From positions 310,001 through 374,000 of the forward strand of contig NGFI01000014.1 in the NCBI GenBank assembly GCA_002215645.1: a DNA stretch of 64,000 nucleotides, given 5' to 3'. The stretch is from Gemmatimonadetes bacterium 2013_60CM_65_52. GTDB taxonomy: Bacteria > Gemmatimonadota > Gemmatimonadetes > Gemmatimonadales > Gemmatimonadaceae. Numbering within the stretch: position 1 is the stretch's first letter; each line of letters starts with the position of its first letter. Made by a program: the position numbers and the translations under genes. The notes under the pieces are model-generated. The model saw only the letters and a program-made list of their open reading frames with translations. It was not told where the DNA came from and searched no databases. Shown in pieces: positions 1 to 64,000 of the stretch.

Positions 1-2
1 CC

Positions 3-617
3 GGCAAGGTCCTGGGGGCGGGGCTCGTGGCCATTACGCAGGTGACCGCATGGGTCGCGCTCACGCTGGGCATGCTGTTCTATCTGGGACCGATCCTCTT
101 CAGCCGCATGTCGGGCGACGCCGCAACGGCTGGCGTGCGGGCACGCGCGGCGGCACAGGGGCTTCCTACAGACGCGATCACCGCGGCGCTGCCCACGCCC
201 GGTACCGCGCTCATGATCCTCGCGTTCTTCGTTCTTGGCTTCATCTTCTATTCGGCGCTCTTCGCCGCCGCGGGCGCGATGGTCAGCAGTCAGGAAGACG
301 TGCAGCAGGCCGCAATGCCCGTAATGCTGATGCTGATCTCCTCGATCATCTTCATGCAGCCGATTCTGCTGGGACCGGGCACCACGCTCTCACGCACGAT
401 GTCGCTCATTCCCTTCTCGGCGCCCATTCTGATGCCGTTGCGCATGTCGCTCATCCCGGTTCCCTGGTGGGAGCTCGCGGCGTCGCTCGGCGGAGTGGCA
501 CTGGCCGCCATGGCGGCAATCTGGCTGTCGGCGCGCATCTATCGCGTCGGCCTGCTCATGTACGGCAAGCGGCCGAGCTTCTCCGAGCTGGCGCGCTGGA
601 TCAGGTATGCCGGCTGA
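3..617 (+). CDS. ABC-2 type transporter permease, C-terminal part (5' end outside window)
   Basis: The reading frame is open to the window edge (GKVLGAGLVAITQ precedes the GTG at 27), so this is the C-terminal part of a longer gene. The visible part has four or five strongly hydrophobic segments, including ALMILAFFVLGFIFYSALFA and VMLMLISSIIFMQPILL, and ends with an ARIYRVGLLMYGKRPSFSELARW tail motif of which only the pattern is diagnostic (positions about 533-605). That layout is known from NatB/ABC2_membrane_3-type permeases, which pair with a separate ATPase in the inner membrane. The ATPase would lie upstream and is not visible. Substrate unknown. A short hairpin follows the stop. Confidence 0.75.
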   Translation, partial: GKVLGAGLVAITQVTAWVALTLGMLFYLGPILFSRMSGDAATAGVRARAAAQGLPTDAITAALPTPGTALMILAFFVLGFIFYSALFAAAGAMVSSQEDVQQAAMPVMLMLISSIIFMQPILLGPGTTLSRTMSLIPFSAPILMPLRMSLIPVPWWELAASLGGVALAAMAAIWLSARIYRVGLLMYGKRPSFSELARWIRYAG

Positions 618-674
618 CTCATGCAAGAACGCGAGCGGGCACTCGATGTTTGGAGGTTCCGCCCTTTTCAACCC

Positions 675-691
675 CGTTCACTACGTGAACG
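675..691. terminator. Short hairpin after the permease gene
   Basis: A 7-bp perfect stem (CGTTCAC / GTGAACG) with a 3-nt loop lies 58 nt after the permease stop. No T-tract follows, so a terminator role is only possible. It sits directly beside the long inverted repeat at 695-769. Confidence 0.3.
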
Positions 692-694
692 GCT

Positions 695-769
695 AATGAA
701 CCACAGAGTCACAGAGAACACAGAGCTTTGCCTTGTTGCTCTGTGATCTCTGTGACTCTGTGGTCCATT
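695..769. repeat. Long intergenic inverted repeat (31-bp arms)
   Basis: The left arm at 695-725 and the right arm at 739-769 are reverse complements over 31 positions with only two mismatches. The inner 26 bp have a single mismatch, and the loop is 13 nt. The arms are rich in repeated CACAGAG/CTCTGTG units, unlike the surrounding GC-rich coding DNA. It lies between the permease (+) and the DUF3618 gene (-), so transcripts from both sides would meet here. It has the look of a dispersed intergenic palindrome (REP- or MITE-like), but only one copy is visible in this window. No ORF is inside. Confidence 0.75.
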
Positions 770-861
770 CGTAATCACGACTCTTTAAGTAGTCCGCGGA
801 ACGATGAATGGGCGAGACGCTACTCGTGATTGTGCCGAGCGCCCCGAAACGGTGTCCGCGA

Positions 862-1293
862 CTAGTCTGCACGGGCGGTTGACGCCTGCCCTAGTGGCGC
901 CGCCGAATCCCGCGCGACGCTCACCGGGACGTTGCGCGCGACGCCCGGAGTCGCGCCGATCGCCCGTTTCACGTCGCTGGCCAATGCGTCGATGCGCTGT
1001 TCCACCGCGCCGTGGAAGCCCTCGAGCACATGCGCCACGAGATCGTCGAGCACCGCGGCCACTCGCCCGCTCGCGCCCTGTGTGGCCACGACCGTGGCGG
1101 CCGCCGCCTTCACGTCCGCCTTGGACCCACTGAGCACGACCCCCGCGCCGACCGCGAGCGCAAGCGCCGGCCACGGGTTGTCGCGCACCATCTGCGCGAC
1201 GTTCAGCTTCTGCTCCAGCTCTTCCAGCGTATCGGAAATCCGCGTGCGCGTGAGCTCGATGTCCCGCTTCACGTCAGCCGTTGTTTCAGCCAT
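862..1293 (-). CDS. DUF3618 family protein
   Basis: The 143-residue product opens with an acidic/basic helical stretch (ADVKRDIELTRTRISDTLEE), the hallmark of DUF3618. A single hydrophobic segment follows (PWPALALAVGAGVVLSG, about residues 41-57), then an Ala-rich helical tail. The ATG at 1293 was chosen because a GGAGGA ribosome site lies about 7 nt upstream and the family motif starts right after it; the frame is open further upstream only inside the neighbouring gene. It overlaps the end of the YqjE-like gene by 25 nt, so the two are probably cotranscribed. DUF3618 proteins are small membrane-associated proteins of unknown biochemical role, often next to YqjE/YqjD-type genes, as here. Confidence 0.8.
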   Translation of the reverse strand: MAETTADVKRDIELTRTRISDTLEELEQKLNVAQMVRDNPWPALALAVGAGVVLSGSKADVKAAAATVVATQGASGRVAAVLDDLVAHVLEGFHGAVEQRIDALASDVKRAIGATPGVARNVPVSVARDSAAPLGQASTARAD

Positions 1294-1682
1294 TCCCTGT
1301 CCTCCTTGAGCGTCGAAACCGTTTCGCGCGGCAGGAGCGCGGACGGCGAGAGCGCCGTGCGTGCCCGGAATGCGAGCCAGGCAGCGATGCCGCCAGCGAT
1401 GAGCGCCACGAGCAGCGCTCCGAGCCAGTACAGATCGTGGGGCAGCCACTGATCGCCAATCAGCAGGATGAGCGCCGTCAGCGCCGCGAGCGCGCCGAGC
1501 AGCAGCAACACCCCGCCAAGCGCGACGAACGCCGTGCCGCGTCCGGCGAGTCTGGCGGCATCACCGAGCTCGATGCGCACGAGCCGAGCCTCCGCGCGTA
1601 TGAGCCCCGCGCTGCTCTCCGCGAGATCGCGAAGCAACGCGCCCACTCCGCGACGGCCGTCTGACCTCGGATCGACCGTCAT
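1269..1682 (-). CDS. YqjE-like membrane protein (phage holin superfamily III / DUF1469)
   Basis: The 137-residue product has an N-terminal amphipathic helix (VGALLRDLAESSAGLIRAEA), then two transmembrane helices, roughly residues 50-75 and 82-105, and a short basic tail ending KEDREWLKQRL. This matches the YqjE/Holin-X family, which despite its name is usually chromosomal and linked to envelope stress rather than phage lysis. It sits 15 nt after the YqjD-like gene and overlaps the DUF3618 gene, reproducing the E. coli yqjD-yqjE arrangement. No phage genes surround it. Function beyond membrane association is unknown. Confidence 0.8.
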   Translation of the reverse strand: MTVDPRSDGRRGVGALLRDLAESSAGLIRAEARLVRIELGDAARLAGRGTAFVALGGVLLLLGALAALTALILLIGDQWLPHDLYWLGALLVALIAGGIAAWLAFRARTALSPSALLPRETVSTLKEDREWLKQRLT

Positions 1683-1697
1683 GCGAGCGTCCTCGCC

Positions 1698-2258
1698 CTA
1701 CTTACGGAACGCCTTGCCGAGCAGGTACCCCACACCCACCGCAATCGCGAGCGTGCGTCCGGGATGTTCTTTCACCTGCCGCTCGATGCCCGACTTGAGG
1801 CCGTCGACGTCCGCGTCCCGCAACCAGTCTGCCGACGCCTGCAATCCACCAGCGATCTGATTGCTCGTCTGGCCGAGGCGGCTGTCGTCGGCAACCATCG
1901 CGGCGCTGTTTCCCGTCGCGGCCGCGCCGGCAGTCTGTCCGCCGCCCGCACCCTGCTGACGCAGGCGCTCGGCCCCCGACTCTAACGCGTCCGCTACCGA
2001 ATTCTTGAGTGTTCCCGCCTTGTCGCGAACGACCGAGCCCACGGACGCAATCTTCTCACCCGCTGCTCCGGCCGCGCTCCGGGCACGGTCGGCGAGTCCG
2101 CCCGCGCCGCTGTTGCCGTCGCTCCCGATGCCGCCGTCAGGTTGACTCGTGCCCGACGTCGTGGCCCCTGCGCCCAACCCCGAGGACGACGCCGCGCCCG
2201 TCGTCCCAATGATGCCCGAGTCCTGAGTGCCGACCGTGTCGTTCGCGTTGCGCTCCAT
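1698..2258 (-). CDS. YqjD/ElaB-like glycine-zipper tail-anchored protein
   Basis: The start ATG at 2258 has GGTGGAG about 7 nt upstream. The 186-residue product begins with a low-complexity Gly/Ser/Thr stretch (residues 10-55), continues with an Ala-rich helical region containing repeated charged heptads (about 60-150), and ends with a hydrophobic glycine-zipper segment (RTLAIAVGVGYLLGKAFRK). The C-terminal P/GR-TL-A-GVG-LG pattern is that of YqjD/ElaB/DUF883 proteins, inner-membrane tail-anchored proteins known in E. coli to bind ribosomes in stationary phase. The long disordered N-terminus is unlike the E. coli members. It is first of the three-gene minus-strand group ending at 862. Confidence 0.65.
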   Translation of the reverse strand: MERNANDTVGTQDSGIIGTTGAASSSGLGAGATTSGTSQPDGGIGSDGNSGAGGLADRARSAAGAAGEKIASVGSVVRDKAGTLKNSVADALESGAERLRQQGAGGGQTAGAAATGNSAAMVADDSRLGQTSNQIAGGLQASADWLRDADVDGLKSGIERQVKEHPGRTLAIAVGVGYLLGKAFRK

Positions 2259-2387
2259 ATGCGTCTCCACCGTTTGAGTCCGTGAGTGCGACACATGAAT
2301 GCAGAGGACGTGCCCACGAGACCCCGAACGCACGACGACCCGCGGCGTAAAACCGCGGGTCGGTCGAATGGGTGCGTTCACGCGAAA

Positions 2388-2804
2388 CTAGCAGTATCGG
2401 TCGAACGCTCCCACCAGATCTTCCGCGATCGCATCCGCCGAACGTCCCTCGATTTGATGGCGCTCGAGCATGAATACGAGCCGACCGTCTTTCAGCAGTC
2501 CAATGGACGGAGAGCTCGGCGCATACCCCGTGAGATAGCGCCGCGCCGCAGCCGTCGCCTCGGGGTCCTGTCCCGCGAAGACTGTGGTGAGATGGTCCGG
2601 CTTGGCCTCGTGTTGCAAGGCCGCCGCCACCGCGGGCCGCGCGTTACGCGCCGCACAGCCGCACATCGAGTTGACGACCAGCAGCGTCGTCCCCTTTACC
2701 TCCTTCAGCTTCGCGTCGACGTCGTCCGACGTCCGCATCTCTTCAACGCCAAGCCGCGTCAGCTCCTGACGCATCGGCGCAATGAATCGCTCGTCGTACA
2801 TCAT
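2388..2804 (-). CDS. BrxA/BrxB-type bacilliredoxin
   Basis: The product is about 138 residues, starting MMYDERFIAPMRQELTRLG, with two tandem ATG codons at 2804 and 2801; AGGA lies about 8 nt upstream. The key motif is MCGCAARNARP around residues 46-56: a CGC active site after a beta strand (TTLLVVNS), as in the YphP/BrxA family. Family members are thiol-disulfide proteins that remove bacillithiol or related thiols from oxidised cysteines. The thioredoxin-like fold elements (PSSPSIGLLKDGRLVFMLER) and the C-terminal AFDRYC are also typical. It lies between the GroES-like gene and the YqjD group on the same strand, consistent with a stress-response neighbourhood. Confidence 0.88.
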   Translation of the reverse strand: MMYDERFIAPMRQELTRLGVEEMRTSDDVDAKLKEVKGTTLLVVNSMCGCAARNARPAVAAALQHEAKPDHLTTVFAGQDPEATAAARRYLTGYAPSSPSIGLLKDGRLVFMLERHQIEGRSADAIAEDLVGAFDRYC

Positions 2805-2836
2805 GTCAGATCCTGTCGTTGAAAGTCGGCGCGCCG

Positions 2837-3199
2837 CTACGACTCGCGCACCAGCGCGAGAATGGCACCCTGCGGAACCACGAGAAACCGCTCCTGCTCG
2901 AACGTGATCTCGACGGACGCCTTGCGGAAAAAGAGCGCGTAGTCGCCCTTGCGCGCCTGCATCGGCACGAAGCGCGTCTGTGGCGACGTATCCTTCCACG
3001 GCTCCTCACCGGCACCCGCATCGAAGGCCGGCATCGGAGTGCCCGGCCCGGTCGCCATGATCGTTCCACCCTGCACAGCCTGACTGTCGAGCGCGGTTGG
3101 CGGCAGGTACAGCCCGACGTTCGTCCGCTCCTCCCCCTCTTCCACTTTGATGAGGACGCGGTCGCCGACGACGATGAGCTCCTTGTCGTTTCGGATCAT
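2837..3199 (-). CDS. GroES-like co-chaperonin (Cpn10 domain) with insertion
   Basis: The ATG at 3199 gives a 120-residue protein whose N-terminus (GDRVLIKVEEGEERTNVGLY) matches the Cpn10 core strand and mobile-loop entrance. GTIMATGPG corresponds to the G-x-V-x-A-x-GPG hallmark. The C-terminal half (KGDYALFFRKASVEITFEQE) resembles the YGDxVLF...GTEV segment. The standard family length is about 95 residues; this one has about 25 extra residues between the halves (around 63-85, AFDAGAGEEPWKDTSPQTRF). No groEL lies beside it, so it is likely an accessory paralogue rather than the housekeeping GroES. It is divergent from the sugar dehydrogenase at 3377. Confidence 0.75.
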   Translation of the reverse strand: MIRNDKELIVVGDRVLIKVEEGEERTNVGLYLPPTALDSQAVQGGTIMATGPGTPMPAFDAGAGEEPWKDTSPQTRFVPMQARKGDYALFFRKASVEITFEQERFLVVPQGAILALVRES

Positions 3200-3336
3200 G
3201 GTGAGGCCGGGGCTGTGTGTGATCGTGAAATATATCCGTCGGCGCTCCAAAGGTGCCCGCGGAGAACCCGTGACCCGCATTGCCGCTGAATCGTGTTCCG
3301 GCAGGCCCCCGCCACTAGGTCGCGTTTGGGCCGTCA

Positions 3337-3351
3337 GTTACGTTCCGTAAC
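3337..3351. promoter_or_regulatory. Perfect short palindrome in the divergent promoter region
   Basis: GTTACG-TTC-CGTAAC lies 26 nt upstream of the dehydrogenase start, in the 177-nt divergent space shared with the GroES-like gene. The position fits an operator or a leader hairpin. No regulator can be assigned. Confidence 0.3.
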
Positions 3352-3376
3352 CTCCCAGCCAGCAGCCGCCACACAG

Positions 3377-4777
3377 ATGAAAGAGCACCTTCTCGCCCGA
3401 ATCGCCGACCGGAGCGTCACCGTTGGCGTCATCGGGCTTGGGTACGTCGGACTTCCGCTCGCAGTCGAATTCGGGCGCGCGGGCTTCAAGGTCATCGGAT
3501 TCGACGTCAGCCAACGCGTCTGCGACCTGCTGAATCGCGGCGAGTCGCACATCCAGGACGTATCCCGCGAGAGCCTGGCCGCGCTCGTGAAGAGCGGGCA
3601 CTTCCGTGCGACCACGAATGCGTCGGACCTGCGCGCGACGGACGCCATTTCCATCGCCGTTCCCACGCCGCTCGGCAAGACCCGCGATCCGGACATGAGC
3701 TACGTCCAGGCCGCGGCCGCCACGGTGGCCGAGGTCGCGCATCCGGGACTCCTGATCGTGCTCGAGAGCACGACCTATCCCGGAACGACGCGCGAAGTCA
3801 TTCTGCCGCTCCTGACCTCCGCGGGATATACGGCGGGCGAGGACATCTTCGTCGCGTTCAGCCCCGAGCGCGTGGACCCGGGCAACCCGGTGTACAACAC
3901 GAAGAACACGCCCAAGGTGGTCGGTGGGATCACGCCGGCGTGTACGGAGCTCGCGACCGCGCTGTATGCCTCGTGCATCGACTCCGTCGTGCCGGTGAGC
4001 TCCACGGAAGTCGCGGAGCTGGTGAAGCTCCTGGAGAACACGTTCCGCTCGGTGAACATCGCGATGGCCAACGAGATGGCCATCGTGTGCGACAAGCTCG
4101 GCGTCGACGTGTGGGAAGTCATCGACGCCGCGGCCACGAAGCCGTTCGGCTTCATGAAGTTCACGCCGGGCCCCGGAATTGGCGGCCACTGCATCCCGCT
4201 CGATCCGCACTACCTCGCGTGGAAGATGCGTACGCTCAACTACAAGACGCGCTTCATCGACCTCGCGGGCGAGGTCAATACGGCGATGCCCACGTTCGTG
4301 GTCGAAAAGGTCGCGCACGCACTCAATGCGGCGCGGAAGCCGATGAACGGGTCCGACTGCCTCATCCTGGGCGTCGCCTACAAGCGGGACATCGATGACG
4401 TGCGCGAGAGCCCGGCGCTCGACGTCATCCGGCTGCTCGAGTCGCACGGTGCGTCGGTGTCGTATCACGATCCGTACATCGCCACCATCCGTGACGACGA
4501 CGGCCATGGCGGCGGATCGGGCGCGCTGCGGCACAGCGTGGAGCTCACGGACGCGGTGCTTCGCGCGGCGGACGTCGTGGTGATCGTGACCGACCACAAG
4601 TCCGTGGATTACCAGCGCATCGCCGACCACGCGGAGCTCATCGTGGACACGAGAAATGCGATGTCGAAGACGCAGCCCGGCCGCGCGAAGATCGTCGCGC
4701 TCTCGGGCACGTCGCCGATCGTCGCGCACGGTGCCGCCGGTGCGCCCCGTGCCGTCCCGGCGCACGCGATGGCGTAG
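3377..4777 (+). CDS. Nucleotide-sugar 6-dehydrogenase, UDP-N-acetylhexosamine type (WbpA/TviB-like)
   Basis: The enzyme makes a UDP-HexNAc uronic acid by two NAD-dependent oxidations in the cytoplasm. The Rossmann motif VGVIGLGYVGLPLAVEFG is at residues 16-33. The catalytic cysteine is C272 in GPGIGGHCIPLDPHYL, the signature that separates the WbpA/WecC/TviB group from UDP-glucose and GDP-mannose dehydrogenases (which have FGGSCLPKD). The C-terminal GVAYKRDIDDVRESPA motif is also present. Length is 466 residues, about 30 longer than usual because of a tail after the core. The ATG at 3377 was chosen by alignment to the family N-terminus; no strong ribosome site is visible. Substrate (GlcNAc or GalNAc) cannot be fixed from sequence. 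Confidence 0.88.
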   Translation: MKEHLLARIADRSVTVGVIGLGYVGLPLAVEFGRAGFKVIGFDVSQRVCDLLNRGESHIQDVSRESLAALVKSGHFRATTNASDLRATDAISIAVPTPLGKTRDPDMSYVQAAAATVAEVAHPGLLIVLESTTYPGTTREVILPLLTSAGYTAGEDIFVAFSPERVDPGNPVYNTKNTPKVVGGITPACTELATALYASCIDSVVPVSSTEVAELVKLLENTFRSVNIAMANEMAIVCDKLGVDVWEVIDAAATKPFGFMKFTPGPGIGGHCIPLDPHYLAWKMRTLNYKTRFIDLAGEVNTAMPTFVVEKVAHALNAARKPMNGSDCLILGVAYKRDIDDVRESPALDVIRLLESHGASVSYHDPYIATIRDDDGHGGGSGALRHSVELTDAVLRAADVVVIVTDHKSVDYQRIADHAELIVDTRNAMSKTQPGRAKIVALSGTSPIVAHGAAGAPRAVPAHAMA

Positions 4778-4889
4778 CTGTCGGGCTGCCTCGACGATTC
4801 GGTGTAGCAGAGCCGCCACAGAGCCGCGAAGTGGACCTGCATCACATATGCAAGTCATTGCGGCTCAAGTATTTACCTATATCCCGCAC

Positions 4890-4905
4890 TGGCCCCGACC
4901 TTGCC
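4890..4905 (+). promoter_or_regulatory. Candidate sigma-54 (-24/-12) promoter of the exosortase operon
   Basis: TGGCCCC-GACC-TTGCC matches the TGGCACG-N4-TTGCW consensus, with the essential GG and GC exactly 10 nt apart. It lies about 165 nt upstream of the GT2 start at 5071, the first gene of the GT2-methyltransferase-exosortase-EpsI operon. Exosortase/EPS loci are known to use sigma-54 with PrsR-type activators, and such an activator is encoded at 47742-49316. Found by eye, so chance matches are possible. Confidence 0.45.
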
Positions 4906-5070
4906 AGTCCAGCCGGTGACTGAAGTGGTGGGCCGGGCGTCTTCAGGTACGAGCTTCAGACCTCCTGTTCACCATCCGATTCCCGTCGTCACGATGCGTG
5001 CTGCACGCGAACAACTGTACCTGTCGCGCGTCATGCTCGAATCGCTGATGGATGGCGGAGTCACGAAACG

Positions 5071-6189
5071 GTGATCGCACTCGGACTGATGAGTGCGCTC
5101 GCGCTGGCCGCCATTTGGGGCGGCTACCCGCTTGCGGTTCGCGCGCTCGGCGGACTGCGACGCAGGCGGGGACGCGCGCCGGGCGGTGACGTCCCGACGG
5201 TCACCGTGGTGCTGGCGAGCAGCGATACCGCGGCCGCCATCCGCGATCGCGTCACCGACCTTCTCGCGAGCACGTATCCGGCCGACCGCGTGCGCGTGAC
5301 CGTCGCGCTGGATGCCGTCCGCGGGAAGTGCACCGCGGAGGAGCTCGGCGATCTCGATTCGCGCGTGACCGTGCTGCGCGGCGATCCGGAGGGTGGCAAA
5401 GCGTCGTCGCTGAATGCCGGCGTACGGGCCGCGAAGAGCGACATCCTGGTCTTTGCCGACACGGCGCAGCGGTTCGATCCCGCGGCGATCGGCGCTCTCG
5501 TCGCCGAATTCGAGGACCCGCGCGTCGGCGCAGTGTCGGGCATGCTCGACCTTCCGGGGGCGAACGGCTCTCGCAATCTCGCGGAACACTACTGGCGCTT
5601 CGAGCGGTGGCTCCGGCGCTGGGAGGCTCGCATACACTCTTGCGTCGGCGTGACGGGATGCATCTACGCGCTCCGCCGCACGCTCTGGCAGCCGCTGCCG
5701 GCGGGCCTCATTCTCGACGACGTCTATCTCCCGCTCCGCCTCGGTCTGGATGGGTGGCGCATTGCCTACACCGAGCATGCAATTGCGCGCGACATTCGCC
5801 GCTTCGCCGCCGGGCAGGAATACCGTCGCAAGGTGCGAACGCTCACGGGGAACATTCAGGTCTGCGCGTGGCTGCCGGCGGTGCTCAATCCGCTGCGCAA
5901 CCCGATCTGGCTCCAGTTCGTGTTCCACAAATTGCTGCGGCTCCTGACGCCGTACTTCGCGGCGCTGCTGCTCCTCAGCCTTGCATGGACGGCCGGGCGC
6001 GCCATCGCCGCGAGCTCCTACGGTGTATCACTACTCGTCGACGCTGTCGTCGCCGTCGCGCTTCTGTGCCTCATTCCGCGCGCGCGGCGGGCCTTGCGGG
6101 CGCAGATCGCGTGGGGCGTGGCCATGCAAGGCTCGATCGTGGTCGCCACGGTGAACGGCGTGCGCGGACGCTGGGACGTATGGACCTGA
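5071..6189 (+). CDS. Membrane-bound GT2 family glycosyltransferase
   Basis: The 372-residue protein has an N-terminal membrane anchor (residues 1-25), then a GT2 nucleotide-sugar domain: PTVTVVLASSDTAAAI (start of the Rossmann-like fold), GKASSLNAGVRAAKSDILVF followed by the DTAQ metal-site region, GVTGCIYALRRTL, and ILDDVYLPLRL with the acidic pair expected of the catalytic base. A QEYRRKVR motif resembles the Q-x-x-R-W family of processive enzymes. Two C-terminal hydrophobic segments lie at about 285-340. GTG at 5071 has GGAG 10 nt upstream. It heads an operon with the methyltransferase (43 nt downstream), exosortase and EpsI, so it probably works on the exported glycan. Confidence 0.85.
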   Translation: MIALGLMSALALAAIWGGYPLAVRALGGLRRRRGRAPGGDVPTVTVVLASSDTAAAIRDRVTDLLASTYPADRVRVTVALDAVRGKCTAEELGDLDSRVTVLRGDPEGGKASSLNAGVRAAKSDILVFADTAQRFDPAAIGALVAEFEDPRVGAVSGMLDLPGANGSRNLAEHYWRFERWLRRWEARIHSCVGVTGCIYALRRTLWQPLPAGLILDDVYLPLRLGLDGWRIAYTEHAIARDIRRFAAGQEYRRKVRTLTGNIQVCAWLPAVLNPLRNPIWLQFVFHKLLRLLTPYFAALLLLSLAWTAGRAIAASSYGVSLLVDAVVAVALLCLIPRARRALRAQIAWGVAMQGSIVVATVNGVRGRWDVWT

Positions 6190-6232
6190 TGTTCATTTCC
6201 GCTGCGCTTCGCAGGAACCCGCCATTGCACCG

Positions 6233-7003
6233 ATGCTGACCGCACTCCAGTACCGCATTCTCCGGCGCATCGCGCCCGCAGGGGCGTCGCGCATGACCGG
6301 CGCCGCCTATGCCAGTGCCAGCAAGTTGCAGATCCTCCTCGGCGCGGACCTGCTCGAGCGCGTGCGCGGAAAAGACGTCCTGGACTTCGGGTGCGGATAC
6401 GGCGTCGAGGCCGTGGAGATGGCACGTGTGGCGCGCAGCGTTTTCGGGCTCGACATCCTGCCCAAGTCGCTCGAGAGGGCGCGCGAGCTTGCACAGAAGG
6501 AAGGGGTCGCGAACCGCTGCACCTTCGGCACGGTCCCGCCCGTGGACCGTGTCGACACGATCATCTCGCTGGACTCGTTCGAGCATTTCGGCCGTCCCGA
6601 CGACATTCTGCGCACCATGCATGAGCTGCTGCGTCCCGGCGGACAGGTGATCGCGAGCTTCGGCCCCACCTGGTATCACCCGCTCGGCGGGCATCTCTTC
6701 TCCGTCTTTCCCTGGGCGCATCTCGTGTTCAGCGAGCGCGCGCTGGTGCGGTGGCGCTCCGACATTCGGGCCGACGGCGCCACGCGCTTCAGCGAGGTCG
6801 AAGGCGGGCTGAATCAGATGACCATCGGACGTTTCGAGCGGCTGGTTGCGGCCAGTCCGCTGAGGCTCGTGCACCTCGAGGCGGTCCCGATCCGGAAGTT
6901 TCGGCCCATCGCCAATCGTTTGACGCGGGAGTTCACCACCTCCATCGTCCGGTGCGTGCTCGAACGGCCCGCACGCGATGATGTGAAGGAAGGTTCGCGA
7001 TGA
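6233..7003 (+). CDS. Class I SAM-dependent methyltransferase
   Basis: The SAM-binding motif I VLDFGCGYG is at residues 49-57. The post-I acidic residue is in GLDILPKS, motif IV is IISLDSFEHF and motif V-like LLRPGGQVIASFGP follows, as in UbiE/COQ5-type methyltransferases of 250-260 residues (here 256). The target is not evident; the insertion WYHPLGGHLFSVFPWAHLVF before the C-terminal part suggests a bulky acceptor such as a sugar or lipid-linked sugar. The gene ends in an ATGA overlap with the exosortase gene, so the two are translationally coupled and probably belong to the same EPS pathway. Confidence 0.85.
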   Translation: MLTALQYRILRRIAPAGASRMTGAAYASASKLQILLGADLLERVRGKDVLDFGCGYGVEAVEMARVARSVFGLDILPKSLERARELAQKEGVANRCTFGTVPPVDRVDTIISLDSFEHFGRPDDILRTMHELLRPGGQVIASFGPTWYHPLGGHLFSVFPWAHLVFSERALVRWRSDIRADGATRFSEVEGGLNQMTIGRFERLVAASPLRLVHLEAVPIRKFRPIANRLTREFTTSIVRCVLERPARDDVKEGSR

Positions 7004-7935
7004 CGCAGCCCGAAGTGACCGCCCAGGGCGGTCTGCTTCTCGACGCCCGCCGCATGGGAGTCCGTGTCGCACACACCATCCGCGACGCCGATGCCGCGTC
7101 GGAGCTGGTGCCGACGACCATCACGCTCGTGGCGTTCCTGCTGCTCTTCTGGCAGCCGATGTACACGCTCGTTCGCGATTGGTGGTCGCTGCCGGAGGCC
7201 GGTCATGGCCTGTTGCTCGCTCCGGTCGCCATCTGGATGGCCGTGAAAGCCGGCGTGCGCGACGACGCGAAGGGCAACGTGACGCTCGGCGCGGCGGTGC
7301 TCGTCGTTGCCGTGATACTCCGCTACATGTCGGGCCTCGCCGCGGAGCTGTTCACCATGCGCGCGTCCATGATGCTCGCGCTCGGCGGGCTCACGATCTA
7401 TCGCTTCGGCACGCGACAGTTGCGGACCTGGTGGCTCCCGTACCTGCTCCTCTGGCTGTGCATTCCGCTGCCGGAGCTGATTACACAGGCGATCGCGCTG
7501 CCGCTGCAATTCAAGGCCTCGCAGATGGGAGCGGCGCTCTTGCGCATGCGCGACGTCCCGGTTCGTCTCACCGGCAACGTCATCCGCATTCCAGGCAACG
7601 AGTTGTTCGTCACCGAGGCGTGCAGCGGGCTCCGGTCCCTCACTGCGCTGCTGAGTCTCGCGGTGTTGCTCGGCGGTTTGGCGCTGAGACGGCCGTTCAT
7701 GCGTGCGCTCCTGGTGCTCGTCGCCGTTCCCGTGGCGGTGGCCATCAATGGCGTGCGCGTCTTCTTCACGGGATTCTTCGTCTACTACATCGATCCGGAG
7801 CTCGGCACGGGGTTCATGCACCTCACCGAAGGATGGATTCTCTTTGTCGTCTCGTTCGCATTGCTCGCCGGGACGACGTGGATTGCCGTGCGCGTCGAGC
7901 AGATCATCTCGGCGCGCGAGGTGAGCCGTGGATAG
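7000..7935 (+). CDS. xrtA: Exosortase (XrtA-type) integral membrane transpeptidase
   Basis: Exosortases recognise C-terminal PEP-CTERM signals and cleave or transfer the protein at the membrane, analogous to sortase. The 311-residue product has about eight transmembrane segments. The three catalytic residues are visible in order: C208 in TEACSGLRS, R253 in NGVRV and H274 in GFMHLTEG. Gly/Pro-rich loops such as IPLPELIT and RIPGNELFV are also typical. The 4-nt ATGA overlap with the upstream methyltransferase fixes the start, and the EpsI gene overlaps its 3' end. Location inside a large EPS cluster is the usual context for XrtA. A PEP-CTERM substrate is encoded at 51282-52031. Confidence 0.93.
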   Translation: MTQPEVTAQGGLLLDARRMGVRVAHTIRDADAASELVPTTITLVAFLLLFWQPMYTLVRDWWSLPEAGHGLLLAPVAIWMAVKAGVRDDAKGNVTLGAAVLVVAVILRYMSGLAAELFTMRASMMLALGGLTIYRFGTRQLRTWWLPYLLLWLCIPLPELITQAIALPLQFKASQMGAALLRMRDVPVRLTGNVIRIPGNELFVTEACSGLRSLTALLSLAVLLGGLALRRPFMRALLVLVAVPVAVAINGVRVFFTGFFVYYIDPELGTGFMHLTEGWILFVVSFALLAGTTWIAVRVEQIISAREVSRG

Positions 7936-8665
7936 AATCGTGTTGCGGAGATACCTGCCAGCCATCCTGCTCCTCGTGGGCGTCGCCCTGCTGTGGTCCG
8001 CTCGGTCGCAGAGCGCCATTCCTCTCGCTGGCTCGCTCCAGACCGTGCTGCCCCAATTGTCGGGCTATCGCGTCACGAATCAGCGCATCTCCGACGAGGA
8101 GCGGCGCATCGTCGGCATGACCGACTACCAGGCGCGCGCGTTCTGGAGGGACACGTCCGTCGCGTTCACGACGTACGTGGGCTACTACGACCGGCAGACG
8201 CAGGGGAAGTCCATGCACTCCCCGCGCAACTGTTTGCCTGGTGCCGGCTGGGAGATCATGACCGCGGACACGGGCTCGGTCGTCGCCGGAGGCCGCCCGT
8301 ACGTGGTAAACAAGTACCTGCTCAAGAACGGCAACCTGCAGTCCGTCGTCTACTACTGGTATCAGGGGCGTGGTCGCGTCGTGGCGAGCGAATACGCCGT
8401 GAAGTGGAACCTGCTGCGGGACGCGGCGCTTCTCGGTCACACGGAGGAGGCGCTCGTACGGATCGTGGTGTACGTCCGCGCGAGCAGCCTCGGGAACAAG
8501 ACCGTATTCGATCGCGCCGTCGCTGATGCGGAGCGGCTCGGACGCGAGGTCGGTGCCCGTCTGCTGGTGGATATGGCCCACGTTCTACCGGGCGAAGCGC
8601 CGGCCGGCGTAGGCTCCCGCCGTTCGGATCAGCCGAGCGAGACGGTCGCGCTCTCGCCGCGCTGA
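7928..8665 (+). CDS. epsI: EpsI-family exosortase-associated protein
   Basis: The 245-residue protein has one N-terminal membrane anchor (LPAILLLVGVALLW) and an extracytoplasmic EpsI domain with the conserved GYYDRQTQGKSMHSPRNCLP segment and the following GAGWEI. In other bacteria EpsI is encoded beside, or fused to, exosortase and is needed for EPS production or PEP-CTERM handling; its enzymatic activity is not established. GTG at 7928 overlaps the exosortase stop by 8 nt, so the pair is coupled. The 3' end overlaps the convergent GT4 gene by 37 nt. Confidence 0.88.
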   Translation: MDRIVLRRYLPAILLLVGVALLWSARSQSAIPLAGSLQTVLPQLSGYRVTNQRISDEERRIVGMTDYQARAFWRDTSVAFTTYVGYYDRQTQGKSMHSPRNCLPGAGWEIMTADTGSVVAGGRPYVVNKYLLKNGNLQSVVYYWYQGRGRVVASEYAVKWNLLRDAALLGHTEEALVRIVVYVRASSLGNKTVFDRAVADAERLGREVGARLLVDMAHVLPGEAPAGVGSRRSDQPSETVALSPR

Positions 8666-10056
8666 TCGTCAGGCGGCACGAGCCGCGTGATGAGCGTCAT
8701 GAGCCTCTGCGCCTGCACGCGGCGGTCGAATCGGCCGTCGGCGCCGATGGCGCGCGGCGTCTCGCCTCGCGCAAACTGCCGATACCGCATTGTGAGCACC
8801 GCGGCCAGCGTTTCCACGTCGGTGGGATCCACCACGTCGGCATCGGAGTCCTGAAGCACTTCCGCCGTGGCGCTGGTCGGCATCGCAAGCACGAGCATCC
8901 AGGCGGGAAAACGCACGTACTCGTAGATCTTCGCCGGTACGGCGTAGTCGCTGTCCTGCGGCAGGCTCAGGAGCATGGTAGCGCCCGCGAGAAATTCCAT
9001 TGTCTGCTGGCGTGGCATCCGTCCGCCGATGCGGACGAAGCTGGTCACGCCTTCCTCCTCGGCGATCTGCGTCGTTGGCGTGTTGGCGTAGCGGTTCGCG
9101 TGCCCGACGAGCTCGATGATGAGGTTGTCCGGCGTCAGCTGAAGCTGGTCGATCACGCGGCGCGCGGCGCGGAACACGGGACGCGGATCGCGGTCCATGT
9201 AGATCCACCCGGCAAACCGGATGCGAAAGCAGCCGTCGCGGCGGGCCGGCGGAAGCGGCTCGTCGTCGCTCCCGTTGCGGATGACTTCGACCTTGTGCGC
9301 ACTCTCCGGATACGCCGCGCGCATGGCGTCTCGTGCGGACTGCGTGTTCATCGTCACGAGCGCGGCCGACGAGACGATGCGGCTCTCGTACGCACGGGCG
9401 CGGCGGATCCACATCGGGCTGGCGATGGGCTCGCGGAGCCGCTGCACGAGGCTCCACGGATCGCGCATGTCGACCACGTGCGGAATTCCGGCACGCGTCG
9501 CGGCCAGGCGAGCTGCCTCGTGCGCCATGTGAGGCGGTCCCGAGCTCACGATCGCGAGACAGGGCTCACCATTCAGCACGGCGTGCCCGAGCGACGCCGC
9601 GGCACTCGCCCAGATGCTGTCCCGGGTGAACTCCATCCATGCGTGATAGGCCCGCACGATCGAGCGCGGGCCCCCCTGGCTGAATATCTCTCGTTGTGAG
9701 AGCGCGTCCACCTTCTGCGACGACCGCTGTGGAACGAGCCGGCGGAGGATCGGCCAGACCAGCTTCTGAATGCGCCCAACGAGCGGCTCGCGGTCCGGCA
9801 CGCAGAAGACGCGCACGCCCACCGGCAGCCTGGCGAGCCGTTGGGGATCCTTCCCCGACAGCTCGCTGAAGTCGCGAGTCACCACGTCCACCGCCCATCC
9901 TTCGCCGGCGAAATACCGCCCCAATTCCTGCCAGCGCAGGCCGCCCACGGCCGGATCCGGCGGGAAGTTGTAGATGAACAGCAGCAGCCGGGGAGCGCCG
10001 GGGGCCGCCGGTGTCGGCGACGCATAGAACAACGCCGACCGCGCGGCGGCGTTCAT
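8629..10056 (-). CDS. GT4/GT1-fold glycosyltransferase
   Basis: The 475-residue cytosolic protein has the two-domain GT-B layout. The N-terminal domain begins LLLFIYNFPPDPAVGG after about 25 variable residues, a typical WecB/GT4-like opening with a Gly-rich acceptor loop. Middle elements include ASSGPPHMAHEAARLA and PHVVDMRDPW. The C-terminal donor domain has RFAGWIYMDRDPRPVF and ends with the YAVPAKIYEYVRF motif, the place of the E-x7-E-like donor site. Donor and acceptor are unknown. It is convergent with epsI (37-nt overlap) and divergent from the BIG2/beta-helix gene. Confidence 0.85.
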   Translation of the reverse strand: MNAAARSALFYASPTPAAPGAPRLLLFIYNFPPDPAVGGLRWQELGRYFAGEGWAVDVVTRDFSELSGKDPQRLARLPVGVRVFCVPDREPLVGRIQKLVWPILRRLVPQRSSQKVDALSQREIFSQGGPRSIVRAYHAWMEFTRDSIWASAAASLGHAVLNGEPCLAIVSSGPPHMAHEAARLAATRAGIPHVVDMRDPWSLVQRLREPIASPMWIRRARAYESRIVSSAALVTMNTQSARDAMRAAYPESAHKVEVIRNGSDDEPLPPARRDGCFRIRFAGWIYMDRDPRPVFRAARRVIDQLQLTPDNLIIELVGHANRYANTPTTQIAEEEGVTSFVRIGGRMPRQQTMEFLAGATMLLSLPQDSDYAVPAKIYEYVRFPAWMLVLAMPTSATAEVLQDSDADVVDPTDVETLAAVLTMRYRQFARGETPRAIGADGRFDRRVQAQRLMTLITRLVPPDDQRGESATVSLG

Positions 10057-10474
10057 GCCGCGGGAGGCCTCGGTCTTTTGTTGCGGGGGGCTGGCAGGCG
10101 GACGGCCGGTATCGACTGCGGCGTGGGGCGCTCTGCTGGCAGGAGGAACGGACAGGATCGTAAACGCTGAATTGTGCGTCGCAGGGCCGAACGTCGCCCG
10201 AATTCGCGCCCGGCATCGGGCTGCTTACGCTGACGATTGGCTGCGTCCGCGCGGCACGTGGCGCGTTGAGACCGTGAACATCGGGCGCACGACCCTTTCA
10301 GGCAATACCTCGTTACATGCATGTGGCGTTGGCGCAACAATTTGGAAGGCATTGTGACCGGACGTGTAACCGATTGTCTTTGACTGTATTGCGCCGTTTC
10401 CCGGTTAAGGCGAGATTCTGCTGGTCCGGTTGCACCTGCCCTACGACGTACCCTAGGCAATGGCGGTGGTTGAG
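10057..10474. other. Divergent intergenic region without a recognised gene
   Basis: These 418 nt separate the GT4 gene (-) from the Ig/beta-helix gene (+) and must hold promoters for both. Visible details are a perfect palindrome ACATGCATGT at 10315-10324, a GTTG-GCG-CAAC palindrome at 10328-10338 and a -35-like TTGACT near 10380 without a good -10. No convincing sigma-54 site, RNA gene or ORF with coding character was found. Confidence 0.5.
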
Positions 10475-13400
10475 ATGCGCACGATGATGAGAAAGGCTGC
10501 ACTCTCGTTCGGGTTGTTGACCCTGGCGTGCAGCAGCGGGGATATCACGTCGCCCGTCGATACCACGATTACCAGCACCACTACCAACACGCCGGCATCC
10601 GTGGAAATCACGCCGCCGACGTCCGCGACGATCACGGTGGGGACCTCGATCTCGTTGTCCGCGGTGGTGAAGAACCCCGCCGGGAAGCCGATCAACGCCG
10701 CCGTCACCTGGAGCACGTCAGACGCCACCGTCGCGTCCATCTCGTCGGCCGGGGTGCTCACCGCGATCAAGCCTGGGACCGCGACCATCACCGGCTCCGT
10801 CGGCACGCTGAACGCAGCCGTGGTCATCACGGTCATCCCGGTGCCCGTGAAGTCCGTGTCCGTATCCGTGAAGGGTGCGCTCATCGTGGGCGACGTGGCG
10901 GCGGCGACCGCCACGGCCCTCGACGCTGGCGGCAACACGCTGACCGGACGCGCGGTCGCGTGGACGACCTCGAACGCGACGGTTGCCACGGTGAGCGCTA
11001 CCGGGTCGGTAGTCGCCGTGACGCCGGGAACCGCGACCATCACCGCGACGATCGACGGAGTTCAGGGCTCGGCGAGCGTGACCGTGTCGCCCGCGCCCAT
11101 TCTCATCGCAACCATCACCGTCACCGTCAACGATCCCACGGTCTTCGCCGTCGGAACGACGACGAACGCCACCGCAGTGGTGAAGGACGGCAAGGGCAAC
11201 GTGCTCACCGACCGTGTCATCACCTGGACCAGCTCCAACCAGGACGTGGCCACCATCACGCAGGGCGGATTGATCACTGCCCAGGCAGTCGGCACCACGA
11301 CCATTACCGCGAGCAGTGAAGGCAAGAGCGGCACCGCGACGTTCACCGTGTCGCCGGCGCTCAACAACCCCGTGGCCAACGTCCAGCTCAACGCCGGTGG
11401 ACCGCTCTACCCGACACGCACGCTCCAGGTGGTTGCCACGTTGACCGATGCGCAAAACACCGTGTTGTCGGGACGCGTGATCGTGTGGACGTCCACCAAC
11501 ACGGGCGTCGCGACGGTGAGTCAGACCGGCCTCGTCTCCGCCCTCTCGGTCGGGACGACGACCATCTCCGCCGTCAGCGAAGGAAAGACCGGCACCATTC
11601 TGCTGACTGTGCTGGCCCCGCCGCTGACCACGATCACCGTGACGGCGCCGAACAGCACGCTGCAGCCCGCACAAACGACGCAGGCGACGGCGACGCTCCG
11701 CGACATCAACGGCACCGTGATGACGGGATTGCCCATCGCCTGGTCGAGCACCAGCACGGCTGTGGCCACCGTCTCGAACACGGGACTCGTGACGGCCGTC
11801 GCGTCCGGAACCACGCAGATCACCGTGACGAGCGGTACTGTGACGGGCACCCTCACGGTGACCGTCCCGCCAGTGAACACCGTGAATGTCGGTCTGCCGA
11901 ATCCCACTCGTCAGCCGGGCCAAACCACGCAGGCTACCGTTCAGTTGCTCGACGCGAGCAACAATCCAGCGACCAACCGTGTGGTGGTCTGGAGCTCATC
12001 GAACACCGCCGCGGCGACGGTCTCCGCGTCCGGACTCGTCACCGCGGTGGCGTCCGGCACGTCGCAGATCACCGTCACCAGCGAGGGCAAGACGGGTAGC
12101 GCCACCGTCACGATCCCGCCGGTCAACACGGTGAACCTCACGGCGACCACGACCTTCCTCGTGGCGGCGCAGACGCAGCAGATTGCCGTGTCGCTGCTCG
12201 ACGCGAGCAACAATGCGGCAACGAATCGTGTCGTCACGTGGTCCAGTGGCAACCCCGCGGCGGTCACCGTCAACGCCTCCGGCCTCGTCACGGCCGTGGC
12301 CACGGGGACGTCCGTGATCACCGCCACGAGCGAGGGAAAGACGGGCACCATCACGATCACGGTCGTACCGCCCGTGGGAAGCGTTCAGGTCACGTCACCT
12401 GCGGCCTCGCTGCTCAATGGGCAGACGGCGCAACTCACCGTCCTCATCCTCGATACGTTCGGCAATCCGGTCACCACCATTCCGCCGGTGTGGGCCACGA
12501 GCGACGCCACCAAGGGCACCGTGACGCAGGCGGGGCTCGTGACCGATGTGAATACGAGTACGCTCGGCAACGTGAACTTCACGGCCACCGCCGGCGGCGT
12601 GACTTCGCCCCCTGCGACCATCCAGATCATCGGTCACGGCAACGAGACCCTGGCCGCGCTCCCGCAGGTGTTCCTCAACACGGCGCCGCCGCCCGCACCT
12701 GACGTTGGCGGAGCGATCATCAGCGTCTCGACCGCGGCGCAGCTCACCGCGGCCCTGACGAACGCCACCTACGGCGACGTCATCGAGCTCCAGAGCAACA
12801 CGATCTTCGTCGGGAACTTCACGCTGCCCGGCAAGGGCGCGAACAACGGCAAGTGGATCACCATCCGTCCGCAGACGACGGGTGGCTCGACGACCCTGCC
12901 GGCACCGGGCTCACGGATGACCGCGTCCCAGGCCGCGACAGCGAACTTGCCGGTCCTCCAGACCGCCAATAACGGCGGTGCGCTTCTCACGGCGCTCTCG
13001 GCGCACCATTGGCGCATCATCGGTATCGAGGTCACCGTCACGCCAGGGAATACCGTCGGTACGTCGGCGCTCGTTCGGCTGGGAGATGGCGGTGGCGGAG
13101 GCCAGACGTCGCTCGCCGTGACGGCCAACAACCTCGTCATCGACCGCTGCTACATCCACGGGATAGCGGGGACGCCGGGTGTGGTGGCGGATATCCGTCG
13201 CGGGGTGACGCTCAACTCCGCCTCGTCCGCGGTCATCGACTCGTACATCAGTGAGATTCACGCGAACGGCGCCGACGCACAGGCCATCGCGGGCTGGAAC
13301 GGACCGGGCCCCTTCAAGATCGTGAACAACTATCTCGAGGCGTCCACCGAAAACGTGTCGTTCGGCGGCGCGGATCCCGATGCGCCGAATCTCGTGCCCA

Positions 13401-14215
13401 GCGACATCGAGATCCGCCACAATCACTTCTTCAAGCAGACCTCGTGGAAGGGCGTCTGGCTCGTGAAGAATCTCTTCGAGACCAAGAACGCCATGCGCGT
13501 GCTGGTCGAAGGGAACCTCATGCAGAACAACTGGCTCGACGGCCAGGGCGGCAGCGCCATCAACATGAAGTCCACCAACCAGAGTGGCGGCTGCAACTGG
13601 TGCGGTACGCAGGACGTCACGTTCCGCTACAACATGATCGAGAACACCGGCGCCGGAATCGTCATCTCGGCGGATCCCGATCCGAACTTCACGCAGTTCC
13701 CGCTGCAGCGCGTCACCATCCACGACAACGTGATCGCGAACGTCGACGTTCCGCCCACGTTCAATGGTGACGGCAGAGGCTTGCTGGTCAACCAGGACGT
13801 GCGCGATGTCACGTTCCGGCACAATACGATCATCAATCCGACCAATTCTGCGGTGCTGTTCGGCGGACCGCAGAACACGCCGCCTCTCCGCCTGGTCGTT
13901 CGGGACAACATCATCGGCGGCGGTGCTTTCGGCGTGAAGGGACCCGGGCTCACCTCCGGAACACCGAGTATCACTGCGTTCATGCCGGAAGGCTTCTGGT
14001 TCGCCAACGCGCTCATTCTGTCGAGCTCCAGCGGGTATCCAACCGGCGGCTTCTATCCCGCGACGGTCGGAGCCGTGAATTTCGCGAATACCGCGGCATT
14101 CGATTACTCGCTGCTGTCCAGCAGCCCGCTCAAGGCCAAGGGCAGCGACGGACTCGATCTTGGCGCCGACACCGCCACCATCAACGCGCTTCTGGCGAAC
14201 ATCATCGTGCCCTGA
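10475..14215 (+). CDS. Lipoprotein with eight BIG2 Ig-like repeats fused to a right-handed beta-helix domain
   Basis: A lipoprotein signal ends in LLTLACSSGD, the Cys being the lipidation site. About eight BIG2-type repeats follow, each about 82 residues with the pattern V-x-W-S/T-S...VATV...GLVTAV..GT..IT, spanning roughly residues 40-715. The C-terminal 500 residues form a parallel beta-helix with many N-rich turns (NNYLEAS, DIEIRHNHFF, VTIHDNVIANV). The beta-helix is closely similar to the protein at 16832-18442. The start could be any of the ATGs at 10460, 10475, 10484 or 10487; 10475 has GGTGG upstream and gives a normal signal length. Such proteins are surface-exposed; beta-helix domains often bind or cut polysaccharide, but no catalytic residues can be named. 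Confidence 0.88.
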   Translation: MRTMMRKAALSFGLLTLACSSGDITSPVDTTITSTTTNTPASVEITPPTSATITVGTSISLSAVVKNPAGKPINAAVTWSTSDATVASISSAGVLTAIKPGTATITGSVGTLNAAVVITVIPVPVKSVSVSVKGALIVGDVAAATATALDAGGNTLTGRAVAWTTSNATVATVSATGSVVAVTPGTATITATIDGVQGSASVTVSPAPILIATITVTVNDPTVFAVGTTTNATAVVKDGKGNVLTDRVITWTSSNQDVATITQGGLITAQAVGTTTITASSEGKSGTATFTVSPALNNPVANVQLNAGGPLYPTRTLQVVATLTDAQNTVLSGRVIVWTSTNTGVATVSQTGLVSALSVGTTTISAVSEGKTGTILLTVLAPPLTTITVTAPNSTLQPAQTTQATATLRDINGTVMTGLPIAWSSTSTAVATVSNTGLVTAVASGTTQITVTSGTVTGTLTVTVPPVNTVNVGLPNPTRQPGQTTQATVQLLDASNNPATNRVVVWSSSNTAAATVSASGLVTAVASGTSQITVTSEGKTGSATVTIPPVNTVNLTATTTFLVAAQTQQIAVSLLDASNNAATNRVVTWSSGNPAAVTVNASGLVTAVATGTSVITATSEGKTGTITITVVPPVGSVQVTSPAASLLNGQTAQLTVLILDTFGNPVTTIPPVWATSDATKGTVTQAGLVTDVNTSTLGNVNFTATAGGVTSPPATIQIIGHGNETLAALPQVFLNTAPPPAPDVGGAIISVSTAAQLTAALTNATYGDVIELQSNTIFVGNFTLPGKGANNGKWITIRPQTTGGSTTLPAPGSRMTASQAATANLPVLQTANNGGALLTALSAHHWRIIGIEVTVTPGNTVGTSALVRLGDGGGGGQTSLAVTANNLVIDRCYIHGIAGTPGVVADIRRGVTLNSASSAVIDSYISEIHANGADAQAIAGWNGPGPFKIVNNYLEASTENVSFGGADPDAPNLVPSDIEIRHNHFFKQTSWKGVWLVKNLFETKNAMRVLVEGNLMQNNWLDGQGGSAINMKSTNQSGGCNWCGTQDVTFRYNMIENTGAGIVISADPDPNFTQFPLQRVTIHDNVIANVDVPPTFNGDGRGLLVNQDVRDVTFRHNTIINPTNSAVLFGGPQNTPPLRLVVRDNIIGGGAFGVKGPGLTSGTPSITAFMPEGFWFANALILSSSSGYPTGGFYPATVGAVNFANTAAFDYSLLSSSPLKAKGSDGLDLGADTATINALLANIIVP

Positions 14216-14359
14216 CGGCACCACTGCATGATGGACCGGCGATCCGCGGGCGGTGCCCGCGGATTCGTCGTTTCCGCCACCGGCGCCGGCGACGACGCGC
14301 TAGCTTCCGAGCGCGAACCCGTCGCATCCCTCCGCCTTCCGCCCACTCACGCCGCGGGA

Positions 14360-15481
14360 ATGCCCCTCAACGTCGTCTTCTGCCTCGACAGCATCAACGT
14401 GGGCGGAACCGAGATGAACGCGGTCCGCGTGGCGGAGCGGCTGGACCCCGCCAGATTTCGCTTGTCGGTGGTGTGCTTTCGGGCCAACGGGGCGCTGCGT
14501 CCCCGGTTCGACGCCGCGGGCATTCCGGTTTACGAGTTTCCCGTGCGCAGTCTCTACGGCGCAAGCATGATTCGCGAAGGCATGCGATTCGCCGCGTTTC
14601 TCCGCCGAGAGCGCATCGACATCGTGCATGCGCATGACAGGTATGCGAACGTCTTCGGCGCGGTCTTCGCGCGCCTGGCGGGCACGCGCTGCATCATCAC
14701 GAGCAAACGCTGGGGCAGCATTTCCCGCCTGCACGCCGTGGGCAATCGTCTCGCGTACGTCCTCTCGAATCGGGTGCTGGGAAACAGCACGCGGGTGGGT
14801 GAGTCACTCGTGAGTGAGGACGGCGTGACGCCGGCAAAGGTCGTCGTGATCCCGAACTTCGTTGATGACGCGCTATTCAACGAGGCGGACCCGGCCTGGT
14901 TGGCGCGAATGCGGGAAGAGTTGTCGCTCCGCGATGGCGCGCCGATTGTCGGCACCGTGGCCAACCTCCGCGTCATCAAGGACCACCGCTCGCTCATCCG
15001 GGCGGTCGCCCTCCTTCGCGACCGCTTTCCTTCGCTCGTGCTGGTGATGATGGGAGCAGGCGACCAGCAGGCCGCCCTCGAGGCGCTCGGCACGGAGCTC
15101 GGCGTCGGCTCCATGCTGCGTTTTGCGGGAGTCAGGCCCAACCTCCCGAATCTCAATCGCCTGTTCGACGTGTCCGTGCTGTGCTCGCTGAGTGAGGGCT
15201 TTCCCAACACCCTCGTCGAGGCGATGGCCGCCGAGCGTCCCGTGGTGGCGACCCGCGTCGGAGGCATCGTGGACGCCGTCGAGGAGGAGCGAAACGGGCT
15301 TCTCGTTCCGGTCGGCAGCCCGCAGGCGCTCGCAACGGCGCTGGAGCGCCTCCTCGGCGACCCCGAGCTGCGCCGCCGTTTCGGGCAGGAGGGCCGGGCC
15401 ATGGCGCGGAGCCGATTCACGGCCGCCGCCATCCTGCCGGCCCTGGGCGATCTCTACGAGCGCCTCTGCGGCACAAAATGA
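14360..15481 (+). CDS. GT4 family glycosyltransferase
   Basis: The ATG at 14360 places the family opening VVFCLDSINVGGTEMNAV at the N-terminus, as in GT4 enzymes; the open frame upstream has no coding character. The 373-residue GT-B protein has IVHAHDRYANVFG and KRWGSISRLHAVGN in the acceptor domain. The donor domain has PIVGTVANLRVIKDHRSLI, VMMGAGDQQAALEAL, and SEGFPNTLVEAMAAERPVVA with the E-x7-E donor motif. It resembles the GT4 enzymes commonly found in exosortase-associated EPS clusters. Probably cytosolic and acting on lipid-linked oligosaccharide. It is in the same direction as the flanking beta-helix and acyltransferase genes. Confidence 0.9.
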   Translation: MPLNVVFCLDSINVGGTEMNAVRVAERLDPARFRLSVVCFRANGALRPRFDAAGIPVYEFPVRSLYGASMIREGMRFAAFLRRERIDIVHAHDRYANVFGAVFARLAGTRCIITSKRWGSISRLHAVGNRLAYVLSNRVLGNSTRVGESLVSEDGVTPAKVVVIPNFVDDALFNEADPAWLARMREELSLRDGAPIVGTVANLRVIKDHRSLIRAVALLRDRFPSLVLVMMGAGDQQAALEALGTELGVGSMLRFAGVRPNLPNLNRLFDVSVLCSLSEGFPNTLVEAMAAERPVVATRVGGIVDAVEEERNGLLVPVGSPQALATALERLLGDPELRRRFGQEGRAMARSRFTAAAILPALGDLYERLCGTK

Positions 15482-15598
15482 CGGCTGAAATGCGTTACGG
15501 ATGATCGCTCATTTCCGTCTTTTTCATGGTGCTGCGCGGCTTTCGAGGCCGGCGACGTCCTCCGCGCGCCACGCCGCACGCGCCTCATTGAGCCCTGG

Positions 15599-16798
15599 TT
15601 GATCGTGAATCCCCTTTCCATCGTTCGTTCGGGTTGGCATGAGCTGACCCGCCGGCCGGCCTCGCAGGTGCCTGCGCTGGACGCGCTTCGCGCATTCGCG
15701 ATCTTTCTCGTCGTCGGAGCGCACTACGCCGGCAGCCAATGGCCGCTGGCCAAGGCGCCGGACATCGCGTTGGCGCACAATCCGGTGTTCAACTTCGGTT
15801 GGACCGGCGTGGATCTCTTCTTCGTGCTGAGCGGGCTGCTCATCGGCAAACAGCTCTGGCGCGAGCTGGACCGCACGGGAACGGTGCGCGTGCCGCGCTT
15901 TCTGCTGCGCCGCGGATTCCGCATCTGGCCGCTGTACTTCGCCATGATGTTCTGGGTGGTGTTCATCCACGGCATGCGCTTCGAGTGGCCGGATTGGGTC
16001 TTTCTCTCGAACTACTTCCCCACGCGGTATGGCCGCTCCTGGTCGCTGTCCACCGAGGAGCAGTTCTACATTGCCGTTCCGATCCTGCTGCTCCTGACCA
16101 CGCGGTTTCTTCCGCGGCGCGCACAGGCGTGGCCGCTGGTTGGAGCGGTCGTCGCCATTCCCATCGTGCGCGTGTTCCAGCGCCAGCATCTCGAGGCCGT
16201 TGGAATGTCGCCCGATCGGCTGGCGGACCAGATGCACTTCCCCATTCACGTCCACTGTGAGGCACTGATCATCGGCCTCCTGCTCGCGCTCCTGAGCACG
16301 CGTTACAAGAGCGTGTTCGAAGCGCGCGGGCGCTGGGGCACTTCACCGCTGGCGTTGGCGGTATTCGTCGGCTGCACGGCACTCGGCCTCGCGCTCGACC
16401 GGATGAACAAGGACATCTTCGCCTTTCTCGCGCTCGGTCTCATCTTCGGGTCGCTGACGTTCCTCACGCTGGCCGACCGGTCGATCATCACGCGTCCGCT
16501 CAACTCGGTGTTCTTCTATCCGTTCTCGCGTCTCGCGTACGGCATGTACCTCAATCACTTCTGGTTTCTCCACGGCAGCACGGCCTGGACGATTCACACT
16601 TTCGGGCCGCTGTTGCCTTCGCCCACGCTGGTATTTCTCCTGGGCCTCGTGGTCGGGACCGGGATCTCGGCGGGAGTGGCGGCAATCAGCTTCATTCTCA
16701 TCGAGCATCCGTTCCTGCAGCTTCGCGAGCACCTCCTCGGTGATCGGGAGGCCGTGCCCGCACCCGCCGTACCCGCGCCTGAAGCGGCTCTCGCCTGA
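15599..16798 (+). CDS. Acyltransferase 3 family membrane O-acyltransferase (OafA-like)
   Basis: The 399-residue protein has about ten transmembrane helices. The family hallmarks are LDALRAFAIFLVVGAHY (the conserved R and H near the first helix), FGWTGVDLFFVLSGLLIG, and SLSTEEQFYIAVP with the loop Trp/Glu pattern. Family members transfer acyl groups, usually acetyl or succinyl, from cytosolic donors to exported sugars. The first start is TTG at 15599 with GTG at 15605 as alternative; neither has a clear ribosome site. It is separate from the MBOAT module further downstream, so the cluster has two different glycan acylation routes. Confidence 0.88.
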   Translation: MIVNPLSIVRSGWHELTRRPASQVPALDALRAFAIFLVVGAHYAGSQWPLAKAPDIALAHNPVFNFGWTGVDLFFVLSGLLIGKQLWRELDRTGTVRVPRFLLRRGFRIWPLYFAMMFWVVFIHGMRFEWPDWVFLSNYFPTRYGRSWSLSTEEQFYIAVPILLLLTTRFLPRRAQAWPLVGAVVAIPIVRVFQRQHLEAVGMSPDRLADQMHFPIHVHCEALIIGLLLALLSTRYKSVFEARGRWGTSPLALAVFVGCTALGLALDRMNKDIFAFLALGLIFGSLTFLTLADRSIITRPLNSVFFYPFSRLAYGMYLNHFWFLHGSTAWTIHTFGPLLPSPTLVFLLGLVVGTGISAGVAAISFILIEHPFLQLREHLLGDREAVPAPAVPAPEAALA

Positions 16799-16831
16799 AG
16801 CGGTCTCACTCCTAGACATCCCGCCCACCCG

Positions 16832-18442
16832 ATGTTCGTCAACCGCATCCTCGGCTGTGGCTTGCTGGCGCTCTGCGCCGCGGCGGGCGCGCAACCGTCC
16901 GGCGAAGCGGCCGTCGCTGCCCTCCCTCGAGTGCTGCTCGACACCCGCATGCCCCTGGTGCAGGGAAGGAGCTGGACGGTCGGCCCACGCGACAATCTCC
17001 AGACGGCGCTCAACCGCGCTCAGCCCGGGGACGAGATCGTGCTGCAGGCTGGTGCGACGTATGTCGGCGGTTTCACGCTGCCCCTGAAGACTGGAGCGCG
17101 GATGCCCGGCTCCGGGCCGGTCATCGTCGTACGCAGCTCGGCGATGGCGAACCTGCCCGAGGGTAAGCGCGTCGGTCCACGGGACTCGTCGTCACTCGCA
17201 CGCCTGGTGACGCCGCAGAATGGCGTCGAGGTGTTGGGCACCGCGGCTGGCACGGCCGGCTGGCGGCTCATCGGCCTCGACGTCACCGCGGCACCCGCCG
17301 TCACTCAGCTCGGACGGCTCGTGCGATTCGGCGACGGATCGCAGGCCCAGCGAACGGACGCCATGGTGCCGCAGAACATCGTGCTCGATCGCAGCTACGT
17401 GCATGCGGGCACCACGGTCGACATACGTCGCTGCATCGACCTTCACAGCGGCGCGAGCGCAATCATCGACAGCTATGTCGCCGGCTGTCATTCCAACTCC
17501 GACGCACAGGCGATTGCTGGCTGGAACGGTCCGGGACCATACAAGATCGTCAACAACTATCTCGAGGCGTCCACCGAGAACGTCTCCTTCGGCGGCGCGG
17601 ACCCGGGCATACGCGACCTCGTGCCGAGCGACATCGAGATCCGTCATAACCACCTCTTCAAGCCGGTGGCGTGGAAGGGTGTGTGGCTGGTGAAGAATCT
17701 GCTCGAAACGAAGAGCGCGTCGCGTGTGCTCATCGAGGGCAACGTCTTCGAGAACAACTGGCAGCACGGCCAGGGAGGCAGCGCCATCGTGCTGAAGTCC
17801 ACCAATCAGGACGGCGCATGTCCGTGGTGCGGGACCTCCGACGTCACTTTCCGGCTCAATCTCATCAGAAATACCGGCTCGGGGTTCGCCATCTCCGGAG
17901 CGCCGGATCCGAACGTCACGCGAGTGCACCTCCAGCGGCTCACGGTCACCGACAACATCGTCGTGAACATCGACGTGGCGCCCATGTTCGGCGGCGACGG
18001 GCGCGCCATCATGCTGGTGGGCGATCCATCGGATGTGATTTTCGCGCACAACACCATCTTGAGCCCATCGAACGCGGCAGTGTTGTTTGCCGGTCCGCTC
18101 GAGACCCCGCCACAGCGGCTCGTCATTCGAGACAACATCATCGGCGGTGGGGCCTATGGCGTGAAAGGTCCCGGTCTCGGCGGCGGGAACGCGACCATCG
18201 CGGCATTCATGCGCGGAGGAGCATTCACGCACAACGTGGTCATACTCGGCAGCGCCGCTGGCTACCCCGAAGGGAATTACTATCCGCAACGAGTCGAGAT
18301 GCTCGGCTTCGTCAGCCCGCCGTCGCTCGATTTTCGGCTGTCTCCGATGAGTGCCCTACGCGGCCGTGGCACGGACGGCAAGGACATCGGCGCCGACGCG
18401 AATGCCGTGAGCGCAGCGATCGCGGGAGTCGTGATCCCCTGA
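16832..18442 (+). CDS. Secreted right-handed beta-helix protein, paralogue of the 10475-14215 C-terminal domain
   Basis: A Sec signal peptide (residues 1-20, ending AAAGA before QPSGE) precedes about 510 residues of beta-helix. It shares long near-identical blocks with the C-terminal domain of the 10475-14215 protein, for example IVNNYLEASTENVSFGGADP, SDIEIRHNHLFK, WKGVWLVKNLLETK and a CPWCGTSDVTFR pair of cysteines. Both copies therefore descend from one gene; here the Ig repeats are absent. It starts 34 nt after the acyltransferase and is followed by the MBOAT gene 40 nt downstream, so it is probably in one transcript. A polysaccharide lyase or epimerase role is possible from the fold alone; no active-site residues are recognised. 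Confidence 0.85.
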   Translation: MFVNRILGCGLLALCAAAGAQPSGEAAVAALPRVLLDTRMPLVQGRSWTVGPRDNLQTALNRAQPGDEIVLQAGATYVGGFTLPLKTGARMPGSGPVIVVRSSAMANLPEGKRVGPRDSSSLARLVTPQNGVEVLGTAAGTAGWRLIGLDVTAAPAVTQLGRLVRFGDGSQAQRTDAMVPQNIVLDRSYVHAGTTVDIRRCIDLHSGASAIIDSYVAGCHSNSDAQAIAGWNGPGPYKIVNNYLEASTENVSFGGADPGIRDLVPSDIEIRHNHLFKPVAWKGVWLVKNLLETKSASRVLIEGNVFENNWQHGQGGSAIVLKSTNQDGACPWCGTSDVTFRLNLIRNTGSGFAISGAPDPNVTRVHLQRLTVTDNIVVNIDVAPMFGGDGRAIMLVGDPSDVIFAHNTILSPSNAAVLFAGPLETPPQRLVIRDNIIGGGAYGVKGPGLGGGNATIAAFMRGGAFTHNVVILGSAAGYPEGNYYPQRVEMLGFVSPPSLDFRLSPMSALRGRGTDGKDIGADANAVSAAIAGVVIP

Positions 18443-18482
18443 GACGCACGACACTGCAGCCGAACTCTTCAAGCGCGACGTC

Positions 18483-19892
18483 ATGACGAGCCTGTATCTC
18501 TGGTTCCTCTTCGGCCTGCCCGCTCTCTGGCTGCTTGCTCGCACCATGCGGCCGGTGCGCGGCCGCCAACTCCTGTTCCTCGCGGCCAGCTACGCGTTCT
18601 ATCTCACGTTCGGCTGGCGCTTCTTCGTCATTCTGATCGCGAGCTCGCTCTTCAATTTCGTCTGGGGCGGCGTCATTCGACGAACGCCGACGGCGAGGAT
18701 GCTCTGGATCGGCATCGTGGCGAACGTGGCGCTCCTGAGCGTGTTCAAGTACCTGCCATCCCTCGCCAGCGTCTTCGCTGATTCAACCGGTCTGGCCGCC
18801 CGAGTCGCGCACCTCGCGCTGCCCATCGGCATTTCGTTCTGGACGTTTCAGGGGCTCAGCTATCTCTTCGATCAGTACCGCGGCGAGCAGCTCGATCCGT
18901 CGCTGACGGAATTCCTGTTGTACATGGGGTTTGCGCCGACGGTTCTCTCGGGCCCCATCTGCCGCCTGCCGGAGTTGCTGCCGCAGCTCCGACACGAATC
19001 ACGCGCGACGTGGGAGAACGTCGTCGCCGGTGCGCGGAGCGTGTGGGTCGGAGTTCTGCTGATCACGCTCGGCCGGCTTCTGGGCGGCGGATGGAATGGA
19101 CAGGGCGTGAACTGGGGGTTCGATCACGTCTCGTCGCATCTCCCATTTGGCGACACATGGCTTCTGCTCATCGGCTACGGCTTTCAGCTCCTGTTCGACT
19201 TTGCGGGCTATACACGTGTCGTCATCGGCATCGCGCAGGCGTTCGGCATTCTCCTGCCGGAGAACTTCCGGCGCCCGTATCTTTCCACCACGCCGTCGGT
19301 CTTCTGGACGCGATGGCACATGACGCTTTCATTCTGGATTCGCGACTATCTCTTCATTCCGCTTGCCACCGTGCGGCGCGAGGTGTGGTGGCGGAATCTG
19401 ATGCTCGTCATGTCCATGGTGGTGTTCGGCCTGTGGCACAAGGCGAGTCTCCTCTTCATCGTGTGGGGCACGTATCAGGGGCTGTTGCTTCTCGCACACC
19501 GGCTCACACAGCAATGGCAGCGACGCAACGGTGTGCAGTTCAGTGGCGTGATGGGGAGCGTGAGCTCCTGGGCCATCACGTTCGTCGCCATCAATCTCGG
19601 CTGGATCCTTTTTCGCGCGCGTGACTGGTCGCAGGCCGGCGACCTGTTTCGTTCCGCCGTGAATCCGTTCGCATCGGGCGCATCCGTTCTCCCGGTGAGC
19701 TTCGTGGTGCTCGTCGTCGGCATCGTCGTCGCCTATTTCCTGATCGAGGGCTGGGCGGAGCGCAAGGGAGAAAGTCATTCGTTGCTCGCCAGGCTGCCCA
19801 TCGAGCTCAGGTTCGCCTGCTACGCGGGCATCTTCTATTTCGCGCTCTTCCACACCGCCGAGCCGCAGTCGTTCATCTATTTTCAGTTCTGA
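18483..19892 (+). CDS. MBOAT family membrane O-acyltransferase (AlgI/DltB-like)
   Basis: The 469-residue protein has about eleven hydrophobic segments. The active-site histidine is H319 in FGLWHKASLLFIVWG, the MBOAT hallmark. Other family features are ALPIGISFWTFQGLSYLFDQ, MGFAPTVLSGPICR (the conserved P-x-x-x-x-GP-I/L re-entrant region) and NFRRPYLSTTPSVFWTRWHM. MBOATs such as AlgI and DltB move acyl groups across the membrane to exported glycans. The stop overlaps the SGNH start as TGATG, so the two proteins are translationally coupled. The carrier protein two genes downstream suggests a carrier-bound donor, as for DltB. Confidence 0.92.
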   Translation: MTSLYLWFLFGLPALWLLARTMRPVRGRQLLFLAASYAFYLTFGWRFFVILIASSLFNFVWGGVIRRTPTARMLWIGIVANVALLSVFKYLPSLASVFADSTGLAARVAHLALPIGISFWTFQGLSYLFDQYRGEQLDPSLTEFLLYMGFAPTVLSGPICRLPELLPQLRHESRATWENVVAGARSVWVGVLLITLGRLLGGGWNGQGVNWGFDHVSSHLPFGDTWLLLIGYGFQLLFDFAGYTRVVIGIAQAFGILLPENFRRPYLSTTPSVFWTRWHMTLSFWIRDYLFIPLATVRREVWWRNLMLVMSMVVFGLWHKASLLFIVWGTYQGLLLLAHRLTQQWQRRNGVQFSGVMGSVSSWAITFVAINLGWILFRARDWSQAGDLFRSAVNPFASGASVLPVSFVVLVVGIVVAYFLIEGWAERKGESHSLLARLPIELRFACYAGIFYFALFHTAEPQSFIYFQF

Positions 19893-20965
19893 TGATCTCG
19901 CCACTCAGGGCCGCTCGCGGCGGTGTCGCGCTGGCCGTCTTCGTCCTCGCGCTGGAGGGGTGGGCACGTCTCGACGATCATCTCACGTACGGCGCGCCGT
20001 TGACCGGCCCCTACAACGCCGAGATCCTGTATACAAGGGACACGCTGGGGCGGGTCGGGAAGCCGCATGCGCGCTATCGAAAGTGGGGGCTCAACGAGGC
20101 GGGCTTTCGCGGCCCCGAGCTCGAGCCGGACAGGCTCACGATCCTCGCTTTCGGCGCCTCGGAGACCTTCGGGCTCTATGAGGACGAGGGCCAGGAGTAT
20201 CCGCGGCAGCTCGAGCACTTTCTGAACGCGCGCATCGGGCGTGACGCCGTGCAGGTGGTGAACGCTGCCTATCCCGGCGAATCCGCCTACACCGCGGACG
20301 TACGCGCACCGGAGATCGTAGATCGGCTGCATGCACGCGTAGCCATCGTATACCCGACGCCCGCGGACTACATCTGGCTTCCGTTTCTCAAGCCAAAGCC
20401 GGCGCGGGAAGGAGCGGCCAAGGTGGCCGAACCGTTTGAGTGGCGCATCGCCGACCGGCTGCGCACGTTCCTCAAGGGCATACTGCCACAGCGCGTTCAG
20501 ACGCGTCTCCGCGCACGGGAAACGCGGATCGCGGAGTCGGGGTTCACGGTGATGGACCGGTTGCCCGAGGAGAACGTGCGGCGCTTTCGGGACGACGTCG
20601 CCCATCTCGTGCAGACGCTGAAGGCGCGCGGTGTGGCGCCCGTCATCGTCACGCACGCAAATCTCTTCGGTAACGGAGGGCAGGAGCGGGATCGCGCGCA
20701 GCTCGTCGCTTGGCGCAAGTTCTATCCGATGCTTCGCGAGGAGGGCTTCGCGGACATGGAGCGCCGCATGAACGACGCGCTTCGCGCCGTGGCCGCGGAG
20801 GAGAGGGTGCCGCTCATCGACGTCGCGGCATCCATGCCCGGCGGCCATCAGAACTTCGCCGACTTTGTTCACTTCACCAACCGGGGCGCCACGTTGATGG
20901 CACAACAGCTGGCCAACGGACTCTATCCCGTCGTCGAGAATGTCATGCGCGGACCGCGCCAATGA
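19892..20965 (+). CDS. Membrane-anchored SGNH/GDSL-type esterase or transferase (AlgJ/DltD-like role)
   Basis: The 357-residue protein has an N-terminal anchor (GVALAVFVLALEGWARL, residues 11-27) and an extracytoplasmic SGNH domain. The nucleophile motif is FGASETFG with S90. The Gly block is NAAYPGES, and the catalytic pair is D324-x-x-H327 in DFVHFTNRG, so all hydrolase-type residues are present. Such partners of MBOAT proteins (AlgJ, AlgX, DltD, PatB) hand the acyl group to the final glycan. The start overlaps the MBOAT stop, and the 3' end overlaps the LnmK-like gene as ATGA. The middle part (residues 160-260) is family-variable. Confidence 0.85.
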   Translation: MISPLRAARGGVALAVFVLALEGWARLDDHLTYGAPLTGPYNAEILYTRDTLGRVGKPHARYRKWGLNEAGFRGPELEPDRLTILAFGASETFGLYEDEGQEYPRQLEHFLNARIGRDAVQVVNAAYPGESAYTADVRAPEIVDRLHARVAIVYPTPADYIWLPFLKPKPAREGAAKVAEPFEWRIADRLRTFLKGILPQRVQTRLRARETRIAESGFTVMDRLPEENVRRFRDDVAHLVQTLKARGVAPVIVTHANLFGNGGQERDRAQLVAWRKFYPMLREEGFADMERRMNDALRAVAAEERVPLIDVAASMPGGHQNFADFVHFTNRGATLMAQQLANGLYPVVENVMRGPRQ

Positions 20966-21891
20966 AATCGCAATTCCATCTCGAGCTCGGCATGCCGCAT
21001 CTCGGCAGAAACAACTTGTCCGAGAGCTCCCTGTTCAAGGCCATCGGCAATGACCGATGGAAGCAGATCGAGATCGCGGGCAAGGTGCCGACGTCCCTCA
21101 TTCAGGACGACGCGGGCTCCCGCCTGTACGCCACGTTCTTCTTTCTCGAGGTGCACTTCGCACCGGACCATCCGCTGTCCGCGCATGGTGAGAACGAGAC
21201 GATGCATTTCGACACGGATCTCTGGCACTGCCGCCAGGTGCACCTCGATGGAAAGCATGTGCTGACGGGTACGCCGCAGCATTGGATCCGCAGCAGCAAC
21301 GTCTTCATCTATCAGGAGCGCGGCCCATCGAAGCTGTCCATGTCCATTCCGGCGAACATGGACTTCTCGGAAATTCCGGAGCTCGACGAGCAGCCCGATT
21401 CGCTCGCCATGTGCCGCGCCGCGCGCGCGGAGGGACGATTCTTCGCGCCCGAGCCGGACGATGTGGATGTGTACGAGGGCGAGCGCGTGTTCCACTACAC
21501 GTTCGACCAGGATCGCGACATGAACGGCGCGGGCCTCATCTACTTCGCCAACTTCATCTCCATTCTGGATGCGTCCGAGCGCGGCGTGCTGGCGGACCTG
21601 CCACATCAGATCCCGCCGTCGGCGCTCGACGCTCGATCCACCTGGAAGCGGCGCGTCGGGTACTACGGAAATGCGCCGGCAACCGATAGCTTGAGGGTGT
21701 TCGTGAAGACCCGCATGCGCGCATTGCCCGACGCGCAGCACGGGCGGCTGCTCGATCTCGCTTTCGACTACCGTATTCGCCGCGCGTCCGACGAGAAGGA
21801 GATCGTGGTGTCGTCGTGCCGCAAAGTCAGCCCCATGAAAGACGGTTCACCCGAAGCCGCCTGGTTCAGCGCAATGACCGGTGGCGCGTGA
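20962..21891 (+). CDS. LnmK-like acyltransferase/decarboxylase (Pnap_2097 family, double hot-dog fold)
   Basis: The 309-residue protein opens with LELGMPHLGRNNLSESSLFK, the diagnostic start of the LnmK/Pnap_2097 family (conserved GMP-L-x-R-x-x-LSE). SRLYATFFFLEVHF and FANFISILDASERG are the hot-dog helix/strand regions of the two halves. Known LnmK takes methylmalonyl-CoA, loads the acyl onto an ACP and decarboxylates it to propionyl-ACP. Whether this protein has the same chemistry is inference. The start is fixed by the ATGA overlap with the SGNH gene, and an ACP gene follows 17 nt downstream, which supports an ACP-loading role. No signal peptide: cytoplasmic. Confidence 0.75.
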   Translation: MKSQFHLELGMPHLGRNNLSESSLFKAIGNDRWKQIEIAGKVPTSLIQDDAGSRLYATFFFLEVHFAPDHPLSAHGENETMHFDTDLWHCRQVHLDGKHVLTGTPQHWIRSSNVFIYQERGPSKLSMSIPANMDFSEIPELDEQPDSLAMCRAARAEGRFFAPEPDDVDVYEGERVFHYTFDQDRDMNGAGLIYFANFISILDASERGVLADLPHQIPPSALDARSTWKRRVGYYGNAPATDSLRVFVKTRMRALPDAQHGRLLDLAFDYRIRRASDEKEIVVSSCRKVSPMKDGSPEAAWFSAMTGGA

Positions 21892-21908
21892 CACACGGAG
21901 GAGCAGGA

Positions 21909-22166
21909 ATGGCGAGCAGTCCCGAAGCGCAGGCCCTGATCGACTACCTGAAGAAGAAAGTGCTCCTCGATCCGTCCGTCGACATCGCGGAAACGACGCC
22001 ACTGGTCTCGTCGGGCCTCGTGGACTCCTTTGCGCTCATCGAGGTGCTGATGGAGCTGGAGAAGGTGACTAAACGTCGTATCTCGCCGGGGAAAGTAGGC
22101 GCGAAGGACATGGACACCATCGCCCTCATGCTGGCGACTGCGGAACGGGTGGGCGTTCAGCGCTGA
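21909..22166 (+). CDS. Acyl carrier protein
   Basis: The 85-residue acidic helical protein has the phosphopantetheine attachment serine S40 in GLVDSFALIEVLMELEK, the D-S-F/L-x-L-x-E context of carrier proteins. A strong GGAGGAG ribosome site lies just before ATG 21909; the open frame upstream is in the preceding gene. It is the last gene of the MBOAT-SGNH-LnmK-like-ACP string and would carry the acyl group made by the LnmK-like enzyme. No acyl-ACP ligase or fatty-acid synthesis gene is nearby. The 3' end overlaps the convergent GT4 gene by 41 nt. Confidence 0.92.
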   Translation: MASSPEAQALIDYLKKKVLLDPSVDIAETTPLVSSGLVDSFALIEVLMELEKVTKRRISPGKVGAKDMDTIALMLATAERVGVQR

Positions 22167-23361
22167 CGATCGCGCGACGGAGTACGACCTCGAAATCCGT
22201 CGCGATCACCGACCAATCGAAGCGTGACGCCGTAACCAACGCCGCCGCGCCAATCCGTGCGCGGCGCTCTTCGTCCACCAGGAGCGCGCTCACCGCGTCC
22301 GCGAAAGGACTGGGATCGTCCTCCAGCACGATGTCTTCCCCATCGGAGACCTCCAGCCCCTCGGCGCCCACGGCCGTGGACACGATCGGCAGTGATGCCG
22401 CCATCGCCTCATAGATCTTCAATCGCGTACCGCCGCCAATGCGGAGCGGCACGACGAACACGGACGCCGCGTGCAGGTCGGGCAGCACCGAGGTCACGCC
22501 GCCAACGATCTTCACGGAGTCCGATGCGAGTCCGGTGATCCGCGCCGGCGGATTGCGCCCGACGACGTGAAATTCAGCGTTCGGCACCCGCGCCCGCACC
22601 GAGGGCCATATCCTGTCGCAGAACCATTCGACACCGTCGATGTTCGCCGGCCAATCCATGGAGCCGAGGAACATGACGCGCGGAGTTGCCGACGCGACGG
22701 CGTTGCCAGGCCGTCGATAGTGCGTGACGTCCACGCCCGTAGGCACCACGGTGATGGGCGCGTCCGGCGACATCGCATGCATCAGCGATTTGTCGTGCTC
22801 GGATACCGCGATGATCTCATCGAATCGCGCGAGCGTTGCGCGCTCGTAGCGAAACATCTTCCTGGCCTCGATCGCGAACACCGCGCGCTTGACGGGATTC
22901 CGCTCGTATCGCGCCTGCCGCTCCCACAGCGCGCTCTCCACGTTGTGCTGAAAGAGCGCCGAGGGCGTCGTGACATCCCGCGGGACGTTGAGCGACGCGG
23001 CGAGAAAGTCGCAGATCAGGACGTCCGGTGTCCGCCTGGTCAGCACCGTGCGAAGCCGCGCGGTCACCAGCGGCGACGTGTACTTCGTCACCGAGTACGG
23101 CTCGAGCTGGAACAGGAACCGCGGCGCGTAATGCAGCGCCTGCCCCACCGCACCGGCGCCCATCGGGACGGCGACGCATTCCGCCCCGGGAAACTGCGCG
23201 TTCAACGCCGACTCGTATGCGTGGTCGGCCGCGCCCGTGTAGTACGACACCACAGTCATCTCGTGGCGCGTCGCGAGATGGCGGAGAATGTTGAACGAGC
23301 GGATCTTTCCGCCGGTATCCACCGGCAGGAGCTTCCCGGCTTTGAGCCAGACGATACGCAT
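22126..23361 (-). CDS. GT4 family glycosyltransferase (exosortase-associated stp1-like)
   Basis: The ATG at 23361 starts MRIVWLKAGKLLPVDTGGKI, the donor/acceptor loop opening seen in GT4 enzymes of exosortase EPS clusters (the GGKIRSFNILRHLA motif is characteristic). The donor domain has RVMFLGSMDWPANIDGVEWF, AEFHVVGRNPP and RIGGGTRLKIYEAMAASLPIV, with the E-x7-E-type region. Length is 411 residues, cytosolic. It lies 13 nt after the AlgD-type gene on the same strand, at the end of the long minus-strand EPS operon. The 3' end overlaps the ACP gene in antisense. Confidence 0.88.
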   Translation of the reverse strand: MRIVWLKAGKLLPVDTGGKIRSFNILRHLATRHEMTVVSYYTGAADHAYESALNAQFPGAECVAVPMGAGAVGQALHYAPRFLFQLEPYSVTKYTSPLVTARLRTVLTRRTPDVLICDFLAASLNVPRDVTTPSALFQHNVESALWERQARYERNPVKRAVFAIEARKMFRYERATLARFDEIIAVSEHDKSLMHAMSPDAPITVVPTGVDVTHYRRPGNAVASATPRVMFLGSMDWPANIDGVEWFCDRIWPSVRARVPNAEFHVVGRNPPARITGLASDSVKIVGGVTSVLPDLHAASVFVVPLRIGGGTRLKIYEAMAASLPIVSTAVGAEGLEVSDGEDIVLEDDPSPFADAVSALLVDEERRARIGAAALVTASRFDWSVIATDFEVVLRRAIVSAERPPVPQSPA

Positions 23362-23374
23362 CAACCGGCCGCAC

Positions 23375-24694
23375 TCACCACGCGACACCCTGATACGTGC
23401 GATCCGAGGTCTTCGGACCAAATGCACGAACGAGGTCGATGACCACCTGCCCCTCGCGGATCAACGGCTGAATGTCCCGGAACTCCGGACTGCCATTGCC
23501 AATGACCACGACGTCGCCGAAGCCGACGACGTCCTGCACGGTCGGCTTCATGAGCGTCCATACGTGTGGAATCTCGTTCTCGATGTACTCGCGGTTCGCG
23601 CCGATCAGGTTCGCCTTCGAGACGTGGCCGTCGTAGATCGCGAGCTGCATCCCCTTGCCGATGAGCCGCTCCACGAGCGTCACGATGGGTGATTCGCGGA
23701 GGTCATCTGTGCCCGCCTTGAAGGCGAGTCCGAGCACACCCACCTTCTTTGCTCCCGTCGCCCGCACCATGTCGAATGCGCGCGCGATCTGCTTCTCGTT
23801 GCTGGAGAGCGCGGCCGTAAGCACCGGCACGTCGATGTCGAGCTGCCGTGCACGATACGACAGGGCCCGCAGGTCCTTGGGAAGACACGAGCCGCCGAAT
23901 GCGAAGCCCGGGCGCAGATACGTCGGCGCGATGTTCAGCTTCGTGTCCTCGCAGAAGATCCGCATCACCTCATGACTGTCCACGTGCAGCGCCTTGCAGA
24001 TGCTGCCGATCTCGTTGCCGAACGCCACTTTCAGCCCATGGAAGCTGTTGCAGGCATACTTCACCATCTCGGCCACGGCGAGGGCGACCACGCGCACCGG
24101 CGCCTTGAGGCCCGCATACAATGACGCAACCGACGCCGCCGTACGCTCGTCGCCCGCTCCGATCACGGTGAATGGCGGATCGTCGAAGTCCTTGATCGAG
24201 GTGCCTTCGCGCAGAAATTCGGGATTCATCGAGACGCCGAAGTCCACGCCCGCCTTCTTCCCGGACTCCTGCTCGAGAATCGGAACGACGACTTCGGCAG
24301 TGGTGCCGGGCAGCACCGTGCTCCGAATGACGACCACGTGCCAGTCGCTTTTGTGCTTCAGCGCCGCGCCGATCTCCGCCGACACGCGTCGCACGTACGT
24401 GAGATCGAGTCCCCCATTCGCCTGACTCGGCGTTCCCACGCACACCAGAGAGATACTCGTCCGTGCGATGGCATCGGCAACATCGGTCGTCGCAGTAAGA
24501 CGGCCCGATGCGGACATCTCGGCCACCAGCTCGCCGATTCCGTTTTCCACGATGGTTGCCGTGCCGGCGTTGATCATGTCCACCTTGCTGCGGCTGACGT
24601 CCACGCCGACGACGGTATGTCCTTCACGCGCGAGACACGCGGCACTCACGCAACCGACATAGCCCAGACCAAAGACACTGACGGAATTCGACAT
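23375..24694 (-). CDS. algD: GDP-mannose 6-dehydrogenase
   Basis: The enzyme oxidises GDP-mannose to GDP-mannuronate with NAD. The 439-residue protein follows Pseudomonas AlgD closely along its length: VFGLGYVGCVSAACLAREGH (residues 7-26), CVGTPSQANGGLDL, RSTVLPGTT, KKAGVDFGVSMNPEFLREG and the catalytic C270 in FAFGGSCLPKD. The late motifs GLAFKAGTDDLRESP and YIENEIPHVWTL are AlgD-specific. This assignment implies mannuronic acid or a derivative in the polysaccharide. It differs clearly from the dehydrogenase at 3377 (GIGGHC type). It lies 22 nt after the amidotransferase and 13 nt before the GT4 gene, in one operon. Confidence 0.9.
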   Translation of the reverse strand: MSNSVSVFGLGYVGCVSAACLAREGHTVVGVDVSRSKVDMINAGTATIVENGIGELVAEMSASGRLTATTDVADAIARTSISLVCVGTPSQANGGLDLTYVRRVSAEIGAALKHKSDWHVVVIRSTVLPGTTAEVVVPILEQESGKKAGVDFGVSMNPEFLREGTSIKDFDDPPFTVIGAGDERTAASVASLYAGLKAPVRVVALAVAEMVKYACNSFHGLKVAFGNEIGSICKALHVDSHEVMRIFCEDTKLNIAPTYLRPGFAFGGSCLPKDLRALSYRARQLDIDVPVLTAALSSNEKQIARAFDMVRATGAKKVGVLGLAFKAGTDDLRESPIVTLVERLIGKGMQLAIYDGHVSKANLIGANREYIENEIPHVWTLMKPTVQDVVGFGDVVVIGNGSPEFRDIQPLIREGQVVIDLVRAFGPKTSDRTYQGVAW

Positions 24695-24716
24695 TTCGGG
24701 AATGGTGGGGAGGCGT

Positions 24717-26684
24717 CTACGCCGGAACGGCGACGGAGACGGGTGATGGACGCGCCAGTGACCGGCTCACGTCCTCGATGGCCTCGCCATCGAACTGCAT
24801 GCGCTGCCACATCTCGAGATTGATCAGTGACCAGAGCCGTTCCGAGTGATTCGCCTCACCGGAGGTATGGCTCGCGACGAGCCGCTGAAGCGTCGTCGTG
24901 TCGAACAGCCCGCGCTCGCGCGTCCGCGGACCGAGCACGAAATCATCGAGCACGAAGCGATACGGTCCGCGCAGCCACGGACCGACCGGCACAGGAAAGC
25001 CCATCTTCCGCCGCGTGAGGATCTCGGGCGGAAGGACCTTCGCCATCGCCTGGCGGAGCACGTACTTCGTGGTGAGCCCGCGCACCTTCATCCGCTCTGG
25101 CATGCGTGCGGCGAACTCCACCAGATCGTGGTCGAGGAACGGCACGCGGCTCTCGATGGAGGCCGCCATGCTCATCTGATCCTGCTTCATCAACAGCTCG
25201 TGGAGATACGTCTTGGTGTCCACGTACAGCAGCTTGTTGAGCAGCGTGTGCGCGTCACCGGCGTCCCAGTACTGCTCCGACGTTGCATACGGCGACAATG
25301 CGCCGAGCCGCTGCCGCGCATCGCGCGACCATAGGCTGTCGAGCCACTGACGTCCGAAGACCGCGAAGTTGTCGAAGTACAATGAAGTGATGTCGGCCGG
25401 CAGCGTCAGGAAAGTGCGCGAGAGCTTCTGCCGTACGCGCGATCCCGCTGGAAGCGATTCGATGAGACCGCGTACCATTGCACGTCCCGCACGCGGCACC
25501 GCGCGCTCGAACGTCCGGCCGAAGCGCATGTTGTACATGGTGGCGCGGTAGCGATTGTACCCGCCGAGCACCTCGTCGCTGCCCTCGCCCGTGAGCACCA
25601 CCTTCACGTTCTCGACGGCAAGCCGCGACACGAAGTGCAGCGGAATGCTCGACGGATGCGCGATGGGTTCGTCCTCGTGATAGATGAGCCTTGGGAGCGC
25701 ACGCCAGAACTCCGCGGGCGACACTACGATCTCGCGATGCTCGGTGCGGAACGCCTTCGACACCACGCGGGCATATTGCAGCTCGTTTGCATCCCGCTCG
25801 GCAAACGCGACCGAGAACGTCCGCACTGGCGCGTCGATGAGTTGGCTCATCACGGCGGTGATGGCCGCCGAATCGATGCCGCCTGACAGGAAGGAGCCCA
25901 GGGGAACGTCGGCCATGAGGTGCATCCGCACGGCCTCGCGGAATCGCGCGCCGTACTCCGCAACGATGTCCGCATCGCTCCGCGTGTCTTCTCCCTCGTG
26001 CGCGAAGCTCAGGTCCCAGTAGCGCTCGATGGTGACCTGACCGTCGCGCCAGGTGAGCGTGTGACCGGGCTCGAGCCGGCGGATGCCGGCATACATCGTC
26101 TTCGCGCCAAAGGTGGAATGGCTCGAGAGATACTCGGGAAGCGAGGTGTCATCGAATCGCGCCGCAATGTCGCCGCTCGCCAGAATGGCCTTGATCTCGG
26201 AGCCGAAGTACAGTGAGCCGTCGGCCGTCAGGGCATAGTACAACGGCTTGATCCCGAAGCGATCGCGCGCGATGAACAGCGTCTCGTTTCTGGAATCCCA
26301 GATCGCGAAGGCGAACATGCCGCGCAACCGCTCCGCCACGCCCGCGCCGTGCCTGTCGTAGAGTCTGAGGATGCTCTCCGTATCGCAGTGCGTGCGATAC
26401 CGGTGCCCCTCGGCCTCGAGCCGTCGCTGAATGTCGGGATGGTTGTACACCTCGCCGTTGTACACGATCTGCACGGCACCGTCGTGAATCGCCATGGGCT
26501 GCTGCCCCGCCTCGGGATCCACGATGCTCAGCCGCCGATGTCCCAGGCCGATGCGCCCACGCACGAAGACGCCCGCGCCATCCGGGCCACGATGCGCGAT
26601 CACGTCGGACATGCGCTCGATCGTCGAGCGCTGAACCTCAGCACCCGATCGCGAAGAGAACGCAATTCCGCATATGCCGCACAT
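24717..26684 (-). CDS. Asparagine synthase-like glutamine amidotransferase
   Basis: The 655-residue protein has the class II glutaminase domain starting MCGICGIAF with C2 as nucleophile, HRGPDGAG, and YNGEVYNH. The C-terminal ATP-pyrophosphatase domain has PLGSFLSGGIDSAAI (the SGGxDS loop) and VVLTGEGSDEVLGGY. These are complete for AsnB-like activity. In EPS and O-antigen clusters such enzymes commonly amidate a uronic acid carboxyl rather than aspartate; that role here is inference from the neighbouring AlgD-type dehydrogenase. A second homologue is at 31617-33482. It starts with an ATG preceded by a 63-nt gap after the heparinase-like gene. Confidence 0.9.
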   Translation of the reverse strand: MCGICGIAFSSRSGAEVQRSTIERMSDVIAHRGPDGAGVFVRGRIGLGHRRLSIVDPEAGQQPMAIHDGAVQIVYNGEVYNHPDIQRRLEAEGHRYRTHCDTESILRLYDRHGAGVAERLRGMFAFAIWDSRNETLFIARDRFGIKPLYYALTADGSLYFGSEIKAILASGDIAARFDDTSLPEYLSSHSTFGAKTMYAGIRRLEPGHTLTWRDGQVTIERYWDLSFAHEGEDTRSDADIVAEYGARFREAVRMHLMADVPLGSFLSGGIDSAAITAVMSQLIDAPVRTFSVAFAERDANELQYARVVSKAFRTEHREIVVSPAEFWRALPRLIYHEDEPIAHPSSIPLHFVSRLAVENVKVVLTGEGSDEVLGGYNRYRATMYNMRFGRTFERAVPRAGRAMVRGLIESLPAGSRVRQKLSRTFLTLPADITSLYFDNFAVFGRQWLDSLWSRDARQRLGALSPYATSEQYWDAGDAHTLLNKLLYVDTKTYLHELLMKQDQMSMAASIESRVPFLDHDLVEFAARMPERMKVRGLTTKYVLRQAMAKVLPPEILTRRKMGFPVPVGPWLRGPYRFVLDDFVLGPRTRERGLFDTTTLQRLVASHTSGEANHSERLWSLINLEMWQRMQFDGEAIEDVSRSLARPSPVSVAVPA

Positions 26685-26747
26685 GTGTCGTTCCGGACCC
26701 TCATGAAAACAGCGGCGCGCGCCGCTACGATGAATACGACGAATCCC

Positions 26748-29138
26748 CTACCCCTTCCGCCCGCCGGTCGACGTCCAGCCGGTCACCCCGCGCAACGCCT
26801 CCGTGGCCATATCTGACGCCTCGAAGAGCTCCCCATCCGCTGCGAGTTTCGCTTCGTGGCCGAAGACAGCTACGCTGATGAGCGAAGCGCCCGGTGCTTT
26901 CCTGCGCAGCAAGGCGGCGTCCCCCGACAGCTCGAATCCGGATACCTTCGCCCGTCCCGCTGCTCCCAGAACGAACAGGTCGTACCACTCTGGACGACTG
27001 ACGGCTATCCCGCGTCCCTCGCTCGCCGGGATGTCGGTGACCGAGACCGTTTCACCTTCCGCGAGCGGACAGAGAACCGTCACGATCGTTCGCTCGCCGC
27101 TCCGACGGCTCGCCACGCGCACGACAGGGGCACGTACGCGGCGGCCGTACGAGGGAGATATCCAGTCATTCTCAACAGCCACCGCGTCCACGTCGCCCGC
27201 AATGCCGAAAAATAGCCGCGGCCGCTCGGCGCCGCAGGGGAAGCGTAGCACGAGGCTGCGCTCCGCCCTGCTCTCCGGAGTCGCCCCCTCCGCGGCGTGA
27301 AAGTGGGCCACGGCGTCGCTTGCAACGTCGGAGTCCACCGTGTCTACCACGATCCAATACTCGCCCCGGACGTGCAGCACGGACCTCCGGTGCGACGCGC
27401 CGATTCCGAGCCTCCCGAAGCCATCATGGCGGCCCACAAACCAATCGGTAAACGAGCCCGTCCACCACTGCTCCACCGTTGCCTCAGCGCGGTGCTCCCA
27501 AGAAAAAGGGCCGGCCGGCACCGAGGACGCTTCGCCGTTCAGAGTGACGGTGTTGTGCGCGGCCGTATGGCGAAAGTGGTCGCGCGCCTCCGCCGACGCA
27601 GTGTACGTGTACGTGCCAGGGTCAACGATGATCGGACACGCACCAACCGCGAGCTCGAGAGACAACGCGTCCGCGTGCGCGTGCCCGCAGTTCAGGGCGC
27701 CCAGCGGACCGCAGTCTATCACGGCGTGCAATGCGTGTTCGCCCCACCCACTCCGCATGATCGCATAACCGCCGATGGGAAACAGCTTCGACGTCTCGAC
27801 AGGTGGAGGCCGACCGACGCGTGACTCGGCGTCATGAACGCCTGCCGGGCCGAGTAGCCAGAGCACCTCCTCCGTCACGCCACCGGCCACCGCGGCATGC
27901 TCGGCGCGATCCAGTACGACCGCGGACGTGGCGAGAGCCGCGCGAACATCGGTGAGCCCACGCTCCTCGAGCAGCACGAGGCGGCCGCCATCGTCGTCGC
28001 CGATCACGGGAATGCTCCCGTCGCCACGCGCGAGAAACGCGAGGTGGTCGATCGCGAGCGCTAGACGGTCGCGCATCGGGCGCGGCACGACAAAGCCGTT
28101 GCGGTCCGCGAGAATCACCGCGTGCAGATAGATGTCAGCCGTATAGCGCTGATAGTAGGTTGCCTGCTCGAAGTACACGCCGTCGTCGTAGATCTGACGG
28201 GCGAGCTGCTGCGCCAGAATTCGCCAACCGCGTTCTCGCCAGACACTCGCGCGCCGCAACTCCGGCAGCATCGTGCCGAGATAGAACAGGCCCAGCGCCT
28301 CGCCGGTGAGATGCGTGTTGGGGCTGAAGTACGTGGAGAGATACCGCTCGAGATGGCGACCGTGCACGTACAGATACCTCAGCATCCGCTCGACCAGCGC
28401 GGCAGTCAGCTCGGGCGCATCGCGGAACAGCTCGATCGCCCAGAGCCACGCAATGGCGCGATACGACACTTCCAGGCTGCTCGCCCAGTTGATGCCGTTC
28501 TTCGGCGCGTTGGCGTCCATCCACGATGCGACCTGCTCCGCGAAGCACGCCGCATACCTCGGATCTCGCGTCACCTGATAGGCGCGGCCGAGAACGAAGA
28601 AATGCTGATGACGATTGAGCTCCCACACGACCTTGTGGTCGCCCACGAGAGAGTGGTCGAGATACGGGATTCTGCTCCAGTGGACGTCCGGTGCTCGCTT
28701 GCTGGATACGGGATCCACGTGCCAATCGATTGGCTCGCCGAACCACAGATCGGTGTGGCCAAGGAGGTCGAATCGTCCCGCGAGGACGCGCTCCGCCGCG
28801 CCGATCAGAGACGCACGAGCACGCGCCCACCTCGGAGTCTCCATCTCTCGCGCCGAGGCTCCGTCACGGATGCCAACGAAGAAGGCGGGCTCCGACCTGG
28901 ATGAGAAATGCTCGCGGAGCGATGGGCCGTCACTCGCGCCGCGCAGCACGCGCTGGTCGAGCAGCTCGACGAAGGAGCGGCCACGCGGCTCCCGGGACGC
29001 CACCGACATGCCGCGTCGCTCCAGCTCGGCCGACACGAACTGCGCCGCTCGCTCACGCAGCTCGCCGAGCGAGCGGCCACGAAGCGACCGGGCGCGCCGC
29101 AGGACGGCCGCGAACCGCCAGTCGCCAACAGTCGTCAT
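26748..29138 (-). CDS. Heparinase II/III family protein
   Basis: The 796-residue protein has an alpha/alpha-toroid N-terminal part (Hepar_II_III_N-like, with KVVWELNRHQHFFVLGRAY and FSPNTHLTGEALGLFYLGTM) and a beta-sandwich C-terminal part starting around residue 420 (GGYAIMRSGWG, LNCGHAHADALSLELAVG, FRHTAAHNTVTLNG), typical of uronic-acid polysaccharide lyases. The N-H-L and Y-Q-R-Y residues are those expected near a lyase active site. No N-terminal signal peptide is visible, so it may be cytoplasmic or exported by another route. The ATG at 29138 overlaps the GT4 stop as ATGA. It may trim EPS or remodel lipid-linked units. Confidence 0.88.
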   Translation of the reverse strand: MTTVGDWRFAAVLRRARSLRGRSLGELRERAAQFVSAELERRGMSVASREPRGRSFVELLDQRVLRGASDGPSLREHFSSRSEPAFFVGIRDGASAREMETPRWARARASLIGAAERVLAGRFDLLGHTDLWFGEPIDWHVDPVSSKRAPDVHWSRIPYLDHSLVGDHKVVWELNRHQHFFVLGRAYQVTRDPRYAACFAEQVASWMDANAPKNGINWASSLEVSYRAIAWLWAIELFRDAPELTAALVERMLRYLYVHGRHLERYLSTYFSPNTHLTGEALGLFYLGTMLPELRRASVWRERGWRILAQQLARQIYDDGVYFEQATYYQRYTADIYLHAVILADRNGFVVPRPMRDRLALAIDHLAFLARGDGSIPVIGDDDGGRLVLLEERGLTDVRAALATSAVVLDRAEHAAVAGGVTEEVLWLLGPAGVHDAESRVGRPPPVETSKLFPIGGYAIMRSGWGEHALHAVIDCGPLGALNCGHAHADALSLELAVGACPIIVDPGTYTYTASAEARDHFRHTAAHNTVTLNGEASSVPAGPFSWEHRAEATVEQWWTGSFTDWFVGRHDGFGRLGIGASHRRSVLHVRGEYWIVVDTVDSDVASDAVAHFHAAEGATPESRAERSLVLRFPCGAERPRLFFGIAGDVDAVAVENDWISPSYGRRVRAPVVRVASRRSGERTIVTVLCPLAEGETVSVTDIPASEGRGIAVSRPEWYDLFVLGAAGRAKVSGFELSGDAALLRRKAPGASLISVAVFGHEAKLAADGELFEASDMATEALRGVTGWTSTGGRKG

Positions 29139-30253
29139 GCGGTCAACTGCGTCAGATCGCGATAGAGCCGCTTCCATTCCACGGCAACCGCGGGCCAGAC
29201 GTATCGAGTGAGACTCTCCCGGCGCGCACGCGCGGAGACCGCGGCCGCCAGCCCAGGCTCGCGCAACAACTCCAGCATCTGGCCGCCGAGACTCTCGTGA
29301 TCGTCGCAGCGGGACAGAAAACCGATGTCGCCGTGCCGCACGACGTACGGAATGCCGCCCGCGTCGGTGCTCACTACGGGCAGTCCCGCCGCGAATGCTT
29401 CGATCACCGAATTCGGCATGTTGTCGATGTTCGGCGAGTTCAGATAGATGTCCGCATCCGAGTAGTACTCCCGCATCCTGTCCGGCAACACCTTGCCGGC
29501 GAACGTCACGTTGCGAAGGCCAAGCGTGGAAGCCAGGCGCTCGAGCTCCTTCCGCTGGCTCCCCTCGCCCACGACCGTCAGCCGCGCATCTGCATGCTGC
29601 TGCTGCACGATTGCGAACGCCCGCAACGAGCAGGCGACATTGTACATCGGCTCGAGGTTGCGATTGCTCAACACGCGCGGACGTACCGTGCGTCGCTCCC
29701 GATAGTCGAGCCGATCGAGGTCCACGAAGTTGAGAATCGCGCGGGCGTGTAATCCGAATCGGCTGAACACGTCGACGAGATACCCGGACGGGACGACGAT
29801 CTCATGCGCCAGTCGCATGGTCCACCGCGCAAAGCGCGAACGCGCCAGGTGGTCGTCGGCCTCGCCGCTGCGGTAGTTCAGCACGATCTGCTTTCCGTAC
29901 ATCCGCCCGATCGCCATCGCCGGGAGCGGTGCGAGCAGGTAGGACGTGTAGGATGCGGAAAACGCATGCACCACGTCGACGCTCCGGAGACGCCACAGCA
30001 GCGAGATCACGTACGCCATGGACGTGACGACCGTACGGACATATTTCACGCGCTGTAACAGCCGCAGCGGTCCCGGCAGCCGGGGATTCACCGGCAGGAA
30101 TTCAACGACGAATCCATCCAGCTCACCGAGGCGACGCAGCAGGCGCTGCACCTGCACCGCCTGACCGCCCAGGATGTCCATGGATGGACCGACGAGCACG
30201 AGCCGGATGGTCTCGCGCTGCGTGGCCGCCGTGGCGGGCACGCCATCGGTCAT
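29135..30253 (-). CDS. GT4 family glycosyltransferase
   Basis: The start ATG at 30253 forms an ATGA overlap with the flippase stop; the longer open frame upstream runs through the flippase gene in another frame and is not coding. The 372-residue protein has LVLVGPSMDILGGQAVQVQR (GT4 acceptor loop), VVHAFSASYTSYLLAPLP, RVLSNRNLEPMYNV, LTVVGEGSQRKELERLAS and MPNSVIEAFAAGLPVVSTDA with the E-x7-E donor motif. It is cytosolic and couples translationally to the flippase (upstream) and the heparinase-like gene (downstream, ATGA). Confidence 0.9.
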   Translation of the reverse strand: MTDGVPATAATQRETIRLVLVGPSMDILGGQAVQVQRLLRRLGELDGFVVEFLPVNPRLPGPLRLLQRVKYVRTVVTSMAYVISLLWRLRSVDVVHAFSASYTSYLLAPLPAMAIGRMYGKQIVLNYRSGEADDHLARSRFARWTMRLAHEIVVPSGYLVDVFSRFGLHARAILNFVDLDRLDYRERRTVRPRVLSNRNLEPMYNVACSLRAFAIVQQQHADARLTVVGEGSQRKELERLASTLGLRNVTFAGKVLPDRMREYYSDADIYLNSPNIDNMPNSVIEAFAAGLPVVSTDAGGIPYVVRHGDIGFLSRCDDHESLGGQMLELLREPGLAAAVSARARRESLTRYVWPAVAVEWKRLYRDLTQLTA

Positions 30254-31620
30254 ACGATCGTTTCGGTCGGCGGCGGTGTCCGTACGGGCTGACGCGCGAA
30301 GATCCGCCGCGCCGCCAGCGCGAGAGTGACACTCCGCACGAGCGTCGAGATCGCCGTGGCGGTCGCCGTGCCGATCATCCCGTATCGCGGCGTCAGAAAC
30401 AGGGTCAGCACGATATTCAGCGCGGCGCTGATTCCAATGATCCGCGTCGCGATGTGCTGATGCGCCGTCATGGTGAACAGATACCCGAGCAACATGCCGA
30501 GCACCGCGGCAATGAGCTGCGACGTCGCCAGGACCACGAGCACCGGATACGTTGGCACGAACTGAAGCCCGTAGAGGTGCAGCAACGACTTGCCCAGCGC
30601 CACGACCAGGAAGAACACCGGCGTGGAGAGGAGGAACGTGAGCTTCAGGATCTGCGTCGAGATCCGCCGCAGATCGGCAAGCTCTCCGCGCGCGAAGAGA
30701 TCGGCGATCATGGGCTGGGCGATCACCATGATCGCCGTCGCGCCGAAGCCCACGAGGCTCGCAAGCTGGCTCGCCGCTCCATAGAAGCCGGCCTGCGACG
30801 TGCCCAGCAGCGCGCCGACAATCAGCACGTCGGCCTGTGTGGACAGCACGAGCTGTGCGATGGAAATGGCCACGAAGTGCCCGCTGGCCTGTACCCATTC
30901 CATCGTGTGATAGCTCGGCGCATGTTGATAGGCCTGCGCCGGCACCTCTCGGCGGAGGAACCACGCCGTCGCGCTCAGCGCGACACCCGTCGCCACGAAC
31001 TGCAGCGTCACGGCGTGCCACGCGTTGAAGTTCGAGCCGAGGAGACGCGCCGTCGCGATCACGGTCACCGCGAATAGCGCTGGACGCAGCACCTGGTAGG
31101 GCGCCTGCGACTGCGTGACTCGCTTCAGGCCAAGCAGGATACCGCCCTGCAGCTGCACCACCGACGTGAGCGGAAACAGCGCGCAGACGGCAAGAAAGGC
31201 GAACTCGATGAGCTGGTCGTAATCGAGCGCGAACAGCAGCAGTCCCGCACCGATGGCGGCGACCGTCAGCGTGGTCGCGACTACGATCTGATGGCTGCGC
31301 CGAATGAACCCGCGAAGGCTGCCCCAATCCTCGGTCGCGGCATACGCGCTCACGAAACGCACCGCCGCGTTCGCGAACTCGAGAGCGCACAACAGTCCGG
31401 CGACGTTCGACCACCCGAGCACGTACACGTACAGGCCGTATCCGCGCGTCCCCAGCGTTCGGGCGAGCACGGTCTGCGTCACGAGGCCGAGCAGCAGCCC
31501 GCCGGCATTGAGACTGAACGCTCTGATCGACCCCTTGAGGAGGGTCGGGTCGGCGCGGCGCAATTGCGCGCGCCACTGGCCGGGCTGCAGGAGCAGATTG
31601 ACGGACGAAAGCGCGGTCAC
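30250..31620 (-). CDS. Wzx-type lipid-linked oligosaccharide flippase
   Basis: The 456-residue membrane protein has about 13-14 hydrophobic segments and the MATE/polysaccharide-synthesis-exporter pattern: LKGSIRAFSLNAGGLLLGLV and LARTLGTRGYGLYVYVLGW near the N-terminus, GFYGAASQLASLVGF in the middle and PRYGMIGTATATAIS near the end. The GTG at 31620 forms a 4-nt GTGA overlap with the asparagine-synthase stop and is preferred to the upstream open codons. It would move undecaprenyl-linked repeat units across the inner membrane before polymerisation or ligation. Confidence 0.9.
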   Translation of the reverse strand: MTALSSVNLLLQPGQWRAQLRRADPTLLKGSIRAFSLNAGGLLLGLVTQTVLARTLGTRGYGLYVYVLGWSNVAGLLCALEFANAAVRFVSAYAATEDWGSLRGFIRRSHQIVVATTLTVAAIGAGLLLFALDYDQLIEFAFLAVCALFPLTSVVQLQGGILLGLKRVTQSQAPYQVLRPALFAVTVIATARLLGSNFNAWHAVTLQFVATGVALSATAWFLRREVPAQAYQHAPSYHTMEWVQASGHFVAISIAQLVLSTQADVLIVGALLGTSQAGFYGAASQLASLVGFGATAIMVIAQPMIADLFARGELADLRRISTQILKLTFLLSTPVFFLVVALGKSLLHLYGLQFVPTYPVLVVLATSQLIAAVLGMLLGYLFTMTAHQHIATRIIGISAALNIVLTLFLTPRYGMIGTATATAISTLVRSVTLALAARRIFARQPVRTPPPTETIV

Positions 31621-33482
31621 GACACGAGCATGGTGCGATTCGAGGCGTCCCGCAGTGCGGTGAGCCACAGATCCAGCACCAGCAGGCGCCAGAGAAAGTG
31701 GCTGTGGTCACGCCTGCCGCTCAGATGCTCCCGCACCAGGCGCTCCACGCTGTCGTGGTCAACGTACTCGTGCACCGGCCGGCTGGCGTCTATGAGCGTC
31801 TCGAGCCGGTGGCGCAACTGCTGGCGCATCCAGCGGCCAAGCGGCACTGCGAACCCGCGCTTGGGTTGCGTAAAGACCGAATCCGGCACGAGCCCCTTGA
31901 TGGCCTCGCGTAGAATCCACTTGCCCGTGCCGTCACGACGCTTCAGATGTCCCGGCAGCGAGACGGCGAACTCCACCAGAGGATGGTCCAGCAGTGGCAC
32001 GCGCGCCTCCAGGGAAACACGCATGCTCGCCCGGTCGACCTTGGTGAGAATGTCTCCCGGCAGATAGCTGGCGAGGTCCACGAGCGTCATCTGCGTGAGA
32101 AAGTCGCGTCCTTCCGCAGGCTCGAACCAGCGGTCGAGCAGTGCGTCCAGCGAGTGATCGCTCGCGACATGCCGAAGGGTTCCCCCCTCGTTGATCGCGA
32201 GCGGCTGGGCGACGGTGGCCGCATACCGTCCGCGCCGCTCCCGGGACAGATCAAGCAGCTTGTTGCGCCCATACGTCGAATGTCCGAGACGCAATGCCGC
32301 GGCGCGCGCGAGCTTGCGAGCAACTCGCGTGGGAAGCTGACGCGCAGTTTCCATCCGCGCATACCTCGTGTAGCCGCCGAAGAGCTCGTCGCCGCCGTCA
32401 CCCGAGAGAGCAACCGTCACATGCTGCCGTGCGAGGTGCGACACGAGCAGTGTCGGGAGTGCCGACGAATCGCCGAACGGCTCATCGAAGGTGCCCACCA
32501 CCTCTTCCACGAGCTCGTCGGCGTCGGGCCGGACGATGAGCTCCGTGTGGTCTGTCCCCAGGGCGCGCGCCACGCTTGCCGCATGCGGCGCTTCGTTGAA
32601 CTCCGGCTCGTCAAACCCGATCGAGAACGTTCGAACGCGCGTTGCACACAACCGCGCCATCTGCGCGACGACCGTGGACGAATCGATTCCGCCGGAGAGA
32701 AACGCGCCCAACGGCACCTCGGACTCCAGGTGCGAATCCACCGCATCCGCGATGAGCCGCCGCAGCTCTTCCACCACCGCGCGTTCATCCGTCACGGGCA
32801 TCTCGCCGCGCACAGGCGTCCAATACTGCTGCACCGAGACGCCATTCGCGCGATCCCATGTGAGCACGTGACCCGGCGGCAGCTTGCGAACGCCGCGAAA
32901 GATGCACGCGGGGTCGGGCACGTACCCGAGCGCCAGATACTCGTGCATCGCGCTCACGTCGATCTCGCGGGGAAACTCGTCGAGCGCGAGAAACGACTTC
33001 AGCTCGGACGCGAACGCGATGCCGTCGGGCGTGACCCAGTAGTACAGCGGCTTGATGCCGAGGCGGTCGCGCGCAAGCAACAGCCGCTCGGCCTTCTCGT
33101 CCCAGATCGCGAATGCAAACATCCCGCGAAGGCGCTCGACGAAGCGCGGACCGTCCTCCTCGTACAGGTGGACGAGTGTCTCCGTGTCGGATCGCGACCG
33201 GAGCACGTGGCGCGGCAGAAGCTGCGCGCGCAGATGATGATGGTTGTAGATCTCGCCGTTGAACACCACGTGCACCGTGGCGTCCTCGTTCGAGATGGGC
33301 TGTCTGCCGCCGGCGACGTCGATGATGCTGAGGCGCCGCATGCCGAGCGCCACGCCCGGGCCGATGTGATGCCCTTCGTCGTCGGGACCTCGATGCCGGA
33401 TGGCGGCGCACATTGCCGCCAGCTCCATTTCCGAAACGTCAGATGACCGCCGCCAGCCCGCATACCCCGCAATGCCGCACAC
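31617..33482 (-). CDS. XrtA-associated asparagine synthase-like amidotransferase
   Basis: The 621-residue protein starts MCGIAGYAGW (C2 nucleophile) with HRGPDDEGHHIGPGVALG and FNGEIYNHHHLRA in the glutaminase domain. The synthetase domain has PLGAFLSGGIDSSTVV and VTVALSGDGGDELFGGYTRY. YLALGYVPDPACIFRGVRKL and the overall length match the amidotransferase known from exosortase A EPS loci. GTG at 33482 begins at the base right after the ligase stop. It probably transfers ammonia to a uronic acid on the glycan; paralogue at 24717-26684 differs in the C-terminal third. Confidence 0.9.
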   Translation of the reverse strand: MCGIAGYAGWRRSSDVSEMELAAMCAAIRHRGPDDEGHHIGPGVALGMRRLSIIDVAGGRQPISNEDATVHVVFNGEIYNHHHLRAQLLPRHVLRSRSDTETLVHLYEEDGPRFVERLRGMFAFAIWDEKAERLLLARDRLGIKPLYYWVTPDGIAFASELKSFLALDEFPREIDVSAMHEYLALGYVPDPACIFRGVRKLPPGHVLTWDRANGVSVQQYWTPVRGEMPVTDERAVVEELRRLIADAVDSHLESEVPLGAFLSGGIDSSTVVAQMARLCATRVRTFSIGFDEPEFNEAPHAASVARALGTDHTELIVRPDADELVEEVVGTFDEPFGDSSALPTLLVSHLARQHVTVALSGDGGDELFGGYTRYARMETARQLPTRVARKLARAAALRLGHSTYGRNKLLDLSRERRGRYAATVAQPLAINEGGTLRHVASDHSLDALLDRWFEPAEGRDFLTQMTLVDLASYLPGDILTKVDRASMRVSLEARVPLLDHPLVEFAVSLPGHLKRRDGTGKWILREAIKGLVPDSVFTQPKRGFAVPLGRWMRQQLRHRLETLIDASRPVHEYVDHDSVERLVREHLSGRRDHSHFLWRLLVLDLWLTALRDASNRTMLVS

Positions 33483-34937
33483 CTACGCGATCGCCCCCAC
33501 GCGGCGCCGCCCGGTGAAGTTCGGCGCCTGGACAGGTGCCGCCCCGCGGCGCCGCACCGGCTGCGCCACCCCCACGCTCTCCTTCTCCAGGAGCTTGGCG
33601 CCCGCATACATCACCACCAGGTGGATGTAGGTCGCGATGAAACCGCTATACGACCCCCAGATGGCCGCAATGAGGTATCCGTACAGACCCACCTCGAGAT
33701 TGAACTGCTGCAACGCCAGGGCGGGGAACTTGGACTGCATTTTCATTCGGGCGCGACGCGAGTAGAGGAGCACGTGCACGATCATGCTCACGAAAATCGC
33801 AAATCCCACGAGGCCCATCTCGGCCGCGATGTTCAGGTACGTCGAGTGCGTATCGCGCTTTCCGCGCGCGGTCCAACTGAAGCCAGGCCGCCGCTGCGTG
33901 ATGTTGTGCACCTCCGGATACGCACCGAGCCCGACACCGGTTATGGCGTTCTCGGCGATGATCGTCCTGGCGACCTCCCAGATGGCAAGCCGCTGCAGTG
34001 ACGAGGCCTGGTCGGCGCGCGTGGCGAGATCGTAGAGCTCCGGATCGAACAGCGATTCGTCCTGGCTGGTCGCCATGCTGATCGTCGACATGCGCTTCCA
34101 CACCGCGTCGGGAGCCACCATCATCACCACGACGCCCAGCATGCCGATCATCAGGAGTCGTCGGATGTCAGTCAGGTACTTTCGTCCGCCGATGACACCG
34201 AACGCGACCAGGGCAATGAGTGCCCCGCGCGACTGCGTGAGCACGATGACCACCACCATGAGTCCAACCCCGGCCGTGAGGCCCGTCTTGACCCATTTGC
34301 GCCGCTCCACCGCGAGCGCACCGAGCGCCACGGACAACGCAAGGATGGTGAGACCGGCCAGATCGTTCGGGTTGGAGTAGATGTAGTTCCAGGTCGCTCG
34401 GCCGGCCATCGTGCCGTGATAGATGAAGTACGCCAGCAGCGTCCCGCGAACGGGAAAGCAGCAATACGCAATCGTGGATCCGACGATGAAGGCGCGGAAC
34501 CGCGCGCGCGTCGAGAGCACGTTGAGCGCCACGAACACCACCGCGCCGATCTTGGCAAACTCGTTGACAGCCTGGATGACGACTTCCGGATAGTTCGTCG
34601 TCGTCATGCCCACGAACGCCCAGCCGATCAACGCGAAGGTCATGAGCGCGAGCGGTGGCACCTTGAGCGATTGCTTCTCGAGCGGCAGCGTGGCCATCGC
34701 CGCGACCATCGACGCCGTGCCGAGGGGCACGCGATAGGTGACGATGGAAAAGATGTAGACGCAGAAGGCGACGTACGCCGGCGACAGCTCGACGCCCGAA
34801 AACGGGTTCGAGAGGAACGTACCGCGTGTCGCATCTACGGGCGCGAGCCGACGCGGTGCTGTGCCTGCGGCCACGGGCCGGCGCTGGATCGGCGGGGCCA
34901 CGGCGCCCATGCGTGCCGTTCTGCTGTTGATGCTCAC
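33483..34937 (-). CDS. O-antigen ligase/polymerase family membrane protein (Wzy/WaaL-like)
   Basis: The 484-residue protein has about 11 transmembrane segments after a roughly 40-residue cytosolic N-terminus. The family region is the large periplasmic loop with LAIWEVARTIIAENAITGVGLG, RDTHSTYLNIAAEMGLVGF, where the conserved H (THSTYL) and R residues are present. TQSRGALIALVAFG is also characteristic. It may act as a polymerase, or as the O-glycan ligase found in exosortase loci; sequence alone does not separate these. GTG at 34937 is the likely start. It is followed without a gap by the amidotransferase gene. Confidence 0.85.
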   Translation of the reverse strand: MSINSRTARMGAVAPPIQRRPVAAGTAPRRLAPVDATRGTFLSNPFSGVELSPAYVAFCVYIFSIVTYRVPLGTASMVAAMATLPLEKQSLKVPPLALMTFALIGWAFVGMTTTNYPEVVIQAVNEFAKIGAVVFVALNVLSTRARFRAFIVGSTIAYCCFPVRGTLLAYFIYHGTMAGRATWNYIYSNPNDLAGLTILALSVALGALAVERRKWVKTGLTAGVGLMVVVIVLTQSRGALIALVAFGVIGGRKYLTDIRRLLMIGMLGVVVMMVAPDAVWKRMSTISMATSQDESLFDPELYDLATRADQASSLQRLAIWEVARTIIAENAITGVGLGAYPEVHNITQRRPGFSWTARGKRDTHSTYLNIAAEMGLVGFAIFVSMIVHVLLYSRRARMKMQSKFPALALQQFNLEVGLYGYLIAAIWGSYSGFIATYIHLVVMYAGAKLLEKESVGVAQPVRRRGAAPVQAPNFTGRRRVGAIA

Positions 34938-35062
34938 GGAATTAGACGATCCTCACCGCGGTTTCGTCTCCTGGAAGCGGCGCGCGTCTCATCGGGCTCG
35001 GCAGCGTCGGAGACAGGTGAGGGAGGTCGGTCGGACTCGCGCAGACGCCCCCTGAAACTCGT

Positions 35063-35092
35063 CGGGAGCCCCCGTTGCGACAAGGGCTCCCG
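35063..35092 (-). terminator. Hairpin downstream of the sugar transferase gene
   Basis: A perfect 9-bp stem (CGGGAGCCC / GGGCTCCCG) with a 12-nt loop lies 41 nt past the sugar transferase stop and before the ligase gene. No T-tract follows on the minus strand, so a terminator or transcript-processing role is only possible. Confidence 0.35.
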
Positions 35093-35132
35093 CTGTTCAC
35101 CGCGCCGCGTTCCCCCAACCCTGCGCTTCGGC

Positions 35133-35951
35133 TTAGACGCTACCCCGGCGGAAGACCATCACCGGAAGCGTCATGGTCATGATCCGGATGTCGTGGGCGA
35201 GGCTCTGCCGCTTCATGTAATCCAGGTCGAACTGCACCTTGCGCCGGACGTCGTCCACGCATGCGTCGTACGCCTGGTTGATCTGCGCCCAACCGGTGAT
35301 GCCCGGCTTCACGCGCTGGCGCATGGAGTACTCGGGGATCGTGCGGCGCAGATCGGCGAAGATGGTGGGACGCTCCGGACGCGGCCCGACGACGTTCATG
35401 TCGCCACGGATGACGTTGAGGAGCTGCGGCAGCTCGTCCAGCCGCGTGCGGCGGAGGAGGTTGCCGATGCGCGTCACGCGCGGGTCGCTCTTCACCGCCC
35501 ACACCGCACGGCCGTCCGCCTCCGCATTCACCTGCATCGTGCGGAACTTGAACATCATGAACGGCTTTCCGCCATGATCGTAGCCGCGGCGGTCGTACGC
35601 GCTCTTCTCCCGGAACCGCCGATCCACGCCAACACGCACCTGCGTGTAGAACACCGGACCGGGCGACGTCAGCTTGACCGCCAGCGCCACGAGCAGGATC
35701 AGGGGCGCCAGAATGATGGCCGCAAGGATCGCGACCGTCACGTTCATCACCCGCGCAATGGTCTCCGACCGCGTCCGCGGAACGACGTCCTCGACGACGA
35801 CGCGCGAGACATCGAGATCCACGAACGACAACGGCTGGATCTCACGTGCGACCTCGATCTGTACCGCCGCCATCGAAACCGCTGGCGTCGGACGGCTGGT
35901 GCGACGCCGTTTGATGGGGAGGTCAAGGGCAGCCGAAACCGCGACCTGCAT
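35133..35951 (-). CDS. Priming sugar transferase (bacterial sugar transferase, WcaJ/EpsB-type catalytic domain)
   Basis: The ATG at 35951 has GGAGAG about 7 nt upstream and yields 272 residues. A single membrane helix (ILAAIILAPLILLVALAVKL) is followed by the family motifs SPGPVFYTQVRVG, FMMFKFRTM, LRRTRLDELPQLLNVIRGDM and VGPRPERP, ending RVKPGITGWAQIN. The enzyme places the first sugar-1-phosphate on undecaprenyl phosphate. The usual N-terminal four-helix/CoA-binding-like half of long polyprenyl glycosylphosphotransferases is absent, so it is a short, catalytic-domain-only form. It is separated from its neighbours by 195 and 317 nt, so it may have its own promoter. Confidence 0.9.
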   Translation of the reverse strand: MQVAVSAALDLPIKRRRTSRPTPAVSMAAVQIEVAREIQPLSFVDLDVSRVVVEDVVPRTRSETIARVMNVTVAILAAIILAPLILLVALAVKLTSPGPVFYTQVRVGVDRRFREKSAYDRRGYDHGGKPFMMFKFRTMQVNAEADGRAVWAVKSDPRVTRIGNLLRRTRLDELPQLLNVIRGDMNVVGPRPERPTIFADLRRTIPEYSMRQRVKPGITGWAQINQAYDACVDDVRRKVQFDLDYMKRQSLAHDIRIMTMTLPVMVFRRGSV

Positions 35952-36268
35952 CGAGTGCTCTCCGGGGGTGGCGTGAAGCAGCAGGCGGGAAGGAAATGCC
36001 GCTGCGGTTGCAACCAGCCCCAATGCAGTCCCCGTGCTCACCACTTGAGTCCGCGTGCCGACGCACAGTCCATTGTCAAACAACGACTTACGCGATCGTC
36101 ACGACCCTTGAAGCACCAAGCGATCCTGTGGGGTTGTTGCTCCCATCCTACAGAATTCTGCGGGCTCGCAACACATCCCCGCCAAACAGACGGCGCAACC
36201 CCGAACGACAACGGCGGATCACAACTGCGATCCGCCGCTACGTTTTCAACACGGGCCGAGGCCTGCCG
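35952..36268. other. Intergenic region between the tyrosine-kinase and sugar-transferase genes
   Basis: The 317 nt between two minus-strand genes hold a terminator-like hairpin at 36212-36237 close to the kinase stop, and presumably the promoter of the sugar transferase nearer 35951. It looks less GC-rich than the flanking genes. No small ORF, RNA or riboswitch was recognised. Confidence 0.5.
36212..36237 (-). terminator. Terminator-like hairpin after the tyrosine-kinase gene
   Basis: A perfect 9-bp stem (CGGCGGATC / GATCCGCCG) with an 8-nt loop begins 32 nt past the stop at 36269. On the minus strand it is followed by TTGTCGTT, a weak T-rich run. A rho-independent terminator is plausible but not strong. 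Confidence 0.5.
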
Positions 36269-38659
36269 TCAGGACGAAACCTCCGCGATTTGCTGGCTTG
36301 GCTCCAGCTCCTCCTCGACGTCGTAGCCTGTGACGTAGCCGTAGTACTCGTACTCGCCCTTTGACGGCGCCGCGTTCAGCACCGTCCCCACGATATTGAT
36401 CGGCAGGCGGTCCACCAGCAGCAGCTTCGCCGCCGCCATGCGGCGCTCCGTCTGTCCGATGCGCAACACCACCAGCAGGCTTCCAGTCGCCGCAGCAATC
36501 GCGTAGCCGTCCACCCCCGCGGCGAATGGCGGCGTATCGAAGATCAGCACGTCGTACTGACGGCGGAGATCGTTTACCAACTGCTGCAGCGCCGGCGACG
36601 TCAACAGCTCGGGGCTGCGCCGCCGCATGGTGCCCGTCGGCACGAGGAACAGATTCTCGTGTCCGGTGGGATGAATGATCGCCCTCTGCTCTGCGTCGCC
36701 CGAGAGGAAGTCCGTCAGCCCCACCGTGCGCGGCAGACCGAACATCTCGTGCAGCGCGCCACGCCGCGTGTCGCCATCCACCAGCAGCGTGCGATAGCCC
36801 GCATCCGCGAACGACATCGCGAGATTCGAGGCGATGAACGACTTGCCGTCGCCCGGCGATGGACTCGACACGGCCAGCGATACCTGCTGCCCGCTCGAAT
36901 GCTTCACGTTCATGCGCAGCGTTCGGAACGATTCGATGAGCTGCGTGATCTGCTCGGGGGTTTGGCTCTGCGCTGATCCCTTGAGCAGCTCCGGCACAGC
37001 GCCACTGATCGTGAGGCCGAGATCCTTCGCCGCCTGGTCCGGATAGCGGATGCGCTTGTCCAGCGTGTCCAGGAGAATCGCGAGGCCGATCGCGAGCGCG
37101 ATTCCGCCGACCACGGCGCCCGCGAGCACGCGCGGTGCGGTGTTCTTGCTTGGGCGCTGCGGCGTGACCGCGGAGTCCAGCACCTTCACGTCGGGAATCG
37201 AGCTCGCCTCTTCCAGCGTGGCTTCCGCATAGCGCTTCTTGAGCGTCTCGTAGAGGCCCTCCGCCACCACGACCGTGCGATGCAGCCGCATTTCCTCGAT
37301 GGTACGCGCGGGAATCGCCTGGAGGTCGGTCGACGCCGACCCGATGCGGGACGAATAGTCGGCCTCGCGCTCCTTGAGCTGCTGAAGGAGCGAGTTGGCC
37401 GTCGTCGGGATCGTCTTCTTCTCCAGCGTTTCGATCTCGCCGATCAGGTCACGGACCGCGGGATAATTGTCCGTGTAGTTGACGCGCAGCGTCGCCAGAT
37501 CCTTCCGCTTCTGATAGAGCTGTGCGAAGTGCTGCCGCAGTTGCTCACCGCCGGGTCCGACGGCCACGCTCGGAATCATCAGCATGGACTCCGACATGAG
37601 CGTGCCGCCCTCCAGTGACGCGATCGCCTTTTCCAGCGCTTCACGGTCGTGCTTGAGGTTGTCGGCCTCGATCTTCTTCTGGAAGTACGCGTTCATCACC
37701 GTCAGGCGCGACTCCGACACGCCGGGGGTGATCGGTCCGCCTTCCGACGGAAGCGTGATCGTCTGGATCTTGAAGTTTTCCAGTGCGGACTCCGCTTCGC
37801 GCAACGAGGTTTCCGCGAAATCGAGCTGGCGGCTCAGGATCTTCGAGAACTCCGTGAGGCTGGCCTTCTTCAGATCACCCGCGGTGACGACATACTCCTG
37901 ATTCAGGGCATTCAGCACCCGTGCCGCGTTGCGCGGATCCTGATCCGTCAGCGTCACCTGCATGAAGTTGCTCTTCATCGGCATGGTGGCCGCGAAGCGC
38001 GTGAGGAGATCCAGTGATGTTTCACGCGGCCGGTCCACGACGAACTTCACGTCGCGGTCCGCCACGCGGGCAAGCGCCTTCGGTTCAGGCAGCCACCGCA
38101 GTCCCATCCCCCGCCCGATCGAATCGCCGACGCTGCCGCTGTCGGCGATCTGCTGATCCTCGACGGTGAGGCGCCACCGCTTCGTTTTCTTTTCCACGCG
38201 AAACGTGTACGTGCCCGGCAGGAACTTGTCGCCGATGCTGAGCGTCGCGAGCAGCGGCGCGTCGCTGTCCTTCACCGGCTTGATGTAGAGCCCGAGCTTG
38301 CGGACCACGTTGTCGAAGATCTTGAAGCTCTTGTAGAGCTCCACCCACGCGCCCGGATTGAGCAGCTCGCGCGACCGGATCGGCCCGCCGCCACTCTGCG
38401 GCGTCTGCGACTCGATCCAGAGCGTGGCCTTCGACTCGTACTCCGGCTTCACGAAGCGGGTGGACACGACACCGCCGGCCGTGGAGAGCAGGAGCACCAC
38501 GACGATCATCCACTTGTAGCGGCGGACGGCGGAAATCGGTCGTTCGAGCGGCGAATGCGGCGGCGTGAGCGTTGGCACGTTCCCCCACCCCTCCAACGGA
38601 GGCGGCGGACCGTACTGGCCCTCTGGTACGAGCTGCATCGACGTTGATTCATCAGCCAT
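36269..38659 (-). CDS. Polysaccharide co-polymerase/tyrosine autokinase fusion (Wzz + BY-kinase)
   Basis: The 796-residue protein combines a Wzz-type chain-length domain (N-terminal helix WMIVVVLLLSTAGGVVSTRF, long coiled-coil periplasmic part, C-terminal helix around 535) with a cytoplasmic BY-kinase. Kinase motifs are Walker A PGDGKS at 602-607, Walker A' LLVDGD at 625-630 and FDTPP near 707-711. A tyrosine cluster (770, 772, 773, 775, 779) in the tail is the expected autophosphorylation site. It controls EPS polymerisation and export together with the Wza-like protein 60 nt upstream. ATG at 38659. All kinase motifs look intact. Confidence 0.93.
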   Translation of the reverse strand: MADESTSMQLVPEGQYGPPPPLEGWGNVPTLTPPHSPLERPISAVRRYKWMIVVVLLLSTAGGVVSTRFVKPEYESKATLWIESQTPQSGGGPIRSRELLNPGAWVELYKSFKIFDNVVRKLGLYIKPVKDSDAPLLATLSIGDKFLPGTYTFRVEKKTKRWRLTVEDQQIADSGSVGDSIGRGMGLRWLPEPKALARVADRDVKFVVDRPRETSLDLLTRFAATMPMKSNFMQVTLTDQDPRNAARVLNALNQEYVVTAGDLKKASLTEFSKILSRQLDFAETSLREAESALENFKIQTITLPSEGGPITPGVSESRLTVMNAYFQKKIEADNLKHDREALEKAIASLEGGTLMSESMLMIPSVAVGPGGEQLRQHFAQLYQKRKDLATLRVNYTDNYPAVRDLIGEIETLEKKTIPTTANSLLQQLKEREADYSSRIGSASTDLQAIPARTIEEMRLHRTVVVAEGLYETLKKRYAEATLEEASSIPDVKVLDSAVTPQRPSKNTAPRVLAGAVVGGIALAIGLAILLDTLDKRIRYPDQAAKDLGLTISGAVPELLKGSAQSQTPEQITQLIESFRTLRMNVKHSSGQQVSLAVSSPSPGDGKSFIASNLAMSFADAGYRTLLVDGDTRRGALHEMFGLPRTVGLTDFLSGDAEQRAIIHPTGHENLFLVPTGTMRRRSPELLTSPALQQLVNDLRRQYDVLIFDTPPFAAGVDGYAIAAATGSLLVVLRIGQTERRMAAAKLLLVDRLPINIVGTVLNAAPSKGEYEYYGYVTGYDVEEELEPSQQIAEVSS

Positions 38660-38719
38660 ATCGAACGATCCCAGGTGAGATTTCAGCCCGCGTCGGCGCG
38701 CGCCACGACCGCGGCACCA

Positions 38720-39484
38720 TCAGGGAAAGAAGCGCTTCCACGTGACGAGCAGCCCGAGCACCGGACCGGCAAACTGCACGATCTTCGTCCAGTCGATCGA
38801 TCCCTTGATGTCGTCCACGTACAGCTCGTCTCCGGCGCGCAGATGCAGTCGGTCCAACGACATGCCGTCGGCCAGCGCCGTCCGCGTGTCCTGCGCGTTC
38901 CAGATGATGTCGGTGCCGCGACGAATGATCATGTTGCCCACGTCCGCCGTCTGAATCGGTCCACCCGCCTTCATCACGACGTCATTGAGCAGCACGTCCG
39001 CCTGCACATAGTAGTAGCCGGGATTCCGGACCTGTCCCAGCACCGCCATGCGGAGCAGCGGCGTCGCGCGGACGGTCGAGTCGCGCAGATACTTGGCGAT
39101 GTGGCTGGACAGCTTCGGTTGCAGCTCCGACCGCAGCACGCCCTCGAGCGGCAGGTCGGCCATCTGCGGCAACGGCAATACCTTGCCCGCCCGCACCGTC
39201 ACCGTGTCGTTTCCAGGGAGCTGAATCTGCCCGAGCAGCTTGACGATGATGCGATCGCCGTCCTGAAAATCTCCTTTCTGGAGGCGCGTGCGCAGCAGCC
39301 ATGCCTCCGACTTTCGATGCTGGGCTTCGGCCTTCGCGGCCTCGGCTTCGAGCGTGGACCGCGACTCCAGTTCAGGGCCAGCGTCCACGGCGGTCGCCTG
39401 CGCATGCCCACTGCGCGACGCGACGGTCACTCCGATACAGGCGATGGCGATCGTGCGGAGCCAGTGCTGGGAAGACATCGTCAT
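38720..39484 (-). CDS. Wza-like polysaccharide export protein (Poly_export + SLBB)
   Basis: The protein of about 254 residues has a Sec signal peptide ending SGHAQ, a short coiled coil (EAEAAKAEAQHRKSEAW), a Poly_export domain beginning about residue 64 (RLQKGDFQDGDRIIVKLLGQ) and one SLBB domain (MAVLGQVRNPGYYYVQADVL). A hydrophobic C-terminal segment (FAGPVLGLLVTW) follows. There is no lipobox cysteine, unlike Wza. It should form the outer-membrane end of the export channel with the Wzz/kinase. Three ATGs lie close together (39490, 39484, 39478); 39484 has GTGGA at the best spacing. It appears to be the first gene of the minus-strand EPS cluster. Confidence 0.85.
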   Translation of the reverse strand: MTMSSQHWLRTIAIACIGVTVASRSGHAQATAVDAGPELESRSTLEAEAAKAEAQHRKSEAWLLRTRLQKGDFQDGDRIIVKLLGQIQLPGNDTVTVRAGKVLPLPQMADLPLEGVLRSELQPKLSSHIAKYLRDSTVRATPLLRMAVLGQVRNPGYYYVQADVLLNDVVMKAGGPIQTADVGNMIIRRGTDIIWNAQDTRTALADGMSLDRLHLRAGDELYVDDIKGSIDWTKIVQFAGPVLGLLVTWKRFFP

Positions 39485-39855
39485 GCACATTCCACTACGG
39501 GGTGTCGGCTACGAGGTGTTGGGGCTCCGGCACGAGTGCGGCTCGTGCCAGCGTGCGGCGTATGACCCGCGCTCGTCGCTACAGTAAGGTTGGAACGTTC
39601 GCAGGACGTCCGCACCACGAAGGGTATCGGCACGTCCGGCATGCGGCCTGTAAAGCTAACGACCGGCGGAAATGGTCAAGCAGACCTGGGGCAATGCGAG
39701 TGATGCGGAGGCGCAACAGATGTGAGTACCATACATGATCGCGACAGGTCCATTCGCCCCGCGATGACATTTCTGGTGCTCTTGCGTGACCGGCTGGACC
39801 GGCGCCGCGTCTTGAGTGTAGTACAGATTGACGAATCGTCGCCTGGAAAGGGCAC
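39485..39855. other. Divergent promoter region upstream of the EPS export operon
   Basis: The 371 nt lie between the Wza-like gene (-) and the RCC1 lipoprotein gene (+). They contain the palindrome at 39529-39549 and no coding-like ORF. No full sigma-54 or sigma-70 promoter could be assigned by eye on either strand. The AGGG-type ribosome site at 39845-39852 belongs to the plus-strand gene. Confidence 0.5.
39529..39549. promoter_or_regulatory. Operator-like palindrome upstream of the EPS export operon
   Basis: GGCACGAG-TGCGG-CTCGTGCC is an 8-bp perfect inverted repeat with a 5-nt spacer, 45-65 nt upstream of the Wza-like start. The size and position are those of a dimeric repressor or activator site. 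The regulator is unknown. Confidence 0.4.
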
Positions 39856-41994
39856 ATGTGGTTTCTGCGGTCCGACTTCAGCGCTGACACTTCCACAACG
39901 CGCCAGCGCCCTCTTTTGTTAATCGTGACCGCTTCCGATCTCCCTCCGCAGCCCCAACCGGGCTTTCTCATTCGCACCGCCAGCCTCGCTCGCGCGCTTG
40001 CCCTCGCCGTCCTCGGTGCGGCGTGCACCAGTAGCTCTGCCCCGCCCGTGCAACAGGTGGACATCGGCTCCGTCACGATCAGCGGCGCGAGCTTCGCCAT
40101 CGAGCGCGGGTATCATGCGCAACTGACGGCCGTCGTGCGAAGCAGGACGGGCACGGTGGTGAACTACCCGGTCGTGTTTCGCAGCAGCAACGAGAACGTT
40201 GTGACGATCGACGGCAACGGCAAGCTCTTCGCCGTCGACACGGGCCAGGTGGCCATCGTCGCCTCGAGCGTGAGCGTCACGTCCACACCGATCGGAGTGA
40301 AGGTCGTCCACAACGGCCCCGACAAGATCGACGCGTTTCAGTATGCGCCGGTGCAGGCCAATTCGCCCGGCTCGACGCCCGATTCGTTGCGCGTCCGCGT
40401 CATCAACTCCTCGAACCAGCTCGTGGCGAACGCGCGGGTTGCGTTTGCGGTCACGGGCGGCGGCGGTGCGGTGTCTCCGGCCATCGCCACCACCAATGCC
40501 GTCGGCATCGCATCCGCGGAGTGGAAGCTCGGCCCCGCCGCCGGCGTCAACACGGTCACGGCAACGGCGCTCGGCGAGGACGACAAGCCGATCACCACCA
40601 TCACGCCGAACTTCACGACCTTCTCGCTGCGGACCTTCGACGCGCTCGCCGCCCTCGCGGGCGACAAGCAGAGCGGGCTGATTCTCTCCGGATTGCCGGT
40701 TCAGCCCTCCGTGCGCCTGGTGGACTCGCTGAACAAGGTGCGGCCCGGCGTGCCCGTGTTCTTTACGGCCACCCGCGGAGGCCGCGTTGCCACGTCGGTG
40801 GTATCCACGGGCGCAGACGGCGTCGCATCGCCAGGCATCTGGACGCTCGGCGACATCCCGGGCGAGCAGCAGCTCATCGCGAAGGTGGAGTTTGCTTCCG
40901 TGACGCTCACGGCCACCGGCACGGGGACACCCGTTCACTTTACGCCCAAGAGCGTCATGGCCGGCCAGTCCGTCACGTGTGCCATCCTGACCGACGACAC
41001 GGCCAGTTGCTGGGGCGAACAGCCCAAGGTGGGCGACAGCACGGCGAAGAACACGGCCAGTCCCACGCCCACGAAGCACAACGTCAAGTTCACGTCGCTG
41101 GCGGGGTCGATCGGCTCGGGCACAGGACACGTGTGCGGCATCGCGGTCGATCAGAGCGTCTATTGCTGGGGTACCAACTCCCTCCCGGACACGGCGAGCA
41201 AGCCGAAAGTCTTCTCGAGCCTCGTGCCGGTGCAGTATCCGAGCCCGCTGGCGTGGGTGCAGATCGCGCCCGGTCAGGTACACAACTGCGGGTTGGCCAC
41301 CGACCAGAACGTCTATTGCTGGGGCGACAACTCACAGGGGCAGTTGGGTGATCGCGCCGCCAATCCGCAGCGGTATGCCGCGGCGCCCGTGTTCGGAGGC
41401 TTCAAGTTTTCCGCCGTCACGGCCGGCATCGGACACAACTGCGCGCTGAGCATCGACGGTTCGGTTTTTTGCTGGGGCCTCAATGTCAATGGGCAGCTCG
41501 GGAATGGCACGACGGCGACTGCCACATCACCCACCGCCGTTGCGACCGTCCTCACCTTCCAGCAGATCTCGGCGGGCGACAGCTTCACCTGCGGCCTCAC
41601 GACGACGGGTCGCGCGCACTGCTGGGGCAATCTTGGAGGAACGTCATCGGTCGTGACGTCCCCGCGCACATACGCTTCGGCCCCCACGTTCACCAGCATT
41701 ACATCGGGCGGCTTCCACACGTGCGCGCTCACGGCCGACGGCACAGCCTACTGCTGGGGCGACAACTCCGGCGGTCAGCTCGGTGACAGCACGGCCACGT
41801 ATCGTCCGAATCCGACGCCGGTGGTGACCTCCGTGAAGTTCAAGTCGATCTCCGCGGGCTTCGGTCACACGTGCGGGACCGCGGTCGACAACTCGGTGCT
41901 ATGTTGGGGTTTCAACAAGGCGGGTGAGCTGGGAGACAGCACCGCGACGTTCCGTCTCACACCGCGCTACATGGTGCTCAGCGTCACGCCGTAG
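39856..41994 (+). CDS. Lipoprotein with Ig-like region and RCC1-type beta-propeller repeats
   Basis: A lipobox LAVLGAACTSS is followed by Ig-like domains (about residues 65-350) and seven RCC1-like repeats (about 370-705). Each repeat has a C-x-L-x-x-D/T-G/N-x-x-x-CWG core, for example HNCGLATDQNVYCWGDNS and HTCALTADGTAYCWGDNS, with pairs of cysteines that could form disulfides outside the cytoplasm. Start at ATG 39856 gives a long polar lead before the lipobox; GTG at 39925 would give a more usual signal. RCC1 propellers are protein- or ligand-binding; no enzymatic role is implied. It is followed 47 nt later by the SusC-like receptor, so the two may form a surface uptake or adhesion pair. 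Confidence 0.85.
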   Translation: MWFLRSDFSADTSTTRQRPLLLIVTASDLPPQPQPGFLIRTASLARALALAVLGAACTSSSAPPVQQVDIGSVTISGASFAIERGYHAQLTAVVRSRTGTVVNYPVVFRSSNENVVTIDGNGKLFAVDTGQVAIVASSVSVTSTPIGVKVVHNGPDKIDAFQYAPVQANSPGSTPDSLRVRVINSSNQLVANARVAFAVTGGGGAVSPAIATTNAVGIASAEWKLGPAAGVNTVTATALGEDDKPITTITPNFTTFSLRTFDALAALAGDKQSGLILSGLPVQPSVRLVDSLNKVRPGVPVFFTATRGGRVATSVVSTGADGVASPGIWTLGDIPGEQQLIAKVEFASVTLTATGTGTPVHFTPKSVMAGQSVTCAILTDDTASCWGEQPKVGDSTAKNTASPTPTKHNVKFTSLAGSIGSGTGHVCGIAVDQSVYCWGTNSLPDTASKPKVFSSLVPVQYPSPLAWVQIAPGQVHNCGLATDQNVYCWGDNSQGQLGDRAANPQRYAAAPVFGGFKFSAVTAGIGHNCALSIDGSVFCWGLNVNGQLGNGTTATATSPTAVATVLTFQQISAGDSFTCGLTTTGRAHCWGNLGGTSSVVTSPRTYASAPTFTSITSGGFHTCALTADGTAYCWGDNSGGQLGDSTATYRPNPTPVVTSVKFKSISAGFGHTCGTAVDNSVLCWGFNKAGELGDSTATFRLTPRYMVLSVTP

Positions 41995-42041
41995 CGCGGC
42001 GCGATGCAGGCTGGACCCGTACCTTCGACACTGATCCGCAC

Positions 42042-45000
42042 ATGACGCGTCGCCATCGCGGCCTCGGCATTGGCAGTCTGCTGTTCCTCTGTATTCCGGC
42101 GGCGCCCGCGGCGGCGCAGTCGGCCATGACGATCACCGGCCACGTGTCCGCGGCCTCGACGCCGCTGAAGGGCGCCAACGTGCGCATCGAGTCACTCGAC
42201 CTCGGCGCCGTCACCAACACCGAGGGCCGCTACAGCTTCATCGTCCCGAGCACGCGCGTGCGCGGGCAGACCGTGAAGCTCAGCGTCGAGTATCCGCGTT
42301 ACAAGACGCAGACGGTGGACATCGATCTCACCGGCGGATCGATCGTGCGCGACTTCGAGCTCACCGACGTGTCGCCCTCGAAGACCCCGTCCGTGGTGCC
42401 CAGCGAAAAACCCTCGCCCGGCCCACCTCCGACCACGACGGCACCGACGCCGAGGCAAACGCAAGTCGAGCCGACGATGCCGGCGACGTCGCGCGTGTCG
42501 AGCGTCCGTCGCGTTGCGCGAGCCACGATTCCCGTGCAGGTCGTGGATAGCTCCGCCTTCATGGACGTCGCGGGACCCACCGATCTCGCGGGCGCGCTCC
42601 AGGGACGACTCTCCGGCGCGGACATCCAGTCCTCCTCTGCGCCGGGAGGGACGTCCAGCATCGTCGTACGCGGTCCGCGGTCCATCGTGGGTGTCACGCA
42701 ACCGCTCGTCGTGCTCGACGGCATCGTCATCGACAACAGCAATCTCACGTCCACTCAGCAGAGCGCCGGTCTTGGTGGCTTCGATTACGGCACGCTGCTC
42801 GCCGACATCAATCCCGAAGATGTCGCGTCGGTGCAGTTGCTGACGGGTCCCGCCGCGGCACTTCGATATGGCGGACGCGCGGCGAACGGGGCGCTCGTCG
42901 TTACGACGCGTAGCGCGCGTGGCCTCAACGGCTTCGAGGCGGCAGCGAGTCAGCAGATCACCATCTCGTCGGCGCTCCGCCTGCCCGCATACCAGGACTT
43001 CTTCGGGCAGGGGCGGGACGGCAAGTTTGCCTTCTTCGACGGAAAGGGCGGCGGCATCAACGATGGAACCGACGATAGCTGGGGACCGGCGCTCGACGGA
43101 ACGCCCGTGCTTCAGGCCAGCCATCTCGAAGCGGGCCGCCCGGAGGTTCGCGGATTCTTTGCGCACCCGGGCAGCGTGGACAGCTACTATCGGCGCGGCC
43201 GCACGGTGGCCACCAGCATCTCGCTTCTCGGTGGCAACGATTTCGGCCAGGTTCGCGGCGCGATCAGCAGTCGCAACACCAACGGCGTCGTCCCATCCAC
43301 GTCGGTGACGTATCGCTCTGCCGTCGCCACGGCGAGTGCGCAGCCCAATGCGCGAGTCAATCTCAGCGGCACGGCACAATACTTCAGCGATGCCAGCCAG
43401 GATCGGCCGGGCTCGGGATTCGACGAGAGCAACGCGGTCGCCGGCTTCTCGCACATGCCGCGATCCGTGGACGTGGCGGCGTACCAGACCTTTCTGCGGG
43501 ACGTCACGGGCAAGCAATTGAGCTGGAACTACAACGGGCGAAACAACCCGTGGTTCTCGGCGCTCGAGAACAAGAACCACGACGATCGCACGCGGTACGT
43601 CGCGGGCGGCACCGCGACGTTTGCTCTCTCGGACTGGTTGACGGGCACGGCGCGTGGTGGACTGGATCATTCATCGGATGCCCGGAGCTTCTCCGTCGCG
43701 TCCGGATGGATGGGCGGTTTCCCGTATTACGCTGGCCGCGGGGACTTTTCCACCGGGGGGTTCCAGAACGACGACATCACGCGATCGGCGTCCAATGCGG
43801 AAGTTCTGTTTCGCGCGGCGCCGCCCTCGGGAAGCACGATTGCCGTGGCGTTGAGTGCGGGCGCCGGCCTGCGCAGCAACGACCTCCAGATGATCGTTCG
43901 GGGCGCCGATCGTCTCGTCGACACCACGACGCCTGCTCCGGTGTCGTGGAGCGCGAACGGCAACGCGAACTATCTGTTCGGCGGATTCGAGGCGTCCGTG
44001 CGTGACGCGGCGGCGCTTACAGTGGGGGCTCGGCAGGAGGCCTCGTCGGTGGCGGGAAGCGCAAGCAACTCCCAGTTGTATCCGGCCGTCGTGGCGACGC
44101 TCGATCTCGCGCGCCTCGATACGGGAAGCCATGGACCCGTCGAGTCCTTCGTGGTGCACGCGGGCTGGTCGCGTACCGGAAATGATGCGACGCCGGCCGT
44201 GCTCCAGCGGCTTGGCTTCAGCGCGGTCATCCCGGCGACCAGCGTGTCCGCGGTGGCGACGCCCGAGCTCACCACCGGATGGCAGGCCGGCGCGACGATG
44301 CGGATGATGAGCCGGCGCCTCAGCCTCGATCTCACCGCGTACGGCGATCGCAGCGAGAACCTGGTCATCCCGAACGGCACGACGTTCCTGCGCACCGCGT
44401 CGATGACCAATTCCGGCGTCGAGGCAGGTGCCTCCATCGTGCCGTACCGCGCCCCCGATGGATCGGAGTGGGCGTTCGGCGCCACGTTCGCGAAGAACAC
44501 GAACATGGTGGAATCCCTGGCGGCTGGTGTGACGCGGCTGGCGCTCGCTCCCGCGTTCGGCGGCGTGTCCGTCGAAGCCCGGACCGGAAGCTCGCTCGGA
44601 GTGCTCGTGGGGACCGGTTATCTGCGAGACCCGAGTGGCGTGTTGCAGTTGCGGAACGGGCGTCCACTCCCGGACAGCATTACGGGGCCGCGCGTCCTCG
44701 GCGAGAGCATGCCGTCGTGGATTGGCGGCCTGTCCAGCAGCTTCCGGTCGCACGGTATCGAGCTGAGTGCGCTCCTCGACACGCACCATGGCGGCAAGGT
44801 CTTCAGTGCGAGCAATCGCGCCGGTGCGGTCACGGGAGTGCTCGCCGAAACCGCCGTTCGCCCCGACAGCGGTCTGTTGATCTCCGGAATCGACGTCGCC
44901 ACCGGGGCGCTAAACACCGTGCACGTATCGACCGAGAATTACTATCGCGCGCTGGGCGCCATTGCGGAGCGGTGGATCTACGACGCCAGCTTCGTGAAGC

Positions 45001-45224
45001 TGCGCGAGGTGCGGGCGAGTTATCTGCTTCCGCTCGACTTCATTTCGGCGTTGCGCGCGCAGAGCGGTCGTATCTCTCTCATCGGTCGGAACCTGGCACT
45101 GTGGACGAACGCGCCGAACATCGATCCCGAGACCGTGCTCTCCACGTCCAATTTTCGTGGAGCGGAGATGGGACAGTTGCCAAGCGTGAAGTCGCTCGGC
45201 GTGCAGGTCACGCTGGTTCCGTAA
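42042..45224 (+). CDS. SusC/RagA-like TonB-dependent outer-membrane receptor
   Basis: The 1060-residue protein has a signal peptide ending AAAQS, a carboxypeptidase-regulatory-like domain (MTITGHVSAASTPLKGANVR, residues 29-115), a Pro/Thr-rich linker, a plug domain (DLAGALQGRLSGADIQSSSA, VVLDGIVIDNSN, DVASVQLLTGPAAALRYG around 175-290) and a roughly 750-residue beta-barrel. The plug motifs are those of SusC-like transporters that import oligosaccharides or peptides. No SusD-like gene is beside it. No TonB-box could be assigned. Confidence 0.87.
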   Translation: MTRRHRGLGIGSLLFLCIPAAPAAAQSAMTITGHVSAASTPLKGANVRIESLDLGAVTNTEGRYSFIVPSTRVRGQTVKLSVEYPRYKTQTVDIDLTGGSIVRDFELTDVSPSKTPSVVPSEKPSPGPPPTTTAPTPRQTQVEPTMPATSRVSSVRRVARATIPVQVVDSSAFMDVAGPTDLAGALQGRLSGADIQSSSAPGGTSSIVVRGPRSIVGVTQPLVVLDGIVIDNSNLTSTQQSAGLGGFDYGTLLADINPEDVASVQLLTGPAAALRYGGRAANGALVVTTRSARGLNGFEAAASQQITISSALRLPAYQDFFGQGRDGKFAFFDGKGGGINDGTDDSWGPALDGTPVLQASHLEAGRPEVRGFFAHPGSVDSYYRRGRTVATSISLLGGNDFGQVRGAISSRNTNGVVPSTSVTYRSAVATASAQPNARVNLSGTAQYFSDASQDRPGSGFDESNAVAGFSHMPRSVDVAAYQTFLRDVTGKQLSWNYNGRNNPWFSALENKNHDDRTRYVAGGTATFALSDWLTGTARGGLDHSSDARSFSVASGWMGGFPYYAGRGDFSTGGFQNDDITRSASNAEVLFRAAPPSGSTIAVALSAGAGLRSNDLQMIVRGADRLVDTTTPAPVSWSANGNANYLFGGFEASVRDAAALTVGARQEASSVAGSASNSQLYPAVVATLDLARLDTGSHGPVESFVVHAGWSRTGNDATPAVLQRLGFSAVIPATSVSAVATPELTTGWQAGATMRMMSRRLSLDLTAYGDRSENLVIPNGTTFLRTASMTNSGVEAGASIVPYRAPDGSEWAFGATFAKNTNMVESLAAGVTRLALAPAFGGVSVEARTGSSLGVLVGTGYLRDPSGVLQLRNGRPLPDSITGPRVLGESMPSWIGGLSSSFRSHGIELSALLDTHHGGKVFSASNRAGAVTGVLAETAVRPDSGLLISGIDVATGALNTVHVSTENYYRALGAIAERWIYDASFVKLREVRASYLLPLDFISALRAQSGRISLIGRNLALWTNAPNIDPETVLSTSNFRGAEMGQLPSVKSLGVQVTLVP

Positions 45225-45339
45225 CGCTCCTCGGCAGTCGCGCCGTACGGCGCTCCTGCGGACTCCGGACGACACATGTGCAGTACGCTTGCGACACTGT
45301 CGGGGACCACGATGTGTTCGTATGTTTATGGCGCGCTCA

Positions 45340-45364
45340 TAACACGTTGATCTACAAAGTGTTA
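45340..45364. promoter_or_regulatory. Inverted repeat upstream of the epimerase gene
   Basis: TAACAC and GTGTTA are perfect 6-bp inverted halves separated by 13 nt, 38-62 nt upstream of the epimerase start, in an A/T-rich patch of the 177-nt promoter region. It may be an operator. Confidence 0.3.
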
Positions 45365-45401
45365 CACGCGAGCCCTTCCAGCCGAGTCTGGGGAATGGAA
45401 G

Positions 45402-46517
45402 ATGCCCCGGACCTTCATGCTTGAAACTCCTCTCATGCCTGATTCGATGGTGTCTTCAGGGTCCCGCACGCGTTACGATGTCGTCCGCGACGAGCTGATC
45501 GGCTCGCCGCGGACCTGGCTCGTCACGGGTGCCGCGGGCTTCATCGGTTCCAACCTCGTGCAGGAGCTGCTGCAGCTTCGCCAGCATGTCGTGGGGTTGG
45601 ACAACTTCGCCACCGGACATCGCGCGAACCTCGACGAGGCCGTCGCGATGTCGGCCGGTGCGCCGGGAACGTTCCGTTTCGTCGAGGGCGACATCCGCGA
45701 CCTGAATGCGGTGCGCGAGGCGACGACTGGCGCCGACTATGTGCTGCATCAGGCGGCGCTCGCCTCGGTGCCCAGGTCCATCGCGGATCCGGTGTCGAGC
45801 AGTCAGGTGAACGTCGAGGGGTTTCTCAACGTGCTCGTGGCGTCGCGCGACGCCTCGGCGCGGCGCGTGGTCTATGCGTCGTCGAGCTCCGTCTACGGAG
45901 ATGCCACGACCATCCCGCAGGTCGAGCATGTCACCGGCAGGGTGCTGTCGCCCTACGCGGCAACGAAGGCGACGAACGAGATGTATGCGTCCGTCTTTCA
46001 GCGCACGTACGGGGTGCAGACCATCGGGCTGCGCTACTTCAACGTGTTCGGACGCCGCCAGGATCCGAACGGGGCGTATGCGGCGGTCATTCCGCGGTGG
46101 ATTGCGAAGCTGCTCGCCAACGAGCGCTGCGAGATCTTCGGCGATGGTGAGACCAGCCGCGATTTCTGCTACGTGGCGAACGCGGTACAGGCGAACATCC
46201 TCGCCGCCATGACGCCCGATGCGGAAGCGACCGATCAGGCGTACAATGTGGCCTGCGGTGAAGAGACGTCGCTCAACGAGTTGTTTCGCACGATCCGGGA
46301 TGGCCTCGTGGCGTATCAGCCGTCGGTGGCCAGCGCGGAGCCGCAGTATGCGACGGCGCGGCAGGGCGACATCAGGCGCTCGCTGGCCGACATCGGGAAG
46401 GCGCGCCGCCTGCTTGGATACGAGCCGACGCACCGCGCAGCGGCTGGTTTGCAGGAAGCGCTCAAGTGGTATGCAGGGCAGTTGCTATCCGTGGATGAAG
46501 CTGCTGTCGGTCGTTGA
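45402..46517 (+). CDS. UDP-N-acetylhexosamine 4-epimerase, WbpP/TviC-like (extended SDR)
   Basis: The 371-residue protein has the extended-SDR Rossmann motif TGAAGFIGSN (residues 47-56), VYASSSSVYGD and the catalytic YAATK. LHQAALASVPRSIADP, RYFNVFGRRQDPNGAYAAV and GDGETSRDFCYVANAVQAN are the blocks typical of WbpP-type epimerases that convert UDP-GlcNAc to UDP-GalNAc. Start ATG 45402 has GGGGA 8 nt upstream. With the WbpA-like dehydrogenase at 3377 it could make UDP-GalNAcA. It stands apart from the main EPS operons, between the receptor and regulatory genes. Confidence 0.87.
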   Translation: MPRTFMLETPLMPDSMVSSGSRTRYDVVRDELIGSPRTWLVTGAAGFIGSNLVQELLQLRQHVVGLDNFATGHRANLDEAVAMSAGAPGTFRFVEGDIRDLNAVREATTGADYVLHQAALASVPRSIADPVSSSQVNVEGFLNVLVASRDASARRVVYASSSSVYGDATTIPQVEHVTGRVLSPYAATKATNEMYASVFQRTYGVQTIGLRYFNVFGRRQDPNGAYAAVIPRWIAKLLANERCEIFGDGETSRDFCYVANAVQANILAAMTPDAEATDQAYNVACGEETSLNELFRTIRDGLVAYQPSVASAEPQYATARQGDIRRSLADIGKARRLLGYEPTHRAAAGLQEALKWYAGQLLSVDEAAVGR

Positions 46518-46564
46518 TCTCCGCCGCTGGTCCATCTGTCACTCTCGCCCAAACGCGCACCACA

Positions 46565-47503
46565 ATGGTTGAGCTTTCGAAGCGTCCGATGCTCGTTCTG
46601 ATCGCCAGCCATGGAGAGTGGGTTGGCCGTTCCGTCGAGAGCGTGCTCGAGCTGAATGGCTTCACCGTGCTCCGGGTAGCCGGCGGCCGGCGAGCGCTCG
46701 ATCTGGCAAGGCGGGTCAATCCCGACGCGCTCCTCCTCGATGACACCCTCACCGAGATGGGAGGCGTGGAGGTGTGTCGCGCCCTGCGCGACGACCCCCT
46801 GTTCGATCACTCGATTCCAATCTTCGTCACCTCGCCGGCGCCAGCGTCCAACCGGCTGCGGCTCACCGCCTACGAGGCGGGCGCATGGGACTTCTGCTCC
46901 CAGCCGCTCGACGTCGAGACGCTGCTGCTCAAGCTGAACACGTACGTGCGGGCGCGCCGCCGCCTCGAGGACGTGCAGGCATCGTCGCTGATCGATCCGC
47001 TCACGGGGCTATACAGCGCCTACGGTCTCCAACAGTGGGCGGAGCAGCTCGGCGCACGTGCCAGCCGAAAGCATGAGCCTTTTGCCTGCGTGGCGGTGAC
47101 CTCCACGGTGACCGACGGGGCGCCCACCGGAAAGCCCGCCAGCACCGAGCTGACGTACATGGCGGACATCTGCCGCGCGCAAAGCCGGAAGTCGGACATC
47201 GTCGGGTACGTGGGCGAGAGCCGCTTCGCTATTCTCGCTCCCGACACTGACGAGACAGGAGCGCGCCAGTTCGTCGGCCGCCTCACGCGCGCCGTCACGC
47301 GCACATCCTCCGCTATCGATCTCGATCAGCCCTACGCCGGCCTGCACGCCGGCTTTTACGCGGTGCCGGACTTCAGCGCCGCCGGCGTGGATGCCCACGA
47401 GGTGGTGCGGCGCGCCAAAGCGGCCCTCCAGCACGCTCAGAAGCAGATGGAAGGAAAGCGCATCAGTGGCGCCTTCAGCTTCTCGGAGCTGCCGATCAGC
47501 TAG
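46565..47503 (+). CDS. Response regulator with degenerate GGDEF domain
   Basis: From ATG 46565 the product has 312 residues. The receiver domain has NPDALLLDDTL, with the phosphoacceptor Asp, and a lysine-site position occupied differently (FCSQPLD, where K is expected), so phosphorylation chemistry may be altered. The second domain begins DPLTGLYSAYGLQQWAEQL, a diguanylate-cyclase-like opening, but the catalytic GGDEF is replaced by VGESRF. It therefore should not make c-di-GMP; a binding or signalling role is inferred. A strong terminator follows. It is near the sigma-54 activator and kinase genes. Confidence 0.75.
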   Translation: MVELSKRPMLVLIASHGEWVGRSVESVLELNGFTVLRVAGGRRALDLARRVNPDALLLDDTLTEMGGVEVCRALRDDPLFDHSIPIFVTSPAPASNRLRLTAYEAGAWDFCSQPLDVETLLLKLNTYVRARRRLEDVQASSLIDPLTGLYSAYGLQQWAEQLGARASRKHEPFACVAVTSTVTDGAPTGKPASTELTYMADICRAQSRKSDIVGYVGESRFAILAPDTDETGARQFVGRLTRAVTRTSSAIDLDQPYAGLHAGFYAVPDFSAAGVDAHEVVRRAKAALQHAQKQMEGKRISGAFSFSELPIS

Positions 47504-47532
47504 AACAGTGAGTTGTTGCGGCCACGCAACAC

Positions 47533-47589
47533 AGTCGTCCATTGGACGACACGAAAAACCGCGATCCATGGCGTGATCGCGGTTTTTTT
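47533..47589. terminator. Rho-independent terminator with a second upstream hairpin
   Basis: The stem CCGCGATC / GATCGCGG (47559-47566 and 47575-47582) is flanked by A5 and T7, so it terminates in both directions. A second hairpin GTCGTCC-ATT-GGACGAC lies just upstream at 47534-47550. It ends the transcript of the receiver/GGDEF-like gene. Confidence 0.9.
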
Positions 47590-47741
47590 ACTGTCAAGCT
47601 CCTCCCGGAGAAAGATTCGCTTGACTTTCCGGCAGGGGAAGCGAAGGTTTGTGCCGCGCGTCACCCACTATTGTTGTTGGGAACAAGCAACAGTCGTGAC
47701 GCTCCCTCCCTCCTCCCGATCTCCCCGACGCCGGGCGCAAG

Positions 47742-49316
47742 ATGGCCACCACTGACAGCAGCATTTCACCCGCTGCCCCGTACACCGACCGCGTATCTCC
47801 GCTGACCGAGTCGGCCATCTCCATGCGGCCGCCTGTCGGCGAAAGTGTGGTGTCCGACTCGGCGATGGTGCCGATGGAAGCGCGCGCCTCCATCCGCGTG
47901 CTGGTCATCGACGACGACCGCATCCTCCGTGAAGGCTGCGCGAGCGTCCTCCAGGTGGAGGGCTACAACGTCGCCTCGAGCGGCCGAGGTGACGAAGCCG
48001 TCGAGTTGTTCCGCCGCTCGCGCTTCGACATCGTGCTCGTGGACCTCTACATGACGCCCGTGCCGGGCATCGAGATCCTCAAGGCCGTGCTGGAGGCGCA
48101 ACCGAGCACCATCGTCATCGTCATGACGGGGAACCCGAGCGTGGCGTCCAGTCTCGAGGCCATGCGTATCGGGGCTTGGGACTATCTGCCGAAGCCGTTT
48201 TCGGGAACGCACCTGCATCTGATGTTCGGGCGAGCCGCGCATGCGGTGCTGACGACGCGTGCGCGCAACGAATCCAGCGCACAGTCGCTCGTACAGAGCG
48301 GCAACAGCGACCAGATCACCCTGCTCGGCGTGTCTCCGGCCTTCCGCACGGCGGTGGAGCTGGCGCGCAAGGTCGCGGGAACCAACGCGTCCGTCATGCT
48401 CGTGGGTGAGAGCGGCACCGGAAAGGAGATGTTCGCGCAGTTCATTCACCGGCACAGCCGGCGCGCGAGCGAGACCCTCGTGCCCATCAACTGCGCCGCC
48501 ATGCCCGAGCACCTGCTCGAGTCGGAGCTGTTCGGCCACCGGAAGGGCGCGTTCACCGGAGCGGACCGGGACAAGACCGGCCTCCTCGAGGCCGCGCACC
48601 GCGGAACGTTCTTCCTCGACGAGCTCACCGAGATGGCCCTGCCGCTACAGGCCAAGCTGCTCCGGGTGGTGCAGGACGGCGTGGTGCGCCGAGTGGGGAG
48701 CGAGCAGCAGGATGCGCAGGTGGACATCCGGTTCATCTCCGCCACCAACCGCGATCCCCGCGCCGCCATTCAGAGCAAGCATCTGCGCGAGGATCTGTTC
48801 TATCGGCTGAACGTGGTCTCCATCGCCCTGCCACCTCTGCGGGCGCGCGTGGAGGACATCCCCATCCTGGCCAACCATTTCCTCGGCCACTTCTGGAAGC
48901 GCCACCACACCCCGCGGGACGTTGCGCCCACCTTCAGCCCCGAGGCGCTGGAATTCCTCCAGGCGCGGGCGTGGCGGGGCAACGTGCGCGAGCTCCAGAA
49001 CGTCGTGGAGCATCTCGTGGTCCTCACGAGCCCTGGTGCGGTCATCGTGCCCGACGAGATTCCGGTACAGAAGCAGGACGACAACTTTACCGATCCGACG
49101 GTGTCGCTCGGCGTGCCGATGCACGACGCTTATCATGTTGCCAAGGACCATGTGCTGGCGTCGTTCGAGAAGGAGTATGTGACCCGGCTGGTGCAGCGTG
49201 CGGCCGGCAACATGTCGCGGGCAGCACGGCTCGCGAGCGTGGACCGTACCACCCTGTATCGCCTCCTCGAGCGCCACGGGTTTCGGAAGGATTCGAACGA
49301 GCCACTCTCGCTCTAG
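47742..49316 (+). CDS. NtrC-class sigma-54-dependent response regulator (PrsR-like)
   Basis: The 524-residue protein has an unstructured 48-residue lead, a receiver (acidic pocket IDDD at 56-59, phosphoacceptor D101 in VLVDLYM, K151 in YLPKPF), an AAA+ domain with Walker A GESGTGKE at 222-229, the sigma-54-contact loop GAFTGA at 269-274 and Walker B FFLDE near 290-294, and a C-terminal Fis-type helix-turn-helix (NMSRAARLASVDRTTLYRLL). It should activate sigma-54 promoters when phosphorylated. In exosortase EPS systems PrsR has this domain order, and a candidate sigma-54 site lies at 4890. The start may be 47742 or a downstream ATG at 47823 or 47874. Confidence 0.9.
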   Translation: MATTDSSISPAAPYTDRVSPLTESAISMRPPVGESVVSDSAMVPMEARASIRVLVIDDDRILREGCASVLQVEGYNVASSGRGDEAVELFRRSRFDIVLVDLYMTPVPGIEILKAVLEAQPSTIVIVMTGNPSVASSLEAMRIGAWDYLPKPFSGTHLHLMFGRAAHAVLTTRARNESSAQSLVQSGNSDQITLLGVSPAFRTAVELARKVAGTNASVMLVGESGTGKEMFAQFIHRHSRRASETLVPINCAAMPEHLLESELFGHRKGAFTGADRDKTGLLEAAHRGTFFLDELTEMALPLQAKLLRVVQDGVVRRVGSEQQDAQVDIRFISATNRDPRAAIQSKHLREDLFYRLNVVSIALPPLRARVEDIPILANHFLGHFWKRHHTPRDVAPTFSPEALEFLQARAWRGNVRELQNVVEHLVVLTSPGAVIVPDEIPVQKQDDNFTDPTVSLGVPMHDAYHVAKDHVLASFEKEYVTRLVQRAAGNMSRAARLASVDRTTLYRLLERHGFRKDSNEPLSL

Positions 49317-49460
49317 CCCGGGGCGACGCAGCATCGTAGCGTAGCAGTGCCAGAAAGTCGTTGCGCCAGCCGGTCCTGTTTCCGGCCGGCGCAACGGTCA
49401 TCCCCCACCGAGTCACGAGACTCAGCGCGGTTGACTTCATCGCATGTCGCAGCCGACATC

Positions 49461-50504
49461 GTGAGTCCCTCGCTGCAGGATCTGCTTAGCCTCGCCGCGG
49501 ACCGCGCAGCGGGTGAGCTGTCCCGCGGCGACCCGGATTCCGCGGCAGAAATTCGAGAGCAGTTGAGCCGTCTGGGGCGGCTCGGCCTCGCCGCGTCCGA
49601 CGCCGAGTTCGACAGCAGCTACGATGCGGACCGTCTGGCGGTGCAGCACATCCCGATGCACCATGTCGCGGCGCTGCACAATGCGCTGCTGTCGATCGTG
49701 GCGCAGGAGGGGGCTGGAATCGGCGCCACCGACCTCGCCGTGCTCCTCACCGCCTTCGACCGGCTGACGCGACCGGCGCTCGGCGGAGCGGCGACGAACG
49801 ATTTCACGCGCCATCTCTCCGATCCCGGGTCCATCAACGCCATCGTCGAGATTGCGCACGACATGCGGTCGCCGCTGACGAGCATCCTCTTTCTGGTCGA
49901 GACCCTGCGGCGTGGCCGCAGCGGGCCCGTGACGGCCGTGCAGGAGCGTCAGCTCGGCCTCATCTACGGTGCGGCGCTCGGCCTGAATACGCTCGCCTGC
50001 GACGTCATCGATGCGGTCAAGGGCGGGCAGCGGCTCGTGGACGGGCGCCCCGTTCCCTTCTCCATTGCCGAAGTCATTCTCGGCGTCTGCGACACCGTGC
50101 GCCCCATCAGCGAGGAAAAGGGACTGCCCATCACACACGTGCTTCCCACGTCTGATGGTCGAGTGGGATATCCGGGCGCTCTTGGGCGGGTGCTGTTGAA
50201 TCTGATGACGAACGCGCTGAAGTACACCAACGAGGGGTCGGTGACGATCGGCGCGACCGAGATCAACGAGACGCGGCTCGCGTTCTGGGTGTCCGATACG
50301 GGACAGGGCATTCCCGATCACGTCATGAGCATTCTATTCGATGGCTTCCGGCCCAGCGCGTCGGGCGTTCGCTTCTCGAATGCCGGGTTGGGGCTGGCCA
50401 TCTGTCAGGACTTCCTTCGGTCGATGGGCACGTCGCTCGAGGTCGCATCGAAGGAAGAATCGGGCACGAAGTTCTCCTTCGAGCTCGAGCTGCGGCGCGC
50501 GTAG
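49461..50504 (+). CDS. Cytosolic sensor histidine kinase (PrsK-like partner)
   Basis: The product has about 347 residues from GTG 49461 (the frame is open to 49347, but the earlier part has no coding character). A helical N-terminal part is followed by the phosphoacceptor box EIAHDMRSPLTSILFLVETL, the N box NLMTNALKYT, the G1 box DTGQGIPDH and a G2-like SNAGLGLAICQDFL. No membrane segment is present. It lies about 145 nt after the sigma-54 activator, which makes it the likely cognate kinase. Signal unknown. Confidence 0.8.
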   Translation: MSPSLQDLLSLAADRAAGELSRGDPDSAAEIREQLSRLGRLGLAASDAEFDSSYDADRLAVQHIPMHHVAALHNALLSIVAQEGAGIGATDLAVLLTAFDRLTRPALGGAATNDFTRHLSDPGSINAIVEIAHDMRSPLTSILFLVETLRRGRSGPVTAVQERQLGLIYGAALGLNTLACDVIDAVKGGQRLVDGRPVPFSIAEVILGVCDTVRPISEEKGLPITHVLPTSDGRVGYPGALGRVLLNLMTNALKYTNEGSVTIGATEINETRLAFWVSDTGQGIPDHVMSILFDGFRPSASGVRFSNAGLGLAICQDFLRSMGTSLEVASKEESGTKFSFELELRRA

Positions 50505-50543
50505 CGCCGGCGTTCGTCACCCTCCCTCCTCCTTCCTCAGGAC

Positions 50544-51032
50544 ATGTCGAACTACCGTCAGATGGCGCCTGCCGCATATCTGGTTGCTGCCCTGCTGTTC
50601 TTCATTCCCTTCTTCGACGCGCTGGCGTCGGTCGCGCCCTGGCATCCACTCGCGGCACAGTGGCGGTTCGGCGCAATGGGCTTGATCAGCAATGCCTTCA
50701 TGATCCCCGCCGCTGGGGCGCTCATTGCCGTTGGGACGGCGCTCACGTATTCGCACTACAAGACCCAGCTCTGGTTCGGCATCGTCTGCTGGCTGATGAC
50801 GCTCGTCGTCGTTCTCGGCATGCTCAGCTTTTCGCTCGACGCCATCCAGACGCGCACGGCGATCCGGCCGGACATGTATCGGTCCTACGAGGTGGCGACG
50901 GTCACGGCGGAAGCCAAGCTGCTGCTCGGCGCGTTCGCGTTTGGCTTACTGGGTCGTGCCTGCAAGCTCGAGCGGTGGTACAGCCGCTGGTTCGAGGCGT
51001 GGCTGAAAAAGCGGACGACGCAACGGGCATAG
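50544..51032 (+). CDS. Four-helix membrane protein of unknown function
   Basis: The 162-residue protein has four clear transmembrane helices: about residues 10-30, 44-66, 78-100 and 122-140 (for example YLVAALLFFIPFFDALASVA and LWFGIVCWLMTLVVVLGMLS), with a basic cytosolic tail RWYSRWFEAWLKKRT. AGGAC lies just before ATG 50544. No family was recognised. It is between the kinase and the PEP-CTERM gene, all in one direction with short gaps, so it may belong to the same regulatory or EPS set. Confidence 0.65.
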   Translation: MSNYRQMAPAAYLVAALLFFIPFFDALASVAPWHPLAAQWRFGAMGLISNAFMIPAAGALIAVGTALTYSHYKTQLWFGIVCWLMTLVVVLGMLSFSLDAIQTRTAIRPDMYRSYEVATVTAEAKLLLGAFAFGLLGRACKLERWYSRWFEAWLKKRTTQRA

Positions 51033-51281
51033 CCGCGAGCGGGCGTGTGGCAACTGTGCTACAGGATTGTGGCGGTAGACCGAAGACGCGGCGATGAACG
51101 CGCCACAAATCATGCGCTGATGAAGTAAGGCAAGTCGTTGTGCAGCAGCGACTTTTGCACCTGCCTCTCAAGTACATTCTGGCGCTATGGTGGGAACGGA
51201 TTGTGCCTCGCACGGGTGCGTTGCACGCCGTGCCGGATCGCTTGCGAAAGCGGCCGGCTACACCATTTCGCACGAACTCAC

Positions 51282-52031
51282 ATGCGTCCTCGCGCCGTAG
51301 CGTTCGCCGTCGTCGCCTCGTTCGTCCTTGCTGTCACGGCAAGCGCGCAGAATCAGCAAGGGCAGAACCAGGGTGGGAATTCGCCCTCGTCGCCGCTGCT
51401 GTCGTCCTCAACGCCCCAGCTGCAATCAGGGCAGCAGCACTTCACGTTCGTAGGCGGCGGGTCGGTTTCGGCCTACGGATACTCGGTGGGCCCGTACTCC
51501 GGGCTCATGGGGACGCAAGGGAATCAGACCCCTGTCATCCTCAACTGCGTGGACTTCTTCCACTCGGTGCACGCGGGCGAGCAGTGGGATGCGAATCTTA
51601 CGAGCCTGTCCACCGGCACAGGCATCGGGACGAACACGCGGTCGTCGAGCCTTTCCTTGTACAGGGAGGCGGCGTATCTGAGCACGCTGTACGGGACGGC
51701 CGGCAACAACAACACCGACGTCGCGAACATCCAGATCTCCATCTGGAATCTGTTCGGGAACACGGGACTCGCGTACAAGTCCGGCGGCAACCAGACGGGA
51801 TCGTACTGGATGCGGCAGGCGACGACGAACTACGCCAGCCTGAACACGACCGGGTACTACGTGGTCACGGACATCAACAAGAATCAGTCGGGCAGCGCGC
51901 AGGAGTTCCTGATGTACAATCCGCCCACGACCACGGTGACGCCGGAGCCGGCGACGTTGGTGTTGTTCGGCACGGGCTTCGTGGGACTGGCTGGTGTGCG
52001 CCTCCGCCGCAGGCGGTCGCAGAAGAGCTGA
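51282..52031 (+). CDS. PEP-CTERM sorting-domain secreted protein (exosortase substrate)
   Basis: The 249-residue protein has a Sec signal peptide ending TASAQ, a Gln/Asn/Ser/Gly-rich lead, a soluble middle part with few cysteines and a C-terminal PEP-CTERM signal: the PEPATLVLFG motif, a hydrophobic helix (TGFVGLAGVRL) and the RRRRSQ basic end. This is the substrate of exosortase encoded at 7000. The middle part (VGPYSGLMGTQGNQTPVILN) matches no enzyme family that I recognise. Start ATG 51282 is chosen because it begins the signal peptide. A strong terminator follows 25 nt after the stop. Confidence 0.9.
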   Translation: MRPRAVAFAVVASFVLAVTASAQNQQGQNQGGNSPSSPLLSSSTPQLQSGQQHFTFVGGGSVSAYGYSVGPYSGLMGTQGNQTPVILNCVDFFHSVHAGEQWDANLTSLSTGTGIGTNTRSSSLSLYREAAYLSTLYGTAGNNNTDVANIQISIWNLFGNTGLAYKSGGNQTGSYWMRQATTNYASLNTTGYYVVTDINKNQSGSAQEFLMYNPPTTTVTPEPATLVLFGTGFVGLAGVRLRRRRSQKS

Positions 52032-52055
52032 GGAACGGTGAGCGGTGATGACGAA

Positions 52056-52085
52056 GGCTCCGGACGATGAGTCCGGGGCCTTTTT
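52056..52085 (+). terminator. Rho-independent terminator of the PEP-CTERM gene
   Basis: A 10-bp stem GGCTCCGGAC / GTCCGGGGCC (one G-T pair) with the loop GATGA is followed by TTTTT. It lies 25 nt past the PEP-CTERM stop codon. Confidence 0.92.
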
Positions 52086-52118
52086 CGTCCTGCGCGCAGA
52101 CGAGCGGATCGTCGCTGA

Positions 52119-52473
52119 TTACGGAGTAACGGTCACCAGAACCGAGTCACGAAATATGGTCCCCTCATCGGTGATTTCTCCTACGACGTAGGCCGTGCCC
52201 ACCGCTCGTGCTGTCACCATGTAACTCCTATTGCTCGCGACCAGCGTTTCGTGTGAACCAGGACACGCCAGGATCCACCATTGAGTCCTGGGCGCTATAG
52301 ACCATCAGAATGAGTGTGGTACTGTCGGCAATCCGCAACGTTGTTGCTTGTTTTCCGGTCCTCGGCTCGCGAGCGCGGACGATCGGACGCACCAACGGCC
52401 CAATTATCTGACCGCAGCCAAACGCGACCGAACAGATAACCAACGAGACCGTGAGAACACTCGAACGCGACAT
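52119..52473 (-). pseudogene. Frameshifted Ig-like (BIG2) lipoprotein
   Basis: From ATG 52473 the frame gives a lipoprotein signal (SLVICSVAFGCGQ) and the first strands of a BIG2-like domain (RIADSTTLILMVYSAQDSMV, DPGVSW) and then stops at 52228. A +1 frame from about 52259 continues as SHETLVASNRSYMVTARAVG, TAYVVGEITDEGTIF and ends VLVTVTP at 52119, exactly the second half of a BIG2 domain. The two halves together make a normal-sized single-domain lipoprotein of about 117 residues. A single-base change near 52255-52260 is the simplest explanation. Either a real pseudogene or a sequence error. Confidence 0.65.
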
Positions 52474-52572
52474 GTTGTCCCTGCTCCCGCATCGCTGACA
52501 ATCCGCTGCAAAGTGCTCTTCCTGAGCATGTCCCTAGGGATACAACACCGCGTCGGCGGAGCACACCCTCTC

Positions 52573-52824
52573 TCACGACGCCGCTGCGTTCGTAGACGCG
52601 CTACCTGTCACCGCTGCGTATCTGTGCTTCAAGCCCTGGCGGCGGATCAGCGAGTCCAGGAGCACATTCGCCAAGAGCGGCGAACGCGACCCAGCCTGCG
52701 GTGCCATCGCATCGCTCCTCCACCACGCCGTCCGCCAAGCATCCCCGGGTGGAGATAGCGGTGAAGCATTGTCAGCAGTCGACGATCCGTCATTCGCGGA
52801 AGGCAGAATCACAGCGATCTGCAC
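52573..52824 (-). pseudogene. Remnant of a group II intron-type reverse transcriptase
   Basis: The minus-strand reading APQAGSRSPLLANVLLDSLI followed by RRQGLKHRYAA resembles the core of group II intron reverse transcriptases (GTPQGG-x-x-SPLLANVLLDELD ... RGHRF-x-RYADD). The catalytic ADD is lost (AAV), GG is AG, and only about 45 residues around it have family character. No maturase or intron RNA ends were seen. It sits in the decayed 52-54 kb stretch. Confidence 0.5.
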
Positions 52825-52853
52825 CCGCCTTTAGCTCATGATCACCCACTTGC

Positions 52854-53348
52854 TCACCCAGGCGGCAATCGCGCCCGGGTCCACGAGTCATGCGCACTCA
52901 GACGACCGGCGACTCCTCCGAGCACCCCACCCAGAATGGCGGCGACGGGGGTGAGCACGATGTCGATGCCGCAGGGCCCGTCATGACATGGTTCGCTCCT
53001 CACGTGTCGCACCCAGAGCGCCGTGCCCACAACCGCGCCGAGGGCCACACCGGTGGCCGTCCACCCATTGGAGTTTGCCACACGATGGATTTCGACGACC
53101 TCTATGCGACGTCGGCTGATCGAGCGTCGTGCATAGTGATCACCGTTTTCGAGGAACCAGACACTATCCGCGCTAAAGGCGAGGAGATCGACAACTATCG
53201 GCTCGCTGGATCCCTGGATACTGAGGCGCACTCGGTCACCTGAGTTCACTGTGGGAGCTTGCGCCACGGAGCATCTAGGGACCGTTGCCATCACAGCCAA
53301 TAGGGCGAGTACAAGAGCGATGTGCGGGCCGTTCGTAAACTGCGTCAT
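52854..53348 (-). CDS. Secreted or membrane protein of unknown function
   Basis: The ATG at 53348 has GGGGGT 4 nt upstream. The 164-residue product has a signal peptide (IALVLALLAVMATVPRCSVA, cleavage near AQA), a small beta-rich region (GDRVRLSIQGSSEPIVVDLL, ARRSISRRRIEVVEI), and two Gly-rich hydrophobic segments (GVALGAVVGTALWV, VAAILGGVLGGVAG). A cysteine pair lies between them (EPCHDGPCG). The layout, signal, short beta part and glycine-zipper helices, is common among uncharacterised Gemmatimonadota envelope proteins. It begins within 1-2 nt of the end of the frameshifted gene upstream. Confidence 0.6.
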   Translation of the reverse strand: MTQFTNGPHIALVLALLAVMATVPRCSVAQAPTVNSGDRVRLSIQGSSEPIVVDLLAFSADSVWFLENGDHYARRSISRRRIEVVEIHRVANSNGWTATGVALGAVVGTALWVRHVRSEPCHDGPCGIDIVLTPVAAILGGVLGGVAGRLSAHDSWTRARLPPG

Positions 53349-53605
53349 ATTACCCCCAAGACACACCTCGAACGCTCTCCAAACGGCCAAGCCGTCTGCC
53401 GGCGATCAAACAGACGACAATGCCGGCAATCACGGCTACTCGCCCGATCTCATCGATGCCATCGGGGCTGTTCGAGCGACAAGGACGTCGCGCCGCCAAA
53501 TATGCAAGCCGCGGCTGTCCCGCACTGCGGATTTATAAGTAGCAGCGGCGTCAGCATCCATGCGAACGCCCGCGCGAACCAGAGACTAAGCGCCAAGACT
53601 CTCAT
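53349..53605 (-). pseudogene. Frameshifted small two-helix membrane protein
   Basis: From ATG 53605 one frame reads MRVLALSLWFARAFAWMLTP, a membrane helix, and continues to a stop near 53450. Another frame takes over around 53525-53540 and reads AGQPRLAYLAARRP, then DEIGRVAVIAGIVVCLIAGR (a second helix) and ends GVSWG with TAA directly before the ATG of the 53348 gene. The close fit to the next gene and hydrophobic continuity support one original coding sequence of about 84 residues broken by an indel. A sequencing error is an alternative. Confidence 0.45.
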
Positions 53606-53753
53606 TCCTCCCGTCGTTACATTTGGATGAGGCTCGCGAACCCACAGCCACAGCACCGTGCCTGGCATGTCGTGACCTCCTTCGACGGCAGCTCCGGCCA
53701 ACCCTACTGGCATTGGTGGTGCTACGCTGGTAGGACGTGGGTCGACTCACGGT

Positions 53754-54011
53754 TTAATTCATCCGTTCGTAACGGCGGATATTCGTCTTACCCGCATTAC
53801 GGTCGTAGAGATACAACCACGCCGTTGCGCCATTCGCTACGAGCGAATCGCCGACGACCCCAGTCCCCAATGAACCGCGATCACCGATCCATGACACCGA
53901 ATACTGTGCCTGAGCCAGATGCGCCACATTCAAGACAAAGAGGTGATCGGGAAGATCCGCGGCTACCTGGTAAGACCGACGAAGGCAAAAAGACCGCGGC
54001 GGGCACCGCAT
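53754..54011 (-). CDS. Small ORF of unknown function, possibly a gene remnant
   Basis: The 85-residue reading contains a stretch with beta-strand character (LPDHLFVLNVAHLAQAQYSV, GATAWLYLYDRNAG) that resembles the end of a secreted Ig-like or beta-rich protein. No ribosome site, signal peptide or family match was seen; the first 14 residues look non-coding. It lies in the decayed stretch and may be the 3' end of a lost gene. Confidence 0.3.
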   Translation of the reverse strand: MRCPPRSFCLRRSYQVAADLPDHLFVLNVAHLAQAQYSVSWIGDRGSLGTGVVGDSLVANGATAWLYLYDRNAGKTNIRRYERMN

Positions 54012-54047
54012 TGATCGACTTAGCGACAGCTATAACAGGGTGCACTC

Positions 54048-54587
54048 TTACGAAGGCGCCTCCCCATGCGGAGTGGGCAGAGCAGGATCGAGCGGATCCG
54101 CGTCGACGTCACGCGCCATTCCGACGTTACGCGCGAACACGATCACGCCAGCGAGGAGCAGCGTCCAGAGGCAGATGGACAGCTCACTCTGTGAGAGCGC
54201 GCGCAGCGCCATCGTCGGCCAATCATGGAACTCGGCCCGCGCCGCGCCCTCCGGCTCACGATGGATGGCGATGAGACACAGGCTCGCCACCATCTCTCCA
54301 ATCGTCTCCACGAGCGCGAACGTCGGCGCGCGCCACGACCACGCACGGACGGGATGGTTTGCCAGGTGCGCGGTCGTCATGACGAGGAGGAACAGGGTCC
54401 CCGCGACCAGCGCGAATCCATAGTAGAGCCAGCTCGCCCGGCCGACCGTAAACGTGAGCGCTCGCAGTACGCGCAGCACGATGCCGGTGAGAATCGCCAT
54501 CTCGGGCAGCGAGAGCGAGAGCCGGCGAAACGCCGGCGGTTCTTCCAGCCGCCACTCGATCGTATTGCGCGGGAAGAAGCGTGACAT
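54048..54587 (-). CDS. Integral membrane protein of unknown function
   Basis: The ATG at 54587 gives 179 residues with four predicted membrane segments: about 30-50 (MAILTGIVLRVLRALTF), 55-75 (LYYGFALVAGTLFLLVMTTA), 88-110 and 138-158 (ICLWTLLLAGVIVFARNVG). The N-terminus is basic (MSRFFPRNTIEWRLEE) and the tail acidic. No family recognised. It is 5 nt after the hybrid kinase gene and likely coexpressed with it, so a sensory or accessory role for that kinase is possible. Confidence 0.6.
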   Translation of the reverse strand: MSRFFPRNTIEWRLEEPPAFRRLSLSLPEMAILTGIVLRVLRALTFTVGRASWLYYGFALVAGTLFLLVMTTAHLANHPVRAWSWRAPTFALVETIGEMVASLCLIAIHREPEGAARAEFHDWPTMALRALSQSELSICLWTLLLAGVIVFARNVGMARDVDADPLDPALPTPHGEAPS

Positions 54588-54592
54588 TGGGC

Positions 54593-57106
54593 TTAGCCGG
54601 AGCCGCGTCCCGCGCGCTCGTTGGCCACGTACGGTGTCCCGCGCATCACGGCGACGAGCGCTTCCTCGATGCGGTCGAACGAGAACGGCTTGGTCAGCAC
54701 CGGCTGGCGTGCGAAGCTGCCTCGCGCAATCGGCGTCGCCACGTCGCCCGTGATGAACACGGTGCGGTCGGCCAGACCGGGGCGCTCGCGTCGCAGCGCC
54801 TCGTGAAACGCGAAGCCGTCCATGCCGGGCATCCGCAGATCGCACACGATGGCATCCACGCCGCTGCTCCGCGCGGCGTCGAGCGCGGCTTCACCGTCGC
54901 CGGCGACGAGGACGCTGAACCCTCGCATGGCTCCGAACGCTTCCATGCCGCTGCGCAGCGCAGGCTCGTCGTCCACGAAGAGCAACCGGATACCCGCGAG
55001 CGGAGAGCGGAGATTGAGCAGGACGGCATCACCGGAGACGTCAGCGTCACTGGGCGGCGTCTCCACAGCAGACAGCGCGAGACGGAAGGTGGTTCCTTCG
55101 GGGCCAGTGTCCGCGACCTCGATGGTGCCGCCATGCGCGGTCATGATGCCGTAGCTCACGCTCAGTCCCAGACCGGTGCCTTCGCCTTCCTTCTTGGTGG
55201 TGAAGAACGGCTCGAAGATGTGAGCGCGCGCCTCGGGAGGAATTCCCGGTCCCGTGTCGCTGACGTCGAGGACGACCTTGTCGCCGGACACGTACGTTCG
55301 CACCCGCAGGCGGCCGCCGCCGAGTGGGCTCATGGCCTGCGCGGCGTTGGTGACGAGGTTGAGGCACACCTGCTGGAGCTGCCGTGCGTCGCCGGTCACC
55401 GAGGGAAGATCGGTCCCCAGCTCCACGTCGACGCGCACGTTGGCTTCGTCAAGATGATACTGGCGCATGCGGAGCGTACGCGTGATGACGCTGTTGAGAT
55501 CGAGCGGTGCCCGCATCGGCTCGCTGCGCCGCGCGAAGGCGAGCAAGTCTTTCACCACCTGACTGGCGCGGAGCGTTTCGGAACGAATGACCTCGAGCGA
55601 CTCGCGCTGCGAGCTGGTCAGCCCCGACTCGCGCAGAAGGAGCTGGGCGAACGCACTGATGCTGCTGAGGGGATTGTTCACCTCGTGCGCCACGCCCGCG
55701 ACGAGCTCTCCCACCGCGGCGAGACGGTCGGATTCCATGAGCCGGACTCTGAGCTCGCGATCGTGCGTCATGTCGCGGCCGACGACGAGAACGCTGGGTG
55801 GATCCGCCTCGGGCAGGAAGCTCAGCGCGAGTGCAACGACGCGCGTCTGGCCCGCCGGTGTGACGACCTGCACCTCGAGACGGGATGATCTGCCCGCAAA
55901 GGCGGCGGTGAGCGCGGCGTCGAGGGCCGGAAGATCTCCGGGCGCGGTGAGGTCCCGCAACGCGCGGCCGACCATCTGTCCCGGCTCGATCCCGAACACT
56001 TCGCGCACCGCATCGTTTGCCTCGCGGATGCGTCCCGTCGCCTGAAGAATGGTGAGCACGGCGTCGGGGGCAGCGCGGAACAGCGTCCGGAACCGCCACT
56101 CCGCGCGCTTCATGGTCTCGAACAGCTCCGCGTTGGCGAGGGCGACCGACAGGAGGTCCGTCATCGCCTCCACGCGCTCGAGCTCGAGCGGAGAGAACGT
56201 ATGGATCTCCTTCGAGACGATGGACACAGCGCCGATGCGCTCGCCCCGACGGTTGACCGGAACCACCGCCATGCCGTGCACCGGATTGTCGACGTTGTCT
56301 CGCATGCGCCCGTAGACCTGGTCGCGATGCTCCGTGATATCCGCGACGCTCCAGGAGCGTCCGCTACGGATGACGCGCCCCATGGCAGAAGCGGCCGCGG
56401 GGATGCGCTCGCCCGCGTGGTCGGCGAGCACGCCGCTGGCGGCAGTGATCTCGATGGTGGCGTCCGCGTTCACGAGACCGAGTGCGGCACCGTCAGCCTG
56501 CGCGAGGTCTGCGGCAGCCTCGAGGAATCGCTCCAGCACACGCCGCGGATCGAGCTCCAGCGTGATCTGCTGGCCGAGCCACCACATGCGTTGAATGACA
56601 CGCTGTGCGTCGTCCAGCTCGAGGGTCCGTTCCGCCATGCGTTGAGCCAGCGACTCCTTGAGCGTGCGTTCCGCCGCGACGCTCGTCTCCAGCGCCTCTG
56701 CGGCGACGCGCCCGGCGGCCAGCGCGTACGTGCCATACAGCGCGAGCAGCGCGTTGAGCGCCGCCATGGAGATCGCGAGCTCCAACGCGGAGGCTTCCTG
56801 AAGCCCCAGCGGTTGTGTGGCACGCGGGAACAGCAGCAGCCAGACCTCGCTCACGGCGAGCGCGAACGCCAGCGCGGCGAAGCTGCCGAAGACGACGCGC
56901 ACCAATCCGGCGGCATCGCGCGAGATGGCGATGGCGGCGATGGCGAATGCCACACACGCAAGGATGAACGCCGCGCCCAGTGCGGGAACGCCAGCCTGCC
57001 ACGGACGAAGCAGCAGGACGCCGAAGAGCACGACGCACGTGAGCTGTGAGCACGCGATGAGGCGTGACACGAGCGGACGGGGTTCGTACGGCTCCGGCGT
57101 CAACAT
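54593..57106 (-). CDS. Hybrid sensor histidine kinase: membrane, GAF, PAS, kinase, receiver
   Basis: The 837-residue protein has four membrane helices in the first 135 residues, a coiled coil (about 140-170), a GAF domain (about 175-320), a PAS domain (about 330-450, FRAAPDAVLTILQATGRIRE), HisKA with GVAHEVNNPLSSISAFAQLL, an HATPase domain (N box NLVTNAAQAM, G1 DTGPGIPPEA, G2 GTGLGLSVSYGI) and a C-terminal receiver (LFVDDEPALR, phosphoacceptor in VCDLRMPG, TKPFS). All motifs look functional. It may signal through its own receiver, since no separate regulator is adjacent. Distinct from the small receiver-DHp protein at 60202. Confidence 0.92.
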   Translation of the reverse strand: MLTPEPYEPRPLVSRLIACSQLTCVVLFGVLLLRPWQAGVPALGAAFILACVAFAIAAIAISRDAAGLVRVVFGSFAALAFALAVSEVWLLLFPRATQPLGLQEASALELAISMAALNALLALYGTYALAAGRVAAEALETSVAAERTLKESLAQRMAERTLELDDAQRVIQRMWWLGQQITLELDPRRVLERFLEAAADLAQADGAALGLVNADATIEITAASGVLADHAGERIPAAASAMGRVIRSGRSWSVADITEHRDQVYGRMRDNVDNPVHGMAVVPVNRRGERIGAVSIVSKEIHTFSPLELERVEAMTDLLSVALANAELFETMKRAEWRFRTLFRAAPDAVLTILQATGRIREANDAVREVFGIEPGQMVGRALRDLTAPGDLPALDAALTAAFAGRSSRLEVQVVTPAGQTRVVALALSFLPEADPPSVLVVGRDMTHDRELRVRLMESDRLAAVGELVAGVAHEVNNPLSSISAFAQLLLRESGLTSSQRESLEVIRSETLRASQVVKDLLAFARRSEPMRAPLDLNSVITRTLRMRQYHLDEANVRVDVELGTDLPSVTGDARQLQQVCLNLVTNAAQAMSPLGGGRLRVRTYVSGDKVVLDVSDTGPGIPPEARAHIFEPFFTTKKEGEGTGLGLSVSYGIMTAHGGTIEVADTGPEGTTFRLALSAVETPPSDADVSGDAVLLNLRSPLAGIRLLFVDDEPALRSGMEAFGAMRGFSVLVAGDGEAALDAARSSGVDAIVCDLRMPGMDGFAFHEALRRERPGLADRTVFITGDVATPIARGSFARQPVLTKPFSFDRIEEALVAVMRGTPYVANERAGRGSG

Positions 57107-57121
57107 TTCATGCAGGGCGAA

Positions 57122-57913
57122 TCAATGGATGCGAGTTCCGATGCGACTCCATCGGATGTCGGTGATGAATGGCAACGGCCGATCGGATTCGTCACCGCCG
57201 CGGTATGAGTAATAGACGAAACTTGGCCGGCCGCGAATGTTCTCGCGGGGCACTATTCCCCAGTATCGGCTGTCCTTTGATTCGTATCTATTGTCCCCCA
57301 TCATGAAGTAGTGGCCCGCCGGGACGAGCAGCGGCCCCCAGGTGTCGAGCTGGGGCTGCTTGGGGGGTGGGCCAAAACGGCTCTGCGGGAGCTCGATCTT
57401 GTGCTGCCACTCGAACAGCTCCGAGTAGTCGGTAGGCTGCGAGCTGCCCGACGTAGGCCGGCTGACGACGCCGAAACCCTGTCGCTGCTCGATGCCATTC
57501 ACGCGAAGCAGCCCGTCACGCATGAAGAGTGTGTCGCCGGGCATGCCGACGAGGCGCTTCACGAGCGTGGGCGTGGGATCCTCGTTGCGTGCGGCCTCGT
57601 CCGGCTGGTAGGGCGAGACGAACACCACGACATCGCCGCGCTTCGGCTCGCTGAACGAGGGAAGGTGCGTGTTCGTGAAGGGAATGTGCGGCCCGTACAC
57701 GGCCTTGTTGACGAACAACCAGTCGCCGATGAGGAGCGTCGGGATCATGGAGCCCGACGGAATCCGGTATGCGGCGACGAGAAACGTGTTGATGACGAGA
57801 TAGATCAGGATCGCGCCCGCGAGGGACTTGATGTTTTCCCAGAGGGCATGAATGCGCGACGCGCGTGCGGGCTGTTTGCCGCGCCGCGCGTTCGCGACGA
57901 CGTTCGAGGCCAT
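57122..57913 (-). CDS. lepB: Signal peptidase I
   Basis: The ATG at 57913 gives 263 residues. One N-terminal membrane helix (about 31-48) precedes the catalytic IPSGSMIPTL with S55 and the general-base K119 in VKRLVGMPGD. The family boxes GDWLFVNK, KRGDVVVF and HYFMMGDNRYESKDSRYWG are all present. The enzyme removes Sec/Tat signal peptides at the periplasmic face. A loop insertion around residues 145-190 (VVSRPTSGSSQPTDYSELFE) is longer than in E. coli. The open frame upstream of M1 lacks coding character. No strong ribosome site. Confidence 0.93.
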   Translation of the reverse strand: MASNVVANARRGKQPARASRIHALWENIKSLAGAILIYLVINTFLVAAYRIPSGSMIPTLLIGDWLFVNKAVYGPHIPFTNTHLPSFSEPKRGDVVVFVSPYQPDEAARNEDPTPTLVKRLVGMPGDTLFMRDGLLRVNGIEQRQGFGVVSRPTSGSSQPTDYSELFEWQHKIELPQSRFGPPPKQPQLDTWGPLLVPAGHYFMMGDNRYESKDSRYWGIVPRENIRGRPSFVYYSYRGGDESDRPLPFITDIRWSRIGTRIH

Positions 57914-58085
57914 GGACGACGGGAGGAGGAGAGAACACGGGCCGGAGGGGGCGCCCGGTAATATATGAGACGATGACCCTGCCCCGGGTGTTACGGCCGG
58001 AGCGGTGGGCCTGGACGCGCGCGGGGGGCGTACCGATGAAATCGGCACGCCCCCCTGACGGCGCGGCGCGGAGCGCAGCGTTGGA

Positions 58086-58478
58086 TCAGCCCTTCAGGTG
58101 CTTGTTGACGAGCTTCGTCATCTCGAACATCGAGACCTGGCTCTTGCCGCCGAAGACGGGCTTCAGGTTGTCGTCCGCGTTGATGTTGCGACGGTTCTTG
58201 GAATCCTGGAGGCCCTTCCGCTTGATGTAGGCCCACAGCTTCTTCGTCACTTCGGTGCGCGGGAGAGGCGTGGTGCCTACGACGGCGCTGAGTTGAGCGC
58301 TTGGGGTCATCGGCTTCATGAACGCAGCATTCGGCGTGCGCTTCGCGCCGGACTTCTTCGCTTTCTTGGCGCGCTTCGGGGCCTTCTTGGCGCTGCTCTT
58401 CTTCGCTGCCTTCTTGGAAGACTTCTTCGCGGCGCCCTTTTTGGCACCCTTCTTCGCTCCGGCTTTCTTCGCGGCCAT
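58086..58478 (-). CDS. SWIB/MDM2-domain protein with lysine-rich histone-like N-terminus
   Basis: The first about 48 residues are Lys/Ala-rich repeats (AAKKSSKKAAKKSSAKKAPK), like histone H1 or Hc1-type DNA-binding tails. The rest is a SWIB domain: PLPRTEVTKKLWAYIKRKGL, NRRNINADDNLKPVFGGK, VSMFEMTKLVNKHLKG. In bacteria such fusions are thought to be nucleoid-associated. ATG 58478 has AGGAGA 8 nt upstream. The gene stands alone between lepB and a membrane gene. Target and function are not established. Confidence 0.88.
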   Translation of the reverse strand: MAAKKAGAKKGAKKGAAKKSSKKAAKKSSAKKAPKRAKKAKKSGAKRTPNAAFMKPMTPSAQLSAVVGTTPLPRTEVTKKLWAYIKRKGLQDSKNRRNINADDNLKPVFGGKSQVSMFEMTKLVNKHLKG

Positions 58479-58614
58479 GCTCGTCTCCTGGAATAATGAA
58501 CAGGTTCTCGCTATGAGCGAAACGCTGTACGACGGGGCGCAAGATACAATGCTCCAGTGTGCGCGCAATAGGGAATCTCCCGATTCTCCCTCTAAGGAAC
58601 TCGCGGTTTCCCCT

Positions 58615-58635
58615 GTGTGCCGCCCTGCGGCGCAC
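58615..58635. terminator. Hairpin between the SWIB and SdpI-like genes
   Basis: GTGTGCCGC and GCGGCGCAC pair over 9 bp with one T-G pair and a 3-nt loop, 18 nt past the SdpI-like stop on the minus strand. No T-tract, so a terminator role is tentative. Confidence 0.35.
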
Positions 58636-58652
58636 CCGTTCCCGAGGGAGAA

Positions 58653-59288
58653 TCAGCGTTTCGTCTCGCGCTTCCAGGTGAGGTACGAGTAGACTGCCGG
58701 CCCCACGAGCCCGGCAACGATGCCCGCCACCGCGACGGCGAGCGTGAGCTCCTTCGGGAGGAGAATCGCACTCACGATCATCGCCGCGCCTGCCGCGGTG
58801 AGCGTGACACCGGCGAATTCGTGCGTGCGTCTCCAGACGCTCTCGCTCGACAGGGTCCACGGCGTGCGCACGCCGAACGACGCGTTCGCGCGAGCGAGCG
58901 GAAGGACGCCGCCGAAGAGCACGAAGAGCGCACCGATCATTCCCGGGACGACGCGTCCGAGCGGCACTCGATATCCGAGCGCAACCGCGAGCACGACGAG
59001 ATGAACGGCGAGGAGCAGCCCGAGAATCGCGGCGATGCCGATCTCCTGGCCGAGGGTCGGCCGCGTCATGGCAACGCGCCTGCGACCGACGGTCCGCAGA
59101 ATGCCGGCGACGAGAAGCATCGCCACGGGCGTGAGAAACGCGCCCACGCCGCGAGGCATCCAGCCATCGGGATTCCCGTCGAGATCCCAGTGTACTGCCA
59201 TCGTCGCAGGCAGTCGGTCGTAGACGCCCAGCGAGACCGCCGAGGCCACCAACACCATCAGGAGCGGATAGCCTCGGCGCAGCACCAC
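58653..59288 (-). CDS. DUF1648/SdpI-like membrane protein
   Basis: The 211-residue protein has about six membrane helices. Its N-terminal part (YDRLPATMAVHWDLDGNPDGW) is the DUF1648 hallmark and the C-terminal part (NASFGVRTPWTLSSESVWRRTHEFAG) is SdpI-like. SdpI proteins give immunity to a killing factor in Bacillus, but most homologues have no known role. GTG at 59288 shares one base with the stop of the endonuclease gene (TAGTG), so translation is coupled. Confidence 0.85.
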   Translation of the reverse strand: MVLRRGYPLLMVLVASAVSLGVYDRLPATMAVHWDLDGNPDGWMPRGVGAFLTPVAMLLVAGILRTVGRRRVAMTRPTLGQEIGIAAILGLLLAVHLVVLAVALGYRVPLGRVVPGMIGALFVLFGGVLPLARANASFGVRTPWTLSSESVWRRTHEFAGVTLTAAGAAMIVSAILLPKELTLAVAVAGIVAGLVGPAVYSYLTWKRETKR

Positions 59289-60178
59289 TACCCCACGAGC
59301 GACGCGAGAAGCTCCATCATCCGCACGTCGTACGGGTCGGGTGCGTCGTCATCGTCGCCAACTTCGGTGTTGAGCTGCGGCGTCTCGAGAATGAGCGGTA
59401 CGCCGCGCGTGCGCGCATCCGCCAGGAGCCACCTGAAAGCCTCCGCTCCGATCTTCCCTTCTCCGATGAGCATGTGCCGGTCGCGGTTCGAGCCGAGGGC
59501 GCCGTCACTGTCGTTGAGGTGAAAGAACCGGGGCGGCTCGCCGGTGGCCTTCTCGAATTCATCGAGGAGCCGAGGCGCCGCCGACGGGGACTCCCGCAGA
59601 TCGAATCCGCTCGCGAAGAGATGACAGGTGTCCAGGCCGTAGCCGGTGCGTGGGCGCAGGTTCGCCGGGACGTGCCGTAGAATGAGTCCGACTTCCTCGG
59701 GCGTTCGCCCCATCGTTCGCCCGGCGCCGGCGGTGTTCTCGACGAGCAGGCGTGTCGTGGTCGGTACCTTCTCCAACGCATGCACGATGGCAGCCGCAAT
59801 GCGCTCAGCGGCCGCATCGCGATCGTCGTCCGTCGCGGCGCCTGGATGAAAGCACACCTGCCCCACGCCGAGCATCGTGGACCGCTCGAGTTCCTTGGCG
59901 AGCCCGTCTCGCGCGCGCGTCCACTGCTCGGGAATCGGTGTCGCCGTGTTGAGGACGTAGGCCGCGTGCACGACGACGCGCTCGAGCGCGATGGACGTGG
60001 GCGCGATCGCCTGACGAAAGCGCTCCACGCGCTCGCCCCGGATGGAGACCTTGTCGCCGTAGTATTTCGGAATGGCCGAGAAGAGCTGCATGGCGCGCAT
60101 GCCCGCGTTGGCGGCGCGCCGCACCGCCATGTGGATTCCGCCATTGTCGATCGTGTGGGCGCCGAAGTAATGCTCCAC
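59288..60178 (-). CDS. nfo: Endonuclease IV (AP endonuclease)
   Basis: Base-excision DNA repair enzyme that cuts at abasic sites with three metal ions. The GTG at 60178 gives 296 residues starting MEHYFGAHTIDNGGIHMAVR, the family N-terminus. Metal-ligand motifs are visible: VVVHAAYVLN, QVCFHPGA, LLVENTAGAG, YGLDTCHLFASG, FFHLNDSDGALGSNRDRHMLIGEGKIG and LILETPQ. All are intact. It is cotranscribed with the SdpI-like gene (1-nt overlap) and the receiver-DHp gene 23 nt upstream. The open frame upstream of the start is not coding. Confidence 0.93.
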   Translation of the reverse strand: MEHYFGAHTIDNGGIHMAVRRAANAGMRAMQLFSAIPKYYGDKVSIRGERVERFRQAIAPTSIALERVVVHAAYVLNTATPIPEQWTRARDGLAKELERSTMLGVGQVCFHPGAATDDDRDAAAERIAAAIVHALEKVPTTTRLLVENTAGAGRTMGRTPEEVGLILRHVPANLRPRTGYGLDTCHLFASGFDLRESPSAAPRLLDEFEKATGEPPRFFHLNDSDGALGSNRDRHMLIGEGKIGAEAFRWLLADARTRGVPLILETPQLNTEVGDDDDAPDPYDVRMMELLASLVG

Positions 60179-60201
60179 GCCGTGCCGCTCCCGTGCGAGT
60201 G

Positions 60202-60885
60202 CTACTCGGTTCGTCCCGTTCGAGCCGAGAGGTCGATCATGCGCGAGCCGGCAAGATACTCGACGGACTGGGGATTCTTGAGATGGGCAAGTCGGCGGAC
60301 GACCTGTGCGATGCGCGTCGCCTGCTCGCGTACGATCCGCACCTGCTCCCGGTGTTCTTCCGCGAGCGACTCGTCCATGAGCAGCAGCTCCGCGTTTCCC
60401 AACAGCGCTGAGAGTGGATTGTTGATCTCGTGCTCGATTGCGATGGTGGTTTCGCCGATCCCCGAGAGCCATCGCGAGCGGGCCAGCTCCGCCTCGACCG
60501 TACGGCGAAGGTTGTCCAGTCCGATGCGGCGGCGGGCGATCTCGAGTCGCGCGCGGAGGTTTTCCGGCGAGCTGGGCTTGGTGACGTAGTCGTCGGCGCC
60601 GGACTCGAGGACGTTGGCGAGGTCTTCACGGGCATCGCGCGCGGTGCACACGAGGACGAAGGTGGCGATGCCCTGCTCGTGCGAGCGGATGCGGCGACAG
60701 ACCTCGAGTCCGTCGAGGCCCGGCATGTTGATGTCGAGGATGACCAGCGGAACCGGCTCCTGCTGATAGCGCTCCCAGGCCGCCGCACCATCGCTCACGG
60801 CAACGACGTCGTGCTCGAGGTCCGCAAGCACGGCGGTCACGAGAGTCAGGGCGATGACGTCGTCATCCGCTACGAGAACGCGCAT
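60202..60885 (-). CDS. Receiver plus DHp (HisKA) protein lacking an ATPase domain
   Basis: The 227-residue product has a receiver (VLVADDDVIAL, phosphoacceptor in LVILDINMPG, TKPSS) and a helical DHp-like part with a phosphoacceptor box ETTIAIEHEINNPLSALLGN. It ends after about 75 residues (QSVEYLAGSRMIDLSARTGR), with no N, G1 or G2 box, and the downstream sequence is the endonuclease gene. It therefore looks complete but without kinase catalysis. It may act as a phosphotransfer or decoy partner, perhaps with the hybrid kinase at 54593. ATG 60885. Confidence 0.8.
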   Translation of the reverse strand: MRVLVADDDVIALTLVTAVLADLEHDVVAVSDGAAAWERYQQEPVPLVILDINMPGLDGLEVCRRIRSHEQGIATFVLVCTARDAREDLANVLESGADDYVTKPSSPENLRARLEIARRRIGLDNLRRTVEAELARSRWLSGIGETTIAIEHEINNPLSALLGNAELLLMDESLAEEHREQVRIVREQATRIAQVVRRLAHLKNPQSVEYLAGSRMIDLSARTGRTE

Positions 60886-60898
60886 ACCTTGCGGCGAT

Positions 60899-61684
60899 TC
60901 AGTGGAGGATTCCGGCACGAATGCGAAGAACGACAGGCCCGTCCGGCGCCGCACGCTCCGTCCATGCAACGGAGATGCGTCGTCCCCGAACGGCAACCAG
61001 CGGCTTCGTGGCCGCGCCGTTGTCGTCGGACACCGGCAGCAGCCGACTCTCGAAAATGTGTCCCATGGTTCCCGACAATGCGAGACCGATGCGCTGCACC
61101 GTCCCATTGGGATCCTCGAATGCCACCGCGACCACGTCGCCCGATGCGGCGACACTCGAGTATCCCGGGTGCTCCCCGTAGAGTATCGGCACGGCCGAGT
61201 GAAAGCTTTCACCGCCGTCCATGGAGTGCGCGAAAAACAGACCGGGTCCCTCCGGCGCCACGAGCCCGTACGACACGTGGACGTATCCGCCGGAGGAATC
61301 CGCGGCGATGGAGGGAGGGGGACGCGAACATCCTGCAACGCTTCGGTCCGTGCTGTCCACAGTCCCGGGCGCGCTCCATGATGCGCCACCGTCCATCGAG
61401 CGAGCTGCAAGCAGCCGAGCGCTGCTGTCGGCGCGAGGCGCCCACCACACCGCGTAAAGTGCCCGTCCCGAGCGCGCGAGCTGGAGCGATCCCGGGCATG
61501 CCGCCACAGAGGGTCTCAGGCCTTTGGCGAGCCCTTCGAGTGCGTTACGAGTCGTGTCTCCCTCGGCATCGAGGCCGGGGTGATCCGGCGGCGACGCGAT
61601 GGTGCGCTCGGAGGTCCATTCGACCGCGGGGGCGGCGGAGCACCCGGCGGCGAACACGAGGAGGGCAGCGCATCTCGAGAGCAT
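60899..61684 (-). CDS. Lipoprotein with BNR/sialidase-like repeats
   Basis: The ATG at 61684 gives 261 residues beginning MLSRCAALLVFAAGCSAAPA, a lipoprotein signal with the Cys as lipidation site. Asp-box-like BNR repeats are visible: SMDGGASWSAPG and SMDGGESFHSAVP, with beta-propeller strands between. This suggests a surface beta-propeller that may bind glycans; sialidase active-site residues are not recognised. It starts the minus-strand group (13 nt before the receiver-DHp gene) and is divergent from the P5C dehydrogenase. Confidence 0.8.
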   Translation of the reverse strand: MLSRCAALLVFAAGCSAAPAVEWTSERTIASPPDHPGLDAEGDTTRNALEGLAKGLRPSVAACPGSLQLARSGRALYAVWWAPRADSSARLLAARSMDGGASWSAPGTVDSTDRSVAGCSRPPPSIAADSSGGYVHVSYGLVAPEGPGLFFAHSMDGGESFHSAVPILYGEHPGYSSVAASGDVVAVAFEDPNGTVQRIGLALSGTMGHIFESRLLPVSDDNGAATKPLVAVRGRRISVAWTERAAPDGPVVLRIRAGILH

Positions 61685-61741
61685 GTGGGACAATAGCCTG
61701 ATTATCTTTCCGGTTCACCACTCACGTCATCCCCGGCGCCC

Positions 61742-63469
61742 ATGGCCGCACCCGTCATCACCGATCGCTCTCCATCCGCTCGTGCGGCCGCGGAATCGCG
61801 TCAGGCACTCGAGGCAATCTCGCCGGCGGATGCTCCGCTCGCGGGGTTCGCCGGTACGCGTCGCGTGCCGCCACCGGTCAACGAGCCCGTGCGCAGCTAT
61901 GCGCCCGGCTCTCCGGAAAAGGCGGAGCTGAAGGAGCGGCTCGCGAGCATGGCGAGCGAGCGCGTCGAGATTCCGATCATCGTCGGCGGCAGGGAGATCC
62001 GCACGGGTGATTTGTCCCAGAGCGTGATGCCGCACAATCATCGGCACGTGCTGGCGGACTGGCATCGGGCGTCGCCCGAGATCGTCCAGCAGGCAATTGC
62101 CGCGGCAAAACACGCGAGTGTGGAGTGGGCGAACTGGTCGTGGGAAGACCGTGCGGCGGTCTTTCTTCGTGCGGCGGAGCTCCTGACCACCACGTGGCGA
62201 CAGACCGTGAACGCGGCCACCATGCTGGGCCAATCGAAGACGGTGTTTCAGGCGGAGATCGACGCGGCCTGCGAGCTGATCGATTTCTGGCGCTTCAATC
62301 CCGCCTACGCACAGCAGTTGTACGACGAGCAGCCGCTGAGCACGAACGCGATGTGGAATCAGTTGGACTATCGTCCGCTGGAAGGATTCGTGTATGCGGT
62401 GACGCCGTTCAACTTCACGTCCATCGCCGGCAATCTCCCCACGGCGCCGGCGCTCATGGGCAATACGGTCGTCTGGAAGCCCGCCGGCTCGGCGATGCTG
62501 TCGGCGTACTACATCATGCGTCTGCTCGAAGCGGCGGGTCTTCCGCCGGGGGTGATCAACCTGGTGCCGGGCGACGCGGCGGCGATCTCGAACGTGGCAC
62601 TCACGCATCGCGACCTGGCCGGCGTGCACTTCACGGGAAGTACGGGCGTGTTCAATACGATGTGGCAGACGATCGGGGCGGACATGTCGCGCTACGCGAC
62701 CTATCCGCGCATCGTCGGTGAAACGGGCGGCAAGGATTTCATTCTCGCCCATCCGTCGGCCGATCCGCAGGCACTCGCGGTTGCCATCGCGCGGGGCGGA
62801 TTCGAGTACCAGGGCCAGAAGTGCTCCGCGGCAAGCCGCGTCTATGTGCCGCGGTCCCTCTGGCACGACGTCCGGGACCGGGTGGTCGGCATCATCGACG
62901 AGCTTGGTGTCGGCGACGTGACGGATTTCCGCAACTTCATGGGCGCCGTCATCGACGAGCGCGCGTTCGGGAAGATCTCCGAGTACGTGAGCGATGCAAA
63001 GCGTAACGCGAAAGTCATCGCGGGCGGCAAGGTGGACGGCAAGGACGGATACTTCATCCATCCGACGCTCGTCGAAACCGCCGATCCCGGATATCGCCTG
63101 TTGTGCGAGGAGATCTTCGGTCCGGTGGTGACCGTGCACGTGTATGACGATGCACGGTGGGACGAGACGCTGCGCGTCGTGGACACCACGTCGCCGTATG
63201 CGCTGACGGGAGCGGTGTTCGCCAACGACCGCCGTGCGGTGCGCGAGGCAATGTTCGGGCTGCGAAACGTGGCCGGAAATTTTTATGTGAATGACAAGCC
63301 CACCGGCGCGGTGGTAGGCCAGCAGCCGTTCGGCGGGGCACGCGGCTCGGGCACCAACGACAAGGCGGGCTCGAAGCTGAACCTCGTGCGCTGGGTGAGC
63401 GCGCGCAGCATCAAGGAGACGTTCTCTCCGCCACTCGACCATCGCTATCCGTTCATGGCGGAGAAGTAG
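61742..63469 (+). CDS. L-glutamate gamma-semialdehyde (P5C) dehydrogenase
   Basis: The 575-residue protein is an ALDH-fold enzyme that oxidises glutamate semialdehyde to glutamate with NAD, the second step of proline degradation. It shows the family segment VRSYAPGSPEKAELKERLAS, VTPFNFTSIAGNLPTAPALM, FTGSTGVFNTMW, the catalytic Glu in VGETGGKDF and C361 in QGQKCSAASRVYV, with LCEEIFGPVVTVHVY and GGARGSGTNDK near the end. The length fits monofunctional RocA/PruA-type members with an N-terminal extension. No proline dehydrogenase is beside it. Housekeeping. Confidence 0.93.
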   Translation: MAAPVITDRSPSARAAAESRQALEAISPADAPLAGFAGTRRVPPPVNEPVRSYAPGSPEKAELKERLASMASERVEIPIIVGGREIRTGDLSQSVMPHNHRHVLADWHRASPEIVQQAIAAAKHASVEWANWSWEDRAAVFLRAAELLTTTWRQTVNAATMLGQSKTVFQAEIDAACELIDFWRFNPAYAQQLYDEQPLSTNAMWNQLDYRPLEGFVYAVTPFNFTSIAGNLPTAPALMGNTVVWKPAGSAMLSAYYIMRLLEAAGLPPGVINLVPGDAAAISNVALTHRDLAGVHFTGSTGVFNTMWQTIGADMSRYATYPRIVGETGGKDFILAHPSADPQALAVAIARGGFEYQGQKCSAASRVYVPRSLWHDVRDRVVGIIDELGVGDVTDFRNFMGAVIDERAFGKISEYVSDAKRNAKVIAGGKVDGKDGYFIHPTLVETADPGYRLLCEEIFGPVVTVHVYDDARWDETLRVVDTTSPYALTGAVFANDRRAVREAMFGLRNVAGNFYVNDKPTGAVVGQQPFGGARGSGTNDKAGSKLNLVRWVSARSIKETFSPPLDHRYPFMAEK

Positions 63470-63472
63470 CGC

Positions 63473-64000
63473 TCACTTCGTCCAGAGAAAGAGGGCTCCG
63501 CAAGGGCCAGCTCGATACTTCGCTGGCACGGTACCGGCTGAGTAGAGCTCCGCGCCATGCAGGGCCTCGGGTGGCAACGCATTGAGGTCCCCCGGCTGTA
63601 CCTTGATGCCGTTGATGAACACGTCTACCGCGCACGCGGCTCCGCCCGGCCTCATGCTCGCTGGCGAGCCTAGTGTCGACATGCCGCGAGTCGAGACGAG
63701 AAGGGCCTCGGCGCCGAAGCCGGACACTCTCACCAGAGGAGCGAGCCGGAACAGGTCCGCCGTCTCGAACGGTCGACGACGCGCGATTTCGTCTTCGGTG
63801 AAGTAACGCCCCATGCCACTTCGGGAGCGCTCATCGAACTCGCGATTGCCGGCGGCATTGGGACTGTTCACGCGCTTCGCGATGACGCGCAGCGAGTCCA
63901 GGACTACGGCCGCACGTTCGAGCTTGACGGTGATCGGCGCGGTCTGGTTGTCGAGGTCAACTCGCAATCGGCGCGGGTAATACCCGAGCGCAAGGACCTC
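63473..64000 (-). CDS. Carboxypeptidase-regulatory/TonB-plug-like protein, 5' end outside window
   Basis: The frame runs open to the window edge (EVLALGYYPRRLRVDLDN precedes the first possible TTG at 63967), so the start is missing. The visible about 175 residues are the end of a regulatory-like beta domain (TAPITVKLERAAVVLDSLRV), a linker (RRRPFETADLFRLAPLVRVS, like a plug onset) and a plug-like end with cysteines (GGAACAVDVFINGIKVQPGD, YRAGPCGALFLWTK). It has no beta-barrel, as in many short Gemmatimonadota proteins of this type. It ends 3 nt after the P5C dehydrogenase stop, convergent. Confidence 0.7.
   Translation of the reverse strand, partial: EVLALGYYPRRLRVDLDNQTAPITVKLERAAVVLDSLRVIAKRVNSPNAAGNREFDERSRSGMGRYFTEDEIARRRPFETADLFRLAPLVRVSGFGAEALLVSTRGMSTLGSPASMRPGGAACAVDVFINGIKVQPGDLNALPPEALHGAELYSAGTVPAKYRAGPCGALFLWTK

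Follow-up and report, generated by a model that had tools for sequence, protein, structure and literature searches.

The window analysed here, a stretch of 64,000 nucleotides in all, carries at 18483-22166 four adjacent open reading frames (ORFs) on the plus strand, encoding an MBOAT, an SGNH protein, an LnmK-family protein and an acyl carrier protein (ACP).

18483..19892, plus strand: MBOAT acyltransferase related to DltB, 469 aa (PF03062, TIGR04091, phmmer match to DltB, FXYXXF motif)
19892..20965, plus strand: SGNH/GDSL protein, proposed periplasmic acyl transferase in the role of DltD or PatB, 357 aa (PF13472, SGNH fold of the model, conserved triad)
20962..21891, plus strand: LnmK-family double hot-dog protein, proposed decarboxylating acyl-CoA:ACP loader, 309 aa (TIGR04098, AF2 model, PDB match 4hzn)
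21909..22166, plus strand: ACP with Ser40 as phosphopantetheine site, 85 aa (motif GLVDSFAL, conservation, homologues)

The genes follow each other through the junctions TGATG (MBOAT/SGNH) and ATGA (SGNH/LnmK-like) and a gap of 17 nt (LnmK-like/ACP). ORF calls confirmed these coordinates and junctions of the initial annotation, and the residues it had named (H319 of the MBOAT, S90/D324/H327 of the SGNH protein, S40 of the ACP) were all found in place.

The third gene had been assigned to the LnmK family, and this assignment holds. Its product scores 125.8 bits against the NCBIfam model TIGR04098 (LnmK_bifunc, cut-off 100). The AlphaFold model (AF2, pLDDT 96.5) has the double hot-dog fold of LnmK, lack of a hot-dog fold being one of the refuting conditions named in the initial annotation, and the best match in the PDB is LnmK itself (4hzn; TM 0.79/0.82, E 8e-22). 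With leinamycin LnmK, a methylmalonyl-CoA:ACP acyltransferase/decarboxylase, the protein also shares an ACP neighbour and the Tyr and Asn positions: Y56 corresponds to the Tyr of LnmK and is conserved in 87 of the 88 rows of the LnmK-like alignment, and N188, which the scan pattern forced, in all 88. It differs from leinamycin LnmK in that identity across the structural alignment is only about 17% and in its context, which is polysaccharide/MBOAT and not polyketide synthase. LnmK-like genes occur in PKS clusters and nit1C clusters as well. Membership of the Pnap_2097 family (TIGR04099, nit1C clusters) was rejected; this family is homologous in fold and sometimes has an adjacent mutase, but the window protein reaches 67.6 bits against a cut-off of 125 and falls into a separate clade of the tree; true leinamycin LnmK, being on a long branch, has no sure position in that tree. 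A Pfam scan matched no family, including Pfam 09500, to which the malonyl-ACP decarboxylase MadA/MadB belongs. MadA/MadB is likewise a hot-dog decarboxylase giving short acyl-ACP for envelope sugars; however, it has a single hot dog and acts on already loaded malonyl-ACP.

Acyl-ACP thioesterases resemble the double hot-dog model too (TM ~0.55, E ~2e-11), as would be expected if the LnmK-like protein were a thioesterase or editing enzyme clearing mis-acylated ACP, with another enzyme loading the ACP and the MBOAT-SGNH pair acylating in the ordinary way. We regard this as improbable, about one chance in eight by our reckoning, since LnmK is the better match by a wide margin of E-value and the DxNG[A/V] motif has no His after the Asn, residue 190 being A or V in 88 of 88 rows (forced by the scan pattern in most). 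In FatA/FatB thioesterases, a His follows the Asn. Moreover, fusion of the LnmK domain to ACP (L025, L026, L038, L157) and an adjoining methylmalonyl-CoA mutase point to loading, and there is no ligase nearby. From sequence and model we propose the role of a decarboxylating acyl-CoA:ACP loader; because natural ACP-LnmK fusions exist, loading of the ACP is the likely part of it.

Concerning the ACP, its score against PF00550 (18.8 bits) lies slightly under the cut-off of 20.8, and it is therefore assigned by its motif GLVDSFAL with Ser40, by conservation in L022, L023 and L024, and by its homologues. It also matches a local ACP profile and reaches 17 bits against the DltC model, whose cut-off is 68. 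Phosphopantetheinyl transferases are present. The Dlt-like logic seen in the initial annotation, in which ACP, MBOAT and SGNH protein act without an adenylating ligase, is upheld. A hidden DltA-like ligase was sought and rejected: on its contig, no AMP-binding match lies closer to the cassette than about 97 kb, and the nearest such matches are NRPS-size ORFs.

The MBOAT passes the PF03062 cut-off (55 bits, cut-off 27) and matches the solved DltB 8jem/6bug at E 1e-26 (phmmer). Its score against TIGR04091 DltB, 145 bits, is under the equivalog cut-off of 375, so we consider it a relative of DltB and not DltB. H319 is invariant in 16 aligned MBOATs, and H279 is invariant too. Residues 464-469 at the C-terminal end read FIYFQF and include Tyr466; this is a motif of the FXYXXF type, for which an acyl-shuttle mechanism has been established in PatAB and Dlt (PMC12148441). 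Among the relatives, long MBOATs terminate in FXYXXF, and every complete short MBOAT is paired with a DltX-like microprotein bearing FXYXXF, seen as a separate one-TM protein in L027/L028/L031, L032, L035 and L036. The C-terminal motif and these microproteins were absent from the initial annotation, as were fusions of hexapeptide acyltransferase, ACP and LnmK.

The SGNH protein scores 43.5 bits against PF13472 (cut-off 32.9) and has a short N-terminal hydrophobic segment. In 14 aligned SGNH proteins S90 is invariant, and D324 and H327 are conserved in at least 90%. The core of its model folds as an SGNH domain, with E 2e-8 for the top match in the PDB; the matches of the fold search are esterases and thioesterases of a general kind, which fits a transferase or a hydrolase. 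No DltD sequence match was obtained, and a PDB sequence search returned just irrelevant helical-repeat matches. Its sequence and model make it a candidate for a periplasmic acyl transferase in the DltD/PatB role.

The four genes are kept together in other genomes, a check that the initial annotation had proposed. Two other species of the genus have them in the same order with 63-78% protein identity across the full genes. An LnmK-like gene with an MBOAT gene, usually together with SGNH and ACP genes, is found in Gemmatimonadota, Acidobacteriota, Verrucomicrobiota, Planctomycetota, Nitrospirota, Bdellovibrionota, Zixibacteria and Pseudomonadota-labelled MAGs; related cassettes are rare yet repeated across at least eight phyla. 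One of three out-of-sample full-length matches has the LnmK-like and MBOAT genes with SGNH and/or ACP. A profile search near L027, L028 and L031 revealed no SGNH partner, and these cassettes are incomplete on current evidence. In Verrucomicrobia, the ACP is fused to LnmK and a methylmalonyl-CoA mutase follows. Some Alphaproteobacteria and Acidobacteria encode hexapeptide acyltransferase, ACP and LnmK as one polypeptide (L033, L049), and L015 is an LnmK-hexapeptide fusion within a plasmid polysaccharide locus.

Long MBOATs to which the shuttle motif is fused belong, in known systems, to the acyl-CoA-using type (PMC12148441). The window MBOAT could accordingly use acyl-CoA like PatA, the LnmK-ACP pair carrying out a separate reaction and lying close by coincidence. 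This we hold to be very unlikely. An MBOAT lies within 3 kb in 16 of the 88 LnmK-like rows, in several phyla and with altered gene order, whereas chance proximity is expected at about 0.3% per locus from an MBOAT density of ~0.44 per Mb (47 matches in ~108 Mb of 21 related genomes). Conservation in the two congeners and recurrence across phyla rule out pure chance clustering.

From the parts, their residues, the fold, the shuttle motif and the co-occurrence of LnmK with ACP and acyltransferase or its fusion to them, all of which are read from sequence or model, we infer a pathway with its reactions, acyl donor and acceptor. The LnmK-like enzyme would take (methyl)malonyl-CoA, transfer the acyl group to the Ser40-phosphopantetheine of the ACP and decarboxylate it to a short acyl-ACP; methylmalonyl-CoA, favoured in the window, would give propionyl-ACP and malonyl-CoA would give acetyl-ACP. 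Such loading would substitute for the ATP-dependent DltA. On the cytoplasmic side, the MBOAT would unload the ACP and pass the acyl group via H319 to Tyr466 of its own FIYFQF outside. There the SGNH protein would receive it on Ser90 and use it to acylate a hydroxyl of the polysaccharide from the surrounding exosortase-type locus. We put the probability of ACP-dependent MBOAT-SGNH O-acylation of an exported polysaccharide, with decarboxylative loading in place of DltA, at roughly 75%.

That the acceptor is instead a lipid, a surface protein or a secondary metabolite would agree with the LnmK-like genes of PKS and nit1C clusters. We consider it unlikely, since the window and L010 cassettes sit within exosortase/glycosyltransferase loci, related fusions couple LnmK-ACP to hexapeptide acyltransferases, the L015 fusion belongs to a polysaccharide locus and MBOAT-SGNH pairs with the shuttle motif work on envelope polymers (PMC12148441). 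The window locus also encodes an AT3 acyltransferase (15599-16798), and more than one acylation enzyme may act on the same polymer.

The propionyl donor suggested in the initial annotation gains support in Verrucomicrobia, is uncertain elsewhere and probably fails in two cassette genomes. Methylmalonyl-CoA mutase lies downstream of ACP-LnmK in three Verrucomicrobia loci (L025, L038, L157), and this cassette mutase is the only one found in G416 and G636; a mutase also adjoins LnmK-like genes in nit1C clusters. The window genome has a mutase together with long carboxyltransferases of the propionyl-CoA-carboxylase type, and of 18 genomes with either the cassette or the hexapeptide equivalent, 16 have a mutase. 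To go by the title of Lohman and Shen 2020 as cited in PMC8666670, known LnmK accepts (2R)-methylmalonyl-CoA specifically. The mutases and the specificity of LnmK speak against an otherwise identical pathway in which malonyl-CoA gives acetyl-ACP, an outcome like that of MadA/MadB, and ordinary O-acetyl esters result. It has a precedent in MadB, a hot-dog decarboxylase able to make acetyl-ACP (PMC8666670), and as a general account it is possible but the less probable one. No mutase was matched in the cassette genomes G419 (Nitrospira) and G421 (Bdellovibrionales), both MAGs and possibly incomplete, and their carboxyltransferase matches are of AccA/AccD size only; the substrate available to them is thus likely to be malonyl-CoA. 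A universal methylmalonyl-CoA donor is therefore rejected; acetyl from malonyl is plausible in these two genomes, and for the window and for Verrucomicrobia propionyl-ACP is the probable donor.

The cassette shares with Dlt (DltA, DltB, DltC, DltD, DltX), which D-alanylates teichoic acid, the DltB-related MBOAT and the FXYXXF shuttle and, as putative counterparts of DltC and DltD, a carrier protein donor and an SGNH partner, and several relatives have an MBOAT of DltB length with the separate microprotein. In contrast to Dlt, an LnmK-family protein stands in the place of DltA or any other adenylating ligase, there is no reason to expect D-Ala, the genomes are of Gram-negative type and the window shuttle is fused to the MBOAT. 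PatA/PatB, AlgI/AlgJ/AlgX and WssH/WssI likewise combine an MBOAT with a fused C-terminal shuttle hexapeptide, an SGNH partner and an envelope or exopolysaccharide acceptor, the last being presumptive for the cassette. Yet MBOAT-SGNH polymer acylation outside Dlt, as so far described, depends on acyl-CoA and uses neither carrier protein nor DltX-like microprotein (PMC12148441), whereas the cassette has a conserved ACP and an LnmK-like loader. Full-text searches of open-licence papers found no paper for LnmK-like or LnmK-family terms, nor for LnmK together with MBOAT; searching the literature for propionylated exopolysaccharides brought up nothing of use. Cassettes of this composition appear to be undescribed.

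We lean, by a small margin over even odds, to a broader view: an LnmK-family enzyme together with its dedicated ACP would form an undescribed, widespread but rare module of decarboxylative acyl supply, serving two unrelated types of acyltransferase, MBOAT-SGNH with a fused or separate DltX-like shuttle and cytoplasmic hexapeptide enzymes. With methylmalonyl-CoA at hand, as in Verrucomicrobia with their dedicated mutase, the module would lead to propionyl esters, and where methylmalonyl-CoA is lacking, to acetyl esters. Every step of the pathway is open to reconstitution with small soluble proteins and one membrane protein. If the proposal is true, there would be a second carrier-dependent branch of MBOAT-SGNH acylation, in Gram-negative phyla and powered by decarboxylation instead of ATP; the LnmK family would gain a role in polysaccharide modification, and propionylated exopolysaccharides are predicted.

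Four consecutive genes on the forward strand of the window form the cassette, a proposed system for ACP-dependent glycan acylation:

18483-19892, forward strand, MBOAT protein (PF03062, 55 bits)
19892-20965, forward strand, SGNH protein (GDSL family PF13472, 43.5 bits)
20962-21891, forward strand, LnmK-like protein (TIGR04098 LnmK_bifunc, 125.8 bits, cut-off 100)
21909-22166, forward strand, ACP (18.8 bits, slightly below the Pfam threshold)

The genes are joined by TGATG, by ATGA and by a 17-nt gap. Positions, identities and junctions in the initial annotation were all borne out, and the residues it had named (H319 of the MBOAT, S90/D324/H327 of the SGNH protein, S40 of the ACP) are correct and conserved. 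A glycosyltransferase ORF on the minus strand runs convergently, and its 3' end shares 22126-22166 with the end of the ACP gene.

The initial annotation had placed an LnmK-like loader in the position of DltA, and the LnmK-like identity of the protein is upheld by the TIGR04098 score and by the structural model. An AlphaFold model built with 80 aligned sequences (mean pLDDT 96.5, pTM 0.93) retrieved LnmK structures as its seven top PDB matches (4hzn, TM 0.79, E 8e-22), with acyl-ACP thioesterases ranking behind. The closest named relatives are from Gemmatimonadota MAGs. Tyr56, kept in 87 of 88 LnmK-like rows, aligns with the active-site tyrosine of LnmK, Tyr62. Asn188 is present in 88/88 rows, a count forced by the scan pattern DxNG..YF; LnmK decarboxylation uses an asparagine on such a loop (PMC8666670). 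By analogy, the protein would decarboxylate an acyl-CoA and load the ACP, from which the MBOAT may draw the acyl group for a putative SGNH transferase acting on a polysaccharide.

In MBOAT-SGNH pairs, the tyrosine of a C-terminal FXYXXF motif is the acyl shuttle; it is part of the MBOAT in PatA and lies on the microprotein DltX in Dlt, and outside Dlt such systems have neither a carrier protein nor a microprotein of the DltX kind (PMC12148441). The window MBOAT terminates in FIYFQF, and the long cassette MBOATs (469-493 aa) likewise carry a C-terminal shuttle motif (variant LLYRLF in L024), whereas each complete short MBOAT (367-395 aa; L028, L031, L032, L035, L036) has a nearby ORF with one predicted TM segment followed by a terminal FIYQGF, FIYRGF or FVYFNF. 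Where a start codon could be placed, these DltX-like microproteins of Gram-negative MAGs comprise 36-49 residues, small enough to escape usual gene-length cut-offs:

L032, 10857-10967, one-TM microprotein ending in FXYXXF
L036, 11133-11243, one-TM microprotein ending in FXYXXF
L035, 9618-9767, one-TM microprotein ending in FXYXXF

This alternation between motif and microprotein, read from sequence, supports MBOAT shuttle chemistry and renders the relatives close functional analogues of Dlt. Judged from the open-licence literature, the cassette appears to be new.

Of the LnmK-like relatives in the 84,980 species genomes scanned, the best 80 were taken, and plasmid homologues were added for context groups. 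Within this set the linkage to an MBOAT is retained in several phyla: Gemmatimonadota (L022, L023, L056), Acidobacteriota (L024, L032), Verrucomicrobiota (L025, L038), Bdellovibrionota (L035), Nitrospirota (L036), Zixibacteria (L037), Planctomycetota (L101), Bacteroidota (L076) and Pseudomonadota-labelled or unplaced MAGs (L027/L028/L031). The L031 record is labelled Klebsiella pneumoniae, a label that looks wrong since the locus is nearly identical to the alphaproteobacterial MAG L028. Many Alphaproteobacteria and some Acidobacteria and Bacteroidota have hexapeptide-linked or hexapeptide-fused genes; the remaining rows belong to nit1C clusters, to PKS clusters or are unassigned. All MBOAT-linked rows except L076 fall into a single 31-row group (99% SH-aLRT), which also contains leinamycin-type LnmK on a long branch, and nit1C proteins form a separate group. 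Gene order is MBOAT-SGNH-LnmK-ACP in the window and L024, ACP-LnmK-SGNH-MBOAT in L032 and L036, ACP-LnmK-MBOAT-SGNH in L035, MBOAT-SGNH-ACP-LnmK in L101, and MBOAT-SGNH followed by a fused ACP-LnmK polypeptide in L038 and L157. Because Pfam gave no match in the SGNH partners tested outside the genus, these were called from two motifs, block I (GDS/GNS/GAS/GSS) and DxxH, together with a local profile made from them.

An out-of-sample set of 338 Verrucomicrobiota and 347 Acidobacteriota genomes yielded three new full-length LnmK-like genes, all with the ACP fused or adjacent: L157, where methylmalonyl-CoA mutase follows the fusion, L158 (hexapeptide and fused ACP-LnmK) and L159 (ACP-LnmK beside radical-SAM-like and methyltransferase-like genes, called by inspection). 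The system is rare, exceeding the cut-off in 3/148 genomes of the window's family and 2/395 sampled in its phylum.

Upstream, a beta-helix gene lies 40 nt from the start of the cassette; downstream, the next genes are convergent. The neighbours of the cassette encode an exosortase, EpsI/DUF3485, several glycosyltransferases, a nucleotide-sugar dehydrogenase, a Wzy-like ligase, a Wzz/Wzc-like protein and heparinase-like and asparagine-synthase-like proteins. The locus also holds an AT3 acyltransferase (PF01757, 15599-16798), so that two unrelated acylation systems may decorate one polymer. Two related right-handed beta-helix proteins (10460-14215 and 16832-18442) share near-identical stretches, one having about eight Big_2 repeats; a glycosyltransferase and the AT3 gene lie between them, and both beta-helix proteins are kept in the congener G082. 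There the cassette is surrounded by the same set of genes (exosortase, methyltransferase and glycosyltransferase), arranged differently, and thus travels as a unit inside the locus. Farther upstream on the contig of the window, at a distance of about 100 kb, NRPS-size AMP-binding ORFs form a large cluster that includes a phosphopantetheinyl transferase (C3:189015-231674).

Concerning the donor, a title cited in PMC8666670 describes LnmK as specific for (2R)-methylmalonyl-CoA. Small and large mutase genes directly follow the fusion in L038 (PF01642, 68.8 and 671.9 bits), and mutase is also downstream in L025. In two Verrucomicrobia cassette genomes (G416, G636) the cassette mutase genes are the only mutase matches, and carboxyltransferase matches in G416 are only short AccA/AccD-type; the mutase therefore looks like a dedicated source of methylmalonyl-CoA, made from succinyl-CoA. 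Six nit1C (nitrilase) loci (L017, L019, L021, L051, L066, L088) likewise have a mutase next to the Pnap_2097-type LnmK relative, which suggests that this uncharacterised pathway includes an acyl transfer. Mutase and long carboxyltransferases are both encoded in the 4.2-Mb genome that contains the window, making propionyl-ACP feasible there. A universal methylmalonyl rule is countered by the Nitrospira (G419) and Bdellovibrionales (G421) MAGs, which gave no mutase match and only short carboxyltransferase matches; for these two, which as MAGs may be incomplete, acetyl-ACP from malonyl-CoA is the likelier route.

Hexapeptide, ACP and LnmK follow one another in one polypeptide in L033 and L049, where both the hexapeptide and the PP-binding domain pass their Pfam cut-offs, and in L067, where the ACP is weak; on the Roseobacter litoralis plasmid pRLO149_63 (L015) a hexapeptide acyltransferase is fused to an LnmK-like domain within a polysaccharide locus. 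That a putative decarboxylative ACP loader is joined to this unrelated sugar-acyltransferase fold suggests that the job of the module is the supply of an acyl donor.
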